A DNA stretch of 64,000 bases from Ectocarpus siliculosus (taxonomy: Eukaryota > Sar > Phaeophyceae > Ectocarpales > Ectocarpaceae). Both the position numbers and the translations under genes were made by a program. The DNA is taken from assembly GCA_000310025.1 (NCBI GenBank), contig FN649728.1, positions 1,660,277 through 1,724,276 of the forward strand. The letters are read 5' to 3'. The notes beneath the pieces are model-generated. The model made no database searches. It was not told the DNA's origin and saw only the letters and a program-made list of their open reading frames with translations. Below, in pieces: positions 1-64,000 of the stretch (its first letter is position 1; the number at the start of each line of letters is the position of its first letter).

Positions 1-373
1 CGTAAAACGTATTGTAGCAGTGGAGTGCATCATAGTTGGAAGAGTGCGAAGCCATGCTTGGCCCTGTGCATATTCGTGGCGCGTGAAATCACCACAGCCA
101 AAGTAGTGCCCCGCAATTGTGTCTATTTAGGATAGTGAATGGCTGCATGGAAAGTGCAGGCGCGACGTGTGTGTAACATTCCAAGATTGGGGGGGGGGGG
201 GTATTGCCATGCAGCACGGTGCCTCGGTTAGTTCTTGCGCGCTCACACAAGCATGTGTAATTTATGGTGTTTTTTGTGCCGTCTTGCTTGAGGAACGGTG
301 CCGATAGGTACAACAGCACGGCATGCTTTTTGTGTTCTTCTGGCGGTCCTGCCCAGGAAAGCACCGACGGAAG

Positions 374-577
374 CAATTACTATCGTCATGCTCTCACTCT
401 CTCTCTCTCTCTTGAATACATCCCCCCTCTCTTTCTCGGGGTTGTGTTAATACCGTTGTTGGGTCAGAGGTGCAATTATCGCCATGCTCTCTCTCTCTTT
501 CTCCCTCTCGTGAATATATCCCCACTCTCCTTTCTCGGGGTTGTGTTAATACCGTTGCTAGGTCAGAAGTGCAATTT
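374..577. repeat. Two-copy direct repeat, about 99-bp unit
   Basis: A unit starting with GCAATTA, followed by a CT-rich tract and the block CTCGGGGTTGTGTTAATACC, occurs twice head to tail with about 90% identity. The copies begin near 374 and 471. No gene was recognised upstream of 900; the rest of 1-900 is non-coding as far as I can see. Confidence 0.8.
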
Positions 578-928
578 TCGGTGTTTCTCCGGTCCTACCC
601 GCACGGATGCCCTGAAATGGTTGAATTCAACTCAATTGTTTCGTTGCCGTCGTTCCAGCACTGCCCGACTATCATCTTGGAAAGATTATGTCTCGTCTCA
701 TGGCTGCCGTCGTGGCGGTGGTGGCTGCCTCGCGGACACTCGTCGAAGCGGCGCCCAATACGCTGCTCATGGCCATTACGCCGACGGTAGTGCATGAAGG
801 ACAGACGGTTTCATGTATTTCCGCCGCGAAAACGCTACCTCGCTGGAACAGGACATGTATCTCCTTGGAGGCAACATGTGTGCTGCCACGACATTAATAG
901 TACAGCATTCGAGGTGTACCCTATGGAA

Positions 929-1338
929 CGAATATTGTTAAGATGTACAGCATATCCACTATGCTACAAGTCAGCGCTGACTTGTAGCATAGTGGATATG
1001 CTGTACATCTTAACAAAAGTACAACCGGGGTCCTTCAGCCTGCTAAAGCTGTTGGACCTCGGTAAACCCCAGGGTTGTAATCCCTGTAACCAGCGCTGCC
1101 CGCATGCGGTTCATCGACTTACAGGGCGGGAATATGTGTCTTCACTTGGACGACTGGAATGTATACCGTCTTTCAGGCCTATCCCAGACTTTTCCGGGAA
1201 AAAAGCGTCACAAGTGGTCCCAGAGGGATTCGGCCCCCGGTTGTATTTTTGTTAAGATGTACAGCATATCCACTATGCTAAAAGTCAGCTCAAGACTTTA
1301 GCATAGTGGATATGCTGTACATCTTAACAAATATTCTT
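929..1338. mobile_element. MITE-like element with palindromic terminal inverted repeats
   Basis: Positions 935-1016 form a perfect 82-nt palindrome centred on CAGCGCTG. Positions 1248-1331 repeat almost the same palindrome with a small central change. Inward of each palindrome the inverted symmetry continues (GTACAACCGGGG at 1019, CCCCCGGTTGTA at 1234). The whole segment is therefore one inverted-repeat element with arms of about 95 nt whose outer parts are themselves palindromic. No transposase is present, so it is a non-autonomous element. It lies just beyond the 3' end of the TTC4-like gene and may be in its 3' UTR. Confidence 0.8.
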
Positions 1339-1629
1339 TGAGCCAACATGATCAAGCAGCAGGGAGTTGGCTTCAAGGGCTGCTGGGCATTCGGGATTAC
1401 CGCAATCGTCGATCCCGATGAGCAGACACCAGACGAAGAAAATTTGACGACATCCTCGAAGTCCGCCCTGCTTGTTACTACGCCTGTACCAAACTTACAA
1501 GGGAACCAAGTCAAATCTACAATCAAGACTACCCTACGTAAGGCAAACACCAAGGGTTTAGGGCAAGACAAAGACAGTACCAACCGGGGGGGAAAGGTCA
1601 GCAACACGCCAAGATCATGCTTACACTTC

Positions 1630-4600
1630 CTACGGGTCAAGGGTGAATATCCGGCCGCCGCTGTCTCGCAAGAAATCCTTGTGGGACTGCCCGTCCTTCG
1701 GGAACAAGAGCAGCGTCGGGGTGGCGCCGGCAACGACGTGGTCCTCGAAGGACAGGATTCGCAGCAGCGTGCACCCCGGGTGGACGCGTGCCCATCGCTG
1801 GGGACGTGCGGCGGCGGCCGCCGTCGCCGCCGCCCTTTCCTTCGATCTGGTGCCACGGGAGGGGGCGAAGGAAAACGTGGGGCATTCAATAGTTGCCACG
1901 TCACACGGGCCGTTGACTATTCCATATCTACGTTTCACACGGACGAACACCGCTTCCTGGCGTTGAAAGGAGACCAGTGCAAACGCACAAGGTATGTGTT
2001 TTCTTCGGGTGCTTCTGGTGAGAAGCATGATCATCGTTTGCGCTCTATTCATGGCGTCATCTACGAAAATGAAGTTGGGGGGGCGGGGGGCGAGAGGGTC
2101 AGGCGACACTTCAATGGAATAGAAAACTTGTTGCCTGAAAACACGATCTTGCCAACCAGAAGACTCTCGCCCAAGCGAGACTTGTGCCAATATTTTGACA
2201 CTCTCACCTTCGGCTCATTTCTTCCGCCCCCGACACCTTGGCGGCCTCCATCTTCTCGAACTCCGCCACCCAGTCGAACACCGACGGCGATGGTTCCACC
2301 GGTCGGAGGGGGAGGTATATGACCAGCTCGCTGCACCTGATATGGCAATGTTATGATCGGGGGCGCGCATTTTCGGGGTTGGGGTCGGGCGGCACGATCG
2401 CGTCCCCAGCAGCGACATCGTAGACGTAGGTGTTGTTTGTTTTGTGTGATGTTGGGTGGTTGTTTGCTTCCGCGACTGGGGTTTGCCGGCAAGTTTATCG
2501 ATGACGCTGTCATCGTCGTCGCCGTCCTTACACTTGGTGTTCTCCTTATCGGTGGTTTCACTGGTCCTTGTCGCTCCTGCTGGTGTTGTTTTTGTTGGTG
2601 GTGGCGATACTGATGTTGTTGACGTGCGCAACAATGTTCCAACCTATACCTGCTATCGTGCGCCCCCACATACACCGGTGCAACCCATGAGACAAAACCG
2701 GTGCAAGACGAACCCCGTGATGTCGCCGTCAATCCAAAGCAGCATCACTACTGAGAGCAAGAGTTACGGTCGAGAGGCCCCCCAAAACCTCCGCACAACA
2801 GGTGTGTCTGCGGTCCAGACCCTCCACAATCACGAGTAGCTTCAATTCACCGACTCGCGCGGGGGCACCAGCAAACGACCCTTCGAATGTCAACCAAACA
2901 ACTACATACTCAACCTACACACACCGACGTCGAACGGCGAAAACTTGGGTTATCCCCCCTGATTCTCACCTGTACTCGAAAGAAGTGTCCCACGGCGCGG
3001 GAGGACCCTCTTCTGGGAATGCCGCGGCGAGGTGCTCGGCCAGCATGTCCGCGTCCCGGAAGGCCTGGATGAGGTCAGACTGGCCGTACTGGGGGTACAG
3101 CAGCAGCACTGGCCAGATAACGCCACCCTGTCGCGGACACACCGCGCAGCAGGATCGATTACTTGTAGCGGGTAGTGTTAAGTGGAGTACAACTTACACA
3201 AACACACGGGGTGCGCGCTGTTAACGAAAAGGACACGATAACCACGACAAGCAAACTAAAAGACCCATGGAAGCCAGAGCTGCTAGCCGAGCCAGGGCCC
3301 TGCGGGCAGGGCTGGTAGTTTCTCATCGCCCTGTGCACATCGCGGTACACGGCCGTACAAAAACGTTCCGATATTCCAATGCGCATCAGGACTCAAACTC
3401 CAAACCATCTCTTCTCCCCCAGGCAAAAGAACGTCTCCTCAGCAGGCAGGCTGTTTTTGGGACGTAGACGGCCAAAAGTTGTAGGAGGTCACGCCATGGG
3501 GGGCCAAAATGGGGGGCTAAAGGGTCATGGAAAATCACGGTAGATTCCTCCATGAAGCCGGGTATATGCCTCCTTCCCCATGCTGCTGTCCCTCCATAAA
3601 GAACCCCCCGTCTGTATTCACACATTCCGTCATGTATTTTACTCACCTTGTCACCGTGCTATGCACGACCGCGACTATCCCCCCCCGTGTGACAACGGCA
3701 TGCAAGGCCACGAGTACCCCCCGCCCGCCCCCCCTCAGTCGAAACCTACAAGATCCCACGTCGTAATCCACTACAGTACGTACCTCGTCGTCCGCCATGG
3801 GCAGGAAGGCGTTTCGCTGCTCATGGTTGGACTCGTCGAACCCGCTCGGCCCCAGCTTGACCCCGGCGGCCTCGCACTCGTCCCACACCGCCGCCAGCCT
3901 CTCCAGCCGCTCCTCCTTCTCCCTATTCAGCGCCGCGGTAGCGTCTTCCGCCGCTTTCAATGCCCTTCCGCACTGTCCGTGGGACGGCAAGAAATGTCGT
4001 CGGGCGAGGGGACAACGTTTTCTTCGTGAAGAATGTCTTGGTTGCCATGATGAACCAAGCACATTGTGCGCCTCTTAGTCACTGGTCGGTCAATCGCATG
4101 TTGTGTAGTGGTCTGCTGTTGTTGGTAGTTTCGTTTGTTGATGTTGGTCTCACGTCTACAGAAAAAAGCGTTTCCGGCCTAAACCAGGCTGGGCAGGTTG
4201 GGCTTCAAGGAGCGGCTTCCCCACAACTACAGTAGTCTAGGCCATCCCAACACATGCACTTTCATCCCTACCTCCTTCTTTATCTTGAGCAGCTCCGTGT
4301 TGGACGGGTCAATCTTCAGTCCCTCCTCGCAGACAGCCAGAGCTTCCCTGATATATTATGTTCACACGGCAATACAGGAATAACCAACACCCCGCGGTCA
4401 GAACGGCGGAGGTGGTCTTGCTGGTACCATGCTGATACTTTCCATGTGCCATGGTAAGGGTAGCAGAGTAACGCACCTTGTTGGTTGAATCTCGATGCCC
4501 CGGGAGACGGATCATTGCAAAATATTCGAAACCCCATGCATACAGGTTGGTTTAGGGTGGACCTCGAGCTTTATTCGAGAACATCGGTTCATTATAACCT

Positions 4601-6552
4601 CGTGCCATGTCTCGCTGGAAGGGGGCTCATCAAACCAAACTCAACGTGGGTTCAGGCCGAAAGGAGAAATGGCGGCTCTATGCATGACACATCAAACCTC
4701 TGCGCTACTACGCGCAGGCATTGGCTAGTAGAATAGAGGGAAAAAGTGTACCAACAGGGCTCTGCATTCGGCGAGGCGAGAAAAAAGTATACATCAGCAA
4801 CACTCCACGCACCCGTGTCTTCTCAGCATCAGCTCCGCCTTGCCCTTGCGGTAGAGGCACTTAACGTGCCCCGGGGACAAGGCCAGCGCTTCGTCGCAGT
4901 CCTTGCGGCAGCTGCCGTAGTTCTTGAGGGCGAGGTTGGCCATCGCTCGGTTGGACAAGAGCGCCACTACCATGGCGGTCAGCTCGGGCGTCTCCTCGCC
5001 GAGGCGAACATTTCGCAAGCCTTCCGTGTACGCCTTTCGTGATTGGGGGCGGGGGGGGAGAGGTTGTTCGTGATGCTGCTTGCCTTAGTCCCTGCATCAT
5101 TCGAGACAATTTGGATCGCTGTTCCTGTGCTTCTGAAGGTACTGCAATTTCCTAGGGGTTCTATGTACTTGAGGGTTAATGGGAGCGTACTTTACAGCGG
5201 ATGTCTTGTGTCAAAAGGGGGCGTGGAGAAGCCTGGTCGTCCAGCCATACAACACAACAGCGAGGCAGGCAACAGCCGACAAGTCTACCTGAACGCAGTT
5301 CACATATCTACAGACCCATGAACCGCAATCCAACCTGCTGTGCGTGCCGGAAATACATGGCGTTCTTCTTGCCCCTCTTGAACCGGTCGTTGCCCAGCTG
5401 CTTGAAGTGTTCTCCCAGAGACAGCGGCGTCTCGTCTTCGTACGTCAGGTCCTGGAAGGCTTTTACCACGCCAGGGTCCATCTCCTGTTCAGCCCGCATT
5501 ATTGTTTCGGGGGGTTGATTCACGAAGCGCAACAGAGTTGTGGGAAGGTGTGTGTGTGTGTGTAACTCCTTGTTCGGGAGGGATAGACCCGCTGTACGCG
5601 GGTTTTAGGCATGGTGCCGGAGAGCCTACTGGGGCAATGGCAGCAGGCAGCAAAAGATGACCGGCTACTAGGCTGCTGCATGAGAAGGGAGGCTGGAGAA
5701 CGAGTGTGTCTCATCGCCGTGCGCAACTGAGGCGTGACGAGTCCCGCCTCGGTTCACAGCGACCCTCCGAGAAGCCTCGTCCTCCTCGCGAGCCCCTTGA
5801 ACCAAGCAGAACGATGGGCCGCACCAGGAGGGCTGGGCTCCCGTATTGTGCCTTGGAACGTGGCGTCGATCCGGGTGGGTGCAGTTGCGCTGACACCAGC
5901 TTCGCGTTGTGCAAAGGGGGGACCGATTGAACGTAAATTAACTTTTATCCGACAACCGAGGTCTATTTTGGGGCCATCACCTTTCCCCTCCGGTGTTTTC
6001 ACTCGTCTACGGCGTACAGCCCACCCCAGAGCAAGGCAACATGTGCAAGAGGGGGATCGTCCCCATACGACTCACTTCGATGCTCTCGGCGGACACGGTC
6101 AAGAGCAAGCAAAGCGGGTACTAGGGGGGTCGCCCCCATACAACTCACGTCGATGCTATTGCCGAAAATGGGCAAGAGCAAGCAACGCGGGCCCGGCGGG
6201 GGGGAATCGCCCCCACAACCCATCTTGTGTTCTCGACGTACACAGGCAAGAGAAAGGCAACGCGGGCACTGAGAGGGCCGTCCCCATACAACTCACGCCT
6301 ACGCTCTCATCGAACACGGGCAGAAGCAAGGCAACACGGACACCAGGGGGATCGTCCCCTTATACGGAGTATAAAACTCACGTCGATGCTCTCGGCGAAC
6401 ATGGGGTGTTCCTCCTCCCTGACCCTCTTGAGGTAAGCCTCGCGCTCCCCCTCCTTCCATCCCTTGCCAGCCTTCACCGCCTTGTCGATTTCTGTCTCCA
6501 GCGCCGACGAGGCAGCAGCCTCGGCAACCTCGGCTTCAGATATAGAAACCAT
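1630..6552 (-). CDS. TTC4: TTC4/Cns1-like TPR co-chaperone, 8 exons, 436 aa
   Basis: Exons (minus strand, transcript order): 6382-6552, 5335-5484, 4813-5033, 4272-4347, 3784-3972, 2970-3127, 2208-2336, 1630-1846. All phases agree and the total is 1,311 nt with the stop. The start ATG at 6552 opens MVSISEAEVAEAAAS. Exon 2 encodes LGEHFKQLGNDRFKRGKKN, and exons 3-4 encode the remaining TPR helices (AYTEGLRN, LLSNRAMANLALKNY, ALALSPGHVKCLYRKGKAEL, EEGLKIDPSNTELLKIKKE). A charged helix follows (ALNREKEERLERL). The C-terminal wheel-type domain has WPVLLLYPQYGQSDLIQAF in exon 6 and ends with ATPTLLLFPKDGQSHKDFLR in exon 8. Family members bind Hsp90/Hsp70 tails through the TPRs; this role is by homology. 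Length matches the family (about 390-440 aa). Intron 1 carries a minisatellite derived from the exon 1 donor. Confidence 0.9.
6060..6400. repeat. Minisatellite in TTC4 intron 1 carrying copies of the splice donor
   Basis: About five diverged units of 73-85 bp run up to the exon 1/intron 1 junction. Unit landmarks (CTCAC followed by a cognate of GTCGATGCTCTCGGCGAAC) fall at 6071, 6144, about 6217, 6292 and 6377. The last is the real junction. Each unit also has a GC-rich GGGGGATCGTCCCC-type segment. Confidence 0.75.
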
Positions 6553-7717
6553 GAGTGTATTCCAGACGTGCAGCAGCTATCTGTAGGCAACGGCGAAGCA
6601 CGCGGTCCGAGGGCAGCAGGTGCTTCGTTGATCGGTGCTGTGTGGTTGCTGAAAATGGATTTGAGGAGGGGGGAAGAGCAATAGCGATGTGAGCAGTGGA
6701 CACCAGCAAAAACAAATAACAGGACCTGCAGCTGGTCTCACCAAAACCCGTACTAGAGTAGACGAGCGATGGGTAAGGCGTAGCGTGGAGACGGAGAGCT
6801 GTGATACACAGAGCAAAGGGAGGCCAGGGAGCAGGGCGCGGCGGAATTAGGGCGTAAATTGTAATTGTGCCGCATATCGTCGGCCTCTGTCTTCGTGAAA
6901 CACCGAGCAGAGGAGGTTTGCGCTCCAGTGCTACCCGCGGCTGCGTACACAGCTCACCGCACGATCGACACACCAAGGGTATGCGATGGAGTCCGCTGCA
7001 GACGAGACGGAGGACCTAACCTCCAACATGTAAGATTCTGTCCGTTGCCATGCTCCTGCTCCCGATCGATATTCGTGGGTACCCGCACTCCAGGCAGTCT
7101 CATGTGTGCGTGTATCGGGATTCAAAACACGAAACACGTTTACACCATCCGGTAAAAGCAAGGGCAGTAGCGCTCTGCCGCTTTCGGCCCCTCACTCCAG
7201 CAGCCGCGAGTGTGTGCACATCGCAGTCCCGGCGCGTTTTTCCGGGAGAGGGTTTGATCGTTGCGGCTACGCTGGCGTCAAGCCCGTCTCCCTCGCAGTA
7301 GTAGGTAGTGGGCAGTCTGCTGCTGGCACCGCGGTTTTTGAAATATCTGCCGCTCTTGACCACCCTTGGTGCAAAGCGCGATCGTTCTACGTAAGCATAT
7401 AAGCATACATAGTACATAGATCCGCAGGCACCCCGTGGTAGACTGGAGACCTGTGTGCAGTCCTGTCTCGTGGTGTTGGGCACGAGATGGGGCGCGTCTT
7501 GGAGGGTGAGGGAGTGTAAGTTACGTTTCGACAGCAGTGTACCAAGCAAGAGCCAGAAAGCCGTCACTAACCGCCACCGCACCACTCCAGGCTGATCCAA
7601 TCGCACCTTTCCTATCGAGATATCAACACGTCGTCTATGTATCCGCGGCAGCTTTCCCTGTAGGCAACAGCCATAGTGCAAACCAGCACCAGCACGTGTC
7701 ACTCGTTCGATCGCGCC
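6553..7717. promoter_or_regulatory. Divergent intergenic region between TTC4-like and TFIIIC90-like genes
   Basis: The 1.2 kb between the two start codons should hold both promoters, since the genes are transcribed away from each other. I see no clear TATA box or recognisable motif; reading frames here look random. The assignment rests on position only. Confidence 0.4.
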
Positions 7718-22248
<14,531 letters not shown>

Positions 22249-24485
22249 GATTGAGGGGCTGTTTTACGGAATAGGTAGAGGTAGAGGTTCGTCGCGCATT
22301 CGTGAGTTACGCCACACGGGGTGGCCGGTGTTACTCAATTTGTGATTCGACGTAGCACTTTAAGGTGCCCCTGGCTTCACACAGGAGGATCAGGGATCAG
22401 TCGTTTTGATGTCCTCCAGCTCAAAAGGCCGCTTGTTCGCTCGGTACGCGAGAACAGAAACATATGTTTACGCCATTTTACGTTTACATTTGCATACACC
22501 GATACGGGCGCGCGACAATCCACCCGCCGACAAACTCGTACCCGCCCACACTGGTCCTGCACCTCCGTGTCGGATCAGGTTCGTGTACGCGGCGCCCTTA
22601 TGGCACCTGCCATTGTTGTCTTGATTCGAAAAAGGCGTCCTGGCGCGCGCTATACCCAAAATCCGGTACGGATCGATCGGCAGGTTCCCCGCGCGCACCA
22701 CTCGCCCGAATATACGAACGCACGGGGGCTTGACTTCCGGTCTCTTTCTGTTTTCGAAAGTCATTGTTTGGACTCAGAATACCACGTTCGCATGCGTGGA
22801 AATGTGATAAATATGTTGCTGTAGTAGCAAGATGGAGTTGGGCTCGAATGTTGAAGACATAACAGGTGCTACGTATCGGCATGGTGGTGCTGGTTCCGTC
22901 AGGCACGTTGCACCAGGTTTGAAGGCCCTTGTTGAGGCTCGTTGCTGTTGGTACTAAAATATTGAAGTCGTTGATACTCCTGCGACCACGGCGCCGCAGG
23001 CCGTCGAGCGGTCTACACGAACGATGGAATATTAATATTCTACTGGGGCAACTCGAAAAACAGTGTTTGACCAGGAAATATCACCATTGTTTCGCAGTGG
23101 CGATTCGGGCCATCACCGGTAAGCGGTTTCGTGCTGGAAAAAAAAGGGAAATGGACAAAAGTGGGCGTACTCACCGCTTGTTTGGACAAAACTCGGTACT
23201 CGAAACCTATTGCTTCGCTGAGACCACTCGTGATCGGGTCGAACCATTCAGGATCTCATTCCGATGCCTGGACAGCCTGGTCAGGGCCCCTTGCACCGCA
23301 TGAACATAGTCTTCACGAACTTTCGGGCACGTCTTGAGCCTACACACTTGCTGCAACGCACGAGGCGTCTGCTCCTTTGGAGAGTTCTGTCTCTTCGGGG
23401 ATTTCTGTATCTCGGCAGAATTCTCTCCTTGTATTTTCGTTGCATTTTTCTGGCAGTGCTGTATGTCGGAGCGATGATTCGGTCCGAACGATATGGCCAC
23501 ACGGTGTTCGATGCTCGAACAGATATCGATATAGTGTATATCGATGTCATATCGTGATCGGTTCGCACATGCTTTTTCGATACGATAATCGATATGCCGT
23601 AAAAGGCGGAAATATGGCACCCGGTGCGAATATTTTTTTTATTCGGCGACTGCAATTTTTTAAACGTTTTTCCCTCGTGAGTGTACTGTTGGCAACTTCC
23701 TACCAATTACAAAAAAGGAACACAACTGGCATCCCGCGTGAACCGCGGCCGACCATGCATATGTACATACAGGAGTGGCGCTCCGTTGACACCGTCCCCA
23801 CATGTAAAAGGTACGCACATGTGACTCATTCCGGCAGCTGAGAAGGAGTTCAATCTTGGATTTGGGGGTCGGTGCGATCTCACCGACCCCGGTGCGTAAA
23901 TCGAATTGAATCATCCGGTTCTTGTATTTTTTGCGCACCCCGGTGCCATCTCCCCGACGGGTTCCATCTCTCCGACTATACGGTACCTTTGATATAGGCG
24001 CGAAAACGACCATTCAGAGGGCATTGCAGGGACACGTGATACGAATCTTTCCGTGTTTGATGCGACGGGGAAAAGGCTAACAATAAGACGCGCAACACCC
24101 CTAACTAATTATGCTGGCTTCGTTCCACAGGACACCCACCATCGTGCTCACATGTGCTCGTATGTCGAGTACGGGTGTTCGTGTGGTGTATGGCGTGCAG
24201 CAATCCACGTCTGCACATGAAGATATCGTATCGTATCGTATCGGAATGTCGCATCGGAATACGGGTTCGAAAACATAGCTTCGACAAAAACCGAACCTTT
24301 TTCGACCCGATATCCGAACTCGATATCTCGGACCACACATCGAAACTTTAACTTTCGAACCGACCCACGCATAGACTACAACACTGTTTTCTGGTCTCCA
24401 CTGATCAAGAAAATACTGTTCCTCAAAACTATCATCTCCTTCAGCCCCCTGTACTCACTACAGTAGACCTCGAACGATTCGACGA
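22249..24485. other. Intergenic region, no gene recognised
   Basis: Short reading frames here overlap on several strands and show no family motif. The part from about 23450 to 24370 is relatively AT-rich with many ATCGATA/TATCG words. It includes a perfect 9-bp hairpin, GGGTCGGTG and CACCGACCC, at about 23866-23889, and a short (ATCGT)n run near 24225. Confidence 0.6.
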
Positions 24486-24750
24486 TTGCAGAGGAACGAA
24501 CGGCTCGACCTGCTTTCAGATAGGTGGAGGAGAGACAAGGTCCGAGGGGGGTCAGCACCTGCTGCGCTCACCGGCTCACGGCCGTTTACGTTCTAATGAG
24601 CGAGCCTACCTCGTCTGCTGAGAGCTTGCTCTGTAGTTTAGGCGTGGATACGACGACGTCCGATAGTATAGCGAGAAAAGCCTCCCTCTGGCTAGATAGA
24701 GAGAAACGACCATATCTCATCTTCACACCCGTTTTCGACTGTTTCTGATC
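24486..24750 (-). repeat. Diverged, isolated copy of the 530-bp satellite unit
   Basis: About 250 bp align with the unit of the array at 25700-32744 (GGTCAGCACCTGCTGCGCTC, TTCTAATGAGCGAGCCTACC, GAACGACCATATCTCATC), with many substitutions and small indels. On the minus strand the segment equivalent to the second putative exon of the unit is still open and ends in LQSKLSADE before the same GTAGGC donor. It is therefore an older relative that keeps the coding-like part. Confidence 0.75.
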
Positions 24751-25699
24751 GATCTACGATCTACGAGGTCGGTTTTTGCTTTCGTAAAATCCATTCCCAG
24801 AAGTGGGGTGTCGGCTATAGTGTGGAACCTGCCCACCTTCGCGCTTCGTAGAAGTATATTAGGTGCGCGCATCGTCAGCGTTGGGATACCCTTGAATAAG
24901 ACCTCAGGTACAACTTGCGTCGGAGCCCCTTTCTCCTGCTGTCTTCAACATTCTAATACTAGAGACTCGAAGCACCACAGCGAGCATGCCAGGAGTTGTG
25001 AGTCGAAGAAAGGAAAGACAAGACCAAGGAAATCATGTTTGCTTGGTGTCGTCTTTCCTTTTCCTCGATCCGTAACTCCTGGCAGGCTCGGCTGTGCAGT
25101 TTCGAGTCTCTGGGAATGGAACATATTTCAAGCTCATCCCAACCCTGACGAGGCATTTTGAATACTGAAAGCACACGATCGTGAAGGCATGGGTGCCCTT
25201 GTAGATTAGCCGCTGACCTCCGAAGAAAAAGAGCAAGAAAAGGGAAGAACAGGTTTGTTTCTCTGCATGTGCAACAGCGGCGAGCGCGGCGGCCGTCAAA
25301 CAGGTTGGTGCGTTCGGGCCCCGCCAATGCAGGTGGAAAGGGAGCCCAGTTAATGCAAGTGCAGCACACCACCAACAAGAGCACATGATCCTGGAAAAGG
25401 GTGGGGGTCATTTGTTTGACTCGCGGTGATCAGGCGATTGCTGACCCCGAACCGATCCGACTCCACACGTCAGGCGGGTGGGTACCAGTGCATGCAACGC
25501 GCGCAGTTTCACTGCATGATTGACGAACATTCAGTTGATCTTAGCCACACTTCATCGAAACGATCGCTTGACGACCCTGCCCGATTCGCCTACGGTGCCC
25601 CCTCACTCCTCGCCGTGCTCATTGACATCACCCCGTGCTGCTGCGCCCAGTGCGGGGAAAGCCGTACGAGACTTGCACTTGTTCTTCATTTCTCGCGTT
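24751..25699. other. Intergenic segment left of the satellite array
   Basis: No gene was recognised. A segment near 24960-25130 shows inverted similarity (AGAGACTCGAAGCACCACAGC against GCTGTGCAGTTTCGAGTCTCT, and AAGAAAGGAAAGACAAGACCA against TGGTGTCGTCTTTCCTTTTC), so it probably holds another small foldback element with arms around 24961-25030 and 25040-25115. Confidence 0.5.
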
Positions 25700-28600
25700 T
25701 GGGCAAACCGCGTGGAGACAATGGCACGGGAAGAGCTACGATCGAAACTGCGTCAGAGCAAGTGGTATACAGATGAGCCGGTTACCGAGAGAATCATCTT
25801 CGATCTCGACGTCAGCCGGTCGATGTACACGCATATCAGTCTCAGTTTTGTTCAACCCCCCTCGCCTGTTAGTGCGCAGCCTTGTCGTCCTTCTTGCTCT
25901 TGTCGTTTTTCATGGAAGTGAAGGACGCGTCGTGGGGACTTGCTTGGCCATGAATGATGACACAGTGGTAGAAGAAGGGCTCGACCTGCTTTCAGACGGG
26001 TGGACGAGAGACAAGGGGCGAGGGGGGTCAGCACCTGCTGCGCTCATCGGCTCAAGGCCGTTTACATTCTAATGAGCGAGCCTACCTCGGCTGCCGAGAG
26101 CTTGCTCTGGAATTCCGCATGCCGCATGGAATCGACCATGTCCGGGTAGTACAGAGAGACGAGCCTCCTTCTGGCTCTCTGGCTAGAGAGGAACGAACAT
26201 ATCTCATCTCTACACTCCGGGTACACTTCATTTCCGGCCTTTGGGCGAAACGCGTGGAGACAATGGCACGGGAAGAGCTACGATCGAAACTGCGTCAGAG
26301 CGAGTGGTATACAGATGAGCCGGTTGCCGAGAGAATCATCTTCGATCTCGACATCGGCCGGTCGATCTACACGCACATCAGTCTCAGTTTTGTTCAACCC
26401 CCCTCGCCTGTTAGTGTGCAGCCTAGTTGTTGTCGTTCTTCGTGGAAGTGAAGGACGCGTCGTGGGGACTTGCTTGGCCATGAATGATGACACAGTGGTA
26501 GAAGAAGGGCTCGACCTGCTTTCAGACGGGTGGACGAGAGACAAGGGGCGAGAGGGGTCAGCACCTGCTGCGCTCATCGGCTCAAGGCCGTTTACATTCT
26601 AATGAGCGAGCCTACCTCGGCTGCCGAGAGCTTGCTCTGGAATTCCGCATGCCGCATGGAATCGACCATGTCCGGGTAGTACAGAGAGACGAGCCTCCTT
26701 CTGGCTCTCTGGCTAGAGAGGAACGAACATATCTCATCTCTACACTCCGGGTACACTTCATTTCCGGCCTTTGGGCGAAACGCGTGGAGACAATGGCACG
26801 GGAAGAGCTATGATCGAAACTGCGTCAGAGCAAGTGGTATACAGATGAGCCGGTTGCCGAGAGAATCATCTTCGATCTCGACATCGGCCGGTCGATATAC
26901 ACGCACATCAGTCTCAGTTTTGTTCAACCCCCCTCGCCTGTTAGTGTGCAGCCTAGTTGTTGTCGTTATTCGTGAAAGTGAAGGACGCGTCGTGGGGACT
27001 TGCTTGGCCATGAATGATGACACGGTGGTAGAAGAAGGGCTCGACCTGCTTTCAGACGGGTGGACGAGAGACAAGGGGCGAGGGGGGTCAGCACCTGCTG
27101 CGCTCATCAGCTCAAGGCCGTTTACATTCTAATGAGCGAGCCTACCTCGGCTGCCGAGAGCTTGACTCTGGAATTCCGCATGGAATCGACCACGTCCGGG
27201 TAGTACAGAGAGACGAGCCTCCTTCTGGCCCTCTGGCTAGAGAGGAACGACCATATCTCATCTCTACACTCCGGGTACACTTCATTTCCGGCCTTTGGGC
27301 GAAACGCGTGGAGACAATGGCACGGGAAGAGCTACGATCGAAACTGCGTCAGAGCAAGTGGTATACAGATGAGGCGGTTGCCGAGAGAATCATCTTCGAT
27401 CTCGACATCGGCCGGTCGGTATACACGCACATCAGTCTCAGTTTTGTTCAACCCCCCTCGCCTGTTAGTGTGCAGCCTAGTTGTTGTCGTTCTTCGTGAA
27501 AGTGAAGGACGCGTCGTGGGGACTTGCTTGGCCATGAATGATGACACGGTGGTAGAAGAAGGGCTCGACCTGCTTTCAGACGGGTGGACGAGAGACAAGG
27601 GGCGAGGGGGGTCAGCACCTGCTGCGCTCATCAGCTCAAGGCCGTTTACATTCTAATGAGCGAGCCTACCTCGGCTGCCGAGAGCTTGCTCTGGAATTCC
27701 GCATGCCGCATGGAATCGACCATGTCCGGGTAGTACAGAGAGACGAGCCTCCTTCTGGCTCTCTGGCTAGAGAGGAACGAACATATCTCATCTCTACACT
27801 CCGGGTACACTTCATTTCCGGCCTTTGGGCGAAACGCGTGGAGACAATGGCACGGGAAGAGCTACGATCGAAACTGCGTCAGAGCAAGTGGTATACAGAT
27901 GAGCCGGTTGCCGAGAGAATCATCTTCGATCTCGACATCGGCCGGTCGATCTACACGCACATCAGTCTCAGTTTTGTTCAACCCCCCTCGCCTGTTAGTG
28001 TGCAGCCTAGTTGTTGTCGTTCTTCGTGGAAGTGAAGGACGCGTCGTGGGGACTTGCTTGGCCATGAATGATGACACGGTGGTAGAAGAAGGGCTCGACC
28101 TGCTTTCAGACGGGTGGACGAGAGACAAGGGGCGAGGGGGGTCAGCACCTGCTGCGCTCATCGGCTCAAGGCCGTTTACATTCTAATGAGCGAGCCTACC
28201 TCGGCTGCCGAGAGCTTGCTCTGGAATTCCGCATGCCGCATGGAATCGACCATGTCCGGGTAGTACAGAGAGACGAGCCTCCTTCTGGCTCTCTGGCTAG
28301 AGAGGAACGAACATATCTCATCTCTACACTCCGGGTACACTTCATTTCCGGCCTTTGGGCGAAACGCGTGGAGACAATGGCACGGGAAGAGCTACGATCG
28401 AAACTGCGTCAGAGCAAGTGGTATACAGATGAGCCGGTTGCCGAAAGAAACATCTTCGATCTCGACATCAGCCGGTCGATCTACACGCACATCAGTCTCA
28501 GTTTTGTTCAACCCCCCTCGCCTGTTAGTGTGCAGCCTAGTTGTTGTCGTTCTTCGTGGAAGTGAAGGACGCGTCGTGGGGACTTGCTTGGCCATGAATG

Positions 28601-31600
28601 ATGACACGGTGGTAGAAGAAGGGCTCGACCTGCTTTCAGACGGGTGGACGAGAGACAAGGGGCGAGGGGGGTCAGCACCTGCTGCGCTCATCGGCTCAAG
28701 GCCGTTTACATTCTAATGAGCGAGCCTACCTCGGCTGCCGAGAGCTTGCTCTGGAATTCCGCATGCCGCATGGAATCGACCATGTCCGGGTAGTACAGAG
28801 AGACGAGCCTCCTTCTGGCTCTCTGGCTAGAGAGGAACGAACATATCTCATCTCTACACTCCGGGTACACTTCATTTCCGGCCTTTGGGCGAAACGCGTG
28901 GAGACAATGGCACGGGAAGAGCTACGATCGAAACTGCGTCAGAGCGAGTGGTATACAGATGAGCCGGTTGCCGAGAGAATCATCTTCGATCTCGACATCG
29001 GCCGGTCGATCTACACGCACATCAGTCTCAGTTTTGTTCAACCCCCCTCGCCTGTTAGTGTGCAGCCTAGTTGTTGTCGTTCTTCGTGGAAGTGAAGGAC
29101 GCGTCGTGGGGACTTGCTTGGCCATGAATGATGACACAGTGGTAAGAAGAAGGGCTCGACCTGCTTTCAGACGGGTGGACGAGAGACAAGGGGCGAGAGG
29201 GGTCAGCACCTGCTGCGCTCATCGGCTCAAGGCCGTTTACATTCTAATGAGCGAGCCTACCTCGGCTGCCGAGAGCTTGCTCTGGAATTCCGCATGCCGC
29301 ATGGAATCGACCATGTCCGGGTAGTACAGAGAGACGAGCCTCCTTCTGGCTCTCTGGCTAGAGAGGAACGAACATATCTCATCTCTACACTCCGGGTACA
29401 CTTCATTTCCGGCCTTTGGGCGAAACGCGTGGAGACAATGGCACGGGAAGAGCTATGATCGAAACTGCGTCAGAGCAAGTGGTATACAGATGAGCCGGTT
29501 GCCGAGAGAATCATCTTCGATCTCGACATCGGCCGGTCGATCTACACGCACATCAGTCTCAGTTTTGTTCAACCCCCCTCGCCTGTTAGTGTGCAGCCTA
29601 GTTGTTATCGTTCTTCGTGGAAGTGAAGGACGCGTCGTGGGGACTTGCTTGGCCATGAATGATGACACGGTGGTAGAAGAAGGGCTCGACCTGCTTTCAG
29701 ACGGGTGGACGAGAGACAAGGGGCGAGGGGGGTCAGCACCTGCTGCGCTCATCGGCTCAAGGCCGTTTACATTCTAATGAGCGAGCCTACCTCGGCTGCC
29801 GAGAGCTTGCTCTGGAATTCCGCATGGAATCGACCATGTCCGGGTAGTACAGAGAGACGAGCCTCCTTCTGGCTCTCTGGCTAGAGAGGAACGACCATAT
29901 CTCATCTCTACACTCCGGGTACACTTCATTTCCGGCCTTTGGGCGAAACGCGTGGAGACAATGGCACGGGAAGAGCTACGATCGAAACTGCGTCAGAGCA
30001 AGTGGTATACAGATGAGCCGGTTGCCGAGAGAATCATCTTCGATCTCGACATCAGCCGGTCGATATACACGCACATCAGTCTCAGTTTTGTTCAACCCCC
30101 CTCGCCTGTTAGTGTGCAGCCTAGTTGTTGTCGTTCTTCGTGGAAGTGAAGGACGCGTCGTGGGGACTTGCTTGGCCATGAATGATGACACAGTGGTAGA
30201 AGAAGGGCTCGACCTGCTTTCAGACGGGTGGACGAGAGACAAGGGGCGAGGGGGGTCAGCACCTGCTGCGCTCATCGGCTCAAGGCCGTTTACATTCTAA
30301 TGAGCGAGCCTACCTCGGCTGCCGAGAGCTTGCTCTGGAATTCCGCATGCCGCATGGAATCGACCATGTCCGGGTAGTACAGAGAGACGAGCCTCCTTCT
30401 GGCTCTCTGGCTAGAGAGGAACGAACATATCTCATCTCTACACTCCGGGTACACTTCATTTCCGGCCTTTGGGCGAAACGCGTGGAGACAATGGCACGGG
30501 AAGAGCTACGATCGAAACTGCGTCAGAGCGAGTGGTATACAGATGAGCCGGTTGCCGAGAGAATCATCTTCGATCTCGACATCGGCCGGTCGATCTACAC
30601 GCACATCAGTCTCAGTTTTGTTCAACCCCCCTCGCCTGTTAGTGTGCAGCCTAGTTGTTGTCGTTCTTCGTGGAAGTGAAGGACGCGTCGTGGGGACTTG
30701 CTTGGCCATGAATGATGACACAGTGGTAGAAGAAGGGCTCGACCTGCTTTCAGACGGGTGGACGAGAGACAAGGGGCGAGAGGGGTCAGCACCTGCTGCG
30801 CTCATCGGCTCAAGGCCGTTTACATTCTAATGAGCGAGCCTACCTCGGCTGCCGAGAGCTTGCTCTGGAATTCCGCATGCCGCATGGAATCGACCATGTC
30901 CGGGTAGTACAGAGAGACGAGCCTCCTTCTGGCTCTCTGGCTAAAGAGGAACGACCATATCTCATCTCTACACTCCGGGTACACTTCATTTCCGGCCTTT
31001 GGGCGAAACGCGTGGAGACAATGGCACGGGAAGAGCTACGATCGAAACTGCGTCAGAGCAAGTGGTATACAGATGAGCCGGTTGCCGAGAGAATCATCTT
31101 CGATCTCGACGTCAGCCGGTCGATCTACACGCACATCAGTCTCAGTTTTGTTCAACCCCCCTCGCCTGTTAGTGTGCAGCCTAGTTGTTATCGTTCTTCG
31201 TGGAAGTGAAGGACGCGTCGTGGGGACTTGCTTGGCCATGAATGATGACACGGTGGTAGAAGAAGGGCTCGACCTGCTTTCAGACGGGTGGACGAGAGAC
31301 AAGGGGCGAGGGGGGTCAGCACCTGCTGCGCTCATCGGCTCAAGGCCGTTTACATTCTAATGAGCGAGCCTACCTCGGCTGCCGAGAGCTTGCTCTGGAA
31401 TTCCGCATGCCGCATGGAATCGACCATGTCCGGGTAGTACAGAGAGACGAGCCTCCTTCTGGCTCTCTGGCTAGAGAGGAACGACCATATCTCATCTCTA
31501 CGCCCCAGTTACACTTCATTTCCGGCCTTTAGGCGAGACACGTGGAGACAATGGCACGGGAAGAGCTACGATCGAAACTGCGTCAGCGCGAGTGGTATAC

Positions 31601-32744
31601 AGATGAGCCGGTTGCCGAGAGAATCATCTTCGATCTCGACATCAGCCGGTCGATCTACACGCACATCAGTCTCAGTTTTGTTCAACCCCCCTCGCCTGTT
31701 AGTGGGCAGCCTAGTTGTTGTCGTTCTTCGTGGAAGTGAAGGACGCGTCGTGGGGACTTGCTTGGCCATGAATGATGACACAGTGGTAGAAGAAGGGCTC
31801 GACCTGCTTTCAGACGGGTGGACGAGAGACAAGGGGCGAGGGGGGTCAGCACCTGCTGCGCTCATCGGCTCAAGGCCGTTTACATTCTAATGAGCGAGCC
31901 TACCTCGGCTGCCGAGAGCTTGCTCTGGAATTCCGCATGCCGCATGGAATCGACCATGTCCGGGTAGTACAGAGAGACGAGCCTCCTTCTGGCTCTCTGG
32001 CTAGAGAGGAACGACCATATCTCATCTCTACACTCCGGGTACACTTCATTTCCGGCCTTTGGGCGAAACGCGTGGAGACAATGGCACGGGAAGAGCTACG
32101 ATCGAAACTGCGTCAGAGCAAAGTGGTATACAGATGAGCCGGTTGCCGAGAGAATCATCTTCGATCTCGACATCAGCCGGTCGATCTACACGCACATCAG
32201 TCTCAGTTTTGTTCAACCCCCCTCGCCTGTTAGTGTGCAGCCTAGTTGTTGTCGTTCTTCGTGGAAGTGAAGGACGCGTCGTGGGGACTTGCTTGGCCAT
32301 GAATGATGACACGGTGGTAGAAGAAGGGCTCGACCTGCTTTCAGACGGGTGGACGAGAGACAAGGGGCGAGGGGGGTCAGCACCTGCTGCGCTCATCAGC
32401 TCAAGGCCGTTTACATTCTAATGAGCGAGCCTACCTCGGCTGCCGAGAGCTTGCTCTGGAATTCCGCATGCCGCATGGAATCGACCATGTCCGGGTAGTA
32501 CAGAGAGACGAGCCTCCTTCTGGCTCTCTGGCTAGAGAGGAACGAACATATCTCATCTCTACACTCCGGGTACACTTCATTTCCGGCCTTTGGGCGAAAC
32601 GCGTGGAGACAATGGCACGGGAAGAGCTACGATCGAAACTGCGTCAGAGCAAGTGGTATACAGATGAGCCGGTTGCCGAGAGAATCATCTTCGATCTCGA
32701 CATCAGCCGGTCGATATACACGCACATCAGTCTCAGTTTTGTTC
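25700..32744. repeat. Tandem satellite array, 530-bp unit, about 13 copies
   Basis: The same ~530-bp sequence repeats head to tail with very high identity. The landmark GGTATACAGATGAGCCGG falls near 25767, 26306, 26836, 27360, 27890, 28420, 28950, 29481, 30004, 30534, 31064, 31594, 32125 and 32655. Spacing is 530 bp except where units carry a 7-bp deletion or single-base indels. The right end is cut off by the run of Ns at 32745. The first unit differs most, especially at 25869-25920. Reading frames on both strands recur in every unit simply because the DNA is repeated. Confidence 0.97.
25869..26354 (-). CDS. Putative small three-exon gene carried by each satellite unit (first copy shown)
   Basis: In the first unit, minus strand, exons 26313-26354, 26086-26238 and 25869-25985 join in phase 0 with GT-AG introns to give 103 aa. 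The third exon has a strong acceptor (pyrimidine-rich, ending GAAAGCAG). The product begins MSRSKMILSATGSS, continues NEVYPECRDEICSFLSSQ, SLYYPDMVDSMRHAEF and QSKLSAAE, then VEPFFYHCVIIHGQASPHD and a lysine-rich tail NDKSKKDDKAAH. Later units end earlier, at NDNN. No family is recognised. The same structure recurs in most units, though some carry frameshifts. The older copy at 24486-24750 keeps the QSKLSA(A/D)E exon end. This is an inference from splice signals and open frames; the unit could equally be non-coding. Confidence 0.35.
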
Positions 32745-32844
32745 NNNNNNNNNNNNNNNNNNNNNNNNNNNNNNNNNNNNNNNNNNNNNNNNNNNNNNNN
32801 NNNNNNNNNNNNNNNNNNNNNNNNNNNNNNNNNNNNNNNNNNNN
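32745..32844. other. 100-N assembly gap
   Basis: Exactly 100 Ns separate the satellite array from the retrotransposon. The round number suggests a gap of unknown true size, so the array length is a minimum. Confidence 0.98.
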
Positions 32845-34831
32845 TGCATGTCTCTCTTTGTTTTAAGAGAGTACATTCCCAATTCTGCTCTCAATACAGT
32901 GTTGCTCGTTGTACTTGAACATCCTAATATTTTCTTGGCCGCTGCCATCTGCACCGTTTCCAGCTGCTTGACGGCCTTTTCGTTACCTTCCCATACCTCT
33001 CCTGCATACTCTAGCTTAGGTACAATCACATTCAAGAGAATACACCTCTTAATCCTAGTGTCTAGGTGTGGGTCCGTAAGGATCTCGTCCATCTTGCCTA
33101 TCTGAGCTTTACCCTTCCCAATCAACTTCGCTATGTGTGCGTCCCATGAGCACTCCTTCGAAATCTCTACTCCCAGGTACGTATACTTGTCTACTACCGG
33201 TAGTTCTTCCTCCCCCCATTTCCATTTGAATTCTACGGGATTTTTGTTGTCTTCGTTACAGACCACTACTGCGCATTTTCCTACGTTCGCCGACAGTCTC
33301 CATTTTCGGGTGTATCCTACCGCCGCATCTATTTGTTCTTGCAACCCTTCTGGTGTTTCGGATACCCCCACGAAATCATCTGCAAACATCAGTCCGGACA
33401 CACTCTTTCCCCCTACTTGGACTCCCTGTCTTACTGCTTCAACCGCCCTTATCAAATCGTTGATGTAAATCTTAAAAAGAGTGGGTGACATCGTACAGCC
33501 CTGTGCGACTCCTTGGAGTATATCCACGTACTTCGAAATTTCCCCATCCAACATCACCGCACTTCTTGTGCATTCTGTCATATTTTTCAACATCCTCCAC
33601 ATTTTCCCACGGATGCCGATGTCCCACATCTTTTTCCACAATCCATTGCGCCATACGGTGTCGTAGGCTTTTTGTACATCGAGGAAGAAACAGTATGTCG
33701 TACGCCCGGCGTCTTTCCTACCTTGGATGATTTTACTCAACGTATATACATGGTCTACACAACTACGATCTGGTCTAAATCCAGCTTGTCCTTCGCTGAT
33801 CTTTTGTTTCCCCTCCAACATGTCTTCCCATTCTATTGTCTAGCATCTTGCCAAACAGTTTCCCCACTGTGCTCAGCAGGGTTATCCCTCTATAATTCCC
33901 CGGGTCGGCTTTATCCCCCTTTTTGAACAGGTTCACGACTACTCCTTCTCTCCATCTCTTCGGCGCGTACTCGTGTTTCCATATCCAGTTGAATATCCGG
34001 ACCAACATGTTAATCATCCCCTCCCCCCCCTGTTTCAAAAGCTCGTTCACAATTCCATCAGCCCCTGCCGCTTTTCTATTCTTGAGTTTCGCTACGCAGT
34101 CCTCTACCTCTTCTCGTGTGAACTCTCCCTGCAACCCGTCTACATCACTACGTTCCCTCCGAGATCTTTCAACGTTTTCCTCTGCCCACGAGTTGATTTC
34201 CTTCTCAAACTCCGAGTCGAAGTTGTCGTTGGTGGTGGGTGTCCCAAGTTTGCGGTAGTGCTCTACTAGTACTTCCCTCTTTCCTTGAGAACTGCTTACC
34301 ATCTTACCCTCGGCAGATCTTAGTGTCGTTATTTCCGTGTCTCCCCCTCTTTTGTTGCCCACTATCCCTTGAATTCCTACCCACATTTGCTTCATCCTCC
34401 CCTCAAAAATCTTCGTTAGTCTTTTGGACTACTTCCTCCCACAACCCTTTCTTCTTCTTCACGACCAACTCCTTCGCCCTCTTTCTACTTTCAACATACT
34501 CCTTCCATCCTGCATCTGTTTTCCCTGCCGCATATTTTACGTGTGACTCTCTACGTACTCGAATTGCTTGCTTGATTTCTTCGTTCCACCACTTCACTGC
34601 TCTCTTACAAACTATCAACTTTCTACCTAGAACTCTACTTGCTGTTGTGTTTACCAGCTCTTCCCACCCTTCTATGATTCTAGACCCGGCCTGGTCCCGG
34701 CCTTCGGCATCCTTCGGTGTACCCATTGCCTCTATCAACTCCGAGAGTTTCTTGTCGTTTATAGCCATCTCTTCTTGGAACTCTACCCTCGTTTCTTCTA
34801 CTTCTAGCTTATCTATTCTCCATCTGTACAT
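32845..34831 (-). mobile_element. Non-LTR (LINE-type) retrotransposon, reverse transcriptase, frameshifted and truncated
   Basis: On the minus strand three frames join into one reverse transcriptase. 34403-34831 gives a charged N-terminal segment. 33775-34395 contains RKAAGADGIVNELLKQGG and GNYRGITLLSTVGKLFGK. 32845-33821 contains GQAGFRPDRSCVDHVYTLSK, FLDVQKAYDTVWR (motif A), GVAQGCTMSPTLFKIYINDL (motif B), FADDFVGV (motif C, the catalytic FADD box), LSANVGKCAVVV and YLGVEIS. Two single-base frameshifts (near 34400 and 33825) break it, and the 3' end runs into the gap. No endonuclease domain is visible upstream, so the 5' end appears truncated. It is transcribed in the same direction as the PPR gene and lies just beyond that gene's last recognised exon. 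Confidence 0.92.
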
Positions 34832-34967
34832 GTACAGGACGGCGGGGGGGGGGGGTCACGGGACAGGGTAACAAAAAATCCCGCACTCCTTGCTGTACGG
34901 CGTTGGGGGGTTGGCAACACCCGCTAGTTGGACCGAGAATACCGTGACGTGACACCAGGAGGGATGA

Positions 34968-37518
34968 CTACACCGACAGTCTCTGGTCGAAAAACCAACC
35001 AACCATACAACACACGCCCTTCCTCCTACGTACCTCCATTTCCTTCATGAGCCGCAGGACGTGCTTCCAGCCCCCCGGGTGGTCCGCGAAGGCCGACATG
35101 ACGGAAGAGTAGTGGATAACGTTGGGGACTACGACACCACCAGCACCAGCCCCCCCCTCCCGCCGCCGCCGCCGCCGCCGACGACGACGGGGAGGATGAG
35201 GCGAGGGAACGGCGGGAGAACCGGAGGCTCCGCTGTCGTTAGCACCGTCGTGGCTGCTCCCCTTCCCTACCTCCCGGTCTCCCCCTTCTCCCCCCACCCC
35301 GGCTTCTTCTTGCACCGTCTCCGCGACCGGTCCGACATCAGCCTCCGCCTCCGTCTCCGAGGCGAGCTTTTGCATCTCTCGCAGCACGGCCAGGGCTCTC
35401 TCCGGCTCACCGTCCACCCGACAGGCCGTCATGACCAGCGTGTAGGTGATCGAGTCGGGGGCCACGCCCTTCTCGGACATCTCTCGCAGCAGGGCTGCCG
35501 CTGCCTCTCCTGCGGAGGGCGCCGCCGGCTTCGAATCATTGCCGCCGTCGCCGCCGTCGCCGCCGCCGGCGCTGCTGTTGCTTTTGGCGTCATCGACATG
35601 CTGCTCCACCGCCCTCCACCCGCCCCCGCGGGTCATGCTCGCCCGAATCTCGCCGCCCGTCTTTGGCGACGCCGCCGCCTTGATCGCCCAGTTGTAGAAC
35701 TCAACGTTGGGGGAGATTTCCCGGCTGCTCATCTCCGAAACCAGGGCGGCCACCTTGAGTTTACGGCGGCGGCGGGGGGTGGTGGTGGCTTGTGATTCTC
35801 GAGGTACTACATGGCGGACGTAGAATGGCTCGCACGCTTAAGCCGCGCGTGCCATGACCACAACAGCACAGCAGACACATCTATCTTCCATCGACTTCAA
35901 CCTCAAACCAGGCCGTCTATAATGCTTCTGCGGAGGCGACACATATCGCAGCTCGCGGTTCCACGAATAAAAAAAAGGGCCTCTTCCGACAACAAACTGG
36001 AATTGAAAAAAGCCGGAGAAAAACATTGGACTTCGTTCGAGGCTGCACATGACTACAGAACAGAACGAACCACCAGCCCCCGCCCTTCTACGCTCTTCGA
36101 TATAAACTCTGTGCATGTCAGCATGGAAAACACGAGGCAAGCTGCAACGGCAGCGCCTCTCTCCTCGGTCTAGGCCTCTCTCTCGAAAGCCGCCAGCAAG
36201 GGCGTCGAACCAAGTCCTCTGTAGAAGCCGAAACCAAACCATTAGACCAGCCAGCACCCAATTCTAACGGTTTCGGCTTCTTACCATTATTCCAGCCACG
36301 GTGACTAGTAAAACGGTTCGATTTCGGCTTCAACAAAAGTTACCAATGGAGAGGCCAGTCAGCGCCGAACTAGTCAGCGCAGCGCTGACAATTCAGTCTA
36401 ACGGTTCGATTTCGCTCCTAAAAAACTACCAACAGACTTATTCAATAGTCAGCGGCGGCGACAATTTCGATTTCGTTTTCTAAACTATCTCACCTGGTCC
36501 CACTGGTGCGCACTCCCGCAGGCCTTGATCGCCGCCACGAAGTGGAACGCGTTGAGCGCGACGCCGCTCTCCGGCGCCTCCCTCAGCAGGGCCAGGGCGC
36601 GCTCCCACTGGCCGCCGTTCTTGCACGCGTTTATGGCGGAGGTGTAGCTCTTGGCCGTCGGCTGCACGCCGTCCTTCCGCATCCGGCCGATGAGCTCGGC
36701 CGCCGCATCCCCGGCCCCGCGATCGGCGTACCGCCTCAAGTCTCTGTTGCACGCCTGCAGGCTGCCCAGGGCTGGCCGTGATCCCGCTTCCCTCTTAGAC
36801 CGCGGCTTTTTCCTCCGGGTTGCTGCTGCTGCTGCTGCTGCTCCACCGCCGCGGGCCTCCTCCTCCTCCTCCTCCTCCTCCTCCTCCGCCTCCACCTCCG
36901 CTGTCGCTGCCGGTTGCGGCGGCGTTTTCGGACGCCGTTTCGCCCGTTCCCGCCCCTCGGTCTTTGTGGTCGCCGGCGGCGGTGCTCCGTCTATCCCTCG
37001 CAGCATCGACACCAGCCGCTCTGCCTCAACATCGCCGCCGTCAGAAGCGCCGTCCTTGCTGCCGTCGACCCCGATCCCGCCGTTGTTCACCTCGGCGCTG
37101 CTACTACTACCGAGGCCAGATCGCACCTCATCGACAAGCCTGTAAGTGTTCTGACTCGGGACCACTCGTTTCTCTGACATCTCCGACACCAGCTCCTTCA
37201 CTGTCTTCCACCCCTGGGCGGCACCCTTCGCCGCCGCCATTGCCCCGTGGTAGTAGGAGAGGCCGGGAGAGATGCCCAGGCTTGCCATTTCTGACTTGAG
37301 AGGAGGGATCTGACGGGGAGCGATCGACGAAAAAAAAAAGAATCGCATCCGGGGAATGGACGAGGTTTTACGGCGTGTTGCAGCGAGAGGCCTCAACTGT
37401 TCGCTGGAAAGAGTTAGTTGTCTCGCGATAAATGTGGGACGATGCTTTTGGTCGCGTGCCGGATGGCATGCCCAACCAACCATGCTCACCCATCTACGTG
37501 TTCTCTGAAGCGGCGAGG

Positions 37519-37568
<50 letters not shown>

Positions 37569-38815
37569 ACAGACCCGTGAAATAAACCTCAATGCGGACT
37601 TGCTCTTTCCCGACCGACAAACACCACGGTCCTCCCTCTCTTTCGCGCGCATCACAGCCGCATCGACAGCGAGAAGAGAAGACCTAACACCGCAACCCCG
37701 CTCACCTGGTCCAACTGACCGGCGTCGGCGCAGGCTCTCAGGACACCAGTGTAGTGAAAAGCGTTGGGGGTGATCCCGCCGCCCCCCGCGGTCTGGGCTT
37801 CCTTGAGCAGCTCCAAGGCCTCCTTCCACTGGCTCGTGCCGTTCCGGCAGGCGTTGATGGCGGAGGTGTAGCTCCTTTCCGTCGGCATCACCCCTGCCTC
37901 CCGCATCCGAGCGATCAGCGCGACGGCCTTTTCCCCCTCCCCGCGCTTGGCGTGCCTTCTCAGATCCCCGCGGCACTTTTCCGCGAAACTCAAGCTCGGG
38001 ACGCCGCCGGCGGTGGCAGCCACCACTTTTGCACCTGCTGCACCATCACCACCGCTGCTGATGCCGACGACACCGTCACCGCCTCCTCCGTCTCCAGCGC
38101 TCTTGCCGCCGTCGCCGTTCGGCGGCTGCGTCTGCCGCTGTTTCCGCCGCCGCTGCTGCCGCGGACGCCGTCCCCTGGGCGAGGCTTCTGCTGCTACCCC
38201 CGGTCCCGACGGGCTATCCTCTTCCGCGCCCCCTTGCGGTGGCGGGCTACCGCTAGCATCACCACCGCTCGAGTCACACGACGGCGCTAGCGCACCGCCG
38301 CCGCGCACGCTACTACTACCGGTGCCACCGCTACGAGCAACAATAGCGGTGTCGCCGGCAAGCTCTTCTCCCGCCCCCTCGGCGTCGGCGGCTGCCGCCG
38401 GGGTCGTGGCCAGTCCCCGCCAACGGTGGCCACCGCCGCCGGCGAGATTGATAGCGGGGCCGGCGCTGCTGGGCTGCTGCTCGGGAACCGCGGCCGCCGC
38501 CATCGCGGGAGTGGTGGCTCGTCTTATCCTTGCCCCTCCTGCCACTGCATCATTCGGTGCCGCCTGCCCCACCCTAACACCTCCCGCTCCCGGTGTTGCC
38601 GACGAAGATGCGGTTCGCGACGGCGTTGCTGCTGCTGCTGCTGCTGCTCCGGTTGTTGATGTCAGTCTGCTGAGACCGCCGCTCCGTGCCTGTGCTGTCG
38701 CGGCAGCGCCGCCGCCGTCGGAACAAGGCGCAAGGAGGGAGATGCGCCGGGAGGCTTGTTGGGCCAGCCCTTTCGCACCCCTCGAGCTAGCGGCCGCGTT
38801 GAAGCGAAACGCCAT
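34968..38815 (-). CDS. Pentatricopeptide-repeat (PPR) protein, 3 recognised exons, 3' end uncertain
   Basis: Exons: 37706-38815, 36494-37309, 35034-35753 (minus, all phase 0, 882 codons). The start ATG at 38815 opens MAFRFNAAASSRGAKGLAQQ, an Arg/Ala/Ser-rich, acid-poor leader that suggests an organelle presequence. Exon 1 ends with PPR units (GEKAVALIARMREAGVMPTE, SYTSAINACRNGTSQWKEAL, NAFHYTGVLRACADAGQLDQ). Exon 2 has VKELVSEMSEKRVVPSQNTY and a near-copy of the exon 1 module. Exon 3 has NVEFYNWAIKAAASPKTGG, LLREMSEKGVAPDSITYTLV and VIHYSSVMSAFADHPGGWKH. Long Ser/Gly/Ala/Lys linkers separate the units. PPR proteins usually bind organellar RNA; the target here is unknown. Exon 3 ends in the middle of a repeat at a GTACGT donor (35033). 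Reading through would stop at 34968. No downstream exon is visible before the retrotransposon and gap, so the C terminus is missing or displaced. Confidence 0.85.
36222..36480. repeat. Cluster of short palindromic elements in the second PPR intron
   Basis: 36223-36281 is a foldback: AGAAGCCGAAACC at one end and AACGGTTTCGGCTTCT at the other. It is followed by related pieces, ACGGTTCGATTTCGGCTTC near 36313, AGTCAGCGCAGCGCTGAC near 36375, and ACGGTTCGATTTCG near 36403. They belong to the same hairpin family as 42031-42097 and 55424-55488. Confidence 0.7.
37523..37568. repeat. (GA)n microsatellite
   Basis: About 20 AG units, interrupted once by GG, in the first PPR intron. Confidence 0.97.
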
Positions 38816-41800
38816 GCTGCGCTCTTCCTCCTGTCTTCAGCAGCAAGCAAGGCTGAAAAGCGTGCGATCGATGGCACCACCGCGTAGACGGTATCAAGGG
38901 GCACACGAAAAAACACAACGGCAGTGGAGTTGTGGGTTTGGGGAAGGCGTTGGGGCACACTAGACTATTACTGGTATAGCTGCTGGAGCAACGCATCGAT
39001 AAGCTCACATCGAGGCATGTAAGCAGTGCTGCGCTCTAAGCTTGCGTACCGACATATTTGTTGAAACATCAGCAGCGGGATTGGGGGGAGGGCGGCAGTC
39101 GTACATGCGCTCTGAACATCTCGTCTGCCTACATCGGGGGTGCGGAAACCAAGACGGGAGAAGGACTGTGAATAAGAGACGGGGGTCATCCCGCGAAGCT
39201 CGAAGCACCGAGTGTCTCGCCCCTGGCTGTATTTACGGGCGACAGGCGGGCAGTGAAAAAGTCGCACCGTGCCACAGAGCGCGCTATTATACACACCGGA
39301 TGGCTGTTGCAACGATGAGCATGATAAACATGTGTGCCGCGATAAACATGTGTGCCCTTACTACAGACTTCGACGCAAGAGCGTAATATATGGTCTCCAA
39401 CCATCCCCTTCCGTGTAGTGAGAACTGCCGACTGCGGCACTACACAAAGCTGCTGCTGCTGCTGCCGGGTACTACGATTGTGGGTCTTGCGCAGCCTAAT
39501 ATATATAGTAGAGGAACACACAATCAAATACAGCAGAAAATGCGCACAGCAGTGGTCAGGTCGATAGGAGTGTAGAGGTGGAAAACGCCAGGGCGCTGCT
39601 GCTGCTCAGCTACTATGCCGTCGCCGTACCAAGTGCCGTAGCATCTATAGTAACTGCAGTGGCGCAGGTTGCAGTTAGCAGGCGACAGGTCCCTTGCAAC
39701 GCTAAATAGGCCCGAGGGAAGGACGCGGTCCAAAACAGCCCACTGGGTGACACAAGATACCACACCCCCAGGACCGATTTGCAAAAGCTCGACGATGCGT
39801 TTTCGGGATGCTCTCGACGAGACGGCTTCAACCAATTTCGCCGCCTCCACCCTTTCTGCTCTGGAGAAGTTGAGCTTTGAGAATCGGCCCAGGGGGTGTG
39901 ACAGCTATGTGTATGCTGTGCGTGAAGCCCTCACGAGTTCCCTATGTATGTACAGCAGTAGTATTTTGTTTGTACAACATCTAGCCAGCGCTTGCCCCCA
40001 GTATTTTTCCTACAGCAGTAGACGTGGAACACCGCTGAGCTCCCCTTATACCCGACTCATCCACGCATACACCTCGAATACCCCTGACCACACCTCTAAA
40101 GCACGGTGCATGGCTTCTTGGCACGCATGCATGGCACACAACGGCCTGGATGTGCCATGTTCACATCGACCACACACCTCTCTTCCTGTCTCTCGTTGGC
40201 AAGACACAATTTGCTGCTGCGCGGGAGTGGCACAAACGCAAACATGACACCTCTCACCTCTATGCTTGTCACCACCACGTCCTTCCAGCCTCACGCTGCT
40301 GCTTTCATGCCCCGATGCCGCCCCTGCTGCTTTGTCCTGCTGCGTCGTGTCGCGGCGTCGCGGCTTGGACCATGGCTCCCTTGCCGGCATTCCTGCCGTC
40401 GGTCATACGGGACTGTCAGAATTCACTGCACGGAAGGCCGGTGATTCGTCGCGGATCCTCCGACCTCCGACAACACTACGATCTGCCTCATGCTGTCCAG
40501 TATTCTTCGCACACCGTGCACACACATTGTGGGGGTGGTATACCTTGGCCGTCCTCCTGCCGGGAAGTCTCTCCACCGGTGGATGTGCGCTGCTGATGGA
40601 TTTCTGCCTGGCTGCCGCTAACTTTTTTTGAATGTTGATCAAGTACAATACACTTTGTGTGCTTCTCAGGACCAGGACTTCCACGACATCGCCCTGCTCA
40701 GGAGAGCACCGTCTAGCGGAAAAATTGCACACTTCGACCGATGGCTCCTCAAGTGAAACACGCTGGGCTTCCAATTTGTCGGCCAAGGACCCAGAAAGAA
40801 AGAGAGGAAAGGGAACTGAACGACTTTTCATTTTACCTACAAACAGGGAGGCCGTGAGAGAGGGCCTGTCGCATGCATCTGGTATGCGCATGGGTTGTCA
40901 TGTTGTCCCTATTTGAATAGCTAAAGCCCACCGAAGCTGTGCACTACACTGCTGCGCGCCATCACGTTGCGGCTGCCCGGAGAGGATGGGGGAACTAGGT
41001 CGTAACGCACACCATCAAGCACGGGCGCTCTCTTACCACCAAGTACCTTTTGCGCTGGACGGCATCCCTCCCCCGGTGAGCAGTCCCGTCGGTCGAATTT
41101 ACTTCAAATTAGTGTTATTCACGGTGCGGTCTTCTTACCTTACATGAAGATGACAAGTAAAGGGGCTGCAAAGGGGGAACGCCGTCTCTCTGACGCGGTA
41201 CATCTCTTCAACTTGATCGCCCTCTGACGCGGTGCATCATCTCTTCAAATCGAGCGCGAGAGACTTTGGCAGACACTCTCTTCCCTGTTCGGCGTGATCA
41301 AAAAGATCTTTGCCCCATGAAATAATGGCCAGACGCCTTGGAAATTCGCATTCCAAAACTGGTAGCCACAGGCTAGTTCCCGTTAGACCCCACGGCGACC
41401 AACTCTTGCGTGCTAAACTAGCAGCCAAGTGCTCTACACGCACTCCAAGGCATCATTCTGCCTCTCGTTCTCTTCCCGCAGGATTCCGAGGACCCCAAAA
41501 CAACACACATCCAAAATGACCCACAGATATGGGAACAGCAATCCGAAGCAACACATGCAGAGACAGACATACTACCGCGTATTTCAGGCGACGCCTTCGA
41601 AAAAAGGTCGAATCACCCTCAGAGTACTGCGTCCTCCTGTACTTGCTTTTACGGGCACACCAACACAAGGGATAAGAAAAGACAAAGACACACAACAAAA
41701 TTACCAGGGCGGCGAGAGAAAAGAACACCACGTGATTTAAGATGAAAAAAATAATTACATTAGCGTCGTCGTGTACTTGAGAAGAATCATGACACGCATA

Positions 41801-42030
41801 ACAACGTCTACATACTATAATACCCCGCCAAAACCACATCAGACTTCTCCTTGCTTGGTGAACAAGGAGAAAAAAACGAACACCTCATACGCCCCTCTCG
41901 CGCACGGCATGCTAACCGGTGGAACGTGGGGCGTGGGCTGCTACTGCTGTGTTAGGACACCACCAGGGCAGAACAGTGAGGCGTCCCACACGGCCCTTCG
42001 TCGCAACCGAAGACCTCTACCAACATTTTT
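38816..42030. other. Intergenic region upstream of the PPR gene
   Basis: The proximal part should contain the PPR promoter, but no clear element was seen. Apart from the TIR element at 39748-39905 and a short direct repeat at 41187-41262 (CTCTGACGCGGT(A/G)CATC twice), no gene was recognised. Open frames up to about 190 aa exist on both strands without family motifs, and I judge them random. Confidence 0.55.
39748..39905 (-). mobile_element. Short TIR element (MITE), same family as 60174-60394
   Basis: The left end GACACAAGATACCACACCCC, then GGACCGATTTGCAAAAGCTC, is mirrored by GAGCTTTGAGAATCGGCCC and AGGGGGTGTGAC on the right. The core is the reverse complement of the core in the 60-kb copy, so it is inserted in the opposite orientation. 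The outer end of the right arm is lost. Confidence 0.75.
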
Positions 42031-42097
42031 AGAAGGCGAAATCAATCCATTAGACACGTCCGCCACTGACTAGTCAAACGGGTTGATTTCGCCTTCT
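42031..42097. repeat. 67-bp hairpin element
   Basis: AGAAGGCGAAATCAA on the left is mirrored by TTGATTTCGCCTTCT on the right, with CCATTAGAC and ACTAGTCAAACGG between. It is preceded by ACCAACATTTTT, the same left flank as the hairpin at 55424 (ACCAACGTTTTT). Confidence 0.85.
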
Positions 42098-42153
42098 CAA
42101 GACCGAGTCCTCACGCAGCCCCACCATTCACTCGAGAGACTATTTATTTGTTT

Positions 42154-44730
42154 TCACAACGACTGGAACGGCTGCTGCTGCTGGTGCTGCCTGCGATATT
42201 GGCCGGACCACACCGCCGTGGGATTCCGAAGCTGCTCAATCTCCGCCGGAGAGAGGGTGTCCAACACCTGCCGTCGGGCACGTTGGGGGGGGGGGGGGGG
42301 GGTACTCATGTAAACGCCTGTCGTAGTCCCTAGACCGTTAGCCTCGCATCCCTACAATGCCGGGACGGAGCGATGTGGGGGAGGGGGGGGGTGTACTCAT
42401 GTAAACGCATATGCTGTAGTCGATAGACCTCGCATCCCTATATTGCCGGGACGGAGCGGAATGCCGGGTATTCGCCGGCCCAGGCTACTGGGGGACGGGG
42501 GGACGAAAAAGCGCGTGCCCCTCCGAGAGGTTCCGTAGGCATATCGACTCGGACCGGTCAAGAGTCCGGCAGCCGAATTCCACCCCAGCCATGTGTAACG
42601 GTGCGATCGCCTTGAGAAGCAAAAGCTTCCGCCAAGGGTGGCGGCGTTTCGGCCGACAACACAACCATGCCCGGCCGGCGAGACCTCGATCGAGACGCCT
42701 CCGGTATGTTGTAACGAGCGTGCATGCTGGCATATGACTACCCCCACCCTATCCCCTAACCGCGGACTAAACAGCACACACCTTTGCGAATCTCCAGATG
42801 ACGCGCGCGATGTAAAGGCTCAGGGCGAACAAAAAAATGAACCAAATGTAACTGACACCGCCGCCGCGCCAGCGAAGGTGGCGGAACCGGAGCAAGGGGG
42901 AGAGAGAGAGCGCGAGTGGCCGAAACGGCACGGCAGGCAAGGAAAAAACGGCGGGAAAAAAGCACGATGGTTCGCAGCGGTAATAGGGGGTGCCTTTAAC
43001 AGGCGTGGACACTTGACATGACACCTGGACCAACCAACCGTGTTGCTTGCAGCGGGGAGGAGAATGGAGGGGAGGGGGGGGATGTGTCCAACAACAAAAT
43101 CAGTACACTTGTAAATGGCATGCTTCTCTTCCAAAATTCGCACTCAGTTCAATCAAGGTTTGGCTTCGGGAAGGTCCAGTACAGCAGGAGGGAAGTTAGT
43201 TCGCAGAAGGTTCTCGGTGTCACTGCAACAGCACCAACGCCTCGCGCACTTGCCACAAAATGAATCTAAGCGACGACATCCCATTAGAACACCCCCCCCC
43301 TCCCCCCTACAGAAAAAAAAGGGTGAATCTTCACCCACAGGCCGATATGACGCCGGGGTCGTTCAATACTCAGAATATGTGTTCTACGACAAAAAAGGGG
43401 GGGGGAGGGCAACCCGTACACTCTCTACGCTTACGAACGACAAATACTCTACCCATGCTGCTACCTGCCACCACACCATGGAACACAAGCCTCAGAGAAG
43501 TATGGGTGTTTGGTCACTCACCCCTCAAAGACGTAGCTGAGGTACGTGCTGAGACGCAGGAGATAGTAGCAGCAATAGGCGTACGTCCACGCCGTTGAGT
43601 ATCTCGTCCCCGCCATCCAACCGGACAACGGTCCCTGCGTCCGAAAGCCCAACCGGCGGTTATTGTCAAGCCAGTAGGGGTGGGAGGTGAAGCTTGTTGC
43701 ACGATACATGAGCCCACAGGCGAAGCGGGCTTTCGTTTCCGAAAGCTATCTTGTTGTTTGGAGCGTATTTGCCGTTAGACACATGCTCGTTCGTCTCTTG
43801 TCATAGCCAACCTGGCATTGGTCAAGGGGTGCAGTGACTGAATTGTTACTCTGGTCTTATGTTGCCCTACAACGTCGCGTGCTTCATGGCTGCATGGTGG
43901 CACGGCCCGTGATTCCCCTGTGCGAAAAATTGAGCACTGGCGGTTGATGCGGTTCGATCTATGTTACTATTTCTTCGCCAATCCTTTCGTACTTCAACAG
44001 TCTAACCTCTTCCTTCTCCACGACGATGGAGGGCGAAAAAGAATGTATGGAACGCGTTCGACTCGAGAGTTGCGGCTACCGTAGCCCATCACAGGGTAAG
44101 CACACGGCACGACGACAAAGCAAGGGCTGCATGTATCGCAGGGGGCATGGCCTACCTCGAAGGCAGTCCGAACCCGATATACAGGCTATGCCCTCCCCAT
44201 CCCACATACCACCCGTCGCACACGAATGAATCGGGTAACCGGTACGCAAGTTGTGTATTGTCATGCCTGAGGTGCGACAAACGTAGATAGATATTCCCTG
44301 TCCGAATTCGAACACACAGTGCACCTCTGCCGGCATAGATGGTCATCTCTGTAAACGGACGCGTCCACACACAACGGACGCAGACACTCAATTCTGGCGG
44401 CAGGAGCTCCTGCGCTTCATCTCGCCCTCACGTGCTGCGCCAGCCTTCCGAACCCAGCGAAAACAATGCCAAACCGAAGCGAAAAAAACGAAACAAAAAA
44501 AAGAAAAGGAACGAACGAGCGCAGGGACGTACGGTGCCCGGCACGCTAACCGAGCACATCTACTAACACCCAAGGGAAAAAAAAAAAAAACTCACCCATA
44601 AGAGCAGGAGCAGCAGCATAGGGAAATAGCCGCAATTGATCACGAGGATCAGCCCGTCCAAAACCGCCAGCAAGCGGATCGTCTTCGCCAGAGAAGATGC
44701 CTCCATAAGCTTCGCTTCGTGCGGAGCCAT
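42154..44730 (-). CDS. Small multi-pass membrane protein, family not recognised, 4 exons, 143 aa or longer
   Basis: Exons (minus): 44596-44730, 43522-43634, 42782-42851, 42154-42267; phases agree and the stop is TGA at 42154. From ATG 44730 the product is 143 aa. It starts MAPHEAKLMEASSLAKTIRL, then a hydrophobic span (LLAVLDGLILVINCGYFPML and following LLLL), a turn with GPLSGWMAGTRYS, a second aromatic-rich span (TAWTYAYCCYYLLRLSTYL), a third (YIWFIFLFALSLYIARVIW), and a soluble tail RFAKVLDTLSPAEIEQLRNP ending in a Gln-rich stretch. That makes three to four membrane segments. The family is not known to me and no function is claimed. The frame is open upstream of ATG 44730 to a possible acceptor at 44738, so more N-terminal exons may exist (see 47112-47270). 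The last intron ends in a poly-C tract that belongs to a dispersed repeat. Confidence 0.75.
42283..42465. repeat. Dispersed repeat, two tandem copies, with poly-G head
   Basis: Two units, each a G-run followed by GTACTCATGTAAACGC, then TAGTC, TAGACC and CTCGCATCCCTA, then TGCCGGGACGGAGCG, at 42283-42373 and 42380-42462. A third copy in opposite orientation is at 46196-46290. On the minus strand the G-run becomes the poly-C tract just before the acceptor of the exon at 42267. Confidence 0.8.
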
Positions 44731-44769
44731 GAACCCCGCCACGCCTTGGTTTTCGTCGGGTGCGTGTGT

Positions 44770-44905
44770 GTGTGTGGATTGGTGGAAACACGAACGGCGT
44801 TCGAAGAGCCAATTAGAATTAAGATGGCGGGGGGAGAGAGGGCGTGGATTGGTGGAAATACAAACGGCGTCCGAAGAGCCAGTTGGGATGTAGATGGAGG
44901 GGACA
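44770..44905. repeat. Two-copy direct repeat, about 70-bp unit
   Basis: GTGGATTGGTGGAAA followed by CGAACGGCGTTCGAAGAGCC at 44774 recurs at 44843 with few changes. No gene is recognised in it. Confidence 0.8.
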
Positions 44906-45679
44906 GGGTGATGTCGCTAGAGTGTTGCCACTTCCTGGTCAACGACACCGTGGAGCTGATGTACGACCGGCTATATACAGCGACCGCTGCACTGCTGCTG
45001 CTACTATACGACTGACTAAACCGCTGCACTGGGTGCTACTCCACGGCAGTCCATCCCGCATGCAGCGAGTGTCAACGTCACCTTCATTGCACCAGAGGGG
45101 GGTCTACGACACTACTACTACTACCGCTGCTGTGCCCCCCCCCATTACTTCCCCGCGAGGTCGGCGGTGTTCAGCAGTTACAATGCTTGTGTTCGCTGCC
45201 TGCTGTCGAGACCTTGCTCACCGAGGTCGGCTGGATCGAACGGCACAGAAGGGGGGAATATCGCCACGTAACGAGTGCCGGGAGCGCCGGTTTGTTCCGG
45301 CATTCCCCTCGCCGTCGGCAGCGCCTGCGTGCGTTGCGCACGTGCGCACGAACACAAGCGAAAAATGCACCGGCGATAAGCAAAGCAAGGGCCGTATGGT
45401 AAAGGCGGTTGCTTGATACCGAGGCAGAGAGCTGCCTAAGAACGAGAGGACAATGGGATCAACAAAGTGGCGGCCGGGAAACAAAGCATTCAATCGAAAG
45501 CCGTCGCTTTGCTGCGGCTCTTCGGACGGCACTGTCTTACCTGACCGAAGAGTATTGTACCGATCCGGCGTCGCAGAGCTTAGCAACAGAAGAAGCGATG
45601 ATTCGTCCGGTCAAACCCCAACGGGAAAACTACACTATTCTCCCCGCCGTTTTTGCCCCCTCCCGCCACAACATCTCCC

Positions 45680-45808
45680 CCCCGGGTTTGCCATCGGGGT
45701 TGGGTTTTCGTCGCTTGGCAACGACGTTGTAAAACAAGCCCGCCCCTCGGTGTTTGCCATCGGGATGGCGTTTTCGTCGCTTGGCAATGACGTTGTAACA
45801 CAAGCCAA
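45680..45808. repeat. Two-copy direct repeat, about 65-bp unit
   Basis: GTTTGCCATCGGG, then GTTTTCGTCGCTTGGCAA and GACGTTGTAA(A/C)ACAAGCC, is present twice (from 45687 and from 45751). Non-coding as far as I can see. Confidence 0.85.
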
Positions 45809-46195
45809 TTACCTTCGTGAACTCGGCAACCAGGTTACCGTTTGTTTTTTTTTACCTCTGTTTTTTTTTTTGCGGTAACCATAATGGTGGTCGAGTAGAT
45901 CATGTTGTGCGGGGTCGAGAAACCTCACTCCGCGCAAGGGGGATGATCGCACCACGTTGTGTTAAAATGGTCAAGCATCCTCGAGGCAGTTACACAGTGC
46001 TGATAACTGTCTATGGAAGTGAAAGCACCAGAAAATAAATTAAGTCATACGCAGCTGTCATTCGTACGCAAGGAAGTAAGCACAAGATGCCGAACACCCT
46101 TAGCAGGATGCAGCGCACCCTTCATGCGACTCGCCGAATACCTCACGGCGCTTCGCGCTTGGTGATGTGAGAGCCTGGTCCGGTGAGAACCCGGC

Positions 46196-46290
46196 GTGCT
46201 CCGTCCCGGCTTTATAGGGATGCGAGGTCAATGGTCTAACGACTACGGCATGCACAACTATGAGTACCCCTCCCCCCCCCCCCACAACAT
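46196..46290 (-). repeat. Inverted copy of the 42283-42465 dispersed repeat
   Basis: The sequence CGCTCCGTCCCGG..., TAGGGATGCGAGGTC, ...CTACGG and ATGAGTACC followed by a C-run is the reverse complement of the units at 42283 and 42380, with an AA-for-GT type divergence in the middle. Confidence 0.7.
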
Positions 46291-47111
46291 GCTTCAGCGG
46301 CGTGTGCCCTCCAACGCCGACCAAGGGGAATGATTTATACCCCAGACGCAGCAGCGGGTCGCGTATTCTCCCGAACTTGTATGCGCTTCGCAGCGGGGTC
46401 AGACCTTGTAGTCGCATTCTCTCCATGCAGAGCGCCAGCCTTGTACATGAGAGCCGAGACTATTGCTGTACACACAATGTACATGAACTCTCCGCCAAAA
46501 AAAAAAAAAAAACTACTGCTGTGGTATGTTTGTAGCCTCTGCGCCGATTGCAACTCTGAATCCGCTATACTAAACGAATGCTCGACCTTCGCCGGAGTTG
46601 GAACCAAGGCTTAGCCCGGGATTCAGCTTCTGAAGAACGCGCCGCTACAAAGTAAATGTACCTCTCCGCATCACACCAGGCTGGCTACTGCTGTATCTAC
46701 GCACAACCAGTAGAAAATCTAGAGAGCTAAACTCCAAAGAATCACGTGTGATGCGCAGCTGAATTGACCCGTTGCAAGAGCAGCGGCAGGAAAGTCAAGC
46801 AGCTGTGAGGACAGCGCCAGCGGTGGTACAAGAGCAGCCGTGACAAACGGGGAATAACGCGGATAATTTACAGACCTCTGTTGCCAATGTTTGTCGATTT
46901 ACATCTCCGAGGTACACTTGTATCCAAAACTGCGTACCTCGACGGCAGCAGCAGTACAACCCGGCGGGTGAAGAGGATGAGTTCAGCCTTATGAAGTTTT
47001 CTGGCGCTAGTGCACAGCAGTGCAGCAAACCACGTGGGGCAACAGCAGTCGACGGACACGCTAATAATCACTGCTGCTGCACGTTCGGTTGTTCCAGTAC
47101 TCGCTTCTCAC

Positions 47112-47270
47112 GTTTCGAAACTCCTCCTGTTGGAGTCGCTGTGCCAAGTCTTCGTCATTCGTGGTCGGTCCTGGCGCGGGAGCAACGGCGGCAGCGTTAC
47201 TCCCCTGCTGATACGAGCTTGCATAGTAGGGCTCTTCGATTGGAGGAGCACGTCCCTTGGGGTCAGACAT
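47112..47270 (-). CDS. Putative 5' exon, Gln/Glu-rich N terminus (53 codons)
   Basis: ATG at 47270 opens MSDPKGRAPPIEEPYYASSY; the exon ends DEDLAQRLQQEEFRN at a good donor (GTGAGA, 47111). It could be the first exon of the membrane-protein gene whose next recognised exon is at 44596-44738. Same strand and orientation support this. Against it, the phases do not match directly (phase 0 here, phase 1 expected), so an intermediate exon would be needed and was not found. Otherwise it would be an isolated gene whose remaining exons I cannot see. Confidence 0.5.
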
Positions 47271-47454
47271 GCGCTTAGTGGAACCTGTAGCGTCAGTCAC
47301 GCACACTGTGAACAAGGCCCGTGCCCGTGCAATGAATGTGCATTTGGTTGAGAATAGGGGGCGCCGTGGAGATCGACGACTGGAGTTAACGGGTTCTGAA
47401 TGTACATACCCACGTGAAAACAATAGTCTACGTTGCGAACCCCCCAAGTTTGGA

Positions 47455-47735
47455 TCCACTTTGGATCCACTTCACTGGTGGCCAGAGGGGCAGGTTGGGC
47501 ACGAACTACAACCTGGGGGGGGGGGAGGTTGGGAGGACGAGTTCGACCTCGAACCCATTTTTTCTTGAGGCTTGCAGCCCGCCGTGTTGATTGCAATAAC
47601 GCCACTATCCAAGGTGCGGGATAACTTGCACGCTTTGGGCTGCAACCTCCCTACAACCTCCCCCCCCAGGTTGTAGTTGGTGCCCCAACGTACGCACAAC
47701 CTGCCTCTGGCCACCCGTGTTGGATCCTGCGTTGT
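47455..47735. repeat. Imperfect inverted repeat around a 100-bp spacer
   Basis: Left arm 47461-47534 (TTGGATCCAC, GTGGCCAGAGGGGCAGGTTG, ACTACAACCTGGGGGG) mirrors right arm 47641-47731 (CCCCCCAGGTTGTAGT, CAACCTGCCTCTGGCCAC, TTGGATCC). Probably a degraded foldback element. Confidence 0.75.
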
Positions 47736-48169
47736 CACGCAGCTGCGCACACACCTCGATAAGAGCGGTGGAAGTTTGGGTAGAAGAGGCGTCCTAGGGT
47801 TCGCTAGGATCGAGGCAAGTCGCCCATCGTTTGTTTTCACAACATATTTATTTGTGCATGGTTCATGCATAAAATCCCCGAGACGTGGGAGTGGATGCGA
47901 TGTAGACTACAACCTGCTGCTGCCGTCATCTCAGATCCATCCGCGGATGTACTGCGCTCAGCATCCTATGTAGAGCAAGGACGAGGGCTCCATGCTCGTT
48001 ACATGCGGAGGGGTCATCACCGTCACGATGTCATCATCAGCAGCAGCAGCACAGTGGACGCGCCGACACGACATCCGCTAGCTTGATGTTCGACAAGCTC
48101 GTGGATTTGATGCCGTCGTGTCCGCTGTTGTTGTTGTTCATGTCCATCACGTCGTCGTTGGGTATTATT

Positions 48170-48730
48170 CCTCGGATGGATGTAAGCACCGTTGGCCCAT
48201 CCTGGCCGCTCGAATGCGAGGAGAGGGTCGTCACCACGCACGTGCTTGTTCGGCGTACAACACTTTTTTTGGCCTGATCGGAGTTACAGACTTCGCCATG
48301 AGACGCCACGCCGCTGAACAACAACCAGTGATGGCCTCAATATAGTTTCATGCGAACGGACGCGATGCGCGAAAGGTACGATCAACCGCCGTGGAGTCAA
48401 CGAAGATGGTATTTTCTTGTGCTTCAGCGTGGTTGTCACAACCAACAGTGGACACGATGACACGAAATTCGCGCGGGTTTGATGAACATCGAGCGTCGTC
48501 GCTGTGAAGATGACATGGAAACGCTGGATGCAACGGATCATCGTCGTCGAGTTTTCACGGATGGATGCCTATAAGCCGTTGGCGCATCGCGACCACTCGC
48601 ATGCGAGGAGAGTAGTAATAGGTCATCACCACTTGGCACTTGTTCGGCGTACAGCGTTGTATGGTACTGATCGGACTTCGACTTCGCAATGGGACGCTAC
48701 GCTGTACAACAAACAGTGATGGCCTACAGA
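48170..48730. repeat. Diverged direct duplication, about 170-bp unit
   Basis: Segment 48172-48335 (CGGATGGATGTAAGC, GCGAGGAGAG, CTTGTTCGGCGTACA, CAGTGATGGCCT) recurs at 48560-48725 with about 70% identity. It lies between the 47270 exon and the 3' end of the proton-channel gene. No protein is recognised. Confidence 0.65.
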
Positions 48731-48883
48731 ATGCCCATACGCGATCGGCCATCCTTTCGAATTGACAGAAAAATGGTTGCTGCTGCCTGCTGCGGCTTTA
48801 CCCTCTTCGTGAGGTCCCGGTCATCCCACACCCCCTGCTGCCCGCTGAACTACTTGCTGAATGCGGAGCCTTCTGGAGACGTT

Positions 48884-51800
48884 TTAACGAGCCTGGAACG
48901 TCCCATCTTGAAACACAAATATTTTGTTCGCGGTTGGAACGGAGGAAGTCCCCTTCCGCCGCTGCTGCTCCTCCTGCGGAATTGTCTGATCCAGGCCATT
49001 CACCGACTCGTGGATGCTCCCGCCTTCGCTGCTCCCCAAGCTGCTACTCCCGGTGTCTGAACCGGCAGGGGGTTGTCCGCGATTGTGCAATGCGTCCTCC
49101 TCACCGCCCCCCACCGTATCCTTGCCAGCCGACGCGGCAGCTGCTGCAATATCCATGGCGGCAATCTTGAGGGCCTCGTTCAAAGTCTCCACCTTCGGGG
49201 TCCAGCGGAAAAAAAAAAAATCAAATTTCGGTTTTGGAGGGATGGGAATGATTGCGATGGCGTGCGATTGAAATTGGGGGTTGACTCCGGAGATGGTGGT
49301 CGTGGCCTTAGTCTGGGGTAGGGTTTGAACCATGAGAGTGCGCGCCCGAAAGAGAGAATTGGCTTGTGGGCTTGGCCGGTGGTGGAGTTTGGGTAGACAT
49401 CCCGTCACCCATGCATATCGCTGATCACGCCTTTTCCCCGCTTAATCTCATCAAAAAGTTCAGCCTTACTGGCGTCCCGAAACGTGTGTATAGTTTGAAG
49501 CGTCTTCCGTCAAGTCGGGGCAAGTAACCACCTCTTTCTGGGGCAATTCTTACGCATTTCTCGCGGTACACAGCCACAATCACGAGCGATAAAGAGAGCG
49601 GGCGGGATGGGAAATCCTTGGGGGCTTCGTCGAAAGTGTCAGCTTCGTGGGATGTCTTTCATTGACTTTTTTCACTGAATACTTTACCTATTTCTAGCGT
49701 AGTGTTCATGGGTAGATCGGCCCGGCACCCCCGTGTGAGGGATCCCGGGAGCCAAAGAGCAGGCTTGCCTTTCTGTGATTGAGACCGGCCTCTATTCACC
49801 GTTGAACTGTCTTGTACGGTCTGCATAAACGGAAACGGCACCCACCCACCGAGCACACGATGCACTCACCTCATCCTTGTACCCCCTTAGCATCTTGTCG
49901 ACTCTCTTTCTCGCCTCTGCCTCCCGTCTAAGGGTCTCCTGCAAACGCCTCCGGTCGATGTCGAGATCCTGCGTGCTCTAGGTGTTGATGTCGATGGCGC
50001 GAGAGTATCCGGGCAACCGGTGGGCGGCGTGAGAAAGGTCCGCAAAATGCCGCAGCATCGGCGAGGTTCAATCCTCAGAAAAAGAGAGGAAATATGGTCA
50101 AGAAATCAAGTTTGACTATGCTGGACGCAGCTGGAAGCCACATTCGCATCGACGCTGGACTCATCAGCAACGCGGGTCTCGTATCTGTTGTTTTCTGCCT
50201 TTTTTTGTCGGTGGTGGGGTTCAACCTTCCTTCGTTTCCTTGTTTCATCGCACCGATATTTCCCTTTTCTGTACCCCGCTGCTACAAGTAGTTGCTATTG
50301 TAGCAATTTCGTTCCTCCTTCGGTGCCAGTGTACGATTCGGTCTCGCTCCTAAAACCCAACACTTCAATCTGTGCAGAAATACTGAGGTTAACGTTGTGC
50401 TCGCTCGATAGCTAGATATAGTGTAGACAGTGGTCAATGTACCCCGTCACACCTTCTCGGCCAGACGGAGAGTATCTCTCGTCAGGTTATGAGCGTCGTC
50501 CGCAGACAGAAGAAGTGTGTTCATCACCCTCGCCACCCGCCACACCCGGAGGGCCCCAAGCAGTCGCACCCCTGGAAAATGAAGGCAGATATTTTTTACC
50601 AGACCGAGGAACGGCGTAGGTGTGCGGTCGTCTTCAGATGAATACTACTTCACATGGGGGCGTACACGCCCACGATTTTTGGCTGGAGATTAACGACGAA
50701 GCGAACAGGGTTATGGAACGCCGACAGTAGCTCTACGCTACGCTGTGTTGGGGACAACAACCTATAAGTGACATGCCGAACGTGCGTTTCTTGCAGGGTG
50801 CTTGTCTCACCTTTGCCCTTGCCGGAAATTTCCTGGTAGAGGCACAAGGAGACCACGAAAAGGTCGAGGATGTACCCCGCGTGTCGAAAGAACTTTTCGC
50901 GAAACGCGGCCAGCAGCATGACCATCTCTATCGCGAAAAGTATGATCGTGAACCCCGTGAAAGACTATGGCAGTTTTTTTTTACATGTGGGCAAAGAGCG
51001 CAAGGTGGGCGTGTAGCGGAGGGAGATTGGGCTAGTGTGTGACTGTACGGCGAGCAGGTACGGGTTCGTTCTAGCATGTTCTGCGGGGCAGAGCAGTTTC
51101 ACTTCGTTCTGCCTGGATTCATCTGCACCTGCCTTTGGATCGTACGTGTCACCCCCCCATGATGCAGTTTCGTGGTATGGGACAAGTACGTCCACGGTAA
51201 GCACATGTTTCCTAAAGGACGCATTCGTTCAAGGTAGAATCGATGTCGAAAGCTGCTTGCTGACATAGATTCGCCTTTGGAGAATCCTCGGTCTCACTGC
51301 TGTAAGTGTAATACCTGCATGAATCGCGAGACGAGACGAAGCACGAAAGCAGCGAAACCAGCACCGCCGGAGGTCCCCGCCACCTCCTCCGCCCCCCCCT
51401 TATCCCCTGCTCCTGACCCCGGCCCTGCCCCCGCAGCTTGAAAGTAGGGCAACAGCTGAGCCGTGCTGGCCACGAGATCGAGATAAATCATCGCCACGAC
51501 AGCCACTTGCACCTCATACAGTTCCACAAAGCGACCTAGGTTCGCCGCGCTTCCCAAGCCTAGTCCCCCGCCCCATCTTGAAGTTGATCCCGTCGCCTTC
51601 CCTGGCTTGTTGCCGGCCTGCTGCTGGCGTTGTTGTGGCTCGCGAATAACCTGATGGGAAGAAAAAACAATCTTGTAGTTTATTGCTACATTTGTCGTGG
51701 GGCCCGGTTGCTCGCAACGAGGTGTGGGTTTCTGATGCCAAACACTGCAGTAGAGAGGAAGGGGCACATGTCTTGTTCAACACATTTCCATGTACTAGGA

Positions 51801-52491
51801 AAAACAAATACGAACACAGAAATACTACCGGTCGAGATATAACCACAGTCGCAGGGGATGTGTTGTATCCTGAAGTGCACACGGCCTGACCTTGCAATAG
51901 AAGAGGGTGCGCCAACACCCTACATCAATGACGCAATGCCAGCGACGTAGTACAACACTTGCCTGCTAAACCCAAACGTTGCCCCGTATTTGGCCCCGGA
52001 TGTGAGCTTAGACTACATGTAATGCTGTCTGTCATGTTCGCTTGAAATTCTATCGCTAGTGGCGGTGATGAGAGAACCTTGGTTTTGAGTATAATTCGTT
52101 GGGGTCAGTCATATAGACAGGCAGAGAGCCAGTGTAGAAGTCTTTTTGGTATGAATACGTCCAAGAAGAAGTCTAAAGGACTCACCGACCCCGACGTCGG
52201 AGCTACTTCGTCATCGCGCTCGCCGCCACGAGAACCAAGAGGAGACCCAGCAGATGGAGGGGATGAGGGAGAGGACGTGGATGCACCGCTTGTTTGCTTG
52301 CGGCTAACCGGATTCCCCACCACTGATGCCCTATTGGTCGATCTTGGTGGCCTGTTGTTTGAGCGAGGGGCACTTCGGGTATTGCTGCTCGGTGGTGGAG
52401 GAGTAGCCGTCTCTGCGGCAGCCTCTGCCTCCGCCGTCGCGCGCTGTCGACTCCGAATCGCATGAAACTCGTCGAACGTAAGGGACACCAT
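48884..52491 (-). CDS. HVCN1: Voltage-gated proton channel (Hv1 type), 6 exons, 443 aa
   Basis: Exons (minus): 52186-52491, 51315-51650, 50811-50964, 50453-50571, 49870-49977, 48884-49192; total 1,332 nt, all phases consistent. Residues 1-142 are a disordered Ser/Pro/Ala-rich N terminus. S1 is VQVAVVAMIYLDLVASTAQL with Asp160 at the position of the proton-selectivity Asp. A Gly/Ala-rich loop of about 35 residues follows. S2 is FTIILFAIEMVMLLAAF with Glu227; S3 is FFRHAGYILDLFVVSLCLY with Asp248. S4 is LRVWRVARVMNTLLL with Arg274, Arg277, Arg280 and Asn283, the RxxRxxRxxN pattern of Hv1. A charged coiled coil follows (RRRLQETLRREAEARKRVDK, then VETLNEALKIAAMDIA), as in dimeric Hv1 channels, and there is no pore domain after S4. 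Family role: voltage- and pH-gated H+ efflux through a membrane. The start at ATG 52491 is by frame and donor fit; the membrane location is unknown. Confidence 0.88.
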
Positions 52492-55420
52492 GGGGCTATG
52501 GACAGCCGCAAGCCCTTAGTTCTGCCGAGACGCCGGTGGTGAAGCTGCTACTCTCGTGTTGGCAGGGGACTATCGCCTGGTACACCTTGTTGTGCTGCTG
52601 CTGAGATCCTACCTTTGCTCTGTGTTGCAGGTGTTCGTGCTGTCTGGACTGCGGTCGGACCGTTTGTTGTCGCTGGTGGGGATTTGTGGGCAACCAACCT
52701 CCAGCCCTCTCTGAGTTGGTGGCTTGATCCACGGTTCTTGTGTCCGTATGCCGCTGATCACGAGATCCACACCACCATTCCTCTGTTGTTGTGGATGTTG
52801 TATCTTCGCGGATTGCCGGCTTTGGTCGACTTTGGAGCTGTGCTCTCTGAGCAAACTCCGACGAACAGCAGCTGGGTGTGGCTCGTCCTCTGCTGTATGT
52901 GTCTCACCTCATCCGTCACCCGGAACTCGTCGCCTATTTACCTCACACCCTTTGAGCTGGGAAGTTAGTCGTCGCTAATGACAGAGCAGTAGCGGCAGGG
53001 TCCAACCAAAAAGGGATCCCAAAAAAATTCTTTGTCTTTGGCGGGATCCGACCGACCGTTTCAGCAACACCCCAACTGATGTTGGAAAATTTGATTTTGA
53101 GTGGGGGGGGGGGGGTAGTATCGCCGGCTGGACTCGACTGAGGACCGCGACGCATCATGCATAGCTAACACGGTCACGCCGGGATGGTCCAACTTTTAAG
53201 GTGTCTACCGCTTCTCCTGCTGTTCATGCTTGCGGGTGAGTGAACGGTGTACAGGGGTCAAGATGACAAAAGGGAGACGTTGTTGATTGAAATGTCATGT
53301 CCCGAGATGCATGAGCAAGGAGATTAATTTTCTGTCCTTTGCTCTGCAGCAGGCTGACGACGCAGTAACCAATGAAGCGTGGCGCCAGGTAGCAAGCACA
53401 CACGCGCGATCAGCTTCTCGTCACGCCTTTTGACACGCTCGCACGGATACTGATGGGCGGTTACCCGCAGGAATTGCGATCCATGCAAACGCCGGCAGTG
53501 GACTCGCATACGAACGGCAATCGCTACAATACGCACACATGAAAAAAAAAAAATACACGAGCGAGCTCTTGACGAAAACTGATGCGCACATGTTTTTTTT
53601 GTAAAATACGGTGTACCTGATGTTTTGGATTGTTATTTGTTCTGCCGCTCCTCCTCGCAATCCAAAAACTCCGCTGGCTGACGCTCCCTGCTGCCGGCGC
53701 TGCCGTGGGGCGTATCATCGTCAACAGCAGCACGTGCCTTCGTACCTGCGTCACTGGCTCCCGGTCGGACAGCCATCGCTGGTGGAGCTCGCAAGCACGG
53801 AGCGGGTCGGACTGCTGTTGCTGGCGTGCGGCAACAGCAGCGCACCAACAGCGCTGGCCTGATGTGCAGCCTGGGCAAGCTGTTCGGAGGAGGCGGGTGA
53901 GTCAGCGACTGACCACTGGGCGTGAGCTTAATAATGAATAATATGACCCGTAAAAATGCGCACGACCGTTGCCGCTGACATGCCCCTCGGCACACCCACT
54001 TGTTGTTGGTTGATCTGTTCGACCTAGAGGTATTTCAGAGTGAGACCCGGGAGCGTTGTGTAGGCTGTATTTAGACAGTCTAAGCTCTGGTAAGTTGTCA
54101 AGCCTAGACTCTATGACAGCGGGGTAAAGGCTGTGTCCGTGCTGTTTCTGACCTCAGCCGAAGAGAGACTGCTGCGTTAGTGATGCACACCTAGGGGTGG
54201 AGGAAATCTGCTACTAAAGAACAGCCTATCCACAGTTGATGTGTAGCGACATGACGGATGCTGACGCAGTGCCCTTCTCCCTCACACATGGAACTCTTCG
54301 ACCCACGTTTGAAACGCGGCGATTTATTTTTTCCATGTGTCAACGGAGACCGTTGCTGGATTACTCCGTTTTGCCGTTCACGGTTCACCACCGTCCATGG
54401 ACGTGCCTTGTTGTACATACATCATGCACTCCAACACATCCCGTTCGACTGCTGTGGTTTTATATCTCGAACGGGTAGTTTTGCTGCATGCCTACAGTAG
54501 TTGTATTTTTTTTTCCTGATCATGTCTGACGCCTTTGATGGTACCCTGCAAGTGGTGCGCAAGGTACATGCACGGCCACCTGCAATGCACCCGACGCCCA
54601 CCTCCAACAGTCGCTACCAATGCACATACATGTACATGCGGCGACGATGTACTACTTCTGCTGTGAGTGCAGCAACACCAATTGGTCCTGGGATGGAAGT
54701 GTCGTGACCCTTTTCGAAACGAAAACAGGTGTGGGGGCGTTTTGCTGGGGGAAGTCAGCGAGCGCCTGTAAAAGCGATGATACAAACACAAGCCAAGACG
54801 CCTCTATCTAGCTTTTGTATGTACCCCAAGCTCTGCCTCCAAGCAACAAATTTCGCGTCGTGAGGCCAAACACAACGTAAGTAAACTGCTGTGTAGTGGA
54901 TTACAGCTTTCTGGTCGCACAAGCAAATGTGTATCTTCCCTCGACGTCACCTCCCGACTACTGTTCTTGGTCGTTGCAAACTCTGTCAAAATCCCGAGCG
55001 ATGTACAATTGGGTATCTTGCCCTTTCGGTCGTCTGAACGCATGTGTCCGTGCCATTCCGCACGCGACCGTTCTCCTCAGCGACGTTCCACACAAGGCCA
55101 GGGAAGACAGCGATCATGCGCACATTCGCGCACCGTGCTTTCGGCTCTTGCTGTTCTTCTAGTCCATTCACGGGAGGAAGTGATGGCGTTGACGGGGTAT
55201 CTCCCCCAGCAGAGTCCGCCGCAGGGGTAGAGCGCCCGGCAGGGGGAAACGAAGACCTCTTGTCTTTTCCAGTGCAGCCCCAAGCTGTTGAGTGGTAAGT
55301 GTAGAGACTTGCTCTTCACGTCCGCCATATTCGGCTTGGCGGGAGATGCAAGTCGTGTGCTTCAACCTCCGGTTGTTCGGCCGAGCGTCAACCACCTGTT
55401 CAGCCTTTACAACCAACGTT
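52492..55420. other. Intergenic region between the proton-channel and glutathione-peroxidase genes
   Basis: It should contain the promoter of the proton-channel gene and the promoter plus first exon of the peroxidase gene. I could not identify either. Notable are a G-run at 53103-53116 and many short unrelated reading frames. Confidence 0.5.
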
Positions 55421-55423
55421 TTT

Positions 55424-55488
55424 AGAAGACAAATCACACCATCAGAAGAGTCAGCGCTGACTAGTCTAATGGTTTGATTTCGGATTCT
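55424..55488. repeat. 65-bp hairpin element with GTCAGCGCTGAC core
   Basis: AGAAGACAAATCACACCATC is mirrored imperfectly by ATGGTTTGATTTCGGATTCT, around GAGTCAGCGCTGACTAG. The core dodecamer is also the centre of the perfect palindrome at 935-1016. Confidence 0.8.
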
Positions 55489-55647
55489 GAAAGCCGTCCA
55501 ACAGCAGACCTCAGATGGCATGTTCTAGGGCCCTGGCTGTGCCTTTTCGACGAAGGAAAGCGCCGTTCGTTTGCTGCTGGATCAGTGCTCGCCCCCTTAC
55601 TTATTGGTTGTCACGCCCTCCCCCACCGCCCGGCCTGTCTTACTCAG

Positions 55648-58240
55648 GGCACCCGCCACGTCCATCTTCGATTTCAAGGTTAAGGATGCTACCGGTGGCG
55701 AGGTAGACCTGGCCGACTACAAGGGTCAGAAGAAGGCGTTCCTCATCGTCAATGTGGCGAGTAAATGAGGTATCTATTGTGTGGGCGACGGATAGTGTGG
55801 CGATATTGTGTGATACATCAAAGTATAGGATAAGGTGTGGTTGAGGTATTATTGTATCGTTGGAAATGCAGACGATGTGGCGAGCAGTATAAGGAGGTGT
55901 TGTGTGCTTGGACTACGGATGTGGCTTGTTGTTGTTCCGTCGCGCTGCACTACTGGTGTAGCTGCACAGGTGCTCAACCGTGCTTTTTTTTTCTACACTG
56001 CCCGATGGGGCGAGACTTGTATCTCTGATGGCCCCTTTCCCTCCGGTCCACGTTCGCACAAATGTAATCTGTTCTTCAAGACGCGCTCTTTGCTGCGCTT
56101 TGTTGAAATCACAATCGGGGGAGGCCAATCACCAAGCTGCTTGCGTGTCCCCCCGATACAAGTATCTTCCCACCGCAGTACATGCCGCGAACGAACGTGT
56201 GGAGAAGCATATCTCCCCCGTCACGCCTTCACCCCCCTGGTGATCTCTTCCCCTTGACCTTGTTCCACCCCCCGACTTTTTTGCGACGTTTTCTGCTCCG
56301 CAAGGTCTAACCGCCCAGAACTACGCCGAGCTGGCGGCTCTCTACGGAAAGTACGCCGGCCGCGGCCTAGAGATTCTGGGCTTTCCTTCGAACCAGTTCG
56401 GTTCGCAGGTATATGTGTTCATGCGTCTTGTCGTTCTTTTTGTGCTCTTGGTTTCTCGTCGATGGCTATTGCTGTGTAGTTTTTCTCTTTGTATATCTTT
56501 GTGAGACCGGTTCGCGGGTGCATGCATGCGTGTTCTATAGTAGTTATTTTTTGTGCTCTTGTTTTCCCTCTCGATGTCTACTGTGCTGTGTTTTTCTTCT
56601 TTCGAGTGTCTTTCGTAAGAGAGGCATCTCTCTGTTCCCCTCCCCCAACCCCCGAAGCCATTCCGGATGTTTTATTTTCGGTCGTTGGTTGGTTATGCGC
56701 TTTTCTTGCGTTCAGAGGGGCTCCGTCATCCAGTGCTTGTAGCTTATTCATAACCTTTCTCTGTTGGTTGGAGTTCGGGCTGTACTATGTTGTGCGTGCA
56801 GTACAAATTACCACGCACAATCAAGTTGGACACTGTTGCTGTCGGAACGTGAGTTGCATGATAGACTACCCCCAACAGGCTCCGACTCGAACCTCCGCAC
56901 TTGTCGCCATTCTCTCCGCTTCTCTCTACCCTTTGTCCCTTTTATCGTCCCAAACTTGAATTTTTTGTGCCTCTTCTGCTCGTGCCGACTGTTTTTCGCG
57001 ATGGGGCGTCATTTTGTTCCGGTGCGGCTGTTTCGTTTCGAGAAACAGGAACCAGGCACCAATGCCGAAATCCAGGTGGGCACGTCACCTTGGCCGCGCC
57101 ATGATGAAACAGTGTCCGACGCTGCCTGTTCACCAAGAGTCGCTACATACAATTCCGTTTGCACGATGATTGCTCGCAGGTTGTCTTGATAGCAGCAGTA
57201 TCCTTCACAAGGAGTTTAAGCTAGGGCGTAGTAGGGGGTACGGTGTTGGGTTAGGGTTAGGGATGGGCCCCCCTTTCTATTTCATAGATCAACCTAAAGT
57301 CCTCGCGGGTGTGATCCTGTCTCGACCGGTGGGTGTCCCGTCGCGTGCGGAAGAGGTGTGGCGTATGCGCATGAGCTGTAGCTTTTCTGTGAACCACGGG
57401 CCTCCTGTGTGTCTTTTTAACCTTGTCTGTTCCGCGCGTGCGCGTCCCCGTACCTGCTGCTGTCGCGGCCGAAACGCTCGCGCCCGTCGGCCAGGACTTT
57501 GCCAAGGCAAGGGGTGCGACGTACCCCGTCTTTGCCAAGGTCGAGGTGAACGGCTTCGGCGCCATCCCCCTCTACAAGTTCCTGAAGGACAGGCAGGGCG
57601 GGGGCTTGGGCATCTCCGCCATCAAGTGGAACTTCACCAAGTGCGTCCGTCCGCAAATCGCGAAGGCCGTGCCCTACGCGGCGTTGTGTCGCAACAGCGA
57701 TTTGGGGAGTGTCTGGCGCTGTGTCGTGGGAGCCACGTGTTGATACAGTACTCACCTGAGTCTACCTTATCAAGAGCCTTGGTGCAACTATAGCTCGAAC
57801 TTGCCTATTCTAATTTGTGTATTTGGTGTGCAGAATAGTCCATAGGGAAGCGTGTGCTGGTTCTTGCATCACTGTCGTCGTTTGCAAACGTTGTTTTCCC
57901 GGCCGGGACACAGTGTCTGGACCAAACGAAGCAACCGTGAGCCTCCACAGGCACCATGTACTGCTGTGGAGGGGAAGCATGTTGTTGTCCCAGTGTTGCC
58001 GGTTCCGGTTCTGCAAATCAGCACTTTGTTTCGTTGGCGAGGCCGCGAGATTGACCATACGCGGTCCGCCCTACCGTGCATGCGCACTAACCCCCCCTCA
58101 CACACACATCTCGGCCCACGCGCGGACCCCGAAACACAATCAGGTTCCTCTGCGATGCCGACGGAGTGCCGGTGAACCGTTTCGGCCCCACGGAAAGCCC
58201 GTTTTCCTTCGAGCAGGACATCGTCGACCTCCTCAAGTAA
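55648..58240 (+). CDS. GPX: Glutathione peroxidase (GPX4-like), probable selenoprotein, 5' exon missing
   Basis: Exons: 55648-55769, 56305-56408, 57049-57075, 57495-57640, 58144-58240; phases agree. Family signatures in order are FLIVNVASK then an in-frame TGA then [39 protein letters not shown] (split over exons), [29 protein letters not shown] and [10 protein letters not shown]. The TGA (55766-55768) sits exactly where the catalytic Cys/Sec lies. The donor after TGAG and the acceptor before GTCTAACC give K-U-G-L, and no alternative junction yields Cys. Trp and Asn of WNFTK complete the catalytic set. There is no oligomerisation loop, so it resembles monomeric GPX4-type enzymes that reduce peroxides with glutathione or thioredoxin. 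The coding start is not resolved: the first exon shown begins at an acceptor (TTACTCAG, phase 2), so an upstream exon is missing. Exon 3 has only 9 codons. Confidence 0.88.
55766..55768 (+). other. In-frame TGA, candidate selenocysteine codon
   Basis: It follows GTGGCGAGTAAA (VASK) and lies one base before the exon end. The flanking protein context is the catalytic loop of glutathione peroxidases. A SECIS element is required downstream; I did not recognise a convincing one between 58241 and 58800 by eye. Confidence 0.75.
57247..57262. repeat. Short interstitial telomere-like repeat
   Basis: GGGTTAGGGTTAGGG, a little over two TTAGGG units, in the intron before GPX exon 4. It may be chance or a relic of repair. 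Confidence 0.6.
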
Positions 58241-58283
58241 AGCCTCCGGCCGTGATGCATGCGCCGCCGCTGCCGCTGCCGCT

Positions 58284-59066
58284 ATTCTGCTACGTGCTCC
58301 GAACTAGTTCGTGGGATCAGCCGGCACCGGCACCGACGGTCCCGTTTGTCTCTGCGTCCCCGTTGTGGGTCAGCGGTCGCGGCTCGCAAACGCAAGACCA
58401 TGCTACGATATTCCCTGGATGTGAGCCAGATCGTCTAGTGTTGGAAAGTCGCTCTACCGGTGTACCGGAACGGCGGTGGCGCGGCAGCCTGCGTTAGGAC
58501 GTGTCACAGGTGCGGAGCGCAGGAGATGGATGTCCCCCTGGCCACGAACCCACCGCTTGCAGCAGTGCGGAGAGAGGTTGCCCGAGAGTGTTGGGTGTCG
58601 GCAGCAGTGCGAGAGGTTTTGAGAGCAAGGTAGCTGCGGAAGGGCAAGACTACGGAGCTGCGTTCGTTGTTGGCCGCATTTTTATTGGATGGTGGCACGC
58701 GCTGTGGCTAGGAAAAGGCCAGCGATCCCCGCGGGTGAATGACGGAAATATTTTTGCGAAAAAATCATCGGAAATGGTGATCGCTTTTTCTTGACAAACC
58801 CGGGGGGTGGCTGGTTCTTCTTTCGGTTGTGGTTTTGCTGTGCTCAACTTGACAATGTTGATCATGCGGGTTGTAACGACACTCAGTCTATTAGGCCCTT
58901 TTTTCCGCCTTTTCTGCCTTGTTTGGGAAGTCGCTACGTGTTTTCTTTTTGAAAGATATAGCGTATCCCGTTTTTTGATGATTCGAAAATTTTGGTGGGA
59001 GGCTCGGAGGGAAGGTTTAAGAATTTGGCTTGCTACCATCGTTTTCCTCTTTGGTATTGATTGCAA
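58284..59066 (+). mobile_element. Left arm of a long inverted repeat (element about 5.7 kb)
   Basis: This arm is the reverse complement of 63214-63998 with roughly 93-95% identity over about 780 bp, including TCTCTGCGTCCCCGTTGTGG, GTGTACCGGAACGGCGGTGG and CTACCATCGTTTTCCTCTTT. It begins about 45 bp after the GPX stop codon, so it probably supplies part of that gene's 3' UTR. Reading frames that appear in both arms reflect the duplication. Confidence 0.92.
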
Positions 59067-59109
59067 ATTGGGGTAACAAATCCCGCAAAAAAACAATAAA
59101 GAATCTTGT

Positions 59110-59372
59110 CAGAAATTTCGATACTTTATCCAAGTGAAAAATGTGACGGATTTTCCTACTTAGATCAAGTAAAAAATATGACGGATTTTCATACTTCGAT
59201 CGAGTCAAATATGTGACGGATTTTCATACTTTGATCAAGTAAAAAAACTGATCGAAATCCATAGATGAATCAAGTGAAAAAAGTGATCGGAACCCATAGA
59301 TTAATCATAAGTTGAACTTGTCACACTTCTTTCCATAGATTAATCAAGTCAAACTTGTCTCACTTGCTCGAC
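59110..59372. repeat. Minisatellite, about 36-bp unit
   Basis: Units of the type GTGACGGATTTTCATACTT, then TGATCAAGTAAAAAA, repeat about seven times with increasing decay towards the right (CCATAGATTAATCAAGT). It lies between the left arm and the foldback at 59373. Confidence 0.8.
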
Positions 59373-60077
59373 TCTTAAGGGCGCGGGGGGGATCGCAGTA
59401 CTTCCTCTTCAAAAAAACAGAAAACAGGAAACGCCTGGAAACGCCTGCATATCTCGGTTTTCCAAAGTCTAACTCCAGTACGAAACTACCATCGTAAATT
59501 AACCGCCCGCAGCGGTCGTCGTCAGCGGTCGTTTGTGTACAATGTTAGTAGCTGAGGTTGTACCCCTTGCGATACACTACAGACTAGCGGTCCGCGATTT
59601 TCCAAACGATCCTTCTATCATCGAGTTCGGTGAGCTACAAGCTAGATTTTTGAAGCTGCTGTGCGGTCCAATTTTGAAACGCTTCAAGCACACGGTGAAC
59701 ACGAATCACCGCCTATGTGAGAGTATGGGGCCGCGAACTTCAGCGCAGCTCTTCCCTCACATATCCAGCTGGTCGCCATTGTCGATTTGAATGCTCAAAA
59801 TTGGACCGCACAGCAGCTTCAAAAATCTAGCTTGTAGCTCACCGAACTCGATGATAGAAGGATCGTTTGGAAAATCGCGGACCGCTAGTCTGTAGTGTAT
59901 CGCAAGGGGTACAACCTCAGCTACTAACATTGTACACAAGCGACCGCTGCGGGCGGTTAATTTACGATGGTAGTTTCGTACTGGAGTTAGACTTTGGAAA
60001 ACCGAGATATATATGCAGGCGTTTCCTGGATTTTTCAGAGGAGGTACTACTGCGATCCCCCCCGCGCCCTTAAATCA
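59373..60077. mobile_element. Foldback element with arms of about 300 bp
   Basis: The segment 59373-59690 is mirrored by 59793-60077, around a ~100-bp spacer. The mirrored block includes TAAGGGCGCGGGGGGGATCG, ATTTACGATGGTAGTTTCGT and GTACAATGTTAGTAGCTGAG. The same 49-codon frame (starting MCTMLVAEVVPLAIHYRLAV) is therefore present on both strands. No transposase is visible. Confidence 0.92.
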
Positions 60078-60173
60078 AGTTATGACCAAACCTAACCAAA
60101 CCAGACACACACGTTACACAACGACGGCGTTGAATCAGCTGCGTGCGCCTGGCACATAGCATACACACACACA

Positions 60174-60394
60174 TACCGTTTATGACACAAGATAACACAC
60201 CCCCTTGGCCGATTTTCAAAGCTCAATTTCTCAACAGCAGGAAGAGTCACAGCGCCGAAAACGGCGGCGTTGGAACCGTCTCGTCGAGAGCTGTTCGAAA
60301 ACGTATTGTTTCGTTTATGCATCCTCTTCGTCGTGGAGTAATCGAGCTTTGAAAATCGGTCCAGGGGGTGTGTTATCTTGTGTCATATACGGTA
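60174..60394 (+). mobile_element. 221-bp MITE with about 52-bp terminal inverted repeats
   Basis: Left end TACCGTTTATGACACAAGAT, then AACACACCCCC and GATTTTCAAAGCTC; right end is its mirror (GAGCTTTGAAAATCGG, GGGGGTGTGTTATCTTGTG, TCATATACGGTA). The core (AAAACGGCGGCGTTGGAACC, CTCGTCGAGAGC) recurs at 19612 and, inverted, at 39748. Confidence 0.9.
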
Positions 60395-60613
60395 GACATA
60401 TATATCTCCCTACTGCTGCTGTGTGGACTTTGCGACCCCTACGCCCTATGTGCATGACTCTGTGGTGCATCTCCCACATCAGATGCGGTGTCCCACCAGA
60501 CTGCTGTGTGCCAGCAAGCTCCTGTGGCACGCACACGCACTGCTGTCATATGTCTCACAATTTTTCGGAAGTAGAACACAACAACAGGCTTGCTTACGAT
60601 TCCTGGAGAACCG

Positions 60614-61309
60614 TATTACGCACAAAACATCGCCCACGTTGTTATTCTACATTGGAGCTCGGGCGGACAATATTTTGGCAGCGAAAACCCAGACTTACAT
60701 GATGTGTTTGATTGATGATGGCAGATTTCCGATGAGAACCGAACTTGAAGCCGAAACAACACCACAAATGGGACATGTTCAACAAATCAGCTGGATGCAT
60801 GCTCTCAGACTTGTCTACACTTGGCCCGCTACCAAGTGTAGTAAACGTAGGTACTACTGTTGGACAATGCGATGACACGAAGAGCCACAACCATGAATAA
60901 TCGAATTAGTGAATGAACGAACGAATGAAAGTGTAGAAGCAAGAGGCAAACATTTCAAATCGTCGCATTTGATGGGTTTGATAGGTTTCAAAATTGGTTC
61001 GCCAGGCTTTGTCAGCGCGGAACGCGTCCCCGGGGTTTTGAGCCAGTTTTCGCAACTTTGGCCGTCAACCACACGCGCCACGGAGGCCTACCGAGCTCGG
61101 GGCACGGGCGTTAATGTACCGACGAGCCTCCTGCGTGCCCCTGAGAAGGAACCGCGATAAAAGACTCGCTGCCGCGAGAGAAAGAAACGCCAAAGCATGA
61201 AAAGTGACCAAATCTTATGTATGTACATAGTTTTCGCTGCCAAAATATTGTCCGCCCGAGCTGGCTCCAATGTAGAATAACAACGTGGGCGATGTTTTGT
61301 GCGGAAAAC
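60614..61309. mobile_element. About 0.7-kb element with about 75-bp terminal inverted repeats
   Basis: 60616-60692 (CGCACAAAACATCGCCCACG, TTGTTATTCTACATTGGAGC, GGGCGGACAATATTTTGGCA) is mirrored at 61228-61308, which has a 4-bp insertion (GCCA). No transposase gene is recognised between the arms. It sits inside the larger 58284-63998 structure. Confidence 0.85.
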
Positions 61310-61520
61310 AAGCGTTGTCAGACACACAGTCCCTCTGCGGGCAATGCGAATGTGGTCTTGCGTCACCTGAGGGAGGGTAGATACCCACGTCCCGAAGGGA
61401 GACCTTGTATGTATATGTATCATTTCGCCTGTTTTTGTGCTTCGGGACATCTTTCGCTGGCTCAAGTCAATCGTTTCTCACGCTTCCTTCTCAGGGGCAC
61501 GCGGGGGGGGTCGTCGGCAC
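61116..61520. repeat. Shorter inverted repeat overlapping the previous element
   Basis: GACGAGCCTCC, CGTGCCCCTGAGAAGGAA at 61119-61151 is mirrored by TTCCTTCTCAGGGGCACGCG and TCGTCGG at 61480-61517. The two arms straddle the right arm of the 60614-61309 element, which suggests nesting of one insertion into another. Confidence 0.65.
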
Positions 61521-63213
61521 AATACCACGCACGCCCGAGGACCACTATTCAGCCGTGGCGCGTGTGCTTGACGCCCAAAGCTGAAAAAACTGGCTCTATA
61601 CCCCGGGGATGTGTTCCGCGCGAAAAAAAACTTGGCAAGAAATTCGAAATTTAGACTGTAGCATGCATCGAAACCCACTCTCTCCCGTGGTTCCACGGGC
61701 GCTCGCATAGATATAGAGAGCCAGAGAGCCACATACATACCCTGCCGAGTGAATCTACTTCACAGAAGAGGCGGTGGTGACGACCGGCTGCTGGACCCGA
61801 TCCATAGCCCAATCAAGTCTTGTTGTTCAACATCGGTGTCTCTCTCTTTTGACCTTCGTTTGTGCTGTCGTTTAACCTGAAGCGAAGTACATGTTATGTA
61901 CCATCACTCACTGTTGTTGATGCGCACAACAACTACATATGTACAGAGGGACCATTATTATTTCATTCATTCAAACTAGAGGGACCATATTGTTTTCATT
62001 CGATGAGTCGTTTCTCCCGGCATAATCGGGCACAGACTCCATAGACCCAATAAATGCGCGTGTTGAAGATTCCAAAACACTGAGGTCTACCGTTTGAAAT
62101 AGATGGGGCATCCGGGCTTGTGCGATCTATTGCAATTGGCAAGAGTGAATTGACACTCACTACAGCACAACAAGTAGTTTGGGCAAGACGTTTGTGGGCA
62201 CGGAAGCGCACGGGAAACAGGCGCTGCATGCGATCAGCTGGAACACCTCGCACAACCTTCTCTCTGCTCGTGACTGAACTCACAACTGGGCACACCAATT
62301 TCACCGTCAGCCAGGACGAGCAGCAAACCATTCAGGACGTCACACCCTCCCCCCATCCATCTCGTTCATCTGGTCACACACTTTCAATCGAGTGTGCAGG
62401 GCTTTCCGCGATAATATGGCGGGGCATCTTTAGTGTCCTGATTCAACTCCAGGACATGTTCACTGCCACAAGCGAAAGTGGTGTTCCTGAGCATGGGCAC
62501 CTCAGCAAGGGTCGACTATTGAATGCAAAACAAGCTCTCCTGTTTTTCGTACCAACTTTTCTGCCTCCGCGACGCAAACCAAACACCCTTCAGGACCATT
62601 GCTCGCCCGTGCTTGTCGTGCAATTCATTTTTGTTGGAAATAACAGCTTCGTTCTCCGCCGCGGCAACAGAAGGCGATTGGTTGGTATTCCATGCGTAGC
62701 CCCCCGCCCCAGTGATGCAGCAGGTCTTAATTGTCCCATCATCCGCGGAGGTTCTCATTCATCATAATCTCTTCGATATGGACAAGGCACTTGAGAGTTT
62801 TTCTCGACATTCGACCACTAGAGTAGTACTGAACCCACGTAACTGGAGAAAGGAGGAGGAGCCTCATGGTCGAGAGGGACGGAAGATGCCGTGGACAAAA
62901 CGTTGTTCGACAGCCGACGTATGTGCTGCCGATGTTTCTGTCAACTTCGCACGCTGGGCTTCTATGCAGCAGGGTGGATTGTTCGCCATGCACCCTGCAT
63001 CCAGCGTACTAGTTGCTGTGCGCAGAAGACGAAGAACATAACCGGCCCCATGGCCCGTTTCACTTTATTGCGGTTGCAGTATGCTGCATAGCGTGGCAAC
63101 GTCCGCAAGCACAATCTAGAAACCGCAAGGCGGGTTCGTTTCAAAACAATAAATGACTTCCGCTCCGGAACGTCCAACACTTCACTAGAAGCAGGAAGAA
63201 ATCACATATTCAA
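61521..63213. other. Interior of the long inverted repeat, no gene recognised
   Basis: One plus-strand frame (62120-62767, 215 codons) is the longest but shows no family motif. I see no DDE/RNase H-type transposase signature or helicase motif. If the structure is a transposon it is non-autonomous, or its gene is degraded or spliced beyond recognition. Confidence 0.5.
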
Positions 63214-63998
63214 TCTATACCAAAGAGGAAAACGATGGTAGCAAGCCAAATTCTTAAACCTTCCCTCCGAGCCTCCACCAAAATTTTCGAAACATCAAAA
63301 AACGGGATACGCTATATCTTTCAAAAAGAAAACACGTAGCGACTTCCCAAACAAGGCAGAAAAGGCGGAAAAGGGGCCTACAGTAGTAGACTGAGTGTCG
63401 TTACAACCCGCATGATCAACATTGTCAAGTTGAGCACAGCAAAATCACAGCCGAAAGAAGAACCAGCCACCCCCCGGGTTTGTCAAGAAAAAGCGATCAC
63501 CGTTTCCGATGATTTTTTCGCAAAAATATTTCCGTCATTCACCCGCGGGGATCGCTGGCCTTTTCCCAGCCACAGCGCGTGCCACCATCCAATAAAAATG
63601 CGGCCAACAACGAACGCAGCTCCGCAGTCTTGCCCTTCCACAGCTGCCTTGCTTTCGAACCCCCTGGCACAGCGACCGACACCCAACACTCTGGAGCAAA
63701 CTCTCTCCGCACTGCTGCAAGATGTGGATTAGTGGCCAGGGGGACATCCATCTCCTGCGCTCCGCACCTGTGAGACGTCCAAACGCAGGCTGCCGCGCCA
63801 CCGCCGTTCCGGTACACCGGTAGAGCGACTTTCCAACACTAGACGATCTGGCCCCCATTCAGGGAATATCGTCGCATGCTCTTGCGTTTGCGAGCCGCGA
63901 CCGCTGACCCACAACGGGGACGCAGAGACAAACGGGATCGTCGGTGCCGGTGCCGGTGCCGGTTGGTCCCACGAGCTAGTTCGCCGCACGTAGTAGAT
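63214..63998 (-). mobile_element. Right arm of the long inverted repeat
   Basis: Reverse complement of 58284-59066. Differences are scattered substitutions plus small indels. Similarity ends a few bases before the window end (CTACTACGTGC against CTGCTACGTGC), so the outer terminus is probably near 63996, but sequence beyond the window is needed to be sure. Confidence 0.9.
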
Positions 63999-64000
63999 TA

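Follow-up and report, generated by a model that had tools for sequence, protein, structure and literature searches.

A GPX4-like glutathione peroxidase gene with an in-frame TGA at the catalytic position and a predicted SECIS element in a brown-alga-like genome

Glutathione peroxidases (GPX) share a catalytic tetrad made of Sec or Cys, Gln, Trp and Asn. In GPX4, selenocysteine (Sec) is incorporated through UGA with a SECIS element in the 3' UTR, and the plant-type Cys-GPX are thioredoxin-dependent enzymes with a second Cys. As described in the available sections of two papers, a SECIS combines an AUGA core and its GA partner, forming a non-Watson-Crick quartet at the base of helix 2, with an apical motif of unpaired A, to which Form 2 elements add a bulge and a third helix (PMC3328465; PMC11227280). 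The available part of The algal selenoproteomes counts Sec-GPX as one of the four selenoproteins with the widest distribution in algae and reports 5-6 selenoprotein genes in brown algae, the families of which are not named in the section text (PMC7539508). Another study, in its accessible portion, lists a tRNA-Sec gene for Ectocarpus siliculosus (PMC7678280). The accessible portions of two other articles name Ectocarpus and hold nothing on the GPX gene presented here (PMC3281104; PMC4342817), those of a third make no mention of brown algae (PMC4561486), and the titles and abstract openings covered by the literature search contain no description of this GPX pair or of its SECIS.

The window, i.e., the whole stretch of 64,000 nucleotides analysed here (C3:1660277-1724276), belongs to an assembly of 189 Mb in 492 contigs, which was searched as the genome; the GC content is mostly 52-57% per 2 kb. 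The EsV_1_7_cys family is expanded in brown algae, and the corresponding Pfam model gave at least 150 matches in this genome, every one above the cut-off (150 of 880 candidates scored), with none in 14 control prokaryotes. Together with GC content and size, these matches point to a brown-alga-like genome.

A GPX4-like glutathione peroxidase gene of five exons was reconstructed at 55648-58240 on the forward strand (Table 1), with AG and GT at the exon borders and a TAA at the end of the last exon. Once joined, the exons encode 164 residues followed by the stop (APATSIFDF...NVASKUGLTAQNY...WNFTKFLCDADG...DLLK-stop), and the catalytic tetrad is complete (U40, Q75, W129, and N130). With Cys entered for Sec, the product contains a GSHPx domain (Pfam PF00255, 7.7e-33, 112.8 bits versus a cut-off of 27), and 42 different sequences in the PDB match it with E values no higher than 0.001; the NCBIfam GPX models match it as well, with scores under their equivalog cut-offs. 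The top PDB match is Glutathione peroxidase 5 (2p5q, 1.5e-48), which we take to be the poplar enzyme, a plant-type Cys-GPX that has Cys where the window gene has Sec, and it is followed by designed GPX4 variants and GPX4 entries matching over nearly the full length. The likeness to the Sec form of GPX4 extends over residues 3-159 of 164 and includes the NVAS-x-U/C-G and IKWNFTKFL motifs. By contrast, the window gene differs from GPX4 in having an exon boundary directly after the Sec codon and in reading FPSNQF at the site of FPCNQF in the aligned GPX4-derived chains, and its SECIS is of Form 2, whereas the human GPX4 element is given as Form 1 in the available sections of PMC3328465. The leader exon, and hence the start codon, is uncertain because its counterpart in the second gene copy described below is frame-shifted and holds a TAG.

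Table 1. Features of the GPX locus, in window coordinates.
Feature	Position	Strand	Content	Basis or remark
Tentative leader exon	55116..55294	+	MRTFAHRAFG..., donor gtg/GTAAGT, phase compatible with exon 1	Top-scoring upstream in-frame ATG/donor pair
Exon 1, conserved GPX domain	55648..55769	+	APATSIFDF...NVASK-U-G	Splice reconstruction
Alternative in-frame donor	55761..55766	+	cga/GTAAAT, would splice out K-U-G	No GT in copy 2
TGA, putative selenocysteine codon	55766..55768	+	Catalytic position, codon 40 of the domain	Also in copy 2
Exon 2	56305..56408	+	LTAQNY...FPSNQFGSQ	Splice reconstruction
27-nt mini-exon	57049..57075	+	EPGTNAEIQ	Splice reconstruction; same in copy 2
Exon 4	57495..57640	+	DFAKARG...WNFTK	Splice reconstruction
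Exon 5	58144..58240	+	FLCDADG...DLLK and TAA stop (58238-58240)	Splice reconstruction
Predicted Form 2 (type II) SECIS	58718..58815	+	3' UTR of the window GPX	Criteria scan, fold, shuffles
3' UTR of copy 2	63206..64000	-		93% identity to the window GPX 3' UTR, 792 alignment columns
Predicted SECIS of copy 2	63461..63559	-		Only minus-strand match in the window scan

The first-pass annotation of this DNA had described a GPX with TGA at its catalytic residue, and this description stands: the GSHPx domain is intact and the TGA is in frame between VASK and GLTAQNY (NVASK-U-GLTAQNY), followed by one G and then by the intron. The placement of this codon one base from an exon end was also correct, since exon 1 ends in TGAG/gtatct at 55769, and exon 2 starts at 56305 (cgcaag/GTCTAACC). 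The redox position occupied by UGA is a Cys in homologues, including paralogues of the same genome on contigs C17 (VASHCGYT) and C6 (VASQCST); a further GPX-family fragment is found on C190. The same annotation held that the only phase-compatible junction keeps the TGA. The TGAG/GTCTAACC join does fit, but it is not the only one: when GT or GC donors at 55735-56000 were combined with AG acceptors up to exon 2 and the TGA was read through, 40 joins stayed open, 27 of them with GT. Only one of the 40, 55761/56305, was free of TGA, and no TGA-free join placed a Cys in this region. The donor of that join is phase-compatible with the acceptor of exon 2, and splicing at this site might be supposed to give a Sec-free VASLTAQNY protein as the main product of the gene. 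We regard this as highly improbable, since such a product would have no catalytic residue, the SECIS would be purposeless, and the second copy, which carries GCGAGCGAATGAG in place of the donor, retains TGAG/GTATCT.

The stretch 58241-59100, in which a SECIS search had been proposed at first pass, does hold a predicted Form 2 element, whose core starts 499 bases past the stop. Its helix I (58718-58736/58798-58815) leads to an AUGA core (58739-58742) with its GA partner (58793-58794), and the apical part shows an unpaired A-run (58760-58764) and a ministem (58765-58780). Helix II is interrupted on its 5' side by a 7-nt U-rich bulge, UAUUUUU (58749-58755), and the spacing from core to A motif is 17, versus 12-13 in the elements of the SelT-like and SelW-like genes of the same genome. 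A 100-base segment with this element has a minimum free energy of -43.5 kcal/mol (z -4.0), and none of 200 shuffles was as stable. A first, strict scan (spacing 9-14) detected no A-type SECIS in the 3' UTR of the window GPX, a looser one (8-16) gave a candidate with ATGA at 58739-58742, and the full criteria included helix I and a spacing of 10-17. The spacing limit was widened only after the strict scan had missed the element, which is why the second copy and the other selenoprotein genes matter as support. The strict scan yielded only a CC-type candidate in this 3' UTR, at 58253, and copy 2 gave two weak candidates; as no candidate was common to both copies, all were discarded.

Under the full criteria, the plus strand of the window gave 15 matches, the best being the window SECIS (-42.9) and the next reaching -17.4, and the minus strand gave a single match, the SECIS of copy 2 (-45.4). 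Among the 10 of the 15 plus-strand matches that were listed, eight fall on copies of a repeat of roughly 530 bases: a segment recurs at this interval in 25955-30223 with near-identical weak scan matches, and is likely a long direct-repeat array. When 58241-59100 was shuffled 1000 times with dinucleotides preserved, a match arose in 23 of the shuffled sequences, the best at -34.9. A background of 245,056 bases from this genome, taken from the two strands of other loci with the GPX pair and the SelT and SelW loci excluded and overlapping loci counted repeatedly, gave six matches, of which four are apparently one place and the best reached -19.3. With E values of up to 10 allowed, the Rfam models reported no SECIS in either 55000-64000 or 58200-59400, and the one snoRNA-like match (E 9.3) was taken as chance. 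The silence of Rfam SECIS_1 weighs little against the element because those of the SelT-like and SelW-like genes also went unreported when the whole genome was searched with this model. A chance occurrence is not a sensible alternative, since the domain is otherwise intact, the TGA falls on its catalytic residue and a SECIS follows downstream.

A second, inverted GPX copy has its coding exons just past the window end (C3:1724315-1727308, minus strand), with exon lengths equal to those of the window gene (122, 104, 27, 146, and 97). It keeps the TGA (NVASEUG, TGAG/GTATCT), and the two SECIS elements differ at one base in 99, by which a G-U pair of the ministem becomes G-C. The copies differ at 17 of 165 codons, six changes being silent and 11 replacing, with dN of 0.031 and dS of 0.060 (NG86), i.e., a dN/dS of about 0.5, which indicates modest constraint between the two. 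Over aligned positions, introns 1 to 4 diverge by 9, 25, 2, and 11%, respectively, the near-identical intron 3 suggesting patchy exchange between the copies. As copy 2 is a fairly recent duplicate, it does not bring fully independent support. In addition, Glu replaces Gln71 and the tetrad Gln75 (Q75E) in its product, the latter position being Glu in 2p5q too (FGEEEPG versus FASEEPG), and due to these substitutions and the frame-shifted leader counterpart with its TAG, copy 2 may be decaying or using another start. This duplication, the disrupted leader counterpart and Q75E could be taken as signs of a pseudogene, with the TGA as a premature stop in a copy undergoing decay. Such an explanation is very hard to credit, since the stop is TGA rather than TAA or TAG and falls exactly at the catalytic position in both, albeit non-independent, copies, the exons of the window gene are open with GT-AG borders, and a SECIS is present in both 3' UTRs.

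The first-pass annotation had further supposed that the lineage has Sec machinery, and tRNA-Sec, SepSecS and eEFSec were all found in the genome. The tRNA-Sec match (C18:980158) scores 69.6 bits for a cut-off of 47 bits and shows TTTCAAA at the anticodon loop; ARAGORN with the bacterial code called no tRNA at this locus, and assigned a second, lower-scoring tRNA-Sec match on C11 to tRNA-Ser. On C17, six stretches match SepSecS, and a stop was counted within four of these unspliced stretches. The eEFSec locus on C457 has domain III (1.4e-7) and, upstream and in different frames, the GHVDSGK and DCPGH motifs, the DCPGH stretch being closest to eEFSec (1.2e-18) versus 2.8e-7 at best for EF-Tu.

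Two other genes of the genome, SelT-like (C2:9199581-9200000, minus strand) and SelW-like (C9:3994108-3994332, minus strand), are Rdx-family matches that each hold one in-frame TGA, in CVSU and CGGU, respectively. By the same criteria, exactly one SECIS was found at each locus, the coding strand alone being scanned, with cores 260 (SelT-like) and 532 (SelW-like) bases past the stop. The elements of the GPX, SelT-like and SelW-like genes all begin with AATGACGG; aligning the latter two leaves their helices out of register, with few base pairs in common. The one weak match of Rfam SECIS_1 in the whole genome, below the cut-off (C11:1838464, 24.2 bits), was rejected, with no selenoprotein in the upstream frames and no SECIS in the criteria scan, and the stretches on C2 and C14 that match SELENOU-type families contained no stop.

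Taken with the TGA at the catalytic site and the SECIS in both copies, the machinery genes support the initial reading of a selenoprotein gene, and the window gene very probably encodes a GPX4-like selenoprotein with a catalytic Sec inserted by UGA recoding. Through its SECIS, the mRNA would bring in a SECIS-binding protein as well as eEFSec carrying Sec-tRNA-Sec, and the ribosome would insert Sec at the UGA and read on to the UAA of exon 5. The enzyme would then reduce hydroperoxides, possibly of lipids, via its Sec-Gln-Trp-Asn tetrad; both the actual recoding and the activity we infer from the sequence. Glutathione would be more likely than thioredoxin to act as the reductant, since the sole Cys of the 164 residues sits in FLCDADG, outside the region in which the resolving Cys of the family usually lies.

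The window gene belongs to a known kind of selenoprotein that is widespread in algae, and represents it well without being exceptional. It is mildly unusual in small respects: the U-rich bulge in helix II, the inverted pair of Sec-GPX and the in-phase alternative donor, the use of which would splice out the Sec codon. It is conceivable, albeit somewhat doubtful, that the GPX SECIS works despite the bulge, which lengthens the spacing from core to A motif. If so, the length of helix II would be less strictly constrained than currently assumed, and tools that allow only a narrow spacing would miss some of the selenoproteins of brown algae. The use of Sec in an apparently multicellular brown alga is supported by cis and trans components that match within a single genome, and the natural Sec-GPX pair beside Cys-GPX paralogues may serve to compare what selenium gives to the enzyme. 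Moreover, the genome provides SECIS elements of three kinds of genes that Rfam SECIS_1 leaves unreported.

Between the two GPX copies lies a foldback of about 700 bases (59375-60073), probably a transposon-like palindrome, consisting of nested inverted repeats with arms of 155 nt (99%), 70 nt (100%), and 43 nt (88%). Right past the end of the duplicated stretch, 59100-59370 holds short imperfect direct repeats of the tgtgacggattttcatacttngatca type.
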